Both the position numbers and the translations under genes were made by a program. From assembly GCA_902798815.1 (NCBI GenBank), contig CADBYH010000009.1, positions 1 to 54,719 on the forward strand: a DNA stretch of 54,719 nt, read 5' to 3'. The DNA is from an uncultured Erysipelotrichaceae bacterium. GTDB taxonomy: Bacteria > Bacillota_I > Bacilli_A > RF39 > UBA660. This document shows, piece by piece, positions 1 to 54,719 of the stretch. Within the stretch, counting starts at the first letter, position 1. Each line of letters begins with the position of its first letter. Below the pieces are notes generated by a model. The model made no database searches. It had not been told where the DNA came from and worked only from the letters and a program-made list of their open reading frames with translations.

Positions 1-661
1 TAAAGAATATAATTCTTTGAAGTCGAAATTTTCGACTTCAAAAGGTGGATCTAGAAAAGGACACACTGCTTTTGTTGAACAAGGCATATATATGCTTGCG
101 ACTATATTAAAATCGGATGTAGCAACAGAAATAAGCATTAGAATAATGGATACATTCGTAAAAATGAGGCATTATATAAAATATAATGAGCAATTGCTGC
201 CACGTAAATATCTACTATTAGAAGAAAAAGTAGATAATAATACAAAGAGAATAGATGAACTGTTTGATAAGTTCAATCCAAAAGTAATAACTAAAAACTC
301 TATATTTTTTCAGAATGATATTTATGATGCATATTCAGTACTATTAGAAATATTCGACATAGCTAAAGAAGAAATAATAATTATAGATAATTATATGGGA
401 AAAGTATTGTTAGATGAACTTAGAAATATTAATAAAAAAATAATAATAATCTCATCAAATATAAACGATACTTTAAAGAAAAAATACTTAAAACAATATA
501 ATAATATTAAATTTATAAATAACGATTCTTATCACGATAGATTTATAATTATAGATAGAAAAATAGGAAAGAAGTGTTTTGCGATAAATGAAATAGAAAA
601 TAAAATAGAAAATGGTAAATTAATAAATGATGTTATTAAGAATTGCAGTATAGATAATTAG
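1..661 (+). CDS. ORF6N-domain protein with PLD-like C-terminal half (5' end outside window)
   Basis: The reading frame is open from the first bases of the window, so the true start lies upstream and the TTG at 17 is probably an internal codon. The first 55 visible residues match the end of an ORF6N domain (a phage/plasmid antirepressor-type DNA-binding domain): a TSKGG turn, then FVEQGIYMLATILKSD and IMDTFVKMR. A charged linker follows. Residues 100-190 resemble the phospholipase-D-like domain often found behind ORF6N, with IIIIDNYMG and YHDRFIIID (the HxxxF/IxxD half-motif). The segment that usually follows, containing an IGAS-type signature, seems to be missing: the sequence passes directly from IIIDRK to IGKKCFA. 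Proteins of this type are common in prophages and other accessory DNA. The family is fairly sure; activity is doubtful. Confidence 0.7.
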   Translation, partial: KEYNSLKSKFSTSKGGSRKGHTAFVEQGIYMLATILKSDVATEISIRIMDTFVKMRHYIKYNEQLLPRKYLLLEEKVDNNTKRIDELFDKFNPKVITKNSIFFQNDIYDAYSVLLEIFDIAKEEIIIIDNYMGKVLLDELRNINKKIIIISSNINDTLKKKYLKQYNNIKFINNDSYHDRFIIIDRKIGKKCFAINEIENKIENGKLINDVIKNCSIDN

Positions 662-664
662 CAA

Positions 665-708
665 TATTTATGATAATATTTATTTGTAAAGCATTTTAGT
701 AATAAATA
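665..708. repeat. Dispersed AT-rich repeat, copy A
   Basis: These 44 bases match positions 3435-3478 without gaps at 36 of 44 positions. Both copies begin TATTTATGATAA and end AATAAATA, and both lie in the non-coding space 3' of a plus-strand gene. The function is unknown; a shared promoter-like element or the edge of a small mobile element is possible. Part of the similarity could reflect base composition. Confidence 0.4.
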
Positions 709-742
709 TTTAATAATAGCAACATATATGACATTATCTTCA

Positions 743-834
743 CCCTAGAACATGCCTAGTTCTAGGAGTTTAAGAACATGTTCTGTTGCCCTAGTACAGG
801 CCTAAACAATATGTTCTTCGCCCCAGGACAGGGC
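743..834. promoter_or_regulatory. GC-rich palindromic region upstream of the 874 gene
   Basis: This is an island of relatively high GC in very AT-rich DNA. It has a perfect 8-bp stem (CCTAGAAC at 744-751, GTTCTAGG at 759-766) and a perfect 12-bp palindrome AGAACATGTTCT (773-784). AAGAACAT (772-779) pairs with ATGTTCTT (811-818), and there is a GCCC/GGGC hairpin (820-834). A degenerate 12-mer of the form CCCTAGNACANG occurs three times, at 743, 789 and 821. The repeats could be binding sites of a dimeric regulator or a folded RNA leader. It ends about 40 bases before the start codon at 874. Confidence 0.5.
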
Positions 835-873
835 ATTGCGAGAGTATCTGTATATTAGAAAGAAGGTAGAAAG

Positions 874-1452
874 ATGAGTAAATATGTTAGAGTTATGGAT
901 GGATTAAAATCAAATGCAAGTGGACAAGAATTTAAAATAGACGAAGTCATTATTTCTGAATTATGGAATCCAAAAGAAACAGAACCAGAAAAAATGGGAG
1001 GGTTTAATTTTTCTACCGAGGACAAAATATTAAGATTTATATTTAGAGGAGATACTATTTATGACGTAATAATACCTGATGATGCTGAAGTTATATTAGT
1101 CGATGAAGAAAAAGATATATATAGAGCAAATAAGATTATTGTAACTAATCCAAAAGAAATAACTGAGGATATGGTTATTGACATTTACAAGAGAACAACT
1201 TTGCCATTAAATAGATTATTCCAATGTATTTATTGTTTATTATTTAGAAAATATATTAATGCTTCTAAGATGATTATTAATGATTTAGTAAATAAAGATA
1301 ATATTGATGAAGCAATTTATGAATTTGAAAAATTTGCTAGTAGGACTAATGGTAATGATATAGGAATATTTGATTATAATAAACTATTTCCTGAAGCAAA
1401 AGAAATATATAATATATTATTAAGTATAAGAAATGATAAAAAGACATCTTAA
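874..1452 (+). CDS. Uncharacterised 192-residue protein
   Basis: No function is recognised. The start is supported by GAAGG ten bases upstream. The N-terminal half is rich in short beta-prone segments, including MGGFNFSTEDKILRF, GDTIYDVIIPDDAEVIL and YRANKIIVTNP. From memory this pattern recurs in hypothetical proteins of gut Firmicutes, often in phage-like surroundings. Residues 100-192 are mostly helical and end in a charged tail. There is no signal peptide or membrane segment, so it is probably cytoplasmic. It follows the palindromic region at 743-834, which may control it, and sits next to an ORF6N gene, which suggests accessory DNA. Confidence 0.6.
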   Translation: MSKYVRVMDGLKSNASGQEFKIDEVIISELWNPKETEPEKMGGFNFSTEDKILRFIFRGDTIYDVIIPDDAEVILVDEEKDIYRANKIIVTNPKEITEDMVIDIYKRTTLPLNRLFQCIYCLLFRKYINASKMIINDLVNKDNIDEAIYEFEKFASRTNGNDIGIFDYNKLFPEAKEIYNILLSIRNDKKTS

Positions 1453-1761
1453 TAGTCAGTTTTAAATTATGACTTAGTACTAATACGCAAACAACTAAGA
1501 TAGTATAATAATTAGGAAATATTCCTGATACGCAAACAAGGTTAGAGCACTTAGCACTGACACTGATACCACCCATGTGGAATGCGTTTGCCAACTTATA
1601 CACAAAAAAACATAAAAATAAACCAAAAATTTCCAAATTAATTTAAAAAATATATAATAAAATTAGTAAACGCAACCAAAAATTTACATAATTTCCAATT
1701 AAACTTTATAGAAAGCAACTGATATAAATATTAAAATTATAATCATGAAAGAGGTGATTTT
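1453..1761. repeat. Non-coding stretch with short direct repeats
   Basis: No convincing gene is seen. ATACGCAAACAA occurs twice, at 1483-1494 and 1528-1539 (45 bases apart). A third related site in inverted orientation, GCGTTTGC, lies at 1584-1591. Between the first two is a small hairpin, AGGAA/TTCCT (about 1513-1525). AACCAAAAATTT occurs at 1621-1632 and 1674-1685. Such spaced repeats suggest protein-binding sites or the scar of an element. No clear terminator for the 874 gene was found. Confidence 0.35.
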
Positions 1762-3333
1762 ATGAAGTTTGGAGATAAGTTAATTCAACTTCGAAAGAAA
1801 AATGGTTTATCTCAAGAAGAGATAGCCGAAAAATTGGGTGTTTCAAGACAAAGTGTATCAAAATGGGAAAGTAATAATACATATCCTGAAACGGATAAAA
1901 TAATACAGATTGCTAATTTATTTGATTGCTCAATGGATGACCTAATAAACGATAAGATAAATGACATAGAGTCAACATTAAGAAAGAATAAAAATAATAT
2001 TCAAAATGTATGGGATTCTTTACTAGAATTTATTACTGATACAGTAAATATGTTTTCTAAAATGAAATTTAAAGATGGACTAAAATGTATAATAGAAATG
2101 ATTATATTATCAATTATTCTGTATATAATAGGAAATATTATATGTAAAACTGCTAGTTCTATAATAGCAAGTATATTTAGTTTTCTAAGTCAAAATACAG
2201 TATCAACTATTAGAGAAGTATTAAAAAGTATATTCTTTCTAATATGGTTTATTATTTCATTAATTTCATTAATATATTCATTTAAAATTAAATATTTAAA
2301 TTACTATGTAGAAGATAAAAAACCAAAAAAACAAAATAATATAGAAAATAGTAACAAAACAAATAATAAGAAGATGATTGATATAGAAGAAAAACCATTT
2401 GAATTTTTATCTACACTATCTAAAATAGTAATAATATTTATTAAGTTTATTGTATTTTGGATATTAATTGGAATAGTATGTTCAACTATAGCATTAATAG
2501 TTCTAGATGTTTTAACAATATTTCATATTACTTATCATATATTATTTCTATGGGCAACATTATCAATAACTGCAGGAATAATAGTATCCATTCAAACAAT
2601 AATAATTTTAGTAAATTTTATATTCGATAAAAAAATTAATGTGATCAGTCATTTAATAATATTTATTAGTTGTATATTATTATCAGGAATAAGCATAGGA
2701 TTATTAGCTATATCTGTCAAAAATATAGAAAAAGTAAATGATAATAGTCCATTTAATTTAGAAACTAAAGAATTAACTATAGATTATAAAGAAAATTTAG
2801 TAATTGATAATAATGGATTAGGAGATAATCACTACTTTAAATATATAATTGATAATAATATTGAAGATAATAAAATTATTGTTAGCAAACAAGTTGATAC
2901 AAATTATTTTACTATCTCAACATATGAAACAAGTATGGATCAATTACCAGTTATAAAAGTAGGTCAAAAAGCAGATAAAGGATTTAAAACTTATTATGAT
3001 TTAATTGCAAAAAATCTTAAAGATAATAAATTTGTATCATTTGAAGAATATGGAAATGATCCTTTAATCATAAAAGCAAATGAAAATGTGATTAATAAAT
3101 TATTAGACAATACTAAATTATTATATTTAATAAAAGAAGAGAGAAATGATAACGAAATAAATGTAGTTGTAAAAGAGGCTAAAGTACATTTTAAAAATGG
3201 ATTGAATGGAAAATATAATGCATTGGATGATACAATTAAATATAATGAAGAAAACTATAGTTGTAGTAAAGAAATAGAAAAAACTGAATATGGAGAAAAA
3301 TTTATTTATAGTTGCCACTATACAAATGAATAA
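1762..3333 (+). CDS. XRE-family regulator fused to a membrane domain and extracytoplasmic tail
   Basis: Residues 1-66 form a classic Cro/CI helix-turn-helix: LRKKNGLSQEEIAEKLGVS, then RQSVSKWESN and a C-terminal helix ending SMDDLIND. The rest is a membrane module with hydrophobic segments near residues 105-130, 150-172, 220-250, 255-292 and 297-320. A polar domain of about 200 residues follows, predicted outside the membrane. XRE domains fused to membrane segments are common in Firmicutes and usually sense membrane or small-molecule signals; the target here is unknown. The start has a good ribosome site, AGAGGTGAT. A terminator follows at 3359. It appears to be a single-gene unit. Confidence 0.75.
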   Translation: MKFGDKLIQLRKKNGLSQEEIAEKLGVSRQSVSKWESNNTYPETDKIIQIANLFDCSMDDLINDKINDIESTLRKNKNNIQNVWDSLLEFITDTVNMFSKMKFKDGLKCIIEMIILSIILYIIGNIICKTASSIIASIFSFLSQNTVSTIREVLKSIFFLIWFIISLISLIYSFKIKYLNYYVEDKKPKKQNNIENSNKTNNKKMIDIEEKPFEFLSTLSKIVIIFIKFIVFWILIGIVCSTIALIVLDVLTIFHITYHILFLWATLSITAGIIVSIQTIIILVNFIFDKKINVISHLIIFISCILLSGISIGLLAISVKNIEKVNDNSPFNLETKELTIDYKENLVIDNNGLGDNHYFKYIIDNNIEDNKIIVSKQVDTNYFTISTYETSMDQLPVIKVGQKADKGFKTYYDLIAKNLKDNKFVSFEEYGNDPLIIKANENVINKLLDNTKLLYLIKEERNDNEINVVVKEAKVHFKNGLNGKYNALDDTIKYNEENYSCSKEIEKTEYGEKFIYSCHYTNE

Positions 3334-3358
3334 TTTTATTAATATATTTTTCCTTTGT

Positions 3359-3395
3359 GATATCCCTTCAAATATAAAATGGGATATCTTTTTTA
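3359..3395 (+). terminator. Rho-independent terminator of the XRE membrane gene
   Basis: GATATCCC (3359-3366) pairs perfectly with GGGATATC (3381-3388) across a 14-base loop and is followed by a T tract. Confidence 0.85.
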
Positions 3396-3695
3396 TTGTA
3401 AAGAAAGAGAAATTGTAATATAGAAAATAAGTATTATTTATGATAAGATTTAAATATAAAGTACATTAGCAATAAATAATAAATTATATTAAAAAAATTA
3501 ACGAATGTAAATCTGCATTATTTGAACTTAATATACAAAACAAAAAGAAATATAATATATGAAGAAATTAATACAAGTGATTTCTTATATAAAAAAATTT
3601 ACACTTTATAAAAATAAAAACATTCAGGGTATCTTTTTATATATAATGTGTAGTATAATAAATATAAATAATAGAAAAGGTAAAAGGAGAATAAT
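3396..3695. other. Non-coding stretch before the NUDIX gene
   Basis: No supported gene. It contains the second copy of the dispersed repeat (3435-3478) and a TATAAT-like -10 box near 3653 that may drive the NUDIX gene; no good -35 box is visible. A 48-codon open frame beginning at about 3559 has no ribosome site and runs into the NUDIX start, so it was not called. Confidence 0.4.
3435..3478. repeat. Dispersed AT-rich repeat, copy B
   Basis: Second copy of the repeat at 665-708 (36 of 44 bases identical, no gaps). It lies 3' of the XRE membrane gene and upstream of the NUDIX gene. Confidence 0.4.
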
Positions 3696-4175
3696 ATGGA
3701 ATTAGAAGATTTATATGATATTAACTTTAATAAAATAAACAAAGTAATAAGAAGAAGACTAGATGACATTCCAAAAGATTGTTATGTAATGATGTCATAT
3801 GCATTTATTAAAAACGGAGATAAATACTTATTAGAAACAGCAGATGAAAGAAGTAATAATACAATTGCTATACCAGGAGGACACGTTCTAGCAGGAGAAG
3901 ATGGTATTACAGGTTTAAAAAGAGAATTAAAAGAAGAATTAGGTTTAGAAAATCTAAATATCAAACACATAGATACAGTATTATATCCAAAAAACAGTTA
4001 TATTTTTAATATGTACTTAATTGAAGATGAAATTGATACAACTAATTTAAAAAGCAATAATCAAGAAATAGTATCTATAGATTGGTATACAAAAGAAGAA
4101 ATAGAAGAATTATTAAAACAAGGAAGAGTTAATAAAGGATATGCCTTTATGTTAAAAAAATTCTTTAATATATAA
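3696..4175 (+). CDS. NUDIX hydrolase
   Basis: A 159-residue protein with a nearly perfect Nudix box near residues 61-83: GGHVLAGEDG, then LKRELKEELGL (Gx5Ex7REUxEExGU). The glutamates of REL-EE bind the catalytic divalent metal. Family members hydrolyse nucleoside diphosphates linked to another group; the substrate cannot be read from the sequence. The first 28 residues (ELEDLYDINFNKINKVIRRR) form an N-terminal extension before the beta strand YVMMSYAFI. The ribosome site AAAGGAG supports the start. The lipoprotein gene begins 22 bases downstream, so the two are probably cotranscribed up to the terminator at 4553. Confidence 0.9.
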   Translation: MELEDLYDINFNKINKVIRRRLDDIPKDCYVMMSYAFIKNGDKYLLETADERSNNTIAIPGGHVLAGEDGITGLKRELKEELGLENLNIKHIDTVLYPKNSYIFNMYLIEDEIDTTNLKSNNQEIVSIDWYTKEEIEELLKQGRVNKGYAFMLKKFFNI

Positions 4176-4197
4176 TTAAAAGAAAGAAAAGAATAAT

Positions 4198-4554
4198 ATG
4201 AGAAATAAATTAGGAAAAACATTACTTATAATAATAGCAATAGTAGGATTAGTAACACTTACAGGATGTAATAAAACTACAAAAACAAAGACAAATAATA
4301 AAACAAACGAAATAGTAGGATCTTGGGAATACCAAGGTGGCGGTGATTACATATATACATTTAAAGAAGATGAAACAGGAACATATAAAGTAGGTTCAAC
4401 AACAATGGAATTTACATACAAAACAGAAGGTAAAAAATTATCAATTACATACAAAGGAAACACAGAACCATTTGAAACTGAATATAGTATTAAAAACAAT
4501 GTTTTAAACGTAGTAGATTCACTTGGAAATGATACTTTATATAACAAAAAATAA
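4198..4554 (+). CDS. Small secreted lipoprotein
   Basis: 118 residues. The N-terminus is a lipoprotein signal peptide: MRNKLGK, a hydrophobic core, and lipobox LTGC with the lipidated Cys at residue 24. The mature part begins with a Lys/Thr/Asn-rich linker. It continues with a beta-rich domain of about 80 residues (GSWEYQGGG, FKEDETGTYKVG, ITYKGNTEPFETEYSIKNN) of the kind seen in DUF5640-like lipocalin-type lipoproteins. It is expected on the outer face of the membrane; the ligand is unknown. It follows the NUDIX gene closely and ends inside the 5' arm of a terminator. Confidence 0.75.
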   Translation: MRNKLGKTLLIIIAIVGLVTLTGCNKTTKTKTNNKTNEIVGSWEYQGGGDYIYTFKEDETGTYKVGSTTMEFTYKTEGKKLSITYKGNTEPFETEYSIKNNVLNVVDSLGNDTLYNKK

Positions 4555-4576
4555 AACTGGTTAAGCCAGTTTTTTA
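4553..4576 (+). terminator. Rho-independent terminator after the lipoprotein gene
   Basis: AAAACTGG (4553-4560) and CCAGTTTT (4566-4573) enclose the loop TTAAG and run into a T tract. The 5' arm overlaps the stop codon of the lipoprotein gene. Confidence 0.85.
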
Positions 4577-4594
4577 AATTAAAGGAGAATGTTT

Positions 4595-4681
4595 ATGTAT
4601 GGACTAAGTATTTTAACACTTTCAACGTGTACAGAAAGTGACGATGAAAGAACAGTACTACATGCTATAAAAATATCATAA
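4595..4681 (+). pseudogene. 28-codon remnant of a class B sortase C-terminus
   Basis: The peptide contains ILTLSTCTES, then DDERTVLHAIKIS. This matches the end of class B sortases, where TLSTC carries the catalytic cysteine and a RxVVHAKL-like strand closes the barrel. The rest of the enzyme (catalytic His, and the Arg context of a full protein of about 230 residues) is absent. It nevertheless has an ideal ribosome site (AAAGGAG, 7 bases before ATG) and sits between two terminators. It is therefore either a decayed gene end that gained an apparent start or a small gene derived from a sortase. The sortase resemblance is clear; translation is uncertain. Confidence 0.5.
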
Positions 4682-4684
4682 ATA

Positions 4685-4710
4685 AAAAGTGGAGAAATCC
4701 ACTTTTATTT
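4685..4710 (+). terminator. Terminator with GAAA tetraloop after the sortase remnant
   Basis: AAAGTGGA (4686-4693), loop GAAA, and TCCACTTT (4698-4705), followed by a T-rich tail. Confidence 0.85.
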
Positions 4711-4754
4711 ATGCAAAAAAATAGGGTATAATATAAATAATAGGAAGTGATTAT

Positions 4755-6140
4755 ATGCCTGTACTTGGAGCATTCGTAGTACCTCATCCACCATTAATAA
4801 TACCGGAGATAGGAAGAGGAAGAGAAAAAAGTATTCAAAAAACAATAGATTCATATAAACAAATAGCAAACAAAATAAAAGAATTAGAACCAGATACAAT
4901 AATAATTTCATCACCACATTCAACAATGTATTCAGATTACGTACATATATCTCCAGGAATAAACGCAACAGGTACTTTTAAAAACTTTGGAGCAGAAGAA
5001 GTATCATTTTCAGAAACCTATGATATTGAACTAGTAAATGAAATAGAAAAGCTAGCAAACAAACACAACTTTCCAGCAGGTACAAAAGGTGAAAAAGATA
5101 AAAATCTTGATCATGGGACTATGGTTCCTCTTCATTTTATAAGAGAAGTATATAAAAAAGGAAAAATAATACGCTTAGGAATATCAGGATTATCATATCA
5201 AGAGCACTATATTTTAGGACAAATAATAAAAGAGGCAATAGATAATTTAAATAGAAGAGTAGTATATATCGCAAGTGGAGATTTATCTCATTGTCTTAAA
5301 GAAGATGGACCATATGGATATGTAAAAGAAGGACCAATATATGATAAAAAAATAATGGAAATCCTTGAAAAAAAAGAATTTGATAAATTGATTGAATTTG
5401 ATAAAGACTTATGTGAAAAAGCAAGAGAATGTGGACATAGATCATTTATAATAATGTCCGGAGTATTGGATGGATATAACGTAGATAGTAATGTCTATTC
5501 TCACGAAGATATAACCGGAGTAGGGTATGGCATATGTTCATATATACCTAAAGAAAGAAATGAAGAAAGAAAATTTTTAAAAAAATATTTTGATAAAGAA
5601 ACTGATAGATTAAATCATAAATATCAAAATACCGACGAATTTGTTACACTTGCAAAAAAAACAATAGAATTATATATAAAAGAAGGAATAAAAAATAAAG
5701 AAACTAATTATTTACCTGATAACTTACTATCAACAAAAGCAGGAATATTTGTTTCAATACATAAATTTGGTAAATTAAGAGGTTGTATAGGAACAATATT
5801 TCCTGTAAGAAATTGTATTGCTGAAGAAATAATAGAAAATGCCATATCAGCAGCAGTTCATGATTACAGATTTGCTCCAATAACAGAAAAGGAATTGGAT
5901 TATTTAGATATTAATGTTGATGAACTAAGTGAACTAGAACCAGTATATGATATAAATACGCTAGATCCAAAAAAATATGGAATAGTTGTTTCTACTAAAG
6001 AGAAGAGGGGAGTCCTTTTACCAGATATAGAAGGAGTAAACACAGTAGAAGAACAAATAGAAATATGTAAAAGAAAAGGAAATATAAATCCAACAGAAGA
6101 AATAACAATAGAAAAATTTACAGTAATAAGACATAAATAA
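4755..6140 (+). CDS. AmmeMemoRadiSam-type protein: MEMO1/class III dioxygenase-like domain fused to AMMECR1 domain
   Basis: 461 residues in two domains. Residues 1-265 resemble the LigB/MEMO1 extradiol-dioxygenase fold: GAFVVPHPPLIIPE with the first metal histidine, ISSPHS, and YIASGDLSHCL. Residues 285-461 form an AMMECR1 domain with the conserved LRGCIGT motif (near residue 345) and DYRFAPI. In many bacteria this pair is encoded with a radical SAM enzyme as the AmmeMemoRadiSam system, whose chemistry is unsettled; no radical SAM gene lies in this window. The start is preceded by AGGAAGTGAT, with a TATAAT -10 box about 24 bases further upstream. It is separated from its neighbours by more than 50 bases and is probably monocistronic. 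Confidence 0.85.
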   Translation: MPVLGAFVVPHPPLIIPEIGRGREKSIQKTIDSYKQIANKIKELEPDTIIISSPHSTMYSDYVHISPGINATGTFKNFGAEEVSFSETYDIELVNEIEKLANKHNFPAGTKGEKDKNLDHGTMVPLHFIREVYKKGKIIRLGISGLSYQEHYILGQIIKEAIDNLNRRVVYIASGDLSHCLKEDGPYGYVKEGPIYDKKIMEILEKKEFDKLIEFDKDLCEKARECGHRSFIIMSGVLDGYNVDSNVYSHEDITGVGYGICSYIPKERNEERKFLKKYFDKETDRLNHKYQNTDEFVTLAKKTIELYIKEGIKNKETNYLPDNLLSTKAGIFVSIHKFGKLRGCIGTIFPVRNCIAEEIIENAISAAVHDYRFAPITEKELDYLDINVDELSELEPVYDINTLDPKKYGIVVSTKEKRGVLLPDIEGVNTVEEQIEICKRKGNINPTEEITIEKFTVIRHK

Positions 6141-6235
6141 TAGATAATAATATATAAATAGAATAATTTAACTAAGCACTATTGAAAAAATATGGTTTTT
6201 ATATTAAAATCAATATAGTAGGATAGGTGAATAGA

Positions 6236-7426
6236 ATGAAAAATGGGGATAATAATGTAATAACAAATCAAACAACAAATAATCAGGTAAGTACTGTACA
6301 ACCAGCAACACCACAAGTAGCTCCTGCACAACCTGTACCAGTTCAACCTGCCGCTCCAGTTGCACAACAACCAAAACCTGTACAGCCAGCAGCACCTCAG
6401 GTTGCTCCTGCACAACCTGCACCAGTTCAACCTGCTACACCTGTTGCACAACAACCTGTACCTGCACAACCTGCAATTCAAGTAGAAACACCACCATCTA
6501 TCCAAATACCACAAGAACCAAAATCAAATAATAATACAACAAAAAATAATAACGATGATTCATATCAAGCATTATCAGGAGTAAGTATAATAGATAATAA
6601 TCAAGATATGGGATATACTGCACAACCAGAAGATATTAAAGAACCAACACCAACCGTAGACGAAGAAGAATTTGAAGAAAAACCAAAAAAGAAATTTAAT
6701 CTAAGTTTAATACTACTTATAGTATTACTAGTACTAGTCGGATATATTTTATATTCATCAACAATTCATAAAAAACAAATCCAACAACTTAACTTCAACT
6801 GTACACCAGTTACATCATATAAAGAAGAAAAAGAACTTGATGTAGATTCTACACTTGTACAAAGTTTATACAAAAAAGTAGCAACTTCAATTAGAGAAGA
6901 TGTAGCACAACCAGAGTGGAACGATAATATGAAGCTATATCTAGCATATAGACAAATATTAGATTCAGATAAATATGATACAAACTGTAACATGTTTGAT
7001 GAAGCAAGTATGGAACCATATACATGTGAAGTATCAACTACATTTATTCCTAAAGGATTTAAACAAGAAGTATTAATTCTAGAATGGAAAAAATTATTTG
7101 GCGAAGACACTCCAATAACACTAACAAATATAAAATTAGAAAATTCATGTGTTGGAGGATACCAATATATCAAAGAAAGAGAAGAATTTGTACAAGGATA
7201 TTGTGCTCAACCAACCGCAACATCATATAAAGTAACAAAAAAATTAACAAAAGCAGTTACATATAGAAATACAATAATTCTAACTGAAGAAGTAAAATAC
7301 CATGGAAATGAAAAAATGGAACTACCAGAATCTCTAAAAAGTGGTAATTATTTTTATACATTTAGATTAGATATGAATTATAATTATGTTTTAGTAAGTA
7401 AAGTATATGAAGATAAATACAAATAG
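6236..7426 (+). CDS. Membrane-anchored protein with Pro/Ala/Gln-rich N-terminal repeat
   Basis: ATG at 6236 was chosen because the upstream GTG (6227) lies in the ribosome site AGGTGA. Residues 20-85 are a low-complexity Pro-Ala-Gln-Val segment containing a 28-residue tandem duplication. Acidic linkers follow, and there is one membrane segment near residues 155-176 (LSLILLIVLLVLVGYILY) after a lysine cluster. The C-terminal 220 residues are predicted outside the cell and contain several cysteines. The arrangement resembles type II anchored proteins with a cytoplasmic disordered region. The function is unknown. The next gene begins 14 bases downstream, so the two are likely cotranscribed. Confidence 0.7.
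   Translation: MKNGDNNVITNQTTNNQVSTVQPATPQVAPAQPVPVQPAAPVAQQPKPVQPAAPQVAPAQPAPVQPATPVAQQPVPAQPAIQVETPPSIQIPQEPKSNNNTTKNNNDDSYQALSGVSIIDNNQDMGYTAQPEDIKEPTPTVDEEEFEEKPKKKFNLSLILLIVLLVLVGYILYSSTIHKKQIQQLNFNCTPVTSYKEEKELDVDSTLVQSLYKKVATSIREDVAQPEWNDNMKLYLAYRQILDSDKYDTNCNMFDEASMEPYTCEVSTTFIPKGFKQEVLILEWKKLFGEDTPITLTNIKLENSCVGGYQYIKEREEFVQGYCAQPTATSYKVTKKLTKAVTYRNTIILTEEVKYHGNEKMELPESLKSGNYFYTFRLDMNYNYVLVSKVYEDKYK
6311..6478 (+). repeat. Two tandem 84-bp coding repeats
   Basis: Copy 1 spans 6311-6394 and copy 2 spans 6395-6478. Each encodes 28 residues of the pattern PQVAPAQP.PVQPA.PVAQQP. The copies differ at the amino-acid level at only about five positions. The patch is notably richer in GC than its surroundings because of Pro and Ala codons. 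Repeats like this can expand or contract by slippage. Confidence 0.8.
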
Positions 7427-7440
7427 AAAGAGGAAATACT

Positions 7441-7965
7441 ATGGATATAAAATGTGTCGTTACAGGATATTTAGATGAAAATTGCTATATTTTAAGCAAA
7501 GACAATAATTGCTTAGTTGTTGATCCAGGAGATGACTACAACAAAATAAAAGAAGCAATTGGAGACAAAAAAGTATTAGGTGTATTAATAACACACTCTC
7601 ATGCAGATCATATAGGAGTATTAAGAAACTTCCTATCAAAAAGAGGAATAAAAATATTTAAAAGAAGTAATTTAGAAGAAAAAGAATACACTATAGGAGA
7701 TTTCAAATTTAAATGTATATACACTCCAGGTCACTCTAAAGACTCAGTTACATTCTACTTTGAAGAAGAAAACTTTATGATTATTGGAGATTTCATTTTC
7801 AAAGAAAGTTTAGGAAGAACTGATTTACCTGGTGGAAGTGATGCAGAAATGAATCAAAGTATCGAAAAAATCTTAAAATACGATGATAGTATTACTTTAT
7901 ATCCTGGTCACTATGAAAAAACAACTTTAGGATACGAAAGAGAAAACAACCATTATTTAAAATGA
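7441..7965 (+). CDS. Metallo-beta-lactamase-fold hydrolase (glyoxalase II-like)
   Basis: A 174-residue single-domain protein with the metal-binding HxHxDH motif THSHADHIG (near residues 51-59). It also has a later histidine in YTPGHSKDS, the aspartate in IIGDFIF and a C-terminal histidine in LYPGHYE, the full ligand set of a dinuclear zinc hydrolase. The short length and NCYIL N-terminus match the YqgX/GloB-like group of Firmicutes, which hydrolyses thioesters such as S-lactoyl-thiols. The true substrate is not shown. AGAGGAAA precedes the ATG, and the gene follows the repeat protein by 14 bases. Confidence 0.85.
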   Translation: MDIKCVVTGYLDENCYILSKDNNCLVVDPGDDYNKIKEAIGDKKVLGVLITHSHADHIGVLRNFLSKRGIKIFKRSNLEEKEYTIGDFKFKCIYTPGHSKDSVTFYFEEENFMIIGDFIFKESLGRTDLPGGSDAEMNQSIEKILKYDDSITLYPGHYEKTTLGYERENNHYLK

Positions 7966-8020
7966 TGGTTTTCTTTTACTCTAAAATATGTTATTATAGT
8001 GTGCTAAAGAGGTGGAACGT

Positions 8021-8323
8021 ATGAAAATATGGACAAAAGTAAAAATAACAGATAAAAATAAAGAAGCAGACCAAATATCAAAAAGTTTCACAAATTATTT
8101 ATATGGATATGGACCAATAACAGATATATGCAGAAAATATAATATATCAGATGCCGATAGAAAAATGTTAGATCAATATACAGCAGACAGAATAGCAGGA
8201 TTATTATTATTATATTTATCAAAAGATTATAAAAGAATTAATGATATTGCAAATAAATATAATGTTGAAGTATCAACAGTAAAAGAAATTATACCAGAAA
8301 TAGAAGGATATATTGATAGATAA
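8021..8323 (+). CDS. Conserved-looking 100-residue protein with possible HTH
   Basis: The start is ATG 8021, with AAAGAGGTGG 6-7 bases upstream; the GTG at 8012 lies inside that ribosome site. The protein is soluble, basic and helical. The last 40 residues (YKRINDIANKYNVEVSTVKEI) look like a helix-turn-helix and the middle (DICRKYNISDADRKMLDQY) like a second similar helical repeat. No family was recognised with confidence. It might be a small DNA-binding protein. It ends in a terminator shared with the convergent 28-residue gene at 8352. Confidence 0.65.
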   Translation: MKIWTKVKITDKNKEADQISKSFTNYLYGYGPITDICRKYNISDADRKMLDQYTADRIAGLLLLYLSKDYKRINDIANKYNVEVSTVKEIIPEIEGYIDR

Positions 8324-8353
8324 AAAAATACAATGAATATCATTGTATTTTTT
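8323..8353. terminator. Bidirectional terminator
   Basis: AATACAATGA (8327-8336), loop ATA, and TCATTGTATT (8340-8349), flanked by A and T runs. It serves the plus-strand gene ending at 8323 and the minus-strand small gene ending at 8352. Confidence 0.85.
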
Positions 8354-8438
8354 ATATAAATAATAGAACACTGAAAAACCCAAAAATCATTGCTATCAGC
8401 ATTATAACAGATACTATTTTAATAATCTTATCATTCAC
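8352..8438 (-). CDS. 28-residue membrane peptide
   Basis: A short frame with a GTG start, preceded by AGGTGA at 6-base spacing on the minus strand. The peptide begins MNDKIIKIVSVI and continues as one hydrophobic segment (MLIAMIFGFFSVLLFI) to its end: a single membrane helix with a short positively charged N-terminus. It is convergent with the 8021 gene and ends in the shared bidirectional terminator, which supports a real transcription unit. Its function is unknown; it could be a small membrane modulator or a toxin-like peptide. The next gene upstream on the other side is spoIIM, divergently oriented. Confidence 0.55.
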   Translation of the reverse strand: MNDKIIKIVSVIMLIAMIFGFFSVLLFI

Positions 8439-8541
8439 TAAGTATCACCTCATAATAATTATAAAATATTTGTGGTAATTTGTAAAATCAAAATAATCAT
8501 ATTTATTATAATGAAACATATTTTTTATTAGGTGATATCCT

Positions 8542-9111
8542 ATGAAAAAAATCATAAAAAGAAATAAAATACTATCTATACTTTTAATCTTAACAATAAT
8601 CTCAGGTTTAATAGGTATATTATTTAATATATTTATAAATGATGAATATAAAGAAATAATAACAAAAAATATAGTTTTATTAGTAAATAATAAATTAATA
8701 GATTATAAAAATTTATTAATTAATAATATATCTATAACACTTATAATCTGGGTACTAGGAATATCAATATTAGGAATTATATTAATTATTCCAATATATC
8801 TATTTAAAGTATTTATCCTATTCTTTGAAGCAATTTCATTATTAATAAACTTAGGTATTAAAAACATATTACTAATATTATTATATCTATTGCCTAATAT
8901 AATTAATACTATAGTATTCTTTATAATATGTTATTATTCAGTAACATATTCTATATATTTAATAAGACATATATTTAGAAATATAAAATATAATATGTAT
9001 ACAATAACTAAAAAATACTTACTAATATTAATAATTTCACTTGGAATAATAACTATATCTACATTATTAGAAATATTTATATTACCAAGATTAAATATAA
9101 TTAAATTTTAA
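8542..9111 (+). CDS. spoIIM: Stage II sporulation protein M
   Basis: 189 residues, about the size of SpoIIM. It has an N-terminal basic stretch, a first membrane segment near residues 12-31, a polar loop, then four further membrane segments (about 67-90, 92-110, 113-140 and 160-180). In sporulating Firmicutes SpoIIM, with SpoIID and SpoIIP, forms the complex that remodels septal peptidoglycan during engulfment. The assignment rests on overall topology, on the SLIxxxxxxWxLGISIxGI-like segment near residue 70 (SITLIIWVLGISILGI), and on location: in Bacillus subtilis spoIIM lies close to xerD and deoB, which are found here about 3 kb away. AGGTGAT precedes the ATG. Confidence 0.8.
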   Translation: MKKIIKRNKILSILLILTIISGLIGILFNIFINDEYKEIITKNIVLLVNNKLIDYKNLLINNISITLIIWVLGISILGIILIIPIYLFKVFILFFEAISLLINLGIKNILLILLYLLPNIINTIVFFIICYYSVTYSIYLIRHIFRNIKYNMYTITKKYLLILIISLGIITISTLLEIFILPRLNIIKF

Positions 9112-9155
9112 AGTGTCAATTTACACTTGATATTTTACAGTTTACGTCCTATAAT
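9111..9155 (+). promoter_or_regulatory. Promoter with overlapping palindromic operator for the 9176 regulator
   Basis: TTGATA (9127-9132) and TATAAT (9150-9155) are spaced by exactly 17 bases and lie 20 bases before the start codon. The palindrome AAGTGT/ACACTT (9111-9116, 9123-9128) overlaps the -35 box. Because the gene encodes an XRE-type DNA-binding protein, autoregulation through this palindrome is a reasonable inference. Confidence 0.7.
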
Positions 9156-9175
9156 TATATTAGGAGGGTAAAAAA

Positions 9176-9943
9176 ATGAAAGAATTGAATAACATATTAA
9201 CAGAGTTAGGCATAAGTAAAGTAAGATTAGCGAAATACTTAGGAGTATCAAGACAAATGTTATACAACTATTTAAGTATTGAAAAAATAGAAGATTGGCC
9301 AAAAGAAAAAGCTGCTAAATTACTAAGTTTATTAAATATAAGTGAAATTGAAGATTTAAAGAAAATTAAAATTACTGGAGAATATATAATAGAAGTAGAA
9401 AATAGATTAAATGATGGAGTAAAAGATACATCAAATAAAGATGTTTTAGCAGATCTAAAAGGATTTAATAAAAAAGAACAAGAATTATTATCTGATATAA
9501 TAAACCTTCTTAAAGAAAAACTATCAAATGATAAAACAAGAGAAACATATAACTCATATGTATATCTATATCATTTTATTCAATCAATGGAAGCAAATGA
9601 TGAATTAAAATATATATTAGCATATATGTCTAAATCATTAGGATTTACTGATCCAATGGAATTTAATTTTAATAAAGAAAAACAATTTATTTTTGAAAGT
9701 ATTTTATTTAGTGCAATAACATTATATAGTAACGGTGGAGCATCAAAAAATAGGTTAGGGGACTCACATAAGAGATTTGTACAAAATATTGAACAAAAGA
9801 AAGAAGAAAAACTATCTCGTACCCAAGAATTAAATACAGTTAAGATTCAAGCATTAAAAGAATTAGGATATACTGAAATAAATGAAGATAACGCTAAAGA
9901 AGTATTTGAAAAAATAGCAGAAATTCAATCAAGAAAAGTTTAA
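9176..9943 (+). CDS. XRE-family DNA-binding protein with helical C-terminal domain
   Basis: 255 residues. The N-terminal 45 residues are a helix-turn-helix, with LGISKVRLAKYLGVSRQMLY as its core. Residues 60-130 are a charged coiled-coil-like linker. Residues 130-255 form a helical domain of unknown family containing a loop rich in Gly and Asn (YSNGGASKNRLG) and a C-terminal EIAEIQSRKV helix. There is no enzyme motif. The strong promoter and overlapping palindrome at 9111-9155 suggest it represses itself. A terminator overlaps its stop codon, so it forms a single-gene unit. It could be a chromosomal regulator or a leftover phage regulator. Confidence 0.75.
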   Translation: MKELNNILTELGISKVRLAKYLGVSRQMLYNYLSIEKIEDWPKEKAAKLLSLLNISEIEDLKKIKITGEYIIEVENRLNDGVKDTSNKDVLADLKGFNKKEQELLSDIINLLKEKLSNDKTRETYNSYVYLYHFIQSMEANDELKYILAYMSKSLGFTDPMEFNFNKEKQFIFESILFSAITLYSNGGASKNRLGDSHKRFVQNIEQKKEEKLSRTQELNTVKIQALKELGYTEINEDNAKEVFEKIAEIQSRKV

Positions 9944-9959
9944 TTTTCTTGATTTTTTT
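9929..9959 (+). terminator. Terminator of the 9176 regulator
   Basis: TCAAGAAAA (9929-9937) and TTTTCTTGA (9944-9952) around a 6-base loop, then a T tract. The 5' arm lies in the last codons of the gene. Confidence 0.85.
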
Positions 9960-10628
9960 ATAAAAACTAGAGTAGGTATATAATATAAGAAACAGCAAAA
10001 ATAAAAGTAAATTATGATAAATAAACAATTTGAATAATAATTAGATATATTATTTTTAATCCTTCAACAACATATAATAAATAATTAATTAATTAAAAAT
10101 AATCATATAAATATTAAATACAAATTAAAAAACAACAGATATAATTAAATAAGAAGACTGGTATATAATGTTGAAAACCAAGAAAAATACACTTCTTCTA
10201 CTAATTCTTCTCTATATATAGAACTTCCTATAATTGATATTATGTTAACTTCTATATGAAAATTATATATAAATAACTCCCCTATATCAAAAAAATATAA
10301 ATATAATAAGATAATACTCTATTTATAACAAATATATTGGTAAGTAATAATTAAAAATAAATCAATTTAAAAACTTTTATTAATAATTATATTATTTGTA
10401 TTTAAAATTATTCTATATTACTATCTACTACAATATATCTATATATTATATATAAAATGTAATATAGTAAAACTAGATATAAGTGATAATACAATGTATC
10501 ACCTATTCTCCTTAAAATAGAGCATTAATTTTAAGCGATTTAGAATAAATAAGACGTACAATTATCCATCTAATTTTCTTAGAATTAACATGCAATTTTA
10601 AGCAAATTAAATATATATAAGAAAAGAA
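9960..10628. other. Gene-poor AT-rich stretch between convergent genes
   Basis: About 670 bases with no convincing gene. Features seen: GTGATA/TATCAC inverted repeat at 10483-10502; AATTTTAAGCGATTTA (10527-10542) and AATTTTAAGCAAATTA (10594-10609), with a third relative at 10681-10697. A possible 28-codon minus-strand frame lies at 10408-10494 (TTG start, AGGTGA 4 bases upstream, hydrophobic product). The stretch needs no promoters for its neighbours, since both end into it, so its length is unusual in such compact DNA. It may be decayed sequence or hold a small RNA. Confidence 0.4.
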
Positions 10629-10668
10629 GCAAAAAGTAAGGTAATAACACAACATTATTACCTTACTT
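10629..10668 (-). terminator. Long perfect terminator of the 10700 gene
   Basis: A 14-bp perfect stem: AAGTAAGGTAATAA (10634-10647) with TTATTACCTTACTT (10655-10668) and a 7-base loop. The minus strand continues into TTTTT. Confidence 0.85.
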
Positions 10669-10699
10669 ATATTTATGACAGATTTTAAGTAAATTTACC

Positions 10700-11671
10700 C
10701 TACTTTTCATATATGATAGGGGAAGCATTACTTTTTTTATAAACTAATACAGCATCTTTAATATCATCATCTTTTTTTCTTAAACCAACAATTCCAGTAA
10801 AATTAATTAATTCAGGATTATATTTTTTAAATAAATAAAAAGTCTTTTCAAGATCATAAATCTCAGACCATGAAATATCATACTCAGTATCAATTTTTGT
10901 TTTATAGAGATATGATATTAATAACTTACCATTATTATTTAAATAGTCATCATATCGATCAACTAATTCTCTCATTTTAGAAGTAGGGTAATACATCGCA
11001 ATATTAGAAAACCATATATTATCAAACTTTCTATTAAACATATAATGAAAAAAATCATCATTAATAAACTCTGGTTTTATCATTTTAATTACATTCTTAA
11101 GCTTCAAATAACTATTTTCATCACACATATATAAATTAGATGCATCCACTTCCCTATTATCACCTTCATCATTAGAAAATATCTCGTTTCTAACTCTTTC
11201 TAAATCATGATTATTAAATAATTCATCCCAAAACAAATATGATTCATAATCAAGTAATCTTAAATCACTTTTTAACATATCAAATAAATCTAATGAAAAA
11301 ACATCTCTATTATCATCAAAAGTAGTAGGAAATTCCTTATACCTAAAAAATCTTTTAAATTCATCTAAATTAAAATTTAGTATACCTGCAGTCTTTAAAT
11401 AATAATAAAATTTAGTATATGGATTAACGTCTAATATAGTAATATCTTTACATCCCTTTAAAACTGCATTTAAAGCCTGATCAGCACTAGAGCCAGTAGT
11501 AAGAAGGGATTTACCTTCTAAATCAAAAAAATCAATATAACCAGCAATATTCTCTGTTGTAAAGGGATATAATCTACCAAACACTATTAAAAGATCCTTA
11601 AAACTATCTTTATCATATATACCAGAACATCTATTACTAGCTTGATAAAGTAATTTCTCAAAATTTTCCAT
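10700..11671 (-). CDS. Protein with a SAM-methyltransferase-like (Rossmann) fold
   Basis: 323 residues. Residues 45-95 resemble the nucleotide-binding part of class I SAM-dependent enzymes: LEGKSLLTTGSSADQALNAV (motif I position, GSSADQ in place of the usual GxGxG) followed by ITILDVNPYTKFYY with the acidic residue at the end of strand 2. A later strand DNIWFSNIAMYYP fits motif IV-V, followed by NNNGKLLISYLY. The pattern recalls DUF3419/BtaA-like aminocarboxypropyl transferases, but the substrate is unknown. AGAGGGG precedes the ATG. It has its own terminator at 10634-10668 and lies 63 bases after deoB, behind a terminator and a TGCTATAAT -10 box, so it is likely transcribed separately. Confidence 0.6.
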   Translation of the reverse strand: MENFEKLLYQASNRCSGIYDKDSFKDLLIVFGRLYPFTTENIAGYIDFFDLEGKSLLTTGSSADQALNAVLKGCKDITILDVNPYTKFYYYLKTAGILNFNLDEFKRFFRYKEFPTTFDDNRDVFSLDLFDMLKSDLRLLDYESYLFWDELFNNHDLERVRNEIFSNDEGDNREVDASNLYMCDENSYLKLKNVIKMIKPEFINDDFFHYMFNRKFDNIWFSNIAMYYPTSKMRELVDRYDDYLNNNGKLLISYLYKTKIDTEYDISWSEIYDLEKTFYLFKKYNPELINFTGIVGLRKKDDDIKDAVLVYKKSNASPIIYEK

Positions 11672-11710
11672 ATACTTCCCCTCTTCTTAAATATCTACAT
11701 ATTATAGCAC

Positions 11711-11736
11711 AAAAATAAAAACTCCAAAAGGAGTTT
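11711..11736 (-). terminator. Terminator after deoB
   Basis: AAACTCC (11719-11725), loop AAAA, GGAGTTT (11730-11736). On the minus strand it is followed by TTATTTTTG. It closes the xerD-deoB unit. Confidence 0.85.
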
Positions 11737-12901
11737 AATTTAATTCATCTAAAATACTAGTTCCAATCTCAGGTGCATCTATATCAAAATTATCAGCAAT
11801 AGTTGCTCCTATATTAGCAAAAGTCTCAAATACAGGTAATCTACAAGGTTCTTTAAAATTTCTACTATATATAATTACAGGAACATTTTCTCTAGTATGA
11901 TCATTACCATTAAATGTAGGATCATTACCATGATCAGCTGTAATAATAAGTAAATCATCTAAATCCAATTTATTAAGAATAATAGCTAAATCTACATCTA
12001 ATTCTTCAATAGCTTGACCATATCCTAATACATCTCTTCTATGTCCATATAAGCTATCAAAATCTGATAAATTAACCATACATAAACCAGTAAAATTCTT
12101 ATCTATAATATCTATAAGTTTATTAATAACTTCATTATTATTAGAAGCCTTAATAGTTTTATTAATTCCATCACCATCAAATATATCATTAATTTTACCA
12201 ATACCTATAACATTATAATTATTCTCAACCAAACTATTAAGAATAGTCTTTCTAGGAGGTTTAACAGCAAAATCTTTACGTCCAGAATTAACAAACTTGT
12301 ATTTACCAGGATTACCAGTAAAAGGTCTAGCAATAATTCTTGCAATATTACAATTAAGTTTAATAGTTAATTCTCTTATTTTTTCACAATATTCATGTAA
12401 TGTAGAAATTGGAATACAATCTTCATGAGCAGCAACTTGTAAATCAGAATCAGCAGAAGTATAAATTATTAAAGACCCATAATTGACTTGACGCTCTCCT
12501 AATTCTTGAATAATCTTATCATCTTGACAACAAGAATTACCAATTACACTTCTTCCAGTCACTTCTTCAATTCCAGATAAAATATCATAAGTAAAACCAT
12601 CATTAAAAGTTCTAAAAGGGAAATCATTTTTTAAACCAACAATCTCATAATGTCCATTTAAAGAGTCTTTTCCAGCATTAGTTGGTTTAGCAATTGTATA
12701 ATATGCTTCAACTTCATCATTTTCAGACATATTTAAAGTATCAATAAAACCTATTTTTTTCAAATTAGGAATAAATAAATCATTACTCTCTAAAATATGT
12801 CCTAATGTGTTAGCACCATTATCTTTAAAATTAATCGCATCTACTGCTTCCCCTACTCCTAAAGAATCAAGTACTAATAAAAATATACGTTTAAATTTCA
12901 T
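11735..12901 (-). CDS. deoB: Phosphopentomutase
   Basis: 388 residues, the usual size. The enzyme interconverts (deoxy)ribose 1-phosphate and 5-phosphate in nucleoside salvage. Alkaline-phosphatase-superfamily metal sites are visible: LVLDSLGVGEA at the N-terminus, GANTLGHI, TSADSDLQVAAHE near residue 150, and ITADHGNDPTF plus GNDHTRENVP near residues 320-335. The gene follows xerD by 12 bases on the same strand; the xerD-deoB order is the ripX-drm arrangement of Bacillus. The purine nucleoside phosphorylase that usually follows is missing here. AAGGAGATG precedes the ATG. Confidence 0.95.
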   Translation of the reverse strand: MKFKRIFLLVLDSLGVGEAVDAINFKDNGANTLGHILESNDLFIPNLKKIGFIDTLNMSENDEVEAYYTIAKPTNAGKDSLNGHYEIVGLKNDFPFRTFNDGFTYDILSGIEEVTGRSVIGNSCCQDDKIIQELGERQVNYGSLIIYTSADSDLQVAAHEDCIPISTLHEYCEKIRELTIKLNCNIARIIARPFTGNPGKYKFVNSGRKDFAVKPPRKTILNSLVENNYNVIGIGKINDIFDGDGINKTIKASNNNEVINKLIDIIDKNFTGLCMVNLSDFDSLYGHRRDVLGYGQAIEELDVDLAIILNKLDLDDLLIITADHGNDPTFNGNDHTRENVPVIIYSRNFKEPCRLPVFETFANIGATIADNFDIDAPEIGTSILDELN

Positions 12902-12913
12902 AAATACATCTCC

Positions 12914-13801
12914 TTATTTTTCACTTCTAGGATGATAATTATAATAGTCATCAATCACTTTATCATTAGAAACCTCAGTATATATCTTAGTAGTAGATAT
13001 ATCAGAATGCCCTAACATTTCTTGAACACTTCTAAGATCAGCTCCCCTATTAACTAAATGAGTCGCAAAAGAATGTCTCAAAGTATGAGGAGAAACATTA
13101 GGATTAAGATTTTTTTCCTTTAATAATTTCTTAAGTATTTTAAAAAATCCTTGTCTAGTTATACCATTACCATGATTATTAATAAATAACTTACTACAAG
13201 ACTTATCCTTTAATAAAGAATTTCTAACATTTAAATATTCTTTTAAATAATAAATAGAAAACTCTCCTAAAGGAACTTCTCTTTCTTTACTACCCTTACC
13301 AAGTATTCTAATATAACAATTTATTATATCAATGTCATTGATCTCCAAGTTAATAACTTCACTAACTCGTAAACCACAACCATACATCAATTCTAACATA
13401 GCCTTATTACGGTAGTCAAATGGACTATCTAATTTAATATCAAGTAATAAATCAATATCTTCTACACTTAAATACTTAGGTAATACCTTTTTTAATTTTG
13501 GTCTTTCAATAAACTCAGATACATCAGTTGATACAATACCTTCTTTTAATAAATATTTATGAAAATTCTTAATAACAGTTAAATTATGCGCAACAGTGCT
13601 TGCTTTTTCCTCGTTTCTACATTTAAGAAACTCTTTAATATCATCACTCTTAATATCATTAACAGAATATATATTATTATTACTTAAATATTCTTTATAT
13701 ATATCCAAATCATTCTGATAAGATAATTTTGTTTTATCAGATAAACCCTTTTCAAATACACAATAATTTAAAAAATCTAATATTGAATCATTAACTAACA
13801 T
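12914..13801 (-). CDS. xerD: Tyrosine site-specific recombinase XerD-like
   Basis: 295 residues counted from the ATG that follows AGGTGAATT; the GTG three codons upstream lies in the ribosome site. Residues 5-90 are a SAM-like N-terminal DNA-binding domain. The catalytic domain shows the first arginine in GCGLRVSEVINL, the lysine-bearing hairpin GKGSKEREVPL, HTLRHSFATHL, GHSDISTTKIY with the C-terminal nucleophile Tyr, and the closing EVSNDKVIDDYY tail. The length and linkage to deoB indicate the housekeeping chromosome-dimer recombinase and not a phage integrase. XerD and XerC cannot be fully separated by eye; context favours XerD. Confidence 0.9.
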   Translation of the reverse strand: MLVNDSILDFLNYCVFEKGLSDKTKLSYQNDLDIYKEYLSNNNIYSVNDIKSDDIKEFLKCRNEEKASTVAHNLTVIKNFHKYLLKEGIVSTDVSEFIERPKLKKVLPKYLSVEDIDLLLDIKLDSPFDYRNKAMLELMYGCGLRVSEVINLEINDIDIINCYIRILGKGSKEREVPLGEFSIYYLKEYLNVRNSLLKDKSCSKLFINNHGNGITRQGFFKILKKLLKEKNLNPNVSPHTLRHSFATHLVNRGADLRSVQEMLGHSDISTTKIYTEVSNDKVIDDYYNYHPRSEK

Positions 13802-13860
13802 ATAATTCACCTATAATAAGTATAACACAAAATTTTATAAATATTTATCTTTAATAAGGT

Positions 13861-13890
13861 ATAATCTACTATTTAGTAGATTATTTTTTT
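13861..13890 (+). terminator. Terminator-like hairpin in the rarA leader
   Basis: ATAATCTAC (13861-13869), loop TATTTA, GTAGATTAT (13876-13884), then six T. It lies in the divergent space between xerD and rarA, about 30 bases before the rarA start, with no plus-strand gene upstream. It could be an attenuator of rarA or the end of a short transcript. Confidence 0.5.
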
Positions 13891-13921
13891 ATGATTTGAT
13901 ACAATTTAATTGGTGATATAT

Positions 13922-15139
13922 ATGGAAAAACCCTTAGCACTTAAATTGGCACCTAAAAAATTAGATGAAGTAATCGGACAAAGTCATTTAGTAGGAAAAG
14001 ATAAAATATTAACTAATTTAGTAAAAAGCAAAAAATTATTTTCAATGATTTTATATGGAAATCCAGGTATAGGAAAAACATCAATCGCAAATGCTATTGT
14101 AAATGAATTGAATTTAAGATATAGGTTTTTAAATGCAACAATTAATACTAAAAAAGATTTAGATATAGTTATAGAAGAAGCTAAAATGTATGATGGAATA
14201 ATCCTTATTATGGATGAAATACATAGATTAAATAAAGATAAACAAGATATCTTATTACCTCAATTAGAAAGTGGATTAATAACACTAATAGGAATGACTA
14301 CATCAAATCCATATCATTCCATTAATCCAGCAATAAGAAGTAGATGTCAATTATTTGAACTAAAACCACTAGAAGAAAAAGATATTATCAAAGGTATTAA
14401 AAAGGCCATTAAAACGCCATATTTAGAGAATATTGATATAGATGACAAAAGTATCAAGCAGATTGCAAAACTCTCTGGAAATGACCTAAGATATGCTTAT
14501 AATCTATTAGAAGTAGCATACTATGCAAATAATAAGAAAATAACAGAAGAAACTATAAAAAAAATAAATTCAAAACCAGTATTCTTTTCAGATAAAAATG
14601 GTGATGGACATTATGATGTATTAAGTGGATTACAAAAATCAATAAGAGGAAGTGATGTAGATGCTTCTCTTCATTATGCAGCAAGATTGGTAATAGAAGG
14701 AGATTTAGATTCACTATTTAGAAGACTATCAGTAATAGCCTATGAAGATATTGGTTTAGCAAACCCAAATATATATCCAAGACTAGAAGCAGCAATAAAC
14801 GCTGCAGAAAGAGTCGGACTACCAGAAGCAAGAATACCAATAGGAACAATAGTAACAGAAATGGCACTATCACCAAAAAGTAATACAGCACATATTGCCT
14901 TTGATGAAGCACTAAAAGATATAGAAGAAGGAAATGTAGGAAAAATACCAAATCATATAAAAACAGACTCCAAAGACTATAAATACCCACATAACTATAA
15001 AGGAGCATACGTAGTACAACAATATCTACCAGATAAACTTAAAAACAAAAAGTATTACCAACCAAAAGATATAGGATATGAAAAAAGCATAAAAGAAATA
15101 TATGAAAGATTAGAACAAATAAAAAGAAATAGTAACTAA
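13922..15139 (+). CDS. rarA: Replication-associated recombination protein A (AAA+ ATPase)
   Basis: 405 residues from the ATG that follows TTGGTGAT. RarA/MgsA is a clamp-loader-like ATPase that acts at stalled replication forks. Visible motifs: DEVIGQSHLVG near the N-terminus, Walker A GNPGIGKTS (about residue 47), Walker B IILIMDEIHR, sensor 1 GMTTSNP, an arginine finger in AIRSRCQLFEL, and the C-terminal tetramerisation domain with AYEDIGLANP and MALSPKSNTAH. It is transcribed opposite to xerD and converges with holA, sharing a bidirectional terminator. The assignment is firm. Confidence 0.95.
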   Translation: MEKPLALKLAPKKLDEVIGQSHLVGKDKILTNLVKSKKLFSMILYGNPGIGKTSIANAIVNELNLRYRFLNATINTKKDLDIVIEEAKMYDGIILIMDEIHRLNKDKQDILLPQLESGLITLIGMTTSNPYHSINPAIRSRCQLFELKPLEEKDIIKGIKKAIKTPYLENIDIDDKSIKQIAKLSGNDLRYAYNLLEVAYYANNKKITEETIKKINSKPVFFSDKNGDGHYDVLSGLQKSIRGSDVDASLHYAARLVIEGDLDSLFRRLSVIAYEDIGLANPNIYPRLEAAINAAERVGLPEARIPIGTIVTEMALSPKSNTAHIAFDEALKDIEEGNVGKIPNHIKTDSKDYKYPHNYKGAYVVQQYLPDKLKNKKYYQPKDIGYEKSIKEIYERLEQIKRNSN

Positions 15140-15152
15140 CTATTTCTTTTTT
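15121..15152. terminator. Bidirectional terminator between rarA and holA
   Basis: AAAAGAAATAGT (15122-15133) and ACTATTTCTTTT (15139-15150) around the loop AACTA. T tracts follow on both strands. Confidence 0.85.
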
Positions 15153-16083
15153 ATAAATTTAAAATAAATAATTCAAATTCATTATATGAGTCTGTATCAG
15201 TTGTCTTTATTCTTAAATCAATATCACTAAGCATCTTCATAATATTCAAGATTTCACTTTCAGAGTAATAACTGATTAATTCTTTAGTTTTCTTAATTCT
15301 AAATTCTTTTTCTCCTAACATATCAGCAATCTCTTTATTATTAAGATTACGATCATTAAGAAGCATAACCTGATATATATTTCTAAACTGAGAACCAAGT
15401 AACCCAATTATACTTAATACATCAAAATTATATTCTAGTAATTCTTTATATTCTTTTAGAGATTTCTTTTTATCTTTCTCACAAATACTTCTAGTAAGAG
15501 AAAATATTAAATCCTGAGAATCAACTAACTTTCTAGTAACCAGCTCATGAACATCATCTATCGTAATAGTCTTTTCATCTAACTTGTAATTCTTTAATTT
15601 TAAGCATTCGTTTTTTATCTTAGTAATATCTCCTTGACAGTAAAAATCAAGTTCATTAATTACATCTTGTTTAACAGAATATCCCTCTAATTCATTTTTT
15701 ATAAAAGCCTTTGAATTTATTTCTATACTTATATATTTACATTTCTTTTTTAACTCTTTACATATCTTAGTAGTATTATTTAACTTTTTTGCAAGTATAA
15801 TTAATAATTTATCATCCTGAGGATTATCAATATATTTTAATAAATGATCAAAGTCTTTCTTACAATCATCATATTTAATAAAATCAATATTTTTAACAAT
15901 AATAATCTTTTTATCTGATAAAAAATTATAAGTATCTAGATCTTCCAAAGCATGAGATAATTCTACTTCTTCTAAATCATATACTGATCTTTCTGCATCA
16001 ATAAATTTATTATCTTTAATAATTTTATTAATTTCATTATCAATTAAAACAAAGTCTATTCCTTCAAGTAAATAACTATTCAT
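15151..16083 (-). CDS. holA: DNA polymerase III delta subunit
   Basis: 310 residues, slightly shorter than usual (about 340). HolA opens the beta sliding clamp in the clamp loader. The three-domain outline is visible: an N-terminal alpha/beta domain (VLIDNEINKI; KKIIIVKNIDFI near residue 60; DDKLLIILAKKLNN near 95), a middle region ITIDDVHELVTRKL, and a C-terminal helical collar domain with IGLLGSQFRNIYQVMLL. Walker motifs are absent, as expected for delta. It is the last gene of the T-box operon and overlaps the end of alaS by 8 bases, so translation is probably coupled. Confidence 0.85.
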   Translation of the reverse strand: MNSYLLEGIDFVLIDNEINKIIKDNKFIDAERSVYDLEEVELSHALEDLDTYNFLSDKKIIIVKNIDFIKYDDCKKDFDHLLKYIDNPQDDKLLIILAKKLNNTTKICKELKKKCKYISIEINSKAFIKNELEGYSVKQDVINELDFYCQGDITKIKNECLKLKNYKLDEKTITIDDVHELVTRKLVDSQDLIFSLTRSICEKDKKKSLKEYKELLEYNFDVLSIIGLLGSQFRNIYQVMLLNDRNLNNKEIADMLGEKEFRIKKTKELISYYSESEILNIMKMLSDIDLRIKTTDTDSYNEFELFILNL

Positions 16084-18769
16084 TATTCTTAATAACCTTT
16101 TTAATATGAGATTCTATTTCATCTAACATATCAGAGGTTTTACCTCCACCTTGAGCAAATTTAGGACTACCTCCACCATTACCATTAGATGAAACTGATG
16201 CATCTTTAACAACAAGTCCTGCATTAACAAATGAATTACTTTTACAAATAAAGTTAACACTACCATCTTCTTTAACATTAGTAAAGAAGATAAAACCATT
16301 ATCCATTTCATTAATTAATGAATCAGCAATAGATTTAAGTATATTAACATCTTTATCTTTTAATCTCATAATAATTGCAGAAACACCATTTATTTCTTCA
16401 ATATGTTCTTTATAAATATCTAAATTTTGTAATACATTTTTTTCTTTAATATCATAATATTGTTTTTCTAATTCTTTTACTTCATGATGTACATATTGAA
16501 GTTCATTCTTATTATAAATAATATCTTTATATGAATTAGCAACATCATTAGTAATATCAACATCAAATTCTAATTTAATTCCTGATAATCTAGCTTCTTC
16601 TAAAATATCTTTTGCCTTCATCAATAATTTTATTTTTTCTTCATTATAAGGTCTAATAACTTCATATATACTTTCTTCTATTTCTTTACCAGTAACAGCT
16701 TCTATTCTATAGACATTACTTCCCTTAGATTCACATTTCGAAATAGCTAAAGGGCCAATTTCTTTAGTATTAGCAACATGTGTACCACCACATAATTCTA
16801 TAGATTTACCTATCTTAACAACTCTTACAGTATCACCATATTTTTCACTAAATAATGCCATTGCTCCCATTTGCTTAGCTTTCTCTAAAGGCATTATTTC
16901 AGTAGATACAATTAAATTCTCTGAAATCATATCATTAACGAATTTTTCAACTTCTAAAATCTTATCATCAATCATCTTACCAGAATAAGTAAAATCAAAT
17001 CTAAGTCTTTCATCATCAACATAACTTCCAGCTTGTTTAATTGTATTAGAAACTACTTGTTGCAAAGCATATTGTAAAATATGTACACTTGAGTGATTAC
17101 ATTCTATTTTCTTTCTTCTATCTTTATCAATAACTAATTCAACTTCATCACCAACAGTAATAACTCCATCTAGCAATCTAACTTTATGAATATTTTGACC
17201 ATTAGGCCCTTTAAATACATCAACAACTCTTGCTTTAAAATTCTTACCAAGAATCATACCAGTATCACCAACTTGACCACCAGATTCAGCATAAAAACAA
17301 GTTCTATCTACTGAAATATAAGTATCGTGATCAACAGTATTAATTCTTTCATCTTTTGTAAATATAGCTTGTACTTTACTTCTTAATCTATATAATCCAT
17401 AAACAAACTCTGATTTATCAGTATATTCAAGTAAAACTTTCTTTTGAGCAGCCATTGAAGTTTTATTCTTAGCACTCTTTTTAGCAAGTTCTTTTTGAAC
17501 TTCCATATATTTATCAAACTCTTCTTTAGAAACTTTAAATCCTTTTTCATTTAAATATTCTTCAGTAAGTTCAAATGGGAAACCATATGTATCATATAAT
17601 TTAAATGCATCTTCTCCAGAAATATAACCATCATTAGATTCTTCAACTAATTCTTTTAATCTTCTTTCTCCTTCTTCAAGAGTCTTCAAGAATAATTTTT
17701 CTTCTTCTATAACAGTAGTCTCTACAGATGCTCTCTTATCAAGAAGATATGGATAAGCATCTTTCATTACATCGACAACATCAGATACAATTTTATACAT
17801 AAAAGGACATTCAATTCCTAAAGATTTACCATATCTAACACTACGTCTTAATAATCTTCTTAATACATAACCTCTACCAACATTTTCAAAACAAGCTCCA
17901 TCTGCAAGAGCAAATACTACCGCTCTTATATGATCAGCAATTATTTTAAATTCTTTTTGACCAACATATTCAAAGGTAGATAACTCTTCTATATGTTTAA
18001 TAATTGGTTTAAATAAATCAGTATCAAAGTTTGAATCAACACCTTGGAAAATACAACACCATCTTTCAAGTCCTGCACCAGTATCTATATTTTTACTAGG
18101 TAATTCTTTATATTCACTTCTTGATAGACCTTCTTCAGAATTATATTGAGAAAATACATTATTCCAAATCTCAACATATCTTTCTTGTTCTTCATCATTT
18201 TTAAATAATTCTAAAGCATCATGATTAGGATCAAATTCTTCACCTCTGTCGTAGAATATTTCAGAATCAGGTCCACAAGGTCCATTACCAATCTCCCAGA
18301 AATTACCATCTAAAGGAATAATATGATCAGGAGATAAACCTTCCTTAATCCAATATTCCTTTGCTTCATTATCATCTGTATAAACAGTTACATATAATAA
18401 ATCTTTATCTATTCCAAAATATTCTTCACTAGTTAAAATCTCATAAGCATATTTTATTGCATCATCTTTAAAATAATCTCCTACACTAAAATTACCCATC
18501 ATTTCAAAGAAAGTCTGATGTCTCTTTGTAATTCCAACATTATCTACATCATTAGTTCTAATACATTTTTGAATATTAACAATTCTTCTAGAATCTGGCA
18601 CTTCTCTACCATCAAAATATTTTTTTAACGGAGTAACCCCAGCATTAATCCATAACAAACTATCATCATTAATTGGAACTAATGGAGCACTCTCATATTT
18701 TTTATGTCCATGTTTTTCAAAAAATCTAAACCAAGTCTTTCTAATTTCATCATGACTCATATATTTCAT
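16076..18769 (-). CDS. alaS: Alanyl-tRNA synthetase
   Basis: 897 residues, close to the usual 875. It charges tRNA-Ala. Class II motifs: HDEIRKTWFRFFEKHGH at the start, TNDVDNVGITKRHQTFFEMM (motif 2), and GRGYVLRRLLRRSVRYG (motif 3). The editing domain carries the zinc-binding pair HSSVH and CGGTHVA. The tail shows the C-Ala glycine-rich GNGGGSPKFAQGGG. The ATG follows AGGTGA by 6 bases, 2 bases after the stop of the kinase gene upstream. It is controlled by the alanine T-box leader at 19889-20043, through two small kinase genes. Confidence 0.97.
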   Translation of the reverse strand: MKYMSHDEIRKTWFRFFEKHGHKKYESAPLVPINDDSLLWINAGVTPLKKYFDGREVPDSRRIVNIQKCIRTNDVDNVGITKRHQTFFEMMGNFSVGDYFKDDAIKYAYEILTSEEYFGIDKDLLYVTVYTDDNEAKEYWIKEGLSPDHIIPLDGNFWEIGNGPCGPDSEIFYDRGEEFDPNHDALELFKNDEEQERYVEIWNNVFSQYNSEEGLSRSEYKELPSKNIDTGAGLERWCCIFQGVDSNFDTDLFKPIIKHIEELSTFEYVGQKEFKIIADHIRAVVFALADGACFENVGRGYVLRRLLRRSVRYGKSLGIECPFMYKIVSDVVDVMKDAYPYLLDKRASVETTVIEEEKLFLKTLEEGERRLKELVEESNDGYISGEDAFKLYDTYGFPFELTEEYLNEKGFKVSKEEFDKYMEVQKELAKKSAKNKTSMAAQKKVLLEYTDKSEFVYGLYRLRSKVQAIFTKDERINTVDHDTYISVDRTCFYAESGGQVGDTGMILGKNFKARVVDVFKGPNGQNIHKVRLLDGVITVGDEVELVIDKDRRKKIECNHSSVHILQYALQQVVSNTIKQAGSYVDDERLRFDFTYSGKMIDDKILEVEKFVNDMISENLIVSTEIMPLEKAKQMGAMALFSEKYGDTVRVVKIGKSIELCGGTHVANTKEIGPLAISKCESKGSNVYRIEAVTGKEIEESIYEVIRPYNEEKIKLLMKAKDILEEARLSGIKLEFDVDITNDVANSYKDIIYNKNELQYVHHEVKELEKQYYDIKEKNVLQNLDIYKEHIEEINGVSAIIMRLKDKDVNILKSIADSLINEMDNGFIFFTNVKEDGSVNFICKSNSFVNAGLVVKDASVSSNGNGGGSPKFAQGGGKTSDMLDEIESHIKKVIKNNE

Positions 18770-18771
18770 TA

Positions 18772-19323
18772 CTACTCACCTATTTCTACTAATATTTCTT
18801 TTAGTCTTTCTATAACATCGTCTTCTGTACCATTATTTAAAATATAATAATCTGCATAAGCAATAGGACCACCTTTATATAAATTTTCAATCTCACTTAA
18901 ATCTCTATATACAATTGCATCCTTATCAAAAGATCTATCTTTTCTTATAGCAACTCTATCATATCTTATTTTTTTATCAGTAACAACACACACTAATTTT
19001 AAATTAGGATGTCTTTCTATTAAATATTTATATTCATACCAAGAATATAAACCATCTAAAACAACATCGTTATCTTTAATTGCTTCTACAATTTCAGGCT
19101 CCAAGAACTTCGCATAACATTCTGGTCCATTTTCTTTTCTTAATTTTTCACGGAATTCTTTCTCACTTTTACCATCAGGAGTTCTCTCAATACCAGCTTC
19201 ATCCATTAATTTATATGTAATTCCGCCAAAATACAATTTTTTCCATTTATTATTTTCTAAATATTCAGTAACAACACTTTTACCAGACCCACTCATTCCT
19301 ACAACTGCAATTAATTTACTCAT
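18772..19323 (-). CDS. P-loop nucleotide kinase-like protein
   Basis: 183 residues with Walker A VGMSGSGKS at residues 8-16, and VVLDGLYSWYEYKYL as the strand-2/Walker-B-like element. VRKD-like lid residues lie in YDRVAIRKDRSFDKD. The pattern resembles dephospho-CoA kinase and DNMP-kinase-like proteins, but the exact substrate cannot be decided. It is the second gene of the alanine T-box operon, overlapping the first kinase by 4 bases (ATGA) and ending 2 bases before alaS. The tight coupling suggests cotranscription, though a link to aminoacylation is not shown. Confidence 0.75.
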   Translation of the reverse strand: MSKLIAVVGMSGSGKSVVTEYLENNKWKKLYFGGITYKLMDEAGIERTPDGKSEKEFREKLRKENGPECYAKFLEPEIVEAIKDNDVVLDGLYSWYEYKYLIERHPNLKLVCVVTDKKIRYDRVAIRKDRSFDKDAIVYRDLSEIENLYKGGPIAYADYYILNNGTEDDVIERLKEILVEIGE

Positions 19324-19874
19324 TCAACTCCACCCTCATAATTTTCTTCATTTCTAACAACTTCTAAAGCAGAAGTTTTTAAATCATCAATACCTTTATT
19401 AACAATAACATAATCGAAATCATGATATCTATCAATTTCTTTTTCTGTAATATGTTGTCTTTCTTCATCAGTTAATTGATCATCATAGTTATTTCTCTCA
19501 AGTCTAATATTAACAACATCTACATATTTTTTCTTAATACCTTCAAATTCATTAATATATCTGGCATCAGTAATAATAAAAGTATCAAAGAAATTACTTA
19601 ATATTTCTATATCTTCATACAATCTATTCAATAAGAAATCTTTCTTTCCTAGCTTTTCTCTTATTATTTCAGTACCCATTTTTTGTAAAAATTCTCTTGG
19701 TTTTTCATCATGAATTTCATCATATTCAAAATAATTTTTAGCATATCCATATAAAGGTTCTGTTATATGCATAACACATGGTTTATAACCATAATCCTTT
19801 AATTGTTCTCTTAAAAACTCCCCAAACGTATTTTTACCACTTTTAGCCTTACCACCAATAACATAAACTTTCAT
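19320..19874 (-). CDS. P-loop (deoxy)nucleoside monophosphate kinase-like protein
   Basis: 184 residues. The N-terminus VIGGKAKSGKNTFG (residues 5-18) is a Walker A loop of the GxxxxGK[NT] type found in phage-T4-gp1-like deoxynucleotide monophosphate kinases. TFIITDARYINEFEGIKK matches the strand with the substrate-binding Asp-Ala-Arg of that family. The C-terminal DFDYVIVNKGIDDLK is typical of the fold. Substrate unknown. It is the first gene behind the alanine T-box, with a strong AAAAGGAG ribosome site. It resembles its downstream neighbour in fold, so the pair may derive from a duplication. Confidence 0.75.
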   Translation of the reverse strand: MKVYVIGGKAKSGKNTFGEFLREQLKDYGYKPCVMHITEPLYGYAKNYFEYDEIHDEKPREFLQKMGTEIIREKLGKKDFLLNRLYEDIEILSNFFDTFIITDARYINEFEGIKKKYVDVVNIRLERNNYDDQLTDEERQHITEKEIDRYHDFDYVIVNKGIDDLKTSALEVVRNEENYEGGVE

Positions 19875-19888
19875 ATTTTATTCTCCTT

Positions 19889-20055
19889 TTCTATACAAAT
19901 AAAAGACCTTTATAGGAGGACAATTGTCCGGTACCATCCTATATTGGTCTCAATTAACATAACGGTCTCCCGATAAAACTCATAAGGTAGCTTCTAACAC
20001 CATTATTATTAACTTCCACCAAACGTTAACTCTCTCTAAATAATTAAATATTATA
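19889..20055 (-). promoter_or_regulatory. Alanine T-box riboswitch leader (with -10 box)
   Basis: Reading the minus strand, a TATAAT box (20050-20055) precedes a leader of about 155 bases. Stem I begins near AGAGAG. The specifier triplet is GCU (19991-19989) followed by A, in the context GAAGCUACC, and codes for alanine. The antiterminator core AGGAUGGUACCGG (bulge UGGUACC at 19936-19930) pairs through the GGAC/GUCC helix with UCCU. The competing terminator pairs AGACC and AUAGGA with UCCUAU and GGUCU, followed by UUUUAUUU. Uncharged tRNA-Ala should therefore switch on the kinase-kinase-alaS-holA operon. Confidence 0.88.
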
Positions 20056-20077
20056 CTAATCCTTAGTCATAGTTTTA

Positions 20078-21235
20078 TTATTCTACTTCTTCTTTTTTAA
20101 ATCTCTCCATAATATGAAATCTCTCATTAATAAATAATAAGAAAACTTTCCCAATCGCAATAACTGGCGTTGCGACAACCATACCTAATATACCAAAGAA
20201 ATGTTCAAAAATCAACAATCCAATCATTATCGTAACAGGATGTAATTTCATAGTATGTCCCATAATTAAAGGTTGATAGAAATTATTTTCAAGTAATTGT
20301 ACAACAACAATTGAAATTAATACACATAACCCTGTAATTGGTGAAATAGTAAATCCAACAATAACTGCAGGTATACCACCAATATAAGGTCCAAAATAAG
20401 GTATAATATCAGTTACAGCACAGAACAAAGCAAATAACATTGGTGCTTCCATACCAGCAAGTGTTAATCCTATAGACTGTGTAATAAATACAAGTAACAT
20501 TATTAATAAAACACCTTGTACATAACTTCTTAAAGAAGTATTTATTCTATTAGTAAGATCAAGATATCCATCTTTAAGTTTCTCAGGCATAGATTTCTTA
20601 ATAAGTTCATTAAACCTATGAAAATCATATAATAAATAAAATCCAACCATTAAACCTAATAAGAAATTAAATCCTCCACTAATAATAGCTTTAGAGGCAG
20701 TTAAAAGATATTTAGGCAAATCAGAAACAATACTCATACCAAAATCAGTAATAAAGGCAGTAATCTGTTTCTTTAATTTAACTATATTAATATAACCATT
20801 AGTATCAAATTTTTTAATTAAATTAAGGCAAAAATCAGTTAATTCTTCAAAAATTGAAGGAGCAGCCTGTACAAAATCTTTTATCTGAGATATCAATGAT
20901 GGTACAAACAAATAACCAATTAAAAATAACCCACCAATCAATAAAACATATACAAGTAAACATCCCAATATTCTAGGAATTTTCTTTTTCTCTAAACTAG
21001 TAACCATCGGTTCAAATAACCAAGCTATAAGTAATCCTATAAATATAGGTGAAATAACAACAAGTAATTCACTAATAAATTTAAATATATTCCATTCTTT
21101 AAATAAATATGTAGATAACAAAATTACCAATACTATTGTCATTACATAAAAAATAGTAATTAATTTCTTACCTGTACTCAAAATACGATTCAAACTAGTA
21201 TAATCAATTTTCTTATCTTCTTGTCTCTTAAACAT
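20078..21235 (-). CDS. AI-2E family / PerM-type membrane transporter
   Basis: 385 residues from the ATG behind AGGAGG with 7-base spacing; an upstream in-frame start 18 codons earlier has no ribosome site. The protein has about eight membrane segments in the PerM layout: two pairs at the N-terminus (about residues 15-75), a hairpin near 125-150 and a C-terminal bundle. The bundle carries the family signature DIIPYFGPYIGGIPAVIVGF and VVVQLLENNFYQPLIMG, with PVTIMIGLL. Family members have been linked to AI-2 export or sodium/proton antiport; the substrate here is unknown. It lies upstream of the T-box leader, which has its own -10 box. Confidence 0.88.
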   Translation of the reverse strand: MFKRQEDKKIDYTSLNRILSTGKKLITIFYVMTIVLVILLSTYLFKEWNIFKFISELLVVISPIFIGLLIAWLFEPMVTSLEKKKIPRILGCLLVYVLLIGGLFLIGYLFVPSLISQIKDFVQAAPSIFEELTDFCLNLIKKFDTNGYINIVKLKKQITAFITDFGMSIVSDLPKYLLTASKAIISGGFNFLLGLMVGFYLLYDFHRFNELIKKSMPEKLKDGYLDLTNRINTSLRSYVQGVLLIMLLVFITQSIGLTLAGMEAPMLFALFCAVTDIIPYFGPYIGGIPAVIVGFTISPITGLCVLISIVVVQLLENNFYQPLIMGHTMKLHPVTIMIGLLIFEHFFGILGMVVATPVIAIGKVFLLFINERFHIMERFKKEEVE

Positions 21236-21342
21236 ATCATAGCCTCCTATCAAATAAATTATAACACAAGACAAATAATCTTTAAACAATATATTTAGTT
21301 TTATTTACACAAAATTTATATTATAATAATTATGGTGATATT

Positions 21343-21918
21343 ATGAAAACAATATCTAAAAATATTGAAAACGAAATAATTATAAAGAATTCAAAATTCA
21401 TATGTAAATTAATAAGATTAAATAATAGTAATATTAATAGTATTTTAGAGGAAATAAAACAAGAGCATCCAAAAGCAACTCACTATTGCTACGGATATAT
21501 ATATGATAATATAAAACATTCATCAGATGATAATGAACCATCTAATACTGCAGGATTACCAATATTAAACGTATTAGAAAAAGAAAATATAAATCATATA
21601 ATAGCAGTCGTAATAAGATACTTTGGAGGAATAAAACTAGGTGCAGGAGGATTAATAAGAGCATATACTAAATCAGTAACAGAAGCATTAAAAAATGTAG
21701 AATATATAACTTTAGAAAAAGGATATAAAATATCATTAGAATTTGACTATTCAAATGAGAAAAATATCAATTATCTTTTAACTAATACAAATATTATAAA
21801 TAAACAATATGATAAAAATATATATTACGAAGTTCTAGTAAATAAAGAAGTATTAGAAAAACTAGAAAAATACAATCCAAAAATATTAGAAGAAACATAC
21901 ATAGAAAAACTCAACTAA
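21343..21918 (+). CDS. YigZ/IMPACT family protein
   Basis: 191 residues. The IMPACT domain signature is clear: FICKLIRLN near the start, HPKATHYCYGY, SSDDNEPSNTAGLPIL, and the core VIRYFGGIKLGAGGLIRAYT (residues 88-107). The C-terminal 70 residues form the smaller second domain found in bacterial YigZ. Some members bind ribosomes or nucleic acids; the bacterial role is unresolved. The gene is divergent from the PerM gene and convergent with the 21930 gene, sharing a terminator. Confidence 0.9.
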   Translation: MKTISKNIENEIIIKNSKFICKLIRLNNSNINSILEEIKQEHPKATHYCYGYIYDNIKHSSDDNEPSNTAGLPILNVLEKENINHIIAVVIRYFGGIKLGAGGLIRAYTKSVTEALKNVEYITLEKGYKISLEFDYSNEKNINYLLTNTNIINKQYDKNIYYEVLVNKEVLEKLEKYNPKILEETYIEKLN

Positions 21919-21929
21919 TGTTGAGTTTT
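21906..21929. terminator. Bidirectional terminator
   Basis: AAAACTCAAC (21906-21915), loop TAAT, GTTGAGTTTT (21920-21929). It lies between convergent genes ending at 21918 and 21930. Confidence 0.88.
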
Positions 21930-22823
21930 TTATTTATCTTCATAATTATCAAATTTACTAAGTAATTTTTTTAACTTATCAATATTATCCAAATTATAAA
22001 TAGCCCTGTCTTTATCAATACCATATATAAAATAAAACGATCTATTATTATTTTCATTATTATCTTCTTTTTCAAACAATTCATTAAGTAAATTCTTAGT
22101 CTCTGTAACTAACTTATTATTAATCTTTCTAGAATATACAATTTTCTCATCAGTAGTTCTCCCAACATCAGCATTAGAATGATATAATTTATCATATTTA
22201 ACTACTCTTTTATAATGAAGATCTACTATATAATAAATATCTTCGCGACTTCCATCACTTTGTACACTATTCCATTTTGTATCAGTAATAATATAATATT
22301 TATACTTTTCATTTTCAACATCAGTCACTAAAAAATAATCATCATTATAAATAATACTATTTAAAATTTTTGTTTGTTCAAAACTAAGCTTATCAACATC
22401 AATTTTAACCTTATAAGTTTTTTTATTCTTAAAAAAACTATTAATAAAATTAGTAACTTTAATCATATTATTATTACTAAACTCAATTTTATATTTATTT
22501 TTTGAAGAACAAGACTTATCATCACAATCACTTGTTTTAGTTGAAACAACTGAAACCTCATCATTAGCATTTTTTTTATATATATTATATAGAGTATCAT
22601 CTTTTTGATAAACCAAAGTATAAACACTTTCTTCATTAGTTACTTTTTTATGATTATTAGTATGTTTTTTATAAAAAACAAAGCCAAAATAAATACCTAT
22701 AAAAACTAATAAAATAATATTAATAATAATTATTATTGAAGAAATTTTAATGACTTTCTTCTCATTATCATTTATTTTTTCACCATTATTAATATTATTC
22801 TGATTAAAATTATCTTGATTCAT
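21930..22823 (-). CDS. Membrane-anchored protein of unknown function
   Basis: 297 residues. Residues 1-23 are Asn-rich and polar. One membrane segment follows (IISSIIIIINIILLVFIGIY, about residues 26-50), then KKHTNNHKK and a large extracytoplasmic domain of about 240 residues with mixed beta/alpha character. A Cys pair lies at SDCDDKSCSS. The C-terminus contains NRSFYFIYGIDKDRAIYN. No family was recognised. The start is supported by AGGGTG about 7 bases upstream. It lies downstream of tdk, separated by a terminator and about 40 bases, so it probably has its own promoter. Confidence 0.6.
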   Translation of the reverse strand: MNQDNFNQNNINNGEKINDNEKKVIKISSIIIIINIILLVFIGIYFGFVFYKKHTNNHKKVTNEESVYTLVYQKDDTLYNIYKKNANDEVSVVSTKTSDCDDKSCSSKNKYKIEFSNNNMIKVTNFINSFFKNKKTYKVKIDVDKLSFEQTKILNSIIYNDDYFLVTDVENEKYKYYIITDTKWNSVQSDGSREDIYYIVDLHYKRVVKYDKLYHSNADVGRTTDEKIVYSRKINNKLVTETKNLLNELFEKEDNNENNNRSFYFIYGIDKDRAIYNLDNIDKLKKLLSKFDNYEDK

Positions 22824-22860
22824 AATCTAACACCCTATAATAATAATATCATACAAATTA

Positions 22861-22890
22861 AAAAAAAGAAGAAAATATTTATTTTCTTCT
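22861..22890 (-). terminator. Terminator of tdk
   Basis: AGAAGAAAAT (22867-22876), loop ATTT, ATTTTCTTCT (22881-22890), with TTTTTT following on the minus strand. It overlaps the end of the tdk gene. Confidence 0.8.
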
Positions 22891-23466
22891 GTAAAATGAA
22901 TCTCTTTTCTTATAATAACATTTTGGACATAAAGATTCATAAGTAACTTCTTTTTCTCCATCTATAGCAACTTGTTCTCCATCAAAAACAAATTCTCCAT
23001 CAACCATTCTAGCATTAAGAGTTGCCTTAGCACCACAATCACAAATAGTTTTCATTTCTTCTATAGAATGAGCAAGTTGAAGTAACCTTGTACTTCCTTC
23101 AAATCCATTTGTATTAAAATCAGTTCTAAGACCATAACATATTACCGGAATTTCATTATCAACAACAATTCTCATTAAATCATCAATTTGCTCTTTCTTT
23201 AAAAATTGAGCTTCATCAACAAAAATACAACTAACTCCTGTAATATCTTTTAAATAACTATATAAATCTTCATTCTTTGAAATTAAATGATCAACTTCTC
23301 TTTCTAATCCAATTCTAGAAACAACCTTTTTATCACCTTTAGTATCAACTTTAGGTTTTAAAACTAATACATTCATATTTCTAGATTCATAATTGTGTAC
23401 TGTTTGTAATAGCAATGCAGTCTTACCACAATTCATTGCACCATATCTAAAATATAACTTTGCCAT
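22879..23466 (-). CDS. tdk: Thymidine kinase
   Basis: 195 residues, typical for type II thymidine kinase, which phosphorylates thymidine in salvage. Walker A is GAMNCGKTALLL (residues 9-20). The strand with the catalytic glutamate reads CIFVDEAQFLKKEQ (near residue 90). The zinc-binding lasso domain has CDCGAKATLNARMVDGE and the second Cys pair CPKCYYKK. The ATG follows GAGGG by 7 bases. It comes directly after the sporulation sigma gene on the same strand (34 bases). In Bacillus this position is held by sigG. Confidence 0.95.
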   Translation of the reverse strand: MAKLYFRYGAMNCGKTALLLQTVHNYESRNMNVLVLKPKVDTKGDKKVVSRIGLEREVDHLISKNEDLYSYLKDITGVSCIFVDEAQFLKKEQIDDLMRIVVDNEIPVICYGLRTDFNTNGFEGSTRLLQLAHSIEEMKTICDCGAKATLNARMVDGEFVFDGEQVAIDGEKEVTYESLCPKCYYKKRDSFYRRK

Positions 23467-23500
23467 TCTTAACCCTCCTGATTAAATATAGCACAAAAAA

Positions 23501-24190
23501 TTATGTATTTACAAGACATTTTAATCTTTTAATTACTTTCTTTTCAATCCGCGAAATATAACTCTGACTTATACCCAATTTTTCCGCTACTTCTTTTTGT
23601 GTATACTCATCACTTCCAAGTAAACCATACCTTAAAACCATTATTTCTCTATCTCTTGGTTTTAAATTAAGAATTTCTGAAATCATCGCCTTTTTATCAT
23701 TCTTATCCTCAATATTTTTACATATTAAATCTTTATCAGTACCAATAACATCTTCTAAATGCAATTCATTACCATCAGTATCATAAGATAAAGCCTGATC
23801 AATACTTACTTCACATTTTATTTTTTTATTCTTTCTTAAATACATAAGTATCTCATTATCAATACATCTAGATATATAAGTCGCTAATTTAATATTTTTA
23901 GATGAACTAAAAGTATTAATACCCTTAATTAAACCGATACTACCAATACTAACTAAATCTTCTAAATCAACTCCTGTATTTTCATACTTCTTTGCTAAAA
24001 AAACTACTAATCTTAAATTATGTTCAATTAACTTCTCCTTTGCAAAGTCATCCCCCTTATCCTTAAGATTAATATAGTACTCCTCTTCTTCACTAGATAA
24101 AGGTTCAGGTAATATATCAGTTGCTCCTACATAAAAAATACTACTTACTTTTACAAATAATCTTTTAAAATAATTAAATATTTTTAACAT
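23501..24190 (-). CDS. sigE: Sporulation sigma factor E (pro-sigma-E)
   Basis: 229 residues. An N-terminal hydrophobic/basic pro-sequence (residues 1-22) ends near FYVGATDILPEPLS, which aligns with the cleavage region of pro-sigma-E. Region 2 is present: LIEHNLRLVVFLAKKYENTG, DLVSIGSIGLIKGINTF and KLATYISRCIDNEILMYLRK. Region 4 ends LKPRDREIMVLRYGL, then KEVAEKLGISQSYISRIEKK. Sigma-E directs early mother-cell transcription in sporulation and is activated by SpoIIGA, encoded directly upstream and overlapping by 7 bases. The gene pair spoIIGA-sigE is diagnostic; the separate sigG that usually follows is not here. Confidence 0.93.
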   Translation of the reverse strand: MLKIFNYFKRLFVKVSSIFYVGATDILPEPLSSEEEEYYINLKDKGDDFAKEKLIEHNLRLVVFLAKKYENTGVDLEDLVSIGSIGLIKGINTFSSSKNIKLATYISRCIDNEILMYLRKNKKIKCEVSIDQALSYDTDGNELHLEDVIGTDKDLICKNIEDKNDKKAMISEILNLKPRDREIMVLRYGLLGSDEYTQKEVAEKLGISQSYISRIEKKVIKRLKCLVNT

Positions 24191-24915
24191 AATTCCTCCC
24201 TTAATTTATTTGGTAATATACAATTACAATCTCCAATATTAAACTTGTCTTTAACAAGTCCAACTAAACAATTATTTATCTCTTTATTATTTATAATAAT
24301 CTTATCAGGCATAATACAAGGAATAATTCCTTCTTTATTAATTGCCTTATAAGGAACAAATATAACTCTTTTATATGGAATACTTAAATTGACTAAAATA
24401 ACAGACTTAGATGAATAATTAGATTTAAGTTTATTCCCAGTATCAATGAAGCCCTCTAATTTATATTTCTTATTTCTATAAAATATCGTAACAAAATACT
24501 TATTACATATATCAAGTTTATGCTTAATTAATTCATAAATAGTAAAATATATAACTATAGGACTAATTATTATTAATAGAACAATATTTGTATAAAAACT
24601 ACTATTAATATTAAATAAATATAAAAATCCACCTAATATAATACTAATTAAATAAAAATAAAACATATTCTTAAGAATATTCCTAAAACCAAATGAAGTA
24701 CTTATCATAATAAAACTAAATATAATTTTTATAAAAAATAATTCAAAACTATTAATCTTAATATTAATAATAAAAGTAATCATCATACCAATTAAACTTC
24801 CTAATATAATTCTATATATACTTTTATTTATTTTTAGCAATCTCTTAGTACCATAAAGTATCATAAAATCAAGTAAAAAATTCAAAAGAAATACAATCTC
24901 AATATATATTTTCAT
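24184..24915 (-). CDS. spoIIGA: Sporulation sigma-E processing peptidase SpoIIGA
   Basis: 243 residues from the ATG after TTGGTGAT; the GTG four codons upstream lies in the ribosome site. It begins with IYIEIVFLLNFLLDFMILYG, the typical SpoIIGA N-terminus, and has about five membrane segments up to residue 130. The C-terminal half is an aspartic-protease-like domain with the catalytic motif FIDTGNKLKS and a SVILVNL strand. Family members average near 300 residues, so this one is short. SpoIIGA cleaves the pro-sequence of sigma-E in the forespore septum. It overlaps sigE by 7 bases. Confidence 0.9.
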   Translation of the reverse strand: MKIYIEIVFLLNFLLDFMILYGTKRLLKINKSIYRIILGSLIGMMITFIINIKINSFELFFIKIIFSFIMISTSFGFRNILKNMFYFYLISIILGGFLYLFNINSSFYTNIVLLIIISPIVIYFTIYELIKHKLDICNKYFVTIFYRNKKYKLEGFIDTGNKLKSNYSSKSVILVNLSIPYKRVIFVPYKAINKEGIIPCIMPDKIIINNKEINNCLVGLVKDKFNIGDCNCILPNKLREELC

Positions 24916-24941
24916 TATAATCACCAAAGTAATTATACAAA

Positions 24942-24967
24942 TAAAAAAACGACTTTTTTGTCGTTTT
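24942..24967 (-). terminator. Terminator after the 24966 membrane gene
   Basis: AAAACGAC (24946-24953), six-base loop, GTCGTTTT (24960-24967), then TTTATTT on the minus strand. It separates this gene from spoIIGA. Confidence 0.85.
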
Positions 24968-25286
24968 ATATTTTCTTTCTTCTAACAAAGATCTTAATAA
25001 TATAACCTAAGAAAATTGCCATTATAATTACAAAACACCATTTAAGTATTATACATAATGAAGGTATTTCATAAGTATATTTATCAATTATAAAAAACAT
25101 ATTTTCAGGTATATACTTATCAAGTAATTTAGAAACATCTGCTAAACCTATATTATTCTTAATAAAAGAAATGATTCTTAAAAATATTTCAATTATTGCA
25201 AAAAAGAATACAATAGAAGAAAATCTCTTAAAAAATACAATAACCAATATCAAAGCAACTATTAAAATTATTAAATCTATATACAT
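24966..25286 (-). CDS. Small membrane protein in the sporulation cluster
   Basis: 106 residues, three predicted membrane segments: about residues 3-19, 25-45 and 75-100. Between the second and third lies an amphipathic region (LADVSKLLDKYIPENMFFI). It ends in RRKKI. No family was recognised. It lies between spoIVB and spoIIGA on the same strand, separated from spoIIGA by a terminator, with AAAAAGGAG before its ATG. The location makes a sporulation role possible, but nothing in the protein proves it. Confidence 0.65.
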   Translation of the reverse strand: MYIDLIILIVALILVIVFFKRFSSIVFFFAIIEIFLRIISFIKNNIGLADVSKLLDKYIPENMFFIIDKYTYEIPSLCIILKWCFVIIMAIFLGYIIKIFVRRKKI

Positions 25287-25358
25287 AATACTTCTCCTTT
25301 TTATAACTTACAACTTCATTTTAACACTAAAAACAAAAAAAGAAAATAGTCTCTTTTA

Positions 25359-26321
25359 TTAAGATAAAAGTCTATCTCCTTCTTCTAACATCTTTTCTAT
25401 AAAAATACCATATCCCTTTTTTACATCATCTACTACTACATAATTAACTACACCTATTACTTTATTATCTTGTATAATTGGAGATCCGCTCATACCTTGT
25501 ACAACTCCTCCTGTTTTATTAAGTAATCTGTCATCAATTATTTCAAAAAATATATTTTTAACTTGATCATTCTTATCAATAGAAAGAATTTTAATATCAT
25601 AATCATCCTTATTATCATTTAAAGATAATCTAATCTTTGCATTATCAATTTTAATATTATCTGCTTTAGTAATTTCAACTAACTCATCACTATTAAAATC
25701 ATCAGTATATTTTCCATATATACCATTAATCTCATTTTTATTAATAACACCTAATTCTTTATTTGTAATTGATGCATGTAACTCTCCAATATCATTATTA
25801 ACACTTTTATTAATTGATTCTATATTAGCATCATATATATAACCACTTTCTAATCTAAATTTACTTAAAGAGGTACTCTCATATATTTCATGTCCTAAAG
25901 ATGCAAATATTTTAGTATTAGGATCAATATAAGAAAGTGTTCCAATACCACTTACTTTATCTTTTACATATAATCCTGTTTTAATAGAATTATTTTCTTT
26001 AATTACTTTTAAAGATATACTTTTATATTCCCCATTTCTATTTATTTTAAAATTATATGTATTAACTTTATTTATATAATTATTTAATTCATCTATATTA
26101 GAAACTTTGTTATTATCAATTTCTTCAATTATATCACCAACTCTAAAACCAGCATCCTTAGCAATATATTTATTATTTACTTTATAAAAATCAATTACAT
26201 AAACACCTTTAGAATATACCTCTATTCCAACAGGTGTACCAGAAATAATTAATTTATCGCTATAAGCAAAAACATTAAAAGGTATTAATAATAGTAGTAA
26301 TAATATAATCTTTTTCTTCAT
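25359..26321 (-). CDS. spoIVB: SpoIVB-type serine peptidase (PDZ + S55 family)
   Basis: 320 residues; Bacillus SpoIVB is about 425, so this form is shorter. An N-terminal signal or anchor (about residues 3-19) is followed by a PDZ domain (residues 35-110: GIEVYSKGVYVIDFY, AGFRVGDIIEEID) and the S55 peptidase. The catalytic histidine is likely that of FASLGHEIYEST, and the serine lies in GMSGSPIIQDNKVIGVVNY (about residue 278). The tail GYGIFIEKML matches the family. In sporulation SpoIVB is secreted from the forespore and triggers pro-sigma-K processing. No recN or spo0A neighbours are seen; xseB lies upstream instead. Confidence 0.9.
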   Translation of the reverse strand: MKKKIILLLLLLIPFNVFAYSDKLIISGTPVGIEVYSKGVYVIDFYKVNNKYIAKDAGFRVGDIIEEIDNNKVSNIDELNNYINKVNTYNFKINRNGEYKSISLKVIKENNSIKTGLYVKDKVSGIGTLSYIDPNTKIFASLGHEIYESTSLSKFRLESGYIYDANIESINKSVNNDIGELHASITNKELGVINKNEINGIYGKYTDDFNSDELVEITKADNIKIDNAKIRLSLNDNKDDYDIKILSIDKNDQVKNIFFEIIDDRLLNKTGGVVQGMSGSPIIQDNKVIGVVNYVVVDDVKKGYGIFIEKMLEEGDRLLS

Positions 26322-26361
26322 ATAAACACCTCATTAATATTATTACCAATAAAAATAATAT

Positions 26362-26392
26362 TATACAAAAAAAAAGACTGGTAATTAGTCTT
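26362..26392 (-). terminator. Terminator after xseB
   Basis: AAGACT (26374-26379) and AGTCTT (26387-26392) flank a 7-base loop; the minus strand continues with a run of T. It closes the nusB-xseA-xseB unit. Confidence 0.75.
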
Positions 26393-26618
26393 CAATTTCA
26401 AAATCAACAATATCTCCATTATCTTTAACAAGTTTAGTTATTGCTTCCTCAGCATTTTTTAATTTTTCATCACATGCTTTAGCAAGTTTCATTGCCTTAT
26501 TAAATTCATCAATCGCATCATCAAGTGGAACTTCTCCGGTTTCCAATTTTTTAACAATACTCTCCAAATTATCAAGTGACTCTTCAAAATTAAGTTCTTT
26601 TTCCTTTTTTTCTGCCAT
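26385..26618 (-). CDS. xseB: Exodeoxyribonuclease VII small subunit
   Basis: 77 residues, typical. The conserved core reads NFEESLDNLESIVKKLETGE, then VPLDDAIDEFNKAMKLAKAC, a two-helix hairpin that binds the large subunit. It follows xseA by 12 bases with TAGGAGG before the ATG. The complex degrades single-stranded DNA into oligonucleotides. Confidence 0.95.
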   Translation of the reverse strand: MAEKKEKELNFEESLDNLESIVKKLETGEVPLDDAIDEFNKAMKLAKACDEKLKNAEEAITKLVKDNGDIVDFEIED

Positions 26619-26630
26619 AAAAACCTCCTA

Positions 26631-27884
26631 CTATAAAACTGATACATCAATATTTCCATCATCAAATGAAATATTTAATACATCATCCTTCTTTATCTTT
26701 TTAACACTTTTAATTACTTTATCATTCATCTTAGTAATAGTATATCCTCTTTTTAATGTAAGTAACGGACTAAGTGTTTCTAACTTAGAGACCAATTGAA
26801 GATATTTATTACTTTTTTTATCTAATAAACTATATGGATTTTGTAATACATAAGAATTCTTAATTCTTAAAAATTCTTTTTCTTTTAAATTAGTAAGATT
26901 AGTAAGTGAAAACTTTAATCTTTCTATAATGTTGTCAAAAATCATCTCTTTTGTTTGATAAATACTCATTGGATTTTTAAATATGTTTCTAGATGTTATA
27001 TCAGATAATCTTCTTCGTTCTTTTTTTACTTGATTAATAATTGTATTATTTAATCTTATTTTTACTTGATCTAAATAACTAAGTAATTCACTTAATTTAG
27101 GAACAGCAACTTCAGCTGCTCCGGTTGGAGTTTCTGCTCTTTTATCAGCAACAAAATCAGCAATCGTAAAATCAATTTCATGTCCAACAGCACTAATTAT
27201 TGGTATGTTAGAATCATATATTGCTCTTGCAACAATCTCTTCATTAAATGCCCATAAATCTTCAATAGAACCTCCACCACGACCAACTATTAAAGTATCT
27301 ATATTATAATCTTCCGCCCTTTTAATCTGTCTTACTATATCTTCTTTAGCATCCTCTCCTTGAACTAAAGAAGGAAATAAATATATTTCTGCTAGAGGGA
27401 ATCGTCTTTTAATAGTAGAAATAATATCTTTAATCGCTGCACCAGTAGGAGCAGTAACAACACCAACTCTTTTAGGAATTTTAGGTATTAATTTTTTATG
27501 AGCAGGATCAAATAAACCTTCATCTTCAAGTTTCTTTTTTAACTGCTCATAAGCAATATATAAATTACCAATCCCATCTTCTAACATATCATTAACATAT
27601 ATCTGATATGCACCAGTTGCTTCAAAAACACTTATTTTACCAGTAACTAACACTTTCATTCCATCTTGTGGAACGAACTTTAATTTCTTAGTTGAAGAAG
27701 CAAACATAATAGCATTAATCCTACTATTTTCATCTTTCAAAGTAAAATAGAAATGACCTCTACTATGAGCTTTAAAATTAGATATTTCTCCCTTTAAAAA
27801 AACTTCATTTAGATTCTGATCATTATCTATTTTATACTTAATATATCTAGTTAATTGACTTACACTAATATATTTATCAGTCAA
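26631..27884 (-). CDS. xseA: Exodeoxyribonuclease VII large subunit
   Basis: 417 residues, usual 400-450. The start is a TTG behind AGAAGGTGAT. The N-terminal OB-fold domain is visible (VSQLTRYIKYKID; FLKGEISNFKAHSRGHFYFT; IMFASSTKKLKF). The catalytic region carries VGVVTAPTGAAIKDI, TLIVGRGGGSIEDLWAFNEE and ISAVGHEIDFTIADFVADKR, then TPTGAAE. A long coiled-coil C-terminus (residues 275-385) binds XseB. It lies between nusB (12 bases upstream) and xseB, the common Firmicutes order. Confidence 0.95.
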   Translation of the reverse strand: MTDKYISVSQLTRYIKYKIDNDQNLNEVFLKGEISNFKAHSRGHFYFTLKDENSRINAIMFASSTKKLKFVPQDGMKVLVTGKISVFEATGAYQIYVNDMLEDGIGNLYIAYEQLKKKLEDEGLFDPAHKKLIPKIPKRVGVVTAPTGAAIKDIISTIKRRFPLAEIYLFPSLVQGEDAKEDIVRQIKRAEDYNIDTLIVGRGGGSIEDLWAFNEEIVARAIYDSNIPIISAVGHEIDFTIADFVADKRAETPTGAAEVAVPKLSELLSYLDQVKIRLNNTIINQVKKERRRLSDITSRNIFKNPMSIYQTKEMIFDNIIERLKFSLTNLTNLKEKEFLRIKNSYVLQNPYSLLDKKSNKYLQLVSKLETLSPLLTLKRGYTITKMNDKVIKSVKKIKKDDVLNISFDDGNIDVSVL

Positions 27885-27896
27885 AATATCACCTTC

Positions 27897-28301
27897 TTAT
27901 TGTTTAACTTCTTCATGATAAATCTTATCTAAAACACCATTAATCATTTTAGTAACAGCATCTTCAGAATACTTTTTAGATAATTCAATTGCTTCATTTA
28001 TAGAAACAACTGAAGGTGTATCAGTATACATTAACTCATAAATACCAATAGAAAGAATTGCTTGATCAACTTTATTAAGCCTATTCATTTTCCAATCTTT
28101 AAGATACTTATTGGCTAATTTATATATCTTATCTTTATTTTCTAAAATTCCATCTATAGTTTCATTAACAAAACTATTTTCAATCTCTAATTGTTCTGAA
28201 ATTACATCTTCAATTTTATAATCAACTGAAGCATCATTATAAATATCTATTTGATATAAAACTTTCATAATAATTTCTCTTAATTCACTTCTGTTTTTCA
28301 T
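27897..28301 (-). CDS. nusB: Transcription antitermination factor NusB
   Basis: 134 residues from the ATG after AGGTGATTT (the GTG three codons upstream belongs to the ribosome site). The family pattern is a helical bundle: [18 protein letters not shown] at the start, then [20 protein letters not shown] with the conserved basic face. It continues with [10 protein letters not shown] and [18 protein letters not shown]. NusB with NusE loads onto boxA RNA and supports rRNA transcription. It heads the nusB-xseA-xseB cluster. Confidence 0.95.
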
Positions 28302-28341
28302 ATAAATCACCTATCTTATTTTAACACATTTTATTATTATT

Positions 28342-28722
28342 TTAAATATGAGTAGGAGCAAAATATGGGAATATATTTCTTATTATCATAAAAATAATTA
28401 ATATTGCTATATAAATATAATAAATCCAATTAGGTACCTTCTTATATAATGGTTCTTTCTTAATAACAAAAGATAATAATAAATCTAGAAAAAAGAATAT
28501 AAAAAGTGGTAAAGATATAAATAATAATTGATTGTAGTAAAAAGCTTGTTTAAAATTTCCTTTAAATATAGAAATAAACATTCTAGTACCACCACAACCA
28601 CAACACCATAATCCTGTAACCAAATGAAAAATACAAGGAATATATAAACCAGTATAATGACCTATAATAAAATAAATTATAAAAAGGAAAAGAAATACTA
28701 AATAAGTAATTAATTTCTTCAT
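28342..28722 (-). CDS. DUF2752 membrane protein
   Basis: 126 residues from the ATG at 28722. The DUF2752 signature is present: CIFHLVTGLWCCGCGGTRMF (residues 28-47), with an NCGCGGTR-type Cys-rich turn, followed by FKGNFKQAFYYNQLLF. Three to four membrane segments surround it. The function of the family is unknown. The start has no visible ribosome site and lies immediately after a terminator-like palindrome; a TTG six codons upstream overlaps that palindrome. It may be read from transcripts that pass the terminator. Confidence 0.8.
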   Translation of the reverse strand: MKKLITYLVFLFLFIIYFIIGHYTGLYIPCIFHLVTGLWCCGCGGTRMFISIFKGNFKQAFYYNQLLFISLPLFIFFFLDLLLSFVIKKEPLYKKVPNWIYYIYIAILIIFMIIRNIFPYFAPTHI

Positions 28723-28726
28723 ATAA

Positions 28727-28754
28727 AGAAAAAAGCACAATAATTATTGTGCTT
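28727..28754 (-). terminator. 22-bp perfect palindrome / terminator between two membrane genes
   Basis: AAGCACAATAATTATTGTGCTT (28733-28754, two 11-base arms) is followed on the minus strand by TTTTTTC. It includes the stop codon of the DUF4234 gene and lies just before the DUF2752 start. Confidence 0.8.
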
Positions 28755-29115
28755 GTGCTCCACTTGCTTTTACTCTTGTAATTTCATTTAAATCATTTTG
28801 CATTAAAGCATAATCAACAATACCTAAACCAAATAAATCTAAAATTAGATATAAAACAGAATTATCAGATGGTGTAAGTCCATTATTAACACGTGCATCA
28901 TTTAATAATTTACCCATTTTATATGCCCAGTATAATCCATAAATACCACATGTAATAATAGTAAGTAATACACATACTCCTCCTGATGGTAATGATTGAT
29001 CCCCGCTATAATCTTTAGCATCATTAGTTAAAGTAATAAACCAAATAATTGAATAAATACCACAAGTAAATAATGATAAAATTATGCATACAACTAAATT
29101 CTTTTCTTCTTTCAT
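28744..29115 (-). CDS. DUF4234 membrane protein
   Basis: 123 residues with two copies of a hydrophobic motif: CIILSLFTCGIYSIIWFITL (residues 10-29) and LLTIITCGIYGLYWAYKMG (about 50-68). Each is a T-C-G-I-Y turn at the end of a membrane helix, typical of DUF4234. A third hydrophobic segment lies near residue 90, and the tail is polar. The role of the family is unknown; members often accompany other small envelope proteins, as here with DUF2752. GGGAGTGGG precedes the ATG, and a good promoter lies 25 bases upstream. Confidence 0.8.
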   Translation of the reverse strand: MKEEKNLVVCIILSLFTCGIYSIIWFITLTNDAKDYSGDQSLPSGGVCVLLTIITCGIYGLYWAYKMGKLLNDARVNNGLTPSDNSVLYLILDLFGLGIVDYALMQNDLNEITRVKASGAQAQ

Positions 29116-29139
29116 ATTCCCACTCCCTTCACTAACTAT

Positions 29140-29168
29140 ATTCTATATTTTTTTTACTAATATGTAAA
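29140..29168 (-). promoter_or_regulatory. Promoter of the DUF4234 gene
   Basis: On the minus strand, TTTACA (29168-29163) and TAGAAT (29145-29140) are separated by 17 bases, immediately after the end of mutS. Confidence 0.6.
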
Positions 29169-29172
29169 CATC

Positions 29173-31725
29173 TTATTTAAGTTTTTTTATGTCTTTTTTT
29201 AAATTATATAAGAAATTCAATGCTTCCATAGGAGACATTTCTAAAGGATTAATCTCTTTTATTGCTTCTTCTACAGGATTCTTCTTATTACTATCCTCTA
29301 CATCACTATATTCAAATAAACTAGTTTGTGTAAAAGTTTCTTTCTTTATATTTTTCTTTTCGTATACATTTAAGATATCATTTGCTCTATCTATTAAACT
29401 TTTAGGAAGCTTTGCTAAAGCAGCAACATGAATACCATAACTCTTATCAACCGCACCATTTTTAACTTTGTGTAAAAAAGTAACTTGTCCATTTTCTTCT
29501 ACTGCTGAAACATGAACATTTTTTAATTGTTTTAAATCTTTCTCTAAAACAGTTAATTCATGGTAATGTGTAGAAAACATTGTTTTTGCTTTTATCTTAT
29601 CATGTATATATTCAAGTATTGCTTGAGCAAGACTCATACCATCATAAGTAGCAGTACCTCTTCCTAACTCATCAAATAATATTAAACTTTTATCAGTAGC
29701 TTCTTGAATAGCATAATTTGCTTCTTTCATTTCAACCATAAAAGTAGACTCTCCAGATACTAAATCATCACTTGCTCCAATCCTTGTAAATATCTTATCA
29801 AAAACAGGCAAAATAGCTTCTTTACACGGAACAAAGCATCCAATTTGAGCCATAATAACAGTAATAGCACATTGTCTCATATAAGTAGATTTACCAGCCA
29901 TATTAGGACCAGTAATAAGTAAAATATTAGTAGTCTTATCCATAACTATATCATTAGCAATATACTTATCTTTCATAACAGTCTCAACTACAGGGTGTCT
30001 ACATTCAATCAATTTAAGAACCCTTTCATTAACTAATTTAGGTCTTACATATTTATTATTATCACTAACAATAGAAAACGCCTGTAACATATCTATTTCA
30101 CTAATTACTTTAGAAGTCTTCTGTAACTTATGAACATATCTCTTAACAACTTCTCTAATATCCATAAATAACTTATATTCTAATGAAATAATCTTTTCTT
30201 CAGCACCTAAAATTATATTTTCTTTTTCTTTTAATATAGGTGTAATAAATCTTTCAGCATTCGCAAGAGTTTGTTTTCTATCATAACCATACTCGTCTTT
30301 TATAAGACCACATTGTCCTTTAGAAACCTCAATATAATAACCAAACACTTTATTAAATCCAACTTTTAAATTCTTAATACCCGTTCTTTCTCTTTCAGTT
30401 TGCTCCATCTCAAGAATAAAATCTTTAGAACCACTACTAATCCTTTTTAATTCATCAAGTTCTTTATTATATCCTTCTTTTATTAAATGCCCTTCATGTA
30501 AACTAAAAGGAGCATCCTCTGAAATAGTTTTTTCAAGTAATTCATATAATTCTTCAAAAGTATCAATCTTTTTATCAAATTTAATTTCATCAAAAATCTT
30601 TTTTATATCAGGCAATACTTTGATAGAATTTTTAAGTTGTATTAAATCCTTAGCATTTAAATTACCATAAGTAACTCTTCCTACTAACCTTTCAAGATCA
30701 TATATATTTTCAAGTAAATTAATTAAATCATCTCTTAAAATAAACTCAGTGGATAACAAAGATACCATATCATATCTTCTATTTATCTCTTCTTTATCAG
30801 TTAATGGATTTAGAATATTATACTTTAAATATCTACTACCCATAGCTGTTCTACATTTATCAAGTAACCATAGTAAACTATATTGTCTATCCCTATTTCT
30901 AATAGTTTCTACTAATTCTAAATTCTTTTTAGTATTAACATCAAACTCTAAATAATTAGATGATTTAACTACTACACATCTTTGTAAATGATGAAGATCA
31001 CCTTTTTTATTCTCTAAAATATAAAAAAGTAAATGCTTAAGTGTTTTACAAATTCTAATATCTTCTATATTTTTATAAATATATTCATAGTCATCTGACT
31101 CTAATTCTTCTTTAGTGATTGTTACTAAAATATCATGATCACTTCTAAGTCTCTCAACAATTTCTCTATCAATAGTATCATTAACTATTATTTCTTTAAA
31201 CCCATTTCTAGTTATCTCTTTAATGATCTTATCATTATCCCCTTCTACCATAGTAGCATATACTTCACCAGTAGAAACATCAGCATAACTAAGACCAAAG
31301 CAATAAGAAAAATCATATATATTAGCTATATAATTATTATCCTTAGAATCAATATTAGAATCTATCCTAGTACCCTTAGTAACAACTTGTATAACATCTC
31401 TTTTAACCATACCCTTTACTTCTTTAGGATCTTCTAATTGTTCACATATAGCAACTTTATAACCTTTATCTATTAATTCATCTACATATGATGAATAAGC
31501 ATGATGTGGAACACCACACATTGGAACTCTTTCATCTAATCCAGCATTTTTACCAGTAAGAGTAAGTTCAAGTACACGAGAAGCTAAAATAGCATCATCA
31601 AAAAACATCTCATAAAAGTCCCCAAGTCTAAAAAAGATAATACAATCCTCATAATTATCTTTTATATTCATATATTGTTGCATCATAGGACTTAACTTAT
31701 CTCTATCAACTTCACTTCTCTTCAT
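29173..31725 (-). CDS. mutS: DNA mismatch repair protein MutS
   Basis: 850 residues from the ATG after AGGTGAAG; a GTG three codons earlier lies in that site. Domain I has the mismatch-contacting motif RLGDFYEMFF (near residue 33). The lever and clamp domains span about 270-540. The ATPase domain has Walker A GPNMAGKSTYMRQ (about 607-619), SGESTFMVEM, and Walker B ILFDELGRGTATYDG. The C-terminal segment after 770 ends in ALNFLYNLKKDI, the dimerisation helix. mutL is not in the window. The start is 6 bases upstream of the stop of the TPM-domain gene, so the two genes overlap slightly... the stop of that gene lies at 31731, giving a 5-base gap. Confidence 0.96.
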   Translation of the reverse strand: MKRSEVDRDKLSPMMQQYMNIKDNYEDCIIFFRLGDFYEMFFDDAILASRVLELTLTGKNAGLDERVPMCGVPHHAYSSYVDELIDKGYKVAICEQLEDPKEVKGMVKRDVIQVVTKGTRIDSNIDSKDNNYIANIYDFSYCFGLSYADVSTGEVYATMVEGDNDKIIKEITRNGFKEIIVNDTIDREIVERLRSDHDILVTITKEELESDDYEYIYKNIEDIRICKTLKHLLFYILENKKGDLHHLQRCVVVKSSNYLEFDVNTKKNLELVETIRNRDRQYSLLWLLDKCRTAMGSRYLKYNILNPLTDKEEINRRYDMVSLLSTEFILRDDLINLLENIYDLERLVGRVTYGNLNAKDLIQLKNSIKVLPDIKKIFDEIKFDKKIDTFEELYELLEKTISEDAPFSLHEGHLIKEGYNKELDELKRISSGSKDFILEMEQTERERTGIKNLKVGFNKVFGYYIEVSKGQCGLIKDEYGYDRKQTLANAERFITPILKEKENIILGAEEKIISLEYKLFMDIREVVKRYVHKLQKTSKVISEIDMLQAFSIVSDNNKYVRPKLVNERVLKLIECRHPVVETVMKDKYIANDIVMDKTTNILLITGPNMAGKSTYMRQCAITVIMAQIGCFVPCKEAILPVFDKIFTRIGASDDLVSGESTFMVEMKEANYAIQEATDKSLILFDELGRGTATYDGMSLAQAILEYIHDKIKAKTMFSTHYHELTVLEKDLKQLKNVHVSAVEENGQVTFLHKVKNGAVDKSYGIHVAALAKLPKSLIDRANDILNVYEKKNIKKETFTQTSLFEYSDVEDSNKKNPVEEAIKEINPLEMSPMEALNFLYNLKKDIKKLK

Positions 31726-31730
31726 ATACT

Positions 31731-32531
31731 TCACCTGTTTAATATTATATCATAGATAAGTTTTTTTTCAGCATTTCTTTGCATCTTTTTCTTCCTCTTA
31801 TATTCATATGTACTAACACATGAATAAAAAGAAAATAATTGAAAAAGCAATATAATAATAATTGTCTTATCATAAATATAATAAGCAAGAACATAAAAAG
31901 AAACGTTAATAAATAATATAATTGCTAAAAAAGCAGGATTAACATTACCTCGAACCATCTCAAGTACATAATCAAAAAACAAGCACCCCAATAAGGAAGC
32001 AATCCATATCAATGCAACCAAGATAGGATATTTATATTTAACAAGGAAACTATCTCCCATAACTTGAACATCATCATTATTAATATCATAGATATTTCCT
32101 ATCATTTTATAAAAAGCAGAATATCCATTCTTTAATCCAAAATCCCAATCATTATTTTTTAAAAACGGCATAAAATAACTATTTAAATAGTCCTCAATAA
32201 CATCATCTGAAATTATCTCAGATAATTCACTACCAACTACAACTCTGATTTCTCTATCACTATGAGAAACAAGAATTAAAACACCTTTTTCTGATATATT
32301 TAAATCTTTATATACACTATCAGTATAATCATTAATACTATAACCATCTAAATCATCGACACATACAACATAATAATCTATATTATATTTTTTTAATTTA
32401 TTAGAATACTTTAAAATATATTTTTCTGTACTCTCAGATAATATATCAGCATTATCAATGGCATAATTATCTTTAGCAAAAACACTAAACGGAATAAATA
32501 ATATAAACAAAAATATTAATATTTTTTTCAT
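31731..32531 (-). CDS. TPM-domain membrane protein (YgcG-like)
   Basis: 266 residues. It has a signal peptide (residues 1-19, ending VFAKD) and an extracytoplasmic TPM domain at about 25-150. The TPM motifs are AIDNADILSEST, VLILVSHSDREIRVVVG and DFGLKNGYSAFYKMI. Three membrane segments follow near 170-190, 200-220 and 222-240, with a basic C-terminal tail rich in RKKK. TPM-domain proteins include a thylakoid factor and bacterial membrane proteins of uncertain activity. It lies between a 27-residue membrane peptide gene (17 bases upstream) and mutS, which probably are cotranscribed. Confidence 0.8.
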   Translation of the reverse strand: MKKILIFLFILFIPFSVFAKDNYAIDNADILSESTEKYILKYSNKLKKYNIDYYVVCVDDLDGYSINDYTDSVYKDLNISEKGVLILVSHSDREIRVVVGSELSEIISDDVIEDYLNSYFMPFLKNNDWDFGLKNGYSAFYKMIGNIYDINNDDVQVMGDSFLVKYKYPILVALIWIASLLGCLFFDYVLEMVRGNVNPAFLAIILFINVSFYVLAYYIYDKTIIIILLFQLFSFYSCVSTYEYKRKKKMQRNAEKKLIYDIILNR

Positions 32532-32548
32532 ATTATCCTCTTCTTTCT

Positions 32549-32632
32549 TTAATCATCTATATTTGATACTTTCAACAAATAATATATAAATATTAAAATA
32601 ACAAATAAACTAAATCTTAAGAACAATCTCAT
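32549..32632 (-). CDS. 27-residue membrane peptide
   Basis: A short frame with AAAGGATGG four bases before its ATG. The peptide starts MRLFLRFSLFVILIFIYYLL and ends KVSNIDD: a single membrane helix with an arginine-rich start and an acidic end. It stops 17 bases before the TPM-domain gene, whose own ribosome site AAGAAGAGG lies between them, so it is placed as the first gene of that operon. Function unknown. Confidence 0.6.
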   Translation of the reverse strand: MRLFLRFSLFVILIFIYYLLKVSNIDD

Positions 32633-32740
32633 AAATCCATCCTTTCTTTTACTTGAAAACATATCACTTAATACATTTTATGTAAAAAGGATGAATTTAT
32701 AAATTTATGTTGTATTTTAACATAATTAATAAAATTAATC

Positions 32741-32843
32741 AAATAAAAAGACCTTTTTCAAATATAAAAGTCTATTATTTTACAAATTTAAACAAAAAAA
32801 AGGAAAACCAATTAATTTTAACGTATTAAAGGATCTCCTTCAT
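32741..32843 (-). ncRNA. Candidate small RNA or leader transcript
   Basis: A strong promoter (see 32850-32878) points into a stretch with no gene of size. The predicted transcript is about 100 bases. It begins with a hairpin AAGG-AGAT-CCTT (32840-32829), continues through a U-rich middle, and ends in an imperfect hairpin AGACTTTT/AAAAGGTCT (32773-32749) followed by TTTTATTT. The only start with a ribosome-site-like context would give 5 codons. It could be a free small RNA, or a leader with an attenuator for the 32632 operon. Confidence 0.45.
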
Positions 32844-32849
32844 GTATAC

Positions 32850-32878
32850 ATTATAACATATTTTACCGATTTTTTCAA
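32850..32878 (-). promoter_or_regulatory. Strong extended -10 promoter
   Basis: On the minus strand, TTGAAA (32878-32873), a 17-base spacer ending TGT, and TATAAT (32855-32850). It lies just after the zinc-ribbon gene. Confidence 0.7.
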
Positions 32879-32885
32879 TATATTT

Positions 32886-33278
32886 TTAATCAATTAGTGA
32901 ATTTCCTGATGCATCTTTTGAAATAGATCCAGTAAGTATCATAATTGCTTCAATTAAAGCCCAAACAAAAGATATAATCGGACCAAAACAACATAAAAGT
33001 ATAGTAATTAAAAGTTGAGCAATTGCTTTACCAGTATATCCTAAATAAAAGTTGTGTGCACCAAATACTCCTAAAAAGATTCCTAATAAACCAGCAACCA
33101 TTTTGGACTTTGGTGGTGTTTGACTATTTTGAGGAACACTACCAGGATTTGTACTATTTTGATTAGAAACATTAGTATCAGTAGGTTTTTCTTCACTATT
33201 TTGTGGAGCACCACAACCTGTACAAAATGCTACATCATCTTCTAATTGAGTACCACAACTTGCACAATATTTTGCCAT
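32886..33278 (-). CDS. Zinc-ribbon and TM2-domain membrane protein
   Basis: 130 residues from the ATG at 33278. The N-terminus is a zinc ribbon: YCASCGTQLEDDVAFCTGCG (two CxxC pairs). A Ser/Pro/Asn-rich linker spans about 30-58. The TM2 domain follows: KMVAGLLGIFLGVFGAHNFY, then LGYTGKAIAQLLITIL and a second helix pair, with the conserved Gly-Ala-His-Asn-Phe-Tyr turn. The cytosolic zinc ribbon plus membrane hairpin is a frequent architecture in Firmicutes of unknown function. It has its own ribosome site (AAAGGAG) and follows the ABC exporter genes on the same strand. Confidence 0.85.
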   Translation of the reverse strand: MAKYCASCGTQLEDDVAFCTGCGAPQNSEEKPTDTNVSNQNSTNPGSVPQNSQTPPKSKMVAGLLGIFLGVFGAHNFYLGYTGKAIAQLLITILLCCFGPIISFVWALIEAIMILTGSISKDASGNSLID

Positions 33279-33316
33279 TAATATCAACTCCTTTAATTTA
33301 TTTTATCATAAAATTA

Positions 33317-35299
33317 TTATTTTACAAATTGAGAATTATAAAGTTTAGCATAAAAACCTTTTTTCTTTAATAATTCATCATGAGTTCCTTGTTCAATAAT
33401 GTTACCTTCATTCATTACAAGGATTAAATCAGCATTCTTAATAGTTGATAATCTATGAGCAATTATAAAACTAGTTCTTCCAACCATCAACTTATCCATT
33501 GCCTTTTGAACTAATTCCTCAGTACGAGTATCAACATTAGAAGTAGCTTCATCTAGTATTAAGAAAGGAGCATCTTCAACCATACCACGAGCAATTGTAA
33601 GCAACTGTTTTTGTCCTGAAGAAATAGAATTATTATCTCCTACTCCTGCACTTAAACCACCAGGTAAAGTTTTAATAAAGTGGTCTATTCCAACATGTTT
33701 ACATATCTTCCATAATTCTTCATCTGAAACATTTTTATTATTAAAAATTAAGTTCTCACGAATTGAACCATCAAATAACCAAGTATCTTGTAATATCATT
33801 ATAAATAACTTGTGAATATTATCACGAGATAAATCTTTAATGGAAACCCCATCAATTAAAATATCTCCATCATGTATTTCATAAAACTTCATAAGCAGAT
33901 TAACCATAGTAGTCTTACCTGCACCAGTTGGACCAACTATAGCAATTTTATCTCCTGCCTTAACAGATGCAGTAAAATCTTTAATAATAGTTTTATCTTT
34001 AGAGTATCCAAACTTAACATTCTTAAATTCAATATTTCCTTTAGCAGATTCTCTATCTAATTTAGAAGTAATTTCTGCTTCATCGCTAAGTTCTTCTTCA
34101 TCCAAGAATTCAAATACCCTCTCACCAGCAGCAGCAATAGATTGCATTGTAGTCATTGCTTGAGCTATACGAGAAAGTGGATTAGTAAATAAACGAATAT
34201 ATATCATAAAAGCAACAATAACCCCAAAATTAATCATATTATTCATTACAAGTATTGCTCCTACAACACATACCATAACATATCCAAAGTTACCAATAAA
34301 CATCATTATAGGTTGCATAATACCTGATAGGAATTGACTCTTACGATTACAATAATATAATCTATCATTTATTTCATTAAATTCACGTAATGCTTCTTCT
34401 TCTCCATTATATGCTTTAACGACACTATGTCCTGAAAAAATCTCCTCTATATGTCCATTTAATGAACCAAGTTCTTCTTGTCTTTGTACAAAATATTTTT
34501 GACTAATCTTAAGTAGTATAGCAGAAAAAGCAAAACCAAGAATACTTGATAAAATTGCTGTTAAAGCCATAATCCAATTAGTAACAAACATCATAACTAT
34601 TGAACCTAAAAATAATGTAATATTTGCAACTAAAGAAGTAACAGTATTACTTATATTAATACCTATAGTATCAACATCATTAGTAACACGAGATAAAACA
34701 TCTCCAGCCTCATGAGAATCGAAATATTTAAGAGGAATTCTATTAATCTTACGACTAATATCACTTCTTAATTTCTTAGCATAACTTATTCCTACATATG
34801 CCATTATTATTCCTTGTATATAACCAAATATACAATTTAATAAGTAAATAACACCTAATAAAATAGATCTACTAGTTAAAGCATCAGTATCCATCTTTGC
34901 TTCAACTAAACTAGAAATAGACTTAGGTAATTTATCCATTTTTTCAATTATCTCTTCATTATCCATATCAGGAGTAATAGTAGAAACAATTTCCATATAT
35001 TCTTTTTGATCTTGAGTACTTATAACAACACCTTCATACTCAAATTCTTGAAAATTATGTTTAACAATTTCTTTTGATATATCTTCTAATTTAGCAACAT
35101 CAGGTTTTATCCCATCACTAATAACATCTGTAACATCAGCAAGTTTATTAGGACCAATAGTAGATAAAACAGCTGATAAAAACGCAAATATAACTGCAAT
35201 TATTAATAAATATCTCCAACGATCTAAATTATTAAATAACTTAATCATTGTCCCTTTAAAATCTTTAGATTTTTCTTGTTTCATATTAGGTCTAGGCAT
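33317..35299 (-). CDS. ABC exporter subunit with canonical ATP site (heterodimer partner B)
   Basis: 660 residues from the ATG after GAGGAGG; the GTG six codons upstream is part of that site. The membrane half holds six segments but with an unusual insertion of about 90 residues between TM1 (about 30-50) and TM2, predicted outside. The ATPase half has Walker A GPTGAGKTT, Walker B FLILDEATSNVD with the catalytic Glu, and H-loop AHR. The signature motif is changed to ISSGQKQ in place of LSGGQ. Together with the partner gene this fits a heterodimeric exporter with one degenerate site. The gene overlaps the end of the partner by 8 bases. Confidence 0.9.
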   Translation of the reverse strand: MPRPNMKQEKSKDFKGTMIKLFNNLDRWRYLLIIAVIFAFLSAVLSTIGPNKLADVTDVISDGIKPDVAKLEDISKEIVKHNFQEFEYEGVVISTQDQKEYMEIVSTITPDMDNEEIIEKMDKLPKSISSLVEAKMDTDALTSRSILLGVIYLLNCIFGYIQGIIMAYVGISYAKKLRSDISRKINRIPLKYFDSHEAGDVLSRVTNDVDTIGINISNTVTSLVANITLFLGSIVMMFVTNWIMALTAILSSILGFAFSAILLKISQKYFVQRQEELGSLNGHIEEIFSGHSVVKAYNGEEEALREFNEINDRLYYCNRKSQFLSGIMQPIMMFIGNFGYVMVCVVGAILVMNNMINFGVIVAFMIYIRLFTNPLSRIAQAMTTMQSIAAAGERVFEFLDEEELSDEAEITSKLDRESAKGNIEFKNVKFGYSKDKTIIKDFTASVKAGDKIAIVGPTGAGKTTMVNLLMKFYEIHDGDILIDGVSIKDLSRDNIHKLFIMILQDTWLFDGSIRENLIFNNKNVSDEELWKICKHVGIDHFIKTLPGGLSAGVGDNNSISSGQKQLLTIARGMVEDAPFLILDEATSNVDTRTEELVQKAMDKLMVGRTSFIIAHRLSTIKNADLILVMNEGNIIEQGTHDELLKKKGFYAKLYNSQFVK

Positions 35300-37052
35300 T
35301 TTGAAGTTCCTCCTCACTTAATTGAGATAAAGCAATTTCTTTATATACCTCACAATTTTTTAATAATTCTTTATGTGTACCAATACCAACACATTCTCCT
35401 TTATCAAGAACAATTATCTTATCAGCACTCATAATTGTACCAATTCTTTGAGCAACAATTAAACTTGTAGCATCCTTCATATGTTTTTTTAATTCTTTTC
35501 TTAACTTAGCATCAGTTTGATAATCTAAAGCACTAAAAGAATCATCAAAAATATATATTTCTGGATCTCTAGCAATTGCTCTAGCTATTGATAATCTTTG
35601 TTTTTGACCTCCACTAACATTAGTTCCACCTCTTGCTATATGAGACTTATATCCATCATCCATCTTCTCAACAAAATCCTTAGCTTGAGCAATTTCAATA
35701 GCTTCTTTAACTTTATCTAAACTAATCTTTTTACGTCCATTATCACCATAAGCAACATTATCTTCTACACTACCAGTAAACATAAAAGGAGTTTGTGAAA
35801 TAAAACCAATTCTATTATTTAATTCCTTTAACTGATACTCTTTAACATTAACACCATCAACAAAAACCTCTCCATCAGTAGCATCATAAAGTCTAGGAAT
35901 TAGATTAATTAATGTAGATTTACCAGATCCAGTAGAACCAATAAAAGCAACAACTTCCCCTTTATTTGCCTTAAAATTAATATTTTTTAAAATATACTCA
36001 TCAGCATCAGGGTACTTAAAACTAACATTTTTAAATTCAACAGTACCTACTTCTTCAGTTTTACCATTAAAATCACCAGATACAATAGAAACATCTGCAT
36101 CTAATACTTCATTAATACGTTTAATAGATACTCTCGCTCTTGGAAGTACCATAAAAATCATAGTAAGCATTAAAAATGAAAATATAACTTGAATTCCATA
36201 ACTAGAGAAAACTACCATATTACTAAACATAGTTATTTTCCCAAGCATACCACTATTAATAATAAGTATTGCTCCTACAACATATATTCCTAAATGTTGA
36301 AACTGCATAACAAAATTCATAACAGGATCAAACAAAGCAAAAGTTTTAGTAATTTTTAAATGAATACTACTTAGTTTATCATTAACTTTACCAAATCTTT
36401 GTCCCATAAAATCTTCAGCATTAAAAGCATGAACAACTCTGACACCTAAAATATTCTCACGAGTTACACCATTTAATTTATCAGTTAAAGTTTGAATAAT
36501 TTGGAATCTTGGTGAAACAATTGCTATAATAACCAAGTTAACTACAACTATAATAAGTACTCCAATACCAGTAACTAAGCTAAGTTCTCCACTCTTACCA
36601 ATAATCTTAAATAAAGCCCAAACTGCCATAATAGGAGCCTTTATAATCATTTGTAACCCCATCGCAAGTAACATCTCAATTTGAGTAACATCATTAGTAT
36701 TTCTAGTAATTAAACTACTAGTAGAAAACTTCTTAATCTCCGCAACACCAAATGATTCTACTTTTTCAAATATTTTTCTTCTCATAATACGAGAAAACCT
36801 TGCAGATAATAAGGAAGATAAATATCCAACAATAATAGTACATATTAAACTTAAAACAGCACATAAAATCATATGTCCTCCAGATATTAATATATCCTTC
36901 ATAGTACTATCTTCAGTTTGTATAAGCATAGTTATCTTACTCATATATTCTGGCATTCTTAAATCAAGAAACACAGAAAAAGTAACTAAGATAGACATAA
37001 ATAATATAATAAAATAATCTTTCTTTTCAAAATTTCTAAATATCTTTAGCAT
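35292..37052 (-). CDS. ABC exporter subunit with degenerate ATP site (heterodimer partner A)
   Basis: 586 residues: six membrane segments (about 15-300) and an ATPase domain. Walker A is GSTGSGKST and the signature is NVSGGQKQR. Walker B reads IYIFDDSFSALD, where the catalytic Glu is replaced by Asp, and the H-loop His is replaced by Gln (VAQRIGT). This is the pattern of the LmrC/YheI-like half of multidrug or lipid exporters. Its intact signature would serve the partner's intact Walker motifs, giving one active and one degenerate site. It is cotranscribed with the 33317 gene. Exported substrate unknown; drugs or lipids are typical. Confidence 0.92.
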   Translation of the reverse strand: MLKIFRNFEKKDYFIILFMSILVTFSVFLDLRMPEYMSKITMLIQTEDSTMKDILISGGHMILCAVLSLICTIIVGYLSSLLSARFSRIMRRKIFEKVESFGVAEIKKFSTSSLITRNTNDVTQIEMLLAMGLQMIIKAPIMAVWALFKIIGKSGELSLVTGIGVLIIVVVNLVIIAIVSPRFQIIQTLTDKLNGVTRENILGVRVVHAFNAEDFMGQRFGKVNDKLSSIHLKITKTFALFDPVMNFVMQFQHLGIYVVGAILIINSGMLGKITMFSNMVVFSSYGIQVIFSFLMLTMIFMVLPRARVSIKRINEVLDADVSIVSGDFNGKTEEVGTVEFKNVSFKYPDADEYILKNINFKANKGEVVAFIGSTGSGKSTLINLIPRLYDATDGEVFVDGVNVKEYQLKELNNRIGFISQTPFMFTGSVEDNVAYGDNGRKKISLDKVKEAIEIAQAKDFVEKMDDGYKSHIARGGTNVSGGQKQRLSIARAIARDPEIYIFDDSFSALDYQTDAKLRKELKKHMKDATSLIVAQRIGTIMSADKIIVLDKGECVGIGTHKELLKNCEVYKEIALSQLSEEELQNA

Positions 37053-37111
37053 TATAAAACCTCATCTCTTTATAATTATACAAATACATATAAAAGTCTA
37101 TCACAAAAAGC

Positions 37112-37142
37112 AATAAAAAAATAGTCATATCTGACTATTTTT
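37112..37142 (-). terminator. Terminator of tag
   Basis: AAAAATAGTCA (37117-37127), loop TATC, TGACTATTTTT (37132-37142), then TTATT on the minus strand. Confidence 0.85.
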
Positions 37143-37679
37143 AAAATCACAATCAATATCATGATCATCAATAATACCTATAGCTTGAAGATATGAATAA
37201 ATAATAATAGTACCTACAAATTTCATACCCTTATTTTTTAAATCTCTAGATATTTTATCAGATAATTCATCACTAACTAATAATTTAGAATGAATAATCT
37301 TTTTACCATTAGTAAAAGACCAAATATAATTAGAAAAACTACCATATTCTTTTTGAATATTAATAAATACCCTGCTATTATTAATAACTGCATTTATCTT
37401 TCTTCTATTTCTAATAATATTCTTATTATTTAATAATAAATTAATTTTATTCTCATCATATAAAGAAATCTTTTTATAGTCAAAATTATCAAAAGCTAAT
37501 CTAAAAGATTCACGTTTATTTAAAATACATTCCCAACTAAGTCCTGCTTGAAATATTTCTAATAAAAGCATTTCAAATAAATATTTATCATCATATGAAG
37601 ATACTCCCCATTCTAAATCATGATATTTAACATATAATGGATTATTTAAATTAACCCAAAAACACCTTTTAATTCCCAT
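37125..37679 (-). CDS. tag: DNA-3-methyladenine glycosylase I
   Basis: 184 residues, the usual length. It removes 3-methyladenine from DNA. The zinc ligands are visible: Cys in IKRCFWV, His in YHDLEWGVSSYDD, and the C-terminal DDHDIDCDF with His and Cys. The substrate pocket signature FEMLLLEIFQAGLSWECILN is complete, and NIIRNRRKINAVINNS matches the helix-hairpin-like region. It starts 1 base after the stop of the patatin-like gene, with weak ribosome site, so its translation probably depends on the upstream gene. Confidence 0.95.
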   Translation of the reverse strand: MGIKRCFWVNLNNPLYVKYHDLEWGVSSYDDKYLFEMLLLEIFQAGLSWECILNKRESFRLAFDNFDYKKISLYDENKINLLLNNKNIIRNRRKINAVINNSRVFINIQKEYGSFSNYIWSFTNGKKIIHSKLLVSDELSDKISRDLKNKGMKFVGTIIIYSYLQAIGIIDDHDIDCDFKNSQI

Positions 37680-37680
37680 A

Positions 37681-38517
37681 TTATTTTAAATATTTCTTAA
37701 GACTAGACATACTCGCAGTACAATCTTTAACTCCTAGTCTATACATTTCCTGTACTCTATCTTTATTCTTTTCTACTCTACCAATTTTAACATATTGACT
37801 TGGTCTAATAACAAAAACTCTATTTTCTTCTTCAAGTGCTTCTATATAATCTTTAGTTTTATTGTAAACTTTATACCTATTTTTTAAAGTATCAACTAAT
37901 TTAGGATAGTTTTTATAAAACAATTTGTATGGGAAAGATGACTTCTTCTTACGATATTCTTTTACTCTAGTTTCAACTACTATAATTCGTTTATATCCGT
38001 TTTTAAGTCCCCATTTAATAGGTACAGAATCAGAAATACCTCCATCTAAATATTTTTTATTTTTTACACGCACCATTTTAGAAACAAATGGCATAGAAGC
38101 AGAAGCTCTTAAATATTCCATATCATTTTCAATATCTTTTATTTTTACATATTCTGCTTTACCAGTATCAACATTAGTAACTACACAATAAAACTCTGTT
38201 TTAGATTTATTAAACGTTTCAAAATCAAAAGGATCCAACTCATAAATAAGTTTATTAAAGCAAAAATCTTCATTCATAATATTACCAGTTCTAATCCAAG
38301 AAGAAAAACCAAAATAATTCTTATCATTAAGATATTCTAGATTATATCTTAATACTCTTCCATGTTGATTAGATAAATAATTCATCCCAAACAAAGCACC
38401 TGCAGAAACACCTACTATAGCATCAACCTTTATTTTATTCTTCATCAAAACATCTAACACACCAGCCGTATAAATCCCTCTTAATCCTCCACCTTCCAAA
38501 ACTAATAAGGTCTTCAT
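37681..38517 (-). CDS. Patatin-like phospholipase
   Basis: 278 residues. The Ser-Asp dyad is clear: oxyanion loop EGGGLRGIYTAGVLDVL (residues 7-23), nucleophile in IVGVSAGALFG (GxSxG), and DGGISDSVPIKWG with the catalytic Asp. The family hydrolyses acyl ester bonds of lipids. The C-terminal 90 residues are basic and helical (RKKKSSFPYKLFYKNYPKL), perhaps for membrane contact. The gene is followed directly by tag; GGTGATG precedes the ATG. Closest in outline to the YjjU/RssA-type bacterial patatins. Confidence 0.9.
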   Translation of the reverse strand: MKTLLVLEGGGLRGIYTAGVLDVLMKNKIKVDAIVGVSAGALFGMNYLSNQHGRVLRYNLEYLNDKNYFGFSSWIRTGNIMNEDFCFNKLIYELDPFDFETFNKSKTEFYCVVTNVDTGKAEYVKIKDIENDMEYLRASASMPFVSKMVRVKNKKYLDGGISDSVPIKWGLKNGYKRIIVVETRVKEYRKKKSSFPYKLFYKNYPKLVDTLKNRYKVYNKTKDYIEALEEENRVFVIRPSQYVKIGRVEKNKDRVQEMYRLGVKDCTASMSSLKKYLK

Positions 38518-38549
38518 AACATCACCAATTTAATTATAACATACTTTTT

Positions 38550-38578
38550 ATCAAAAGAAAAAGAAGTTAAAAACTTCT
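38550..38578 (-). terminator. Terminator upstream of the patatin gene
   Basis: AGAAGTT (38562-38568), AAA, AACTTCT (38572-38578), with TTTTCTTTT following on the minus strand. It ends transcription from the 38658 gene or from the remnant at 38582. Confidence 0.75.
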
Positions 38579-38581
38579 ATA

Positions 38582-38641
38582 TCAACCAATTCATAAAGCT
38601 GGAACTATACCATTATTTTCTGCAGCGTACGAACTCTCCTA
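38582..38641 (-). pseudogene. Remnant of a DUF6273-like protein C-terminus
   Basis: Read on the minus strand, 15 codons give ESSYAAENNGIVPAL. A TGA follows where the family has Arg, then the codons for Ile-Gly and a second TGA. The intact protein ending at 53891 finishes WSSYGAHITGGVAPAFRIG. The remnant thus preserves the SSY...GxxPA(F/L)(R/stop)IG pattern with one nonsense change and an upstream stop. A hairpin with a T tract follows, as expected behind a gene end. Confidence 0.5.
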
Positions 38642-38657
38642 TTCTAAAATAACTTTT

Positions 38658-39323
38658 CTAATTAACATCCATTTTATAAGTACAAAAATCTTCTTGCATA
38701 TCTACATCACCAGGTACTATATAAATATCTTTAACATCATTATTACACTTATATATTTTAATTTTATTATCAGAAAAATCATTACTAGACTCAAATACTT
38801 CTGTTAAATTATCTCTATATAGACCCCTATAATTCATATTTTGAATAACATCTTCTATTATTGATGTATCCTTTTCTAAATAAGTTAATAACTCTTTTTT
38901 ATCTTTCTTACCATTCTCTACTACATCAATCTTATCTAAACAATAAGTATATATTTTAGTCTTATCATTACCAAAATATAATACTGATGGATTTAAACAT
39001 TCAGAACTAGGAGTAACACTTAAAGTAAATTCAAATTTCTTTTCTTTAAATTGTGAAGGAATATTTATTTGTTTAGTTAAAACATAAAAGTTAATATCTG
39101 ATGATTCAAGAAGTGATTCTTTATCATTGACTTTAGTAACTCTAGATGCCTGATAAAACATACCTCTAAATGATTGAAAGTGTTTTGCCTCATCATACTT
39201 AGAAACACAAAATACTGGTAAACTTCCACCAACCATATTATTGTAATCAAGAAAAGCAGTAAAAGTACCAAATAAAATAACAAATATTAAAAAGTTTCTA
39301 ATAGTTTTTAAAACACTCATCAT
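38658..39323 (-). CDS. Membrane-anchored extracytoplasmic protein of unknown function
   Basis: 221 residues. One membrane segment at about residues 8-27 (FLIFVILFGTFTAFLDY) follows a basic start, so it is a signal anchor. The outer domain starts with GGSLPVFCVSKYDEAKHFQSFRG (written here only in part: residues 33-55) and FYQASRVTKV, a pattern seen in small exported proteins of gut Firmicutes. Cysteines occur near 39, 113, 126, 199 and 215. No enzymatic motif. AGGAAGGG precedes a double ATG; either could be the start. It is separated from murC by the tRNA gene. Confidence 0.6.
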   Translation of the reverse strand: MMSVLKTIRNFLIFVILFGTFTAFLDYNNMVGGSLPVFCVSKYDEAKHFQSFRGMFYQASRVTKVNDKESLLESSDINFYVLTKQINIPSQFKEKKFEFTLSVTPSSECLNPSVLYFGNDKTKIYTYCLDKIDVVENGKKDKKELLTYLEKDTSIIEDVIQNMNYRGLYRDNLTEVFESSNDFSDNKIKIYKCNNDVKDIYIVPGDVDMQEDFCTYKMDVN

Positions 39324-39395
39324 AGATATCCCTTCCTATTCTAAATAATTATATCAAAAAAAAATAATATCAGTCAATTATACTAATATCATTTT

Positions 39396-39421
39396 TAAAT
39401 AAAAAAGACTCTTAAGAGTCT
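39396..39421 (-). terminator. Terminator of the tRNA-Glu gene
   Basis: AGACTC-TTAA-GAGTCT (39406-39421), a perfect hairpin followed by TTTTTTATTT on the minus strand, 12 bases after the tRNA end. Confidence 0.88.
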
Positions 39422-39432
39422 AAATACATATT

Positions 39433-39509
39433 TGGTAGCCTGTACGGAATTCGAATCCGTGAATGCTGCCTTGAGAGGGCAGTGTGTTAAGCCACTTCAC
39501 CAACAGGCC
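39433..39509 (-). tRNA. tRNA-Glu (anticodon CTC)
   Basis: 77 bases including an encoded CCA. Acceptor arms GGCCTGT and ACAGGCT pair (first pair G-U). The anticodon arm is CTGCC, loop CTCTCAA, GGCAG, giving anticodon CTC, which reads GAG. The T arm is ACGGA-TTCGAAT-TCCGT. CTC is less common than TTC for glutamate in AT-rich genomes, so a tRNA-Glu(TTC) is expected elsewhere. It has its own promoter and terminator. Confidence 0.92.
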
Positions 39510-39520
39510 ATATAAATATT

Positions 39521-39565
39521 GTCACGTGACTAATTAATAATAACATATTTTAGTAATCATGACAA
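39521..39565 (-). promoter_or_regulatory. Promoter of tRNA-Glu with palindrome at the start of the transcript
   Basis: On the minus strand, TTGTCA (39565-39560), 17 bases ending TGT, and TATTAT (39542-39537). The perfect palindrome GTCACGTGAC (39521-39530) lies at the expected start of the transcript, 12 bases before the tRNA. Confidence 0.7.
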
Positions 39566-39574
39566 TATTAATAT

Positions 39575-40915
39575 TTATTCTTCAAAATCTGCTTCTTTTG
39601 GTTCATTAATTTTAATAATTAAATCTTTAAAATTATTAATTAATGTATCAACATAAGCACATCCCATAAAACAAACAACTGAATCTAATTCTCCAGCTAA
39701 TTTATCAATAGTATCATCAGAAATAAGATCACCATCATTTAATCCTTCAATTATATTATTAGAACAAATTCCTGGATAATCTTCTTGTTTTTCTCTATTA
39801 GATTCAATCTCTGTTAAAAATACTTTATCAGCCTTATTAAGAGCTTTAATAAAATCATCTTTAAAATCTTTTGTTCTTGAATAAGTATTAGGTTTAAATA
39901 CAATAACTAATCTCTTATTAGGATATTTTTGTCTAATACCATCAATAGTTGCACTTATCTCAGTAGGATGATGAGCATAATCATCAATAATAATTGTTTC
40001 TCCTACTTTTTGAATAGCAAATCTTCTCTCTGCATTCTTAAAAGTCTTAATAGAATCACGAATAGTCTCTTTATCTATACCAATTTCTTTAGCCATAAGA
40101 ATAGCAGCAGTAGCATTAAGAACCATATGTTTACCATATAATGGAAGTTCAAAACTACCATATAATTCTTCTTTAATATAAATATCAAATCTAGAACCAA
40201 TCTCTTCTAATTTTAAATTCTTAATAACTACATCATTATTAAATCCATATCCATAAAATAATACTTTAGTTTTATAATTAATCTTTTTAACTTCACTATT
40301 ATCTCCATTAGCAATAATTAATTTAGAAGTTTGATTAGCAAATATTTCAAAAGTATCTCTAATATCATTTATATCTTTATAACATTCTAAGTGTTCAGCA
40401 TCTATATTAGTAATAATAGAATACATTGGATGATAAGCTGTAAAATGTCTATTAAATTCATCACTTTCAACTACAAAATAATCATTATCTTTAGTAGCAT
40501 AACCATCTCCTGCTCCAATAAAATAATTACATCCAAAACTATTTGATAAAATATGTTTTAGCATAGAAGATGTAGAAGTTTTACCATGAGTACCACTAAC
40601 ACCTATAGATTTAAACATAGAGATTACATCTCCCATAATTTCACAATATCTCTTTATTGTTAAACCCATCTTCTTAACTCTTTGTAATTCAGGATGATCT
40701 TCACTAAAAGCAACACTATATGTAACTATAGTATCTTTATCTATATCATGATCATGATCATAATATATTGGAATCCCTCTATCTTCTAATCCATCTTGCG
40801 TAAATTTATGGCCTCTAGCATCATCATATCCTGAAACTTCATTTCCCAAATCAGATAAAATTTGTGCAAGAGTAGACATTCCAGTACCCTTAATACCAAT
40901 ACAATAATATTTCAT
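39575..40915 (-). CDS. murC: UDP-N-acetylmuramate--L-alanine ligase
   Basis: 446 residues, typical. It adds L-Ala to UDP-MurNAc in peptidoglycan synthesis. Motifs: N-terminal nucleotide-binding IGIKGTGMSTLAQIL, ATP loop GVSGTHGKTSTSSM (about 108-121), VVESDEFNRHF, ITNIDAEHLECY, KNAERRFAIQK, and IIDDYAHHPTEISATIDGIR, then FKPNTYSRTK. The start is preceded by GAGGAAG. A terminator lies upstream (40947-40980) and the tRNA-Glu promoter directly follows the stop codon. Confidence 0.96.
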   Translation of the reverse strand: MKYYCIGIKGTGMSTLAQILSDLGNEVSGYDDARGHKFTQDGLEDRGIPIYYDHDHDIDKDTIVTYSVAFSEDHPELQRVKKMGLTIKRYCEIMGDVISMFKSIGVSGTHGKTSTSSMLKHILSNSFGCNYFIGAGDGYATKDNDYFVVESDEFNRHFTAYHPMYSIITNIDAEHLECYKDINDIRDTFEIFANQTSKLIIANGDNSEVKKINYKTKVLFYGYGFNNDVVIKNLKLEEIGSRFDIYIKEELYGSFELPLYGKHMVLNATAAILMAKEIGIDKETIRDSIKTFKNAERRFAIQKVGETIIIDDYAHHPTEISATIDGIRQKYPNKRLVIVFKPNTYSRTKDFKDDFIKALNKADKVFLTEIESNREKQEDYPGICSNNIIEGLNDGDLISDDTIDKLAGELDSVVCFMGCAYVDTLINNFKDLIIKINEPKEADFEE

Positions 40916-40946
40916 AATAACACTTCCTCATTAAAATTATAATATA

Positions 40947-40980
40947 ATAAAAAAAAGATGTAAAGTTGTACCTTTACTTC
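40947..40980 (-). terminator. Terminator after queH
   Basis: GTAAAG (40960-40965) and CTTTAC (40972-40977) around a 6-base loop, then ATCTTTTTTTT on the minus strand. Confidence 0.75.
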
Positions 40981-41001
40981 TTTACACTATCAATATATGT
41001 A

Positions 41002-41607
41002 TTAATCTATATATTTGTTCCTAACAGAATAAACACATCCACAATAATCTTGTCTATATAAATCATACTCTTTAGATAATTCAATACTTCTTTTATATCC
41101 ATTTTTCTTCTTAAAATCAGAATATAAATAATTGGCATTAAACCTATTATTAAGATCTTCACCAATCTCATTAATCCAATTACTATTCTTATGAGGAGAT
41201 AAAGTAAGAGTAGTACAAAAATATTCATATCCTAATTTATCCGCTATTCTAGCTGTCTCCTCAAGTCTCATATTATAACATTTATAACATCTAATACCCT
41301 TCTCTGGCACCTTCTCAAGTCCCTTAGTAATATCAAAAAACTTCATTGGATCATAATTTCCTAACTCTAATTTAATTGGATATTTTGTTTTAAATTTACT
41401 TATAAATTTTTTTATCTCATTAACACGCTTATTATATTCATCTTCATCAGTAATATTTGGATTATAATAAAATATTGTTATCGAAAAATAATTACCAATT
41501 CTCTCTAATACAGCACTACTACATGGAGCACAACAAGCATGTAAAAGCAAAGGAGTTCCTTCTTTTATTGATTCCATTTGCTTCATCATTTCAATATCAT
41601 AATTCAT
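41002..41607 (-). CDS. queH: Epoxyqueuosine reductase QueH
   Basis: 201 residues. QueH performs the last step of queuosine synthesis on tRNA and binds iron-sulfur. The Cys signature is complete: LLHACCAPCSSAVLERI (residues 20-36), GIRCYKCYNMRLEETA, and QDYCGCVYS near the C-terminus. Conserved FCTTLTLSPHKNSNWINEIG and FKKKNGYKRSIELSKEYDLY are also present. Other queuosine genes are absent from the window. AAGTGAT precedes the ATG. The gene lies 36 bases after the degenerate kinase-like gene at 41644. Confidence 0.93.
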   Translation of the reverse strand: MNYDIEMMKQMESIKEGTPLLLHACCAPCSSAVLERIGNYFSITIFYYNPNITDEDEYNKRVNEIKKFISKFKTKYPIKLELGNYDPMKFFDITKGLEKVPEKGIRCYKCYNMRLEETARIADKLGYEYFCTTLTLSPHKNSNWINEIGEDLNNRFNANYLYSDFKKKNGYKRSIELSKEYDLYRQDYCGCVYSVRNKYID

Positions 41608-41643
41608 ATAATCACTTCATTTCATAGGAGATTATAACATATT

Positions 41644-42003
41644 TTAAAAATTATATCTATCACTTTCATAAACGCTTTTTAAATATTTTTTATATTCTCT
41701 CTTACTTCTAATAATAATACCTTTCCTAATATGCTTTTGAAGCAATTTAATTAAATCAGTATTATCATTATCCTTCTTTTTAGAATAATCTAAATAAATA
41801 ACAGTCTCACATAAATTACATAAAACATCTAAGTTATCTATAAATTCACCTTCAATTATCCATTCTTTATTTTCTCTAACTATTTTATTTATTTCATTAA
41901 TATTATCACTACTACTAACATTAAATATCTCTATGCCATAATAATCAGATAATTCTAAAGCTAACTTATTAGTATCCTTATTACCTATTATCAAATATTT
42001 CAT
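41644..42003 (-). CDS. Degenerate P-loop kinase-like protein (FlaR/topology-modulation type)
   Basis: 119 residues, shorter than the usual 170. The layout recalls the adenylate-kinase-like 'DNA topology modulation' family: N-terminal strand KYLIIGNKDTNKLALELSDY, then a NKEWIIEGEFIDN segment (WIIDGNY in family members) and a VIYLDYSKKK strand. However, the P-loop reads GNKDTNKL: the Gly before Lys and the Ser/Thr after it are lost, so ATP binding is doubtful. It overlaps the end of the Cys-rich gene by 4 bases (ATGA), indicating translational coupling. A regulatory or vestigial protein is likely. Confidence 0.6.
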   Translation of the reverse strand: MKYLIIGNKDTNKLALELSDYYGIEIFNVSSSDNINEINKIVRENKEWIIEGEFIDNLDVLCNLCETVIYLDYSKKKDNDNTDLIKLLQKHIRKGIIIRSKREYKKYLKSVYESDRYNF

Positions 42004-42548
42004 CTAATCACCCGTTTAATTATAAATCTATAAAACAATCTACAAAGTAAGAATATAACTCCCCCATATAAATCTAAAGTAACCTCTTCCACCTTGGCAA
42101 AATAATCACTTTGAAGAATTATTCTCTGGAATGGATTTAAAAGTCTAAATAAGAGTACATCATTAAAACTTAACTTAGTAATTTTATTATAATCTACATA
42201 AGAACAATTGAATAACTTACATGCCACATTCTTAGTAGTACATCCTTTATTAGACTGATAAATACATCTTCGACAGCAACCATTAACATATGATTTATTA
42301 GTTTTTCTATGACAAATACATTTATTGTTTTTAAAACTACATAATTTACATGATTTATAATAATTATCTATATAATCGCAACCTGTATTAATAATATATT
42401 TAATACGTTTATATCTACTTTTTATATTTAAAGCATTAATTATATAAGATAATTCAATATCATCTATATCAGTACTAAACTTAGTAAAAACAAACCATTT
42501 ATATATAAATAAATACTTAATGAACTTATCTTTATCTTTAACAATCAT
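42000..42548 (-). CDS. Cysteine-rich protein of unknown function
   Basis: 182 residues from the ATG after GGTGAT. The middle (residues 55-120) contains about 15 cysteines: CKLCSF, CICHRK, GCCRRCIYQS, GCTTKN, ACKLFNCS. This resembles a multi-zinc or iron-sulfur binding cluster. The C-terminal part has LSFNDVLLFRLLNPFQRIIL and DYFAKVEEVTLDLYGG. From memory, similar Cys-rich proteins occur in related uncultured Bacilli without a known role. It forms a two-gene unit with the degenerate kinase-like protein. Not a known redox or zinc-finger family to my eye. Confidence 0.6.
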   Translation of the reverse strand: MIVKDKDKFIKYLFIYKWFVFTKFSTDIDDIELSYIINALNIKSRYKRIKYIINTGCDYIDNYYKSCKLCSFKNNKCICHRKTNKSYVNGCCRRCIYQSNKGCTTKNVACKLFNCSYVDYNKITKLSFNDVLLFRLLNPFQRIILQSDYFAKVEEVTLDLYGGVIFLLCRLFYRFIIKRVIR

Positions 42549-42582
42549 ATAATCACCATACAAAAATAGTATATCATATATA

Positions 42583-42612
42583 AAGAAAAAAAGAATTACG
42601 TAAAGTAATTCT
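42583..42612 (-). terminator. Terminator of the metallophosphoesterase gene
   Basis: AGAATTAC (42592-42599) and GTAATTCT (42605-42612) around a 5-base loop, with TTTTTTTC following on the minus strand. Confidence 0.82.
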
Positions 42613-42613
42613 C

Positions 42614-44188
42614 TTATTTATAAGTCTTAAGAATAATAGGAATCTCTTTTTTTCTATCAGTAGACTTTTCAATTGTATTAAGAATATTATAATATTCATC
42701 GCTACTAACAATAATTTTTAAAGTTTCACTTAAAGAATTATCCATTCCAACAAAATCAGGCACTTCAATTTCTTTTGTTCTTAAAACTAAGTTAGAATCT
42801 TTTTTTCTTCTACAACATTCATAGAAATATATATTTCTTAGTAAATATCTAATCATCATATTTTGTAATTTTTCAAAATCTACTTGAGAAGAAATATCAA
42901 CACTATCCATAACTTTAGTAATCTTTCTAAAAGCAAGATTCTTCTTTTCTTTATCTGTTGTATAAATATATTGTAAAAAGCAGTTTACTAAATCAGCAAA
43001 TGCATTTGTAGTTTGAATACTAAACTTTGGATACTTAATTGTTTGAGGTTCATTAATACCTATCTTTTTAGCATAATCTTCTAATAATGATCCTCCACTT
43101 TCTTTAATAAAGTCATCTGATTTATAAAATTCATCAAGTAATATATGCATATCTAAATATCCTTTATATCTATTCTTTTTAGTTGCATATATAAATGATA
43201 AGATACAAATAAAATCTATTTTTTTATAAAAATCAGAATTAATACCTTCTACTTGAATCATTTTTTCATATACATCATTTCCAAATTGTTTAAATGAATT
43301 TCTATTTGTTCTAGCAGATTTACTAGAGTCAAACAATCTAGTAATATCTAAATCTGAAGGATTATAATTAGTATTATATTTTTTATTTAACATAAGCGAT
43401 CCAAAAGCAATTATTTGATCTTGATATGGAGTTAATAAATCTAACATAATAGTATATAAATAATCTGTAATTATTCCATTTTCTTGAAAGTGATTATATC
43501 TAGACATTATTTCATGTAATATTTCAAAAAACTCATCACCTAAATATGGTTTATTATTATCGGTTAAACCTAAATATGATTTTGTTCTACCAACAAATAT
43601 AGGTTTATAATCTACTTGTTCACATGAAACATTTTTTTCTCTATCCCCATTATTTACATAAGAGTGTTGATGACCATGAAAATTAATTCCTGAATCCATT
43701 GATTTAAATTCTTCACATAAAAATTTATATAATATTGTATCAGGTCTATCTCTACTTTCTGTTGAGGCATTTAAAGGATAATGTGAATAAAAATCACCAT
43801 TAAACTTAACTGGAGCAAGAAATACTTCTTCAAAACCTGCTCTTAAGTATAAATCAGGTTTATCTATTATATCATGATTACCCATTACTAAAAATTTATG
43901 ACCATTTAATTTTGACATTAACTCAGTTAATCTCTCTGTTCCCGTTTTAAAAGCAACATCACCTAACATAATGACAATATCATCTTCTCCGACTACCTCA
44001 TTATGTTTGGCAATAATATAATTATTCATTTTATTTACAGAATCTTCAATATTATCAGACCCAAATAAATCAGTTCTTGTATAATTAATAATATTTCTAT
44101 GATCAAAATGTTGATCACTAATTACAAATACCTTTTTATCTGGATATTTTCTCGCTAGAGATTCTGATATATCTTTAAAATATCCCAT
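42614..44188 (-). CDS. Metallophosphoesterase with large C-terminal region
   Basis: 524 residues. Residues 15-185 form a calcineurin-like phosphoesterase: ISDQHFDHRNI (Asp and His ligands), VIMLGDVAF, FLVMGNHDII (GNHD), SHYPLN and FHGHQHS (GHxH). The next 340 residues are not a known phosphoesterase part. They contain IIAFGSLMLNKKY, then NPSDLDI, which weakly resembles the GS...DxD signature of nucleotidyltransferases, followed by helical segments. The start was placed at the second ATG of ATGTGTATG because its distance from GGGGG is better. Substrate unknown; nucleic acid or nucleotide processing is possible. Confidence 0.75.
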   Translation of the reverse strand: MGYFKDISESLARKYPDKKVFVISDQHFDHRNIINYTRTDLFGSDNIEDSVNKMNNYIIAKHNEVVGEDDIVIMLGDVAFKTGTERLTELMSKLNGHKFLVMGNHDIIDKPDLYLRAGFEEVFLAPVKFNGDFYSHYPLNASTESRDRPDTILYKFLCEEFKSMDSGINFHGHQHSYVNNGDREKNVSCEQVDYKPIFVGRTKSYLGLTDNNKPYLGDEFFEILHEIMSRYNHFQENGIITDYLYTIMLDLLTPYQDQIIAFGSLMLNKKYNTNYNPSDLDITRLFDSSKSARTNRNSFKQFGNDVYEKMIQVEGINSDFYKKIDFICILSFIYATKKNRYKGYLDMHILLDEFYKSDDFIKESGGSLLEDYAKKIGINEPQTIKYPKFSIQTTNAFADLVNCFLQYIYTTDKEKKNLAFRKITKVMDSVDISSQVDFEKLQNMMIRYLLRNIYFYECCRRKKDSNLVLRTKEIEVPDFVGMDNSLSETLKIIVSSDEYYNILNTIEKSTDRKKEIPIILKTYK

Positions 44189-44309
44189 ACACATTAGCCC
44201 CCATTAGTTGCTAAATTATACCATAAAATGCCTTTTTTGTCAATTTTACAAATAGATTCAATTAAATAAAAAAAAGAGCACTCCATTAAAAAAATACTCT
44301 TTAAAATAA

Positions 44310-45074
44310 TCATTTATTATATATTCTATTTCCAAAAATTTTAGTACCTATTCTTACTATATCTGTTCCTTCTTCTAAAGCAATTTTATAATCATTACTC
44401 ATACCAAGAGATAATAATTTTAAATTATACTTTTCTTTCAAACGATTCATTTCTCTAAATGATTTTCTTATTTTATCTTTATCTTTAGTATTAGGAGCAA
44501 TTGCCATTAATCCTAATAAATTAATATTAGAAAGATTTTTTACTTCATTAACTAAATCGTCTAAATTATCAATACTACAACCTGTCTTATTTATATCTTC
44601 AGCAATATTTACCTCTAATAATATATTTATTACTTTACTATATTTAATTGCCTCTTTATTGATTATATTTGCAAGTTTTATAGAATCAACTGATTGTATT
44701 AAATATATATTTCTTTTTACAACTTCTTTTACTTTGTTAGTTTGTAAATGTCCTATCAAATGCCATTTAATATCATCAGGTAGAGCATCCATTTTACTTA
44801 TTAATTCTTGAACATAATTTTCTCCAAAATCTCTTATTCCTAAATTGTAAGCTTTTAGGATATCTTCATTACTTTTAGTTTTACTTACTGCAACTAATAA
44901 AGTATCACCTATTTCATTTTTTAGATTATCTATTGTTTTTTTCATATATTCATCTTTAATATAATTATCTGGTATTGACTCAATTTCTTCTTCATCTTGT
45001 ATTTCACCCTTATAACCTAAAAAATCATCTAATTGATCTGTCGCAACTAAAAAATTAAAAAAATCATCATTCAT
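44310..45074 (-). CDS. YggS-type pyridoxal-phosphate homeostasis protein with N-terminal extension
   Basis: 254 residues. From residue 44 the sequence is a regular PLPBP/YggS protein: LLVAVSKTKS with the PLP-binding lysine, FGENYVQEL, WHLIGHLQTNK, INILLEVNI, LGLMAIAP, LSLGMSNDYKIALEEGTDIV, RIGTKIFG. The family buffers PLP and affects amino-acid metabolism. The first 43 residues are an acidic extension (FFNFLVATDQLDDFLGYKG) not usual for YggS; the later Met44 has no good ribosome site, whereas GGAGTGA precedes the chosen ATG. It lies 5 bases after the 72-residue gene, in an operon under a SAM-I riboswitch. Confidence 0.9.
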   Translation of the reverse strand: MNDDFFNFLVATDQLDDFLGYKGEIQDEEEIESIPDNYIKDEYMKKTIDNLKNEIGDTLLVAVSKTKSNEDILKAYNLGIRDFGENYVQELISKMDALPDDIKWHLIGHLQTNKVKEVVKRNIYLIQSVDSIKLANIINKEAIKYSKVINILLEVNIAEDINKTGCSIDNLDDLVNEVKNLSNINLLGLMAIAPNTKDKDKIRKSFREMNRLKEKYNLKLLSLGMSNDYKIALEEGTDIVRIGTKIFGNRIYNK

Positions 45075-45079
45075 CAAAA

Positions 45080-45298
45080 TCACTCCATTTCAATAATTCT
45101 TCTTTGTTTAAAAAATCTTGAATAAAACATACAAGCATGAATATTGTTAGAACAGTAAATTAAAAAGTCAATATCTTTATCTTCCATACTTCTTAACGCT
45201 TCTTCTTTTGCTTCACTTGTTTTATACATCTTTTGAAATTTATTTATTACTTTCCATCTTTCTTTAAGCATAAATTCTTGAAATTCTGTAAGTATCAT
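45080..45298 (-). CDS. 72-residue protein under SAM riboswitch control
   Basis: A small soluble, charged and helical protein: LTEFQEFMLKERWKVINKFQ, KTSEAKEEALRSMED, then IDFLIYCSNNIHACMFYSRF and a basic QRRIIEME tail. It has two cysteines and no membrane segment. AAAGGAGG five bases before the ATG gives a strong start. It is the first gene behind the SAM-I riboswitch and is followed after 5 bases by the YggS-like gene. No family is recognised. Control by SAM suggests a part in sulfur amino-acid or PLP metabolism, by inference only. Confidence 0.65.
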   Translation of the reverse strand: MILTEFQEFMLKERWKVINKFQKMYKTSEAKEEALRSMEDKDIDFLIYCSNNIHACMFYSRFFKQRRIIEME

Positions 45299-45329
45299 AA
45301 TAACCTCCTTTCTTATCTTATAAAGGAGT

Positions 45330-45453
45330 TAAAAAAACATCTAGAGTAACTCTAGATGTCTAATCAAAGTTACCTTATAGTTCTAGCATTACCACCTAAC
45401 TTAATAGGTTGGTGAGATTTCTCAGGGCTAGTCCCTCCATCTCTCTTTATAAG
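45330..45453 (-). promoter_or_regulatory. SAM-I (S-box) riboswitch with terminator
   Basis: On the minus strand the aptamer runs from 45453 to 45372. P1 pairs TCTTATA with TATAAGG. The conserved core reads AAGAGAGATGGAGGGACTAG, then CCCTGAGAAATCTC and ACCAACC, followed by AGGTGGTAATGCTAGAAC, as in SAM-I. The terminator is ACATCTAGAG/CTCTAGATGT with loop TTA (45358-45336) and a T tract. GTAACT after P1 (45371-45366) can pair with AGTTAC at the terminator apex to form an antiterminator. High SAM should therefore switch the operon off. Confidence 0.9.
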
Positions 45454-45461
45454 ATATAACT

Positions 45462-45467
45462 GATTAT
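45462..45467 (-). promoter_or_regulatory. Extended -10 promoter of the SAM riboswitch transcript
   Basis: TATAAT (45467-45462) preceded by TGA, an extended -10 element. A weak ATGAAA -35 box lies 16 bases upstream. Transcription would start at about 45455, right at the riboswitch P1 helix. Confidence 0.6.
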
Positions 45468-45511
45468 ATCATAACATTTTAATTTTCATGCCTTTTTTGC
45501 ACAAAAACTTA

Positions 45512-47275
45512 TTATTTTTTCTTTTTCTCTTCTATTTTTGCTAACTCTTCATTTTCTAACTTCTTAAAATCAACTTTATTGTATAAAGTTTTAGGAAGTT
45601 CTTTTCTAAATTCATAATATTTTGGAAGAGAATATACAGATAATTCTTCTTTACAAATATCTATTATTTCTTTCTTTATTTTAGCAGTTGGTTCAACATC
45701 TTTCTTAAGAACAACAAATGCTTTTGGTACATGCATCTTATATTTATGTGGAATACCAATTACACAAGCTTTATCTACTAATGGATGTTTCGCAATTGCT
45801 TCCTCTACTGCAGATGGATAAACATTAAATCCAGAAACAACAATCATTCTCTTTAATCTTTGCGTATAATAAATAATTCCATTAGGAGCAATATATCCTA
45901 TATCTCCTGAATGTAGCCAAATAGATCCATCTTTATGTTTTCTTAACATTTGCTCAGTTTCTTCTGGATTATTCAAGTATCCCATCATTAATGTTGGCGC
46001 TTGAACACATATTTCTCCCTCTTCACCTAATGGTAATTCTTCCATTGTTTCAGGATCACAAATCATATATGTATTTCCAACCATTGGAATACCAATACTA
46101 CCAGGTTCATTTGTTCCAGGAAAAGTATATGCAGTAGCTGCAACAGATTCAGTCATACCATAACCTTTACCTATATTAATATGAGCACCATGTCTATGTA
46201 AAAAATCATTAATTCTAGCCTCTGCCGGAATAGTTAAATAATCTCCACCATTAACAATATATTTTAATTGTGACATATCTACATTATCAAATTTAGGATT
46301 AGACATCATTCCTTCCCATAGAGTAGGAACTCCTAAAATAACATTAGGTTTGTCATACTTCCATATCTTATAAAATCTATTGGCATCATATTCTGGCATT
46401 AAAATAGTTTCAACTTTTAAACATAACGGAGTATGAACACATACACCTAATCCAAAACCATGGAATATTGGAAGTAAAGTTAAAATTTTATCCTTTGGTC
46501 TAACCTCAATAACATTAACAGCAGATTGTTGTGCCAAAGCATTAAAACTATAATTTGAAATCATAATACCTTTTGGAGTACCTGTTGTTCCTCCACTATG
46601 TAAAATAACTGCTAAATCATCTTTATTAACTTTAGCTCTATATTTATCATTACTAACAACACCAACACCCATAAACTCTTTCCAAGAGATATATTTATTA
46701 TTAGAAAGACTAGGACGTTTTTGTAAAATACTTCTAGTAACAGTATATCCAATAGTTAATCCTAAAGGCATAGATTCTTTTGGAGAAACTAACACTGTTT
46801 TATAAACTAATGTTTCTTCAATTACTTCTTTAAATTTATCATAATCAAAATCAACTAGAATAAGTATTCTTGACTTAGAATTATCCAAATAACTTCTTAA
46901 TTGTTCTGGACTAGACAATGGATGAACCATATCAGCAACAGCACCAATCTTATTACATGCATAAAAAACATAAAGTGCCTCAGGCATATTAGGACAACAA
47001 ATAGTTACAATATCACCTTGTTTAACTCCATATTCTCTTAATGCCTTAGCAGCAACATTTATATTATAGAAAAATTCATTATAACTTAATCTATTGCCAA
47101 AGTAATTTAAACAAATAAAATCTTTATCTTCTCCTACTTCATCAACCATATAGTTATAAATACTTTTTTCAGTAAATTTTATCTTTCTCTCTTCTCTAGA
47201 ATAATATTCTAACCAAGGTTTATCATCTTCCCTTTTCTTGAATATCTTTGTAAAGAAATCTTTTATTGGTGTCAT
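45512..47275 (-). CDS. AMP-dependent synthetase/ligase (acyl-CoA synthetase-like)
   Basis: 587 residues of the ANL superfamily, which activates carboxylic acids as adenylates and usually transfers them to CoA. Motifs: ATP loop LHSGGTTGTPKGIMIS (near residue 220), GYGMTESVAATAYTFPG, GEICVQAPTLMMGYLNN, WLHSGDIGYI with the ribose-binding Asp, YYTQRLKRMIVVSGFNVYPS with the hinge, and the C-terminal catalytic lysine in LPKTLYNKVDFKKL. Long- or medium-chain fatty acids are the likeliest substrates. It is a single-gene unit flanked by the riboswitch and an ABC exporter; GGGAGTGAT precedes the ATG. Confidence 0.88.
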   Translation of the reverse strand: MTPIKDFFTKIFKKREDDKPWLEYYSREERKIKFTEKSIYNYMVDEVGEDKDFICLNYFGNRLSYNEFFYNINVAAKALREYGVKQGDIVTICCPNMPEALYVFYACNKIGAVADMVHPLSSPEQLRSYLDNSKSRILILVDFDYDKFKEVIEETLVYKTVLVSPKESMPLGLTIGYTVTRSILQKRPSLSNNKYISWKEFMGVGVVSNDKYRAKVNKDDLAVILHSGGTTGTPKGIMISNYSFNALAQQSAVNVIEVRPKDKILTLLPIFHGFGLGVCVHTPLCLKVETILMPEYDANRFYKIWKYDKPNVILGVPTLWEGMMSNPKFDNVDMSQLKYIVNGGDYLTIPAEARINDFLHRHGAHINIGKGYGMTESVAATAYTFPGTNEPGSIGIPMVGNTYMICDPETMEELPLGEEGEICVQAPTLMMGYLNNPEETEQMLRKHKDGSIWLHSGDIGYIAPNGIIYYTQRLKRMIVVSGFNVYPSAVEEAIAKHPLVDKACVIGIPHKYKMHVPKAFVVLKKDVEPTAKIKKEIIDICKEELSVYSLPKYYEFRKELPKTLYNKVDFKKLENEELAKIEEKKKK

Positions 47276-47334
47276 AATATCACTCCCATATATTAAACAT
47301 CTACTAATAATTTTACTATTTTATTCTAAAAAAA

Positions 47335-47366
47335 ACAACAAAAAAAATAGGAACTAATGTTCCTAT
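47335..47366 (-). terminator. Terminator of the ABC exporter gene
   Basis: ATAGGAAC (47347-47354... stem 48-54 and 59-66), loop TAAT, GTTCCTAT, with a long T tract on the minus strand. The stem lies at 47348-47366 and overlaps the stop codon. Confidence 0.82.
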
Positions 47367-49099
47367 AATGAATTTGAGGTTTCATTTTTATATAATCCTT
47401 GATAAACTTTTGACTTCTTAAGTAACTCTTTATGAGTACCAGATGATTCTAATCTACCTTTATCAATAATATTAATAATATCAGCATCTATTATTGTACT
47501 TAATCTATGTGCAACAATAACTACTGTATGATCTTTAACTAGATCATCAATTGTTTTCTTTATATATTCTTGAGATTCATTATCAAGCGCTGAAGTCGCC
47601 TCATCAAATAGAATTATTTTTGTATTTAGAAGTAATGTTCTAGCAATCGCTATACGTTGTTTTTGTCCTCCAGATAAATTGATTCCACCTTCTCCGATTA
47701 CAGTATCATATTTATTTGGTAAAGACATAATATAATCATCTATATATGCTCTCTTACACACATCTCTAATTTCTTCTAAAGTAACATCTTCCTTAACTAA
47801 TTTAAAGTTTTCTAATATTGATAAATTAAATAAAAATGGACTCTGTCTAATAATAGATATATTATCTCTTAAAGCACTCTCAGTTAAATCTTTAATATTA
47901 ATTCCGTCTATAGTAATCTTTCCCTTAGTTGTATCAAAATATCTTAATAATAAATTAAATAAAGTAGATTTACCATTACCACTTCTACCTACAATGGCAA
48001 CCTTCTTATTAGATTCTATTTTTAATGATAATCCTTTTAAGGTATAATCTTCATCATTAGTATACTTAAATCTAACTTTATTAAACTCAATTATACCCTT
48101 AGGATCAGATAATTCTTTATCACCAAATAATTCATCTTCATATAATTCATTATTAACAATTTCACCTATTCTTTTTAATGAAACAGTTACTTTATTATAA
48201 TTTACTCCAAAATCTGAAACACTCTCAACTACCTCATCAATTCTCCAAATATAATTACTTAGAATTATAAACATACTATAAGCAATTTTTCCAATTACTA
48301 CATAGTATCCAGCAGTAATAAGTATCATAAATTGTAATAAAAAATATACTAAATTATTCAAACTAAAATAAATGACTTCATAACCTCTAATTTCTTTTTG
48401 ATGATTAAATAAACTATTTAAAATCCCAAAAATATTCTTCTCTATATTATTCTTAATTCCCAGTGATTTTATTTCTCTAATTCCTGTTATATTTTCTGTT
48501 GCTACTTTAACATAATTATCTGATTCTTTTTTAATATTTTCTTGTGTCTTTTTAATCTTTGGAAAAAACTTATAAGAAATAAATCCCATAATTACTCCAA
48601 ATAATAGTATTTCAAAGCCTAGCAATAATGATATTTTAAATGAAATTATTAATACTACTATTATTACTATTGCTTTACAAATTAATCTAATTAATTTTTG
48701 TAATAATTCCATTACCCTATCTGGATCAGTATATAATCTATTAATAAATTCTCCTGTTCCTATATCTTCAAAAGCTACTGCTGGTAACTTATCTATCTTT
48801 TTATATAAATCAAATGAAACATTTCTCATGAATTTAATTTCTAAATAATTATATAACTTATCTCTTGGTATTTGTAATACTGTGTAAAATAAAATATATG
48901 TACTTTCCCATATAATTAAATATATTGTAAAAGATTTAAAATCTCCTAATACTAATCTTTCTACAGCAAGTCCCCAAAATAATGCTGTAGCAAGTGAAGG
49001 AAGATATGTTAATAATACTAAAACAATATAAATAATTAATCTGATTTTTTCATCTCTTAGATAATGGAATAATATTCTAAAACTTGATATCTTTTTAAT
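47363..49099 (-). CDS. ABC exporter (single polypeptide type) with apparent ATT start
   Basis: 578 residues from the ATT that follows AGGAGG at 7-base spacing; the TTG six codons upstream puts that ribosome site inside the gene and has none of its own. No ATG, GTG or TTG lies near the correct spacing. The protein has six membrane segments (about 15-300) and a complete ATPase: Walker A GRSGNGKST, signature NLSGGQKQR, Walker B IILFDEATSALD, H-loop VAHRLSTI. All residues are canonical, so it can work as a homodimer. There is no C39 peptidase domain. It follows a 28-residue peptide gene behind a terminator, which suggests a peptide exporter. Confidence 0.85.
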   Translation of the reverse strand: MKKISSFRILFHYLRDEKIRLIIYIVLVLLTYLPSLATALFWGLAVERLVLGDFKSFTIYLIIWESTYILFYTVLQIPRDKLYNYLEIKFMRNVSFDLYKKIDKLPAVAFEDIGTGEFINRLYTDPDRVMELLQKLIRLICKAIVIIVVLIISFKISLLLGFEILLFGVIMGFISYKFFPKIKKTQENIKKESDNYVKVATENITGIREIKSLGIKNNIEKNIFGILNSLFNHQKEIRGYEVIYFSLNNLVYFLLQFMILITAGYYVVIGKIAYSMFIILSNYIWRIDEVVESVSDFGVNYNKVTVSLKRIGEIVNNELYEDELFGDKELSDPKGIIEFNKVRFKYTNDEDYTLKGLSLKIESNKKVAIVGRSGNGKSTLFNLLLRYFDTTKGKITIDGINIKDLTESALRDNISIIRQSPFLFNLSILENFKLVKEDVTLEEIRDVCKRAYIDDYIMSLPNKYDTVIGEGGINLSGGQKQRIAIARTLLLNTKIILFDEATSALDNESQEYIKKTIDDLVKDHTVVIVAHRLSTIIDADIINIIDKGRLESSGTHKELLKKSKVYQGLYKNETSNSL

Positions 49100-49114
49100 A
49101 TTATTACCTCCTAA

Positions 49115-49140
49115 CAAATAAAAAAATCACTAGGAAGTGA
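49115..49140 (-). terminator. Terminator between the peptide gene and the ABC exporter
   Basis: TCACT (49127-49131), AGGA, AGTGA (49136-49140), then TTTTTTTATTT on the minus strand. The 5-bp stem is short, so readthrough into the exporter is plausible. Confidence 0.7.
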
Positions 49141-49160
49141 CTAATTATAGTTTAATACGC

Positions 49161-49247
49161 TTAAAAGTTATGAGAATACCATTTATTCTCACTAAAGTCA
49201 CTTAAATCTCCAATACTCAATTTTAATCTTTTGAATTCATAAATCAT
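49161..49247 (-). CDS. 28-residue peptide gene next to an ABC exporter
   Basis: A short frame with AAAGGAG eight bases before its ATG. The peptide starts MIYEFKRLKLSIGDL and ends SDFSENKWYSHNF. It is not hydrophobic: a basic first half, an acidic middle, and an aromatic C-terminus (Trp, Tyr, His, Phe). It has an ideal promoter (49279-49307), a following terminator, and then an ABC exporter gene. This arrangement is typical of secreted signalling peptides or ribosomal peptides, but no maturation enzyme is next to it. A leader peptide controlling the exporter is the alternative. Confidence 0.6.
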   Translation of the reverse strand: MIYEFKRLKLSIGDLSDFSENKWYSHNF

Positions 49248-49278
49248 ATTCTCACTCCTTTCCTCAAATTCATTTACA

Positions 49279-49307
49279 ATATTAACACTAATATAATGAG
49301 ATGTCAA
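49279..49307 (-). promoter_or_regulatory. Strong promoter of the 28-residue peptide gene
   Basis: On the minus strand, consensus TTGACA (49307-49302), a 17-base spacer ending TGT (extended -10), and TAATAT (49284-49279). It is the closest to consensus of the promoters seen in this window. Confidence 0.8.
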
Positions 49308-49319
49308 CATTTTTTTGTT

Positions 49320-49355
49320 AACAGCAAAATAAGAGTACTAAATAGTACTCTTATT
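49320..49355 (-). terminator. Terminator of the YhgE-like gene
   Basis: AATAAGAGTACT (49328-49339), loop AAAT, AGTACTCTTATT (49344-49355), a 12-bp perfect stem followed by TTGC and T-rich sequence. It overlaps the end of the gene. Confidence 0.75.
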
Positions 49356-51033
49356 TGCTTGTAGATAATTTATAAATAAATACTGTTTGAATAGCATTAT
49401 CACTTGCATATCCAGAATAATTCTTAGATAATTTAGACATTTGTTTAAAAGTATTTATATAATTATTTGCTTTATTAGATATTCCAACTAATTTACTAAT
49501 TCCTTCTTTATTTAATTTATCTATTCCTTGAGTTAAAGTATTAACTCCTTCACTAATTTTAGATGAACCATCTTTTAATTTTAAAGATCCATCATATAAG
49601 GCACTTAAACCAGAATTTAATTCAGTTGAACCATTGTATAAAGAATTAACTCCTCCAATTAATGTATTCATCTTTCCTTTAAACATAGCTATAGTTTGTT
49701 CATTTACATAATTAATATCACTTACTCCTATTAAACCACATAATACTTGAGCAAGACCTTCATTAGCACCTAATAATTTATTTTTAGATTCTAATAAACC
49801 ATTCTTTTGAGTATTTAATGATTCAATTGTCTCATTAACTTGAACAATACCAGCTTCTAATTGTGCTTTATTTTCTCTTAATTGTTGCAATTGATTAATT
49901 TCTTCATTAGATAATCCAGTACTTACAAGTTTATCTAATAAAGAATTAATACCTGTATTAACAGTATTCAATTGTCCTTCTAAATTATCTTTACTAGAAG
50001 TTGCTTGAGAAATACCTGCATCTATTTGATTAACTCCCCCATTAACTTGTTCAAGTAAACCAATATTTTCATTATATTTACTATATAAAGTATCGATTAA
50101 TGTTCCAAAAGAAGTAAATGATGATACACCTTCATTTAATTGCTCTAATCCATTAGTTAATTCATTAGTACCATCAGCAGCACTTTCAAGTTCTTTACTT
50201 AAGGTATCAATACCATTATCTAATTCAACAGTACCATTATATAATTGATTAGAACCATCATATAACTTATTAACACCATCTTGTAAAGTATTAATACCTG
50301 CAAGATAAGAATTAATTTGATCAAGTTTATTAATATCAATTTCACTAAGTAATTTAGGTGTAATTACAAAATAGAAATTAATATCTTCAAACTTAGTAGT
50401 ATCATAACTCAAAGTAATTTGATCAAGTCCCTTAAATTCATAAATCTTAGTACTTTCATATAATCCAGGGGCACTAATAGCACTAATAACAGTCTTTTCT
50501 CCAGTAGAAATACTCTTACCATGAGTAATACTATAATTGCTATTAAATTTATTATTTACAGTTGTTGTAACTGATACTACATAAGGAACATACATCCCAT
50601 AATCATAATTATAATCACTATTTACAAAATCAAAAACAATCTTAATATTTCCTTTCTTATTTTTAATTTTACTTGGTTTAACTTCTTGTCCATTTAAATA
50701 GTATTTAGCACTAACTTTAATAGGTAAACTACTACTTACACTTCCTTGATAATATATATCATTACCAGTAGATTTCCATGTTATATCAGAATTATCTCTA
50801 CTAAACTTTTCATAACCATTGACATTCTTAATATCATTTATATAAGTTTGATCTAAAACATCACCTTTATTTAAATTTTTTAAATGATTATTAACAATTG
50901 TCTTATTAACACTACCATCATATTTAAGATTAGAATATATTGCCTCTGTTTTAGTAAAAGCATAACCATTCATTGGAATAATAAATGCTGTTGTAAGTAA
51001 TGCAGTAAATATAAATTTAGATAAACTTTTCAT
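49351..51033 (-). CDS. Secreted YhgE/Pip-like protein with glycine-leucine repeats
   Basis: 560 residues with a signal peptide (about 1-25, ending GYAFT). Residues 25-230 form a folded beta-rich domain. Residues 245-535 are a helical repeat region with the pattern LxxGxxxLxxG (LQDGVNKLYDGSNQLYNGT, LTNGLEQLNEG, LYNGSTELNSGLSAL, LKDGSSKISEGVNTL), characteristic of the YhgE/Pip/X repeats that build rod-like extracellular coiled structures. The gene is 1 base after the MMPL pump gene, and such proteins are often paired with MMPL-type transporters. It lacks a C-terminal membrane segment. It probably forms the outer part of the efflux or secretion complex. Confidence 0.85.
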   Translation of the reverse strand: MKSLSKFIFTALLTTAFIIPMNGYAFTKTEAIYSNLKYDGSVNKTIVNNHLKNLNKGDVLDQTYINDIKNVNGYEKFSRDNSDITWKSTGNDIYYQGSVSSSLPIKVSAKYYLNGQEVKPSKIKNKKGNIKIVFDFVNSDYNYDYGMYVPYVVSVTTTVNNKFNSNYSITHGKSISTGEKTVISAISAPGLYESTKIYEFKGLDQITLSYDTTKFEDINFYFVITPKLLSEIDINKLDQINSYLAGINTLQDGVNKLYDGSNQLYNGTVELDNGIDTLSKELESAADGTNELTNGLEQLNEGVSSFTSFGTLIDTLYSKYNENIGLLEQVNGGVNQIDAGISQATSSKDNLEGQLNTVNTGINSLLDKLVSTGLSNEEINQLQQLRENKAQLEAGIVQVNETIESLNTQKNGLLESKNKLLGANEGLAQVLCGLIGVSDINYVNEQTIAMFKGKMNTLIGGVNSLYNGSTELNSGLSALYDGSLKLKDGSSKISEGVNTLTQGIDKLNKEGISKLVGISNKANNYINTFKQMSKLSKNYSGYASDNAIQTVFIYKLSTSK

Positions 51034-51034
51034 A

Positions 51035-53101
51035 TTATTTAGCCTCCTTTTTTAATTTAGTTGTTTTTAATATAAATCCATCAAATATCATAAGTAATGT
51101 TGGTAATATCAATATAACAACTAACATACTTATAATAGAACCTCTCGCAAGTAATGTTGTAATTGATCCTATCATATCAATCTTTGTATATAAACTAACA
51201 CCAATTGTTGCAGAAAAGAAACATAATGCTGATGTAATAATAGATGGTACAGTCAACTTAAGTGTCTTTTCCATTGCCTTAGTTTTATCATTATTTTTTT
51301 TCTGTCTTAATTCAATATACTTTGTAGACATAAGTATTGCATAATCAATTGTTGCTCCAAGTTGTATAGTACCAACAACAATTGATGCAATAAATGGAAG
51401 TGTAACTCCTGTATAATACGCAATAGACATATTTAAGAAGATTGCAAATTCAATTGCTGCTATAAGAATGATCGGTAATCCTATAGATTGTAGTACTATT
51501 AACATAATTATAAATATAACAATAATTGAAGTATAATTAACCATCTTAAAATCATGATCTGCAATACTAACTAAATCTTTCATTAATGCTCCTTCTCCAG
51601 CAAGAATAGCATTCTTATCATATTTTTTAACTATCTTATCAACAGTACCTAATTGTTCATTTAATTTATCACTAGCAATCTCATATTCTGAATTAACTAG
51701 CATTAATTGATATTTATCATTTTCTAAAATATTTACTACTTCATCAGGTAATAATTCCCTTGTCGTAGCACTCATAAGAGTAACAGGAGATAATACTGAT
51801 GATATTCCCTTAACATCTTTAAGTTCATCAATCATTTTTTCGATATCATCACTTTTTAAATCTTTATCTAATAAAACAATCTCTGGAGATATAATATTAA
51901 ATTTTTCTGACAATCTACTATTTGCTACAGCAAAAGGTAAATCTTTTGGTAAAGAATCATCCAATTTGTAATATACATCATAATTTTTATATCCTATATA
52001 TGCAGGAATTAATAAAAGTAAGAATAATATAAATATAATTTTATGATGTTTAATTGAAAACTTCTGAATTCCTTTAAATTCTGGAAATATACTCTTATGT
52101 TCAAATTTATTAATAAATTTATCAAATGTAAGAATTAAAGCAGGAAATACAGTAAAAACTGTTATAAGGCCAAATAAAACACCTTTAGCCATAACTATAC
52201 CAATATCAGTACCTAGAGTTAAATCCATTGTACATAATGCTAAGAAACCAGCAAATGTAGTTAAAGAAGATCCTATAACTGATTTAAAAGTCTCATCTAT
52301 TGCTAAAGTCATTGCTTCCTTATTATCTTTTTTCTTACCTTTAGCATGCTCATATTTATGATATAAGAATATTGAAAAATCCGTCGTAACTCCAAGCTGT
52401 AATACAGCAGTAATTGCCTTCGTAATATAACTAATTTGTCCTAAAAATAAATTAGTACCTAAATTATAAATAATAGCAAGTCCTATATTACCAAGTAAGA
52501 ATAAAGGCATAACATAACTATTAGTCGCAAAAAGTAATATAATAACACATAATAATACTGAAATACAAACATATATTAATATCTCATTATCAGATAAATT
52601 CTTAGTATCAATAATCATAGAAGTCATACTACCAACATTAGCCTCATCATCAACAACTTCTCTAAGTTTAGTAACTGCATTAATTGTGATATCTTCTGAA
52701 GTAGAACCATCAAATGTTACCATAATTATACTAGTATCATCATTATATAACTTATCAAGTACTTCATCAGGTAACATCTCTATAGGAACAGTAGTACCTA
52801 TAACATCAACAATACTAAATACTTTATTAACTCCATCTATCTTTTTTATTTTATCTTCTAACTTTAATACTTTATTAGTATCCTTCATATCAACCATTAC
52901 AAAAGCATAAGATCCAAGACCAAAGTCCTCAGTAAGAATCTTTTCACCTTTAATAGTCTCTATATTATCCGGTAAATAAACTAAAATATCATAATTTATT
53001 CTAGTATTTATATATCCAATAACTGCTGGTATAAGTAATAATAAAGATATAATTAAAATTAATACATTATTCTTTACAATAAATCCAGAAAACTTTTTCA
53101 A
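51035..53101 (-). CDS. MMPL/RND-family transporter
   Basis: 688 residues with the two-fold RND layout: TM1 at about 10-30, an outer loop to 165, five segments to about 330, TM7 near 355-373, a second outer loop, and five final segments (about 540-680). The TM4-like motif LGVTTDFSIFLYHKY and the repeat LGATIDYAILMSTKYIE contain the proton-relay aspartates. ITSALCFFSATIGV and LTTFAGFLALCTM close each half. The start is TTG behind GAGGAGGAG. Substrates are lipids, peptides or drugs in related pumps. It is divergent from a TetR gene and controlled by the operator between them. Confidence 0.9.
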   Translation of the reverse strand: MKKFSGFIVKNNVLILIISLLLLIPAVIGYINTRINYDILVYLPDNIETIKGEKILTEDFGLGSYAFVMVDMKDTNKVLKLEDKIKKIDGVNKVFSIVDVIGTTVPIEMLPDEVLDKLYNDDTSIIMVTFDGSTSEDITINAVTKLREVVDDEANVGSMTSMIIDTKNLSDNEILIYVCISVLLCVIILLFATNSYVMPLFLLGNIGLAIIYNLGTNLFLGQISYITKAITAVLQLGVTTDFSIFLYHKYEHAKGKKKDNKEAMTLAIDETFKSVIGSSLTTFAGFLALCTMDLTLGTDIGIVMAKGVLFGLITVFTVFPALILTFDKFINKFEHKSIFPEFKGIQKFSIKHHKIIFILFLLLLIPAYIGYKNYDVYYKLDDSLPKDLPFAVANSRLSEKFNIISPEIVLLDKDLKSDDIEKMIDELKDVKGISSVLSPVTLMSATTRELLPDEVVNILENDKYQLMLVNSEYEIASDKLNEQLGTVDKIVKKYDKNAILAGEGALMKDLVSIADHDFKMVNYTSIIVIFIIMLIVLQSIGLPIILIAAIEFAIFLNMSIAYYTGVTLPFIASIVVGTIQLGATIDYAILMSTKYIELRQKKNNDKTKAMEKTLKLTVPSIITSALCFFSATIGVSLYTKIDMIGSITTLLARGSIISMLVVILILPTLLMIFDGFILKTTKLKKEAK

Positions 53102-53176
53102 AATATCTCCTCCTCGTACAATCTATTTTATTCAAACCAGTAAAATAAATTAAGTATGATATTTAAGAAAACGTAT

Positions 53177-53257
53177 GATAACCAACATTTGTTGTGCAAT
53201 TGTATAATAAATAACCAAAAAATGTTGGTTATCTTTACAAAATCATTAAAATATAAT
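53177..53257. promoter_or_regulatory. TetR-type operator between the regulator and the efflux genes
   Basis: Perfect 13-bp inverted repeats GATAACCAACATT (53177-53189) and AATGTTGGTTATC (53221-53233), with an additional half site AATAACCAA (about 53209-53217) between them. A TATAAT box at 53203-53208 lies inside the pair. A second TATAAT (53252-53257) preceding the tetR start has its -35 region (TTATCT) inside the right arm. Binding there should repress both directions. Confidence 0.8.
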
Positions 53258-53279
53258 AAAATTAAACCAGGTGATATAA

Positions 53280-53858
53280 ATGAAAAAGAAAGAAGATTTA
53301 CGTATTTTAAAAACGAAAGCAAGTCTTTATAGAGCACTTATGTCTTTAATGAAAAAGAAAACATTTGAAGATATAAAGATATCAGAAATATGTTCAACTT
53401 CTCTTATAAATAGATCAACATTCTATGATCATTTCAGCGATAAATATGAATTAATTCAATCACTTATGGAAGATATGAGAGAAGAATTAATAGAAAGTTT
53501 AGATATTAATATAAAAACAGATAATATAAAAGAATACTATATGGAACTAATAAAAGTATTATTAGATCATATAGAAGATAATAAAGATATCTATTTAGCA
53601 ATGATAAAAATAAATAGTAATTCAATAGCAAGAGACATGATGACAGATGCAATTATCTCATCAGCAACAAAAGAAATAGATAATAAATTTATTAATCAAA
53701 CAGATATTCCTACAAAAACAATAGTATTATTTTATGCAAATGGAATAATAAATGTCATTATAGAAGAACTAAATAATAGTAAAAACTTTGATAAAAATAA
53801 ATTACTATTTGTAATAAATGAACTAATTCCTAACCTAGATCATTTTACAAAAAAATAA
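53280..53858 (+). CDS. TetR/AcrR-family transcriptional regulator
   Basis: 192 residues. The N-terminal helix-turn-helix is typical: ILKTKASLYRALMSLMKKKT, FEDIKISEICSTSLINRSTF, YDHFSDKYELIQSLM. The C-terminal 120 residues form a helical ligand/dimer domain of the DhaS-like (TetR_C_7-type) subgroup, with DIYLAMIKINSNSIAR and TIVLFYANGIINVIIEEL. It is divergent from the MMPL pump gene and separated from it by a 13-bp inverted-repeat operator, so it very likely represses itself and the pump operon. The ligand is unknown. AGGTGAT precedes the ATG. Confidence 0.92.
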   Translation: MKKKEDLRILKTKASLYRALMSLMKKKTFEDIKISEICSTSLINRSTFYDHFSDKYELIQSLMEDMREELIESLDINIKTDNIKEYYMELIKVLLDHIEDNKDIYLAMIKINSNSIARDMMTDAIISSATKEIDNKFINQTDIPTKTIVLFYANGIINVIIEELNNSKNFDKNKLLFVINELIPNLDHFTKK

Positions 53859-53860
53859 AA

Positions 53861-53890
53861 AAAAAGGACTTCATTTTGAAGTCCTTTTTA
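53861..53890. terminator. Bidirectional terminator
   Basis: AAAAAGGACTTCA (53861-53873), loop TTT, TGAAGTCCTTTTT (53877-53889). It lies between tetR and the convergent surface-protein gene. Confidence 0.9.
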
Positions 53891-54719
53891 CTATCCTATA
53901 CGGAAAGCTGGGGCGACACCGCCAGTAATATGGGCACCATAGCTACTCCAATCACCACTATAATTGACACTGGCAAAATTATAACCATTATCAGAACCGG
54001 CCGGGCGCAACCACCACCATGTGTTTGAGGAATTATATTGTTTGATTGCTTTATCTAGATTTGTTCCATTCCAACTATTTGTTGAATAAGTTACTCCATT
54101 ATTACTATAATACTCTAATTGATGTGATGTTCCATATGCTGTGTCAAAGAAATGATATTGTCCATCATCAGTTCCATATACTTCTTCTGATGATAGTAAA
54201 TATAATTTATCTGTTGTTGTAAAGTTTCTCATCTTTGTTGCTGGCCATCCTCCTACATTTGTAGCAGTTGAGTTCATAGCTCTTTTCTCTACTATTTCTG
54301 CAAATTCTACTACAAATCCGCATGCTGTTTGGGAATATTCTGTATCATTGTCTCCACAATGTTCTCCTATTGTTTTATTTGCTATTCTTACCATGTAGTT
54401 ATTTCCATTTATTGTAACACTCTTTGTATCTCCTACATTATAAACACTTGTATTATTGTTTTGTACTGCTCTTTTTATTGTATACCATGAGTCTGTTGAG
54501 AATGATGTTGGTGCGTCTGATACTTTTTCTATTTCTGCTGTTGAGGTTGCTTCATCATTATCTATTGCAGTCGCTGTTATTGTTCCTACTATTTCTGTTG
54601 AGACATTATTATCTATTGGTGTTTTTATCATTTCTACTTCTACACTTACTGTTGTTGTTTGTCCTGCTTGTAGTTCTTTCTTTGCTACTGTTTCTGTTAC
54701 TCTGAAGTACTCATCATTT
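53891..54719 (-). CDS. Extracellular protein with DUF6273-like C-terminus (5' end outside window)
   Basis: The frame is open to the right edge of the window, so the N-terminus is missing; the ATG at 54631 is internal. The visible 276 residues start with a beta-rich, Thr/Val-rich part (ELQAGQTTTVSVEVEMIKTP, IVGTITATAIDN), as in surface or matrix proteins. From about residue 70 onward comes a DUF6273-like domain: DSWYTIKRAV, MVRIANKTIGEHCGD, MRNFTTTDKLYLLSSEEVYG, WWWLRPAGSDNGYNFASVNY, and the ending GGVAPAFRIG. These domains are common in large secreted proteins of gut Firmicutes; the role is unknown. A remnant of the same ending lies at 38582-38641. Confidence 0.8.
   Translation of the reverse strand, partial: NDEYFRVTETVAKKELQAGQTTTVSVEVEMIKTPIDNNVSTEIVGTITATAIDNDEATSTAEIEKVSDAPTSFSTDSWYTIKRAVQNNNTSVYNVGDTKSVTINGNNYMVRIANKTIGEHCGDNDTEYSQTACGFVVEFAEIVEKRAMNSTATNVGGWPATKMRNFTTTDKLYLLSSEEVYGTDDGQYHFFDTAYGTSHQLEYYSNNGVTYSTNSWNGTNLDKAIKQYNSSNTWWWLRPAGSDNGYNFASVNYSGDWSSYGAHITGGVAPAFRIG

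Follow-up and report, generated by a model that had tools for sequence, protein, structure and literature searches.

A SAM-I riboswitch on the minus strand of the 54,719-nucleotide stretch of DNA analysed here (the window), from an uncultured Erysipelotrichaceae bacterium, precedes a 72-aa protein that is a genuine, undescribed member of a SAM regulon, since its linkage to the riboswitch is kept across genera although the neighbouring genes differ. Between 45470 and 44310 (45470..44310), the minus strand carries, in order, an extended -10 promoter, the SAM-I aptamer, an intrinsic terminator, a Shine-Dalgarno site, the 72-aa ORF, and yggS. The reading favoured here, which is considered probable though by a limited measure, is that a transcription-attenuating SAM-I riboswitch controls a small-protein operon whose product would be a SAM-shortage response factor, with yggS as a later addition.

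SAM-I leaders and their expression platform

The leader is preceded by an extended -10 element (TG-A-TATAAT, with TATAAT at 45463..45468 on the minus strand), found by reading the sequence and missed by a two-hexamer promoter scan because a good -35 is absent; the transcript is estimated to start near 45456. A cmscan search of the whole window returned RF00162 (SAM) at 45455..45372 on the minus strand with 65.0 bits (E 6.5e-13; gathering threshold 44.4 bits), the sole Rfam match above gathering threshold in the window. The aptamer comprises P1, P2 with readable kink-turn bases (GGA/UGAA), P3, and the L2/J3-4 pseudoknot (CUAGC/GCUAG). It is called a variant SAM-I because it lacks P4, a helix that is typical of SAM-I yet dispensable for passing the Rfam model, and whose positions are deleted in the RF00162 alignment; P4-less leaders of the same 84-nt form are common in this bacterial family. 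From leader to leader, the two arms of the pseudoknot change together, the window pair corresponding to CCGAC/GUCGG in G208 (L116), and P4-containing leaders show the versions CAGG/CCUG, UAGG/CCUA, and UUGG/CCAA.

The 3′ strand of P1 is also the 5′ arm of the antiterminator (GGUAACU, 45374-45368, minus strand), complementary to AGUUACU at 45351-45345. The terminator scan detected an intrinsic terminator at 45331..45361 on the minus strand, made up of a 12-bp stem (45361..45335) with a 3-nt loop followed by a U-run, where shuffled sequences lead one to expect 0.1, and the folding of the leader as a whole beats that of its own shuffles (z -3.35). The Shine-Dalgarno sequence AGGAGG of the 72-aa gene (site AAGGAGG) lies at 45304..45309, and a probable operon terminator (AAGAGUA..UGCUCUU plus U-run) can be read 3′ of yggS at 44268..44302, both on the minus strand; the terminator scan made no call at the latter position, where the loop is too long for it. 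A first-pass annotation of the window had proposed a SAM-I riboswitch with P1, core, antiterminator, terminator, and extended -10, to be checked with a covariance model, and all of these elements were recovered, the model scoring above threshold. Its description of the SAM-I/YggS unit nevertheless required correction on three counts, namely the absence of P4, an extension of about 45 aa on YggS, and an extra long-range helix.

This helix is formed by the 5′ strand of P1 (45455-45445) and a complementary 11-nt element, CUUUAUAAGAU (45315..45325, minus strand), located downstream of the terminator and immediately before the Shine-Dalgarno site. The two arms covary: among 57 family leaders, the leaders' own duplexes have -8.6 kcal/mol versus -4.7 kcal/mol for permuted ones (z -13.1, matched by 0 of 2000 permutations), and the signal holds at z -10.0 when one leader is kept per distinct 5′ 8-mer (24 leaders). 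It is weaker outside the family, among 20 leaders from elsewhere in the phylum (z -5.5), where the element is absent from many leaders; those that carry it include L147-L151, L154, L160, and L163. Their arms being so similar, the eight SAM-I/small-protein leaders alone give a modest signal (24 of 2000 permutations). In predicted folds of the readthrough RNA, the post-terminator element takes up the P1 5′ strand in seven of these eight, and most of the terminated RNAs are predicted to form P1. No long-range helix was found in the metK leader of the window's own genome (L001).

The helix may serve to lock the ON state, to protect the 5′ end, or to affect translation. In the window leader, CUCCUUU just 5′ of the Shine-Dalgarno sequence can pair with AAAGGAG of the site, and the long-range helix may therefore additionally free the ribosome site, a suggestion that comes from one sequence. 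If true, SAM-I leaders in these bacteria would generally possess a covarying helix that joins the 5′ end of the transcript to the region of the Shine-Dalgarno site. A literature search found no paper on a post-terminator helix; since earlier work is said to have dealt with further conserved pairings in the metK S-box leaders of Bacillus, it is uncertain whether the helix is new.

In the genus and the family, most SAM-I leaders stand before metK genes (380, 340, or 260 aa), and the remainder before small ORFs, DNA methyltransferases, or genes of other kinds. The expectation that SAM-I precedes methionine, cysteine, or SAM-synthesis genes holds here mainly for metK; behind SAM-I in this bacterial family, no gene of methionine or cysteine synthesis was recognised. 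Two SAM-I riboswitches are present in the window genome (a 1.45 Mb draft, 76% complete), and the one outside the window lies before the gene of a short MetK-like protein, about 259 aa long. This protein keeps the HPDK, GDNG, SGATNRK, and GGGLHGKD motifs, scores only 46 bits against TIGR01034, and is missing much of the canonical protein, only its N-domain passing Pfam; it is possibly a minimal methionine adenosyltransferase. Such proteins occur behind P4-less SAM-I at L001 1648-2427 (G000:C6) and L096 3888-4667. Elsewhere, SAM-I stands before C5 cytosine DNA methyltransferases, either directly (L108 3986-6316) or after an 83-aa ORF (L113 1910-3205), and another orphan leader stands before a RecQ-like helicase. 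Small ORFs of three sizes recur after SAM-I, at about 84 aa (L105, L106, L113), 104 aa (L096, L107, L112), and 74 aa (L086, L089, L093, L114), and the members scanned matched no Pfam family; in L106, a transposase-like gene is inserted between SAM-I and the 104-aa ORF.

The 72-aa protein and its linkage to SAM-I

Homologues of the 72-aa protein (45080..45298, minus strand) were sought by sequence alone in 386 + 39 genomes. A single-sequence search gave chance-level matches only in 98 family genomes, and within the genus it identified two homologues, one in G122 (51%) and one in G106 (42%), each behind SAM-I. A profile built from these three sequences recovered six more strong homologues from other genera among the 386 family genomes (E 1e-23 to 1e-32), so that the family, defined here by profile homology together with a SAM-I leader upstream, has nine members of 66-72 aa (G000, G122, G106, G208, G182, G219, G198, G206, and G257). 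SAM-I was located by cmscan just upstream of the homologue in G208, G182, G219, G198, and G206, and over the whole set an intact SAM-I precedes eight of the nine genes, with a remnant of a deleted riboswitch at the ninth (G257). In this remnant leader (L121, about 1390-1500), the aptamer core is deleted and the P1 5′ strand ACATCTTATAAAG is kept, followed about 20 bases later by TTATGAGATGT and then by the Shine-Dalgarno site; the P1 5′ strand and the post-terminator element thus left upstream of the small gene form a hairpin.

An all-against-all comparison of flanking ORFs found no neighbour common to the small-protein loci, which argues that the small protein is linked to the riboswitch and has not merely inherited its surroundings by synteny. 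The earlier suggestion that it may be a new member of the sulfur regulon, for which a search for the protein and its riboswitch association had been proposed, is borne out by this distribution as far as membership of the SAM regulon goes. The family is nonetheless rare and patchy (13 of 386 genomes with any match, 7 of the 13 strong), and its usual neighbours are neither metK nor a recognisable sulfur gene, which together make a core metabolic role doubtful. In one operon, that of G122, the small gene does occur together with metK: SAM-I is followed by a 104-aa ORF, a 66-aa homologue, and a short MetK. Two further sequences (L122 and L123; E 1e-6 and 7e-5) resemble the C-terminal half, lack a riboswitch, and are not counted as members, and matches to ORFs of about 400 aa (G524, G231, G135, and G247) were judged to be chance, these being DegT-type aminotransferases with a short common motif.

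The AlphaFold model, computed from the nine-sequence alignment, is confident and all-helical (pLDDT 91.4, pTM 0.74), with predicted helices at residues 5-24, 28-37, 40-49, 53-60, and 65-71. The protein is taken to be soluble and to represent a new family. Thirteen positions are invariant among the nine sequences (M1, Q7, E13, R14, K20, F21, M38, D42, I43, F45, L46, Y48, and C49), and a clearly basic pI of 8.8-9.8 is found for seven of the nine proteins, the window protein having a pI of 7.8. All 35 computable pairs give dN/dS <1, mostly 0.1 to 0.5, which is indicative of purifying selection. Searches of sequence and fold libraries gave no convincing match from which a function could be taken, and the same holds for Foldseek/VIA-align and for the solved-structure, BFVD, PHROG, and PADLOC searches. 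Two candidates were set aside, namely a restriction-enzyme fragment as a fold relative (Z 3.5, weak, and not counted as evidence) and DUF3944 (PF13099; 12.6 bits against a gathering threshold of 24, over 13 residues only). In three genomes (L086, L089, and L093), a different protein, of 74 aa, takes the place between SAM-I and the short MetK that the homologue has in G122. Its helix order is similar to that of the 72-aa protein, which would hint at a possible kinship, but the hhalign probability is 4.7% and the model is poor (pLDDT 59).

The main rival to the favoured reading assigns the small protein, as effector or helper, to a defence system or a mobile element for which SAM depletion is the trigger, for example by a phage that destroys SAM. 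The patchy distribution and unrelated neighbours agree with this, as do genes that read as type I restriction genes within 10 kb (<=10 kb) of the G208 and G219 homologues, an apparent AbiE-like pair adjoining the G257 homologue, and the other orphan leaders before C5 DNA methyltransferases or a RecQ-like helicase. It is, however, rather unlikely, given that the G122 homologue shares an operon with a short MetK, that no PADLOC model was convincing (two members matched Cas11a with the best E, 0.0035), and that phage, plasmid, and IMG/VR collections contained no relatives.

The yggS gene and its N-terminal module

The gene downstream of the 72-aa ORF (44310..45074, minus strand) had been described as a YggS-type PLP protein, and this identification is secure by TIGR00044 (189.7 bits, cut-off 106.25) and PF01168 (72 bits, cut-off 24). 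The PLP lysine (VSKTK) and the WHLIGHLQTNKVK and IGTKIFG motifs are intact, and the invariant residues are aligned. Two starts are candidates, ATG at 45074, with GGAG inside the upstream gene, and GTG at 45083, with a GTGA overlap. The former is the start with a Shine-Dalgarno sequence and lies a few bases from the stop of the 72-aa gene, and on this basis the two genes are translationally coupled.

The window YggS bears an N-terminal extension of about 45 aa that is foreign to PLPBP. Its first approximately 25 residues form a module, MNDDFFNFLVATDQLDDFLG (45000..45074, minus strand), that is also found on unrelated small proteins, including a DUF7695 protein directly after the G182 homologue, small ORFs beside a gene that is presumably ArdC-like, and a small acidic ORF before what is taken to be a macro-domain-like gene, the last two labels being readings of the sequence. 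The module has a consensus of about LVATDQLDEFLGL (window 45000-45074; L117; L040/L041; L168; and an 82-aa ORF in L173) and sometimes stands alone as an acidic mini-ORF coupled to the next gene. Five other yggS genes seen in the genus have no extension and none is behind SAM-I, one (G130) being divergent beside a SAM-I-metK unit and four elsewhere. The occurrence of the module on unrelated proteins and the lack of an extension on the other yggS genes suggest local recombination, by which yggS appears to have been fused to an older SAM-I/small-protein/module unit in the window genome.

These observations bear on a second alternative, in which YggS/PLPBP is the functional target, low SAM raising PLP buffering for the PLP enzymes of methionine and cysteine synthesis, and the small protein is an accessory. 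The first-pass annotation had likewise tied PLP buffering to SAM level. In favour of this, the genes are coupled and YggS is intact, and yggS is divergent from SAM-I-metK in G130. The tie is weakened by the absence of YggS from eight of the nine small-protein loci, PLPBP standing behind SAM-I in the window genome only, by the position of the other genus yggS genes, and by the recombination that the module suggests, which together make YggS an improbable target. A literature search found no paper joining SAM-I and YggS, and a SAM-PLP link, if there is one, would be specific to the window genome.

Proposed mechanism and relation to known systems

Hardly credible is a third alternative, in which the small protein has no role in SAM biology and is a dispensable passenger, one of the small ORFs acquired by a SAM-I leader prone to recombination, since the three other types of small ORF that follow SAM-I in the family (74, 84, and 104 aa) are outweighed by purifying selection on the small protein and by its near-perfect linkage to SAM-I over several genera. 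Under the favoured reading of a SAM-shortage response operon, the architecture of the expression platform points to transcription attenuation that would be OFF at high SAM, when P1 and the terminator would form and the transcript would stop with no protein made. At low SAM, the P1 3′ strand would join the antiterminator and RNA polymerase would read through, and the freed P1 5′ strand would be captured by the element before the Shine-Dalgarno site, so keeping the message in its ON fold. The constant member of the operon, the 66-72 aa protein, would be produced only under SAM shortage and would probably act in the response to it; a SAM-sparing role, for instance through binding to MetK or to an enzyme that consumes SAM, is a guess. 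The co-translated YggS/PLPBP of the window genome would be a later, local addition. On evidence that does not depend on annotation, the SAM regulon would thereby gain an undescribed protein family, and uncultured bacteria a concrete candidate SAM-shortage response factor.

A broader and more tentative proposal, rather unlikely as it stands, is that SAM-I in this bacterial family has been recruited beyond metabolism and acts as a SAM-shortage alarm that gates orphan proteins of small size, joined in some species by DNA methyltransferases, with the extra helix locking the ON state. If true, capture of the P1 5′ strand would represent a previously unrecognised helix of the expression platform.

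The Fur-regulated proteins FbpA and FbpB of Bacillus are small, mostly basic, and induced by shortage of the regulated metabolite. The present family may resemble them in all three respects, as a functional analogy for which no sequence relation is claimed. The window YggS has every motif of the YggS/PLPBP family (TIGR00044) and its PLP lysine, and differs in its module-bearing extension and its position behind SAM-I. Compared with SAM-I metK leaders of the same bacterial family, the window leader has the same 84-nt aptamer and terminator layout, and the metK leaders often carry the same post-terminator element (AAGATGT..AAAGGAGG), though the window leader is the second SAM-I of its genome and is not before metK. 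With SAM-I (S-box) leaders at large, as modelled by RF00162, it shares the core, the P2 kink-turn bases, the L2/J3-4 pseudoknot, P3, and the terminator/antiterminator platform, and it departs from them in lacking P4, in the extra helix of the P1 5′ strand, and in controlling an orphan small protein; it accordingly belongs to the known SAM-I class, as a form that has lost P4 and gained a covarying helix. SAM-IV is likewise without P4, but possesses P5 together with a second pseudoknot (PMC6890682); for the window aptamer, RF00162 is still the best model.
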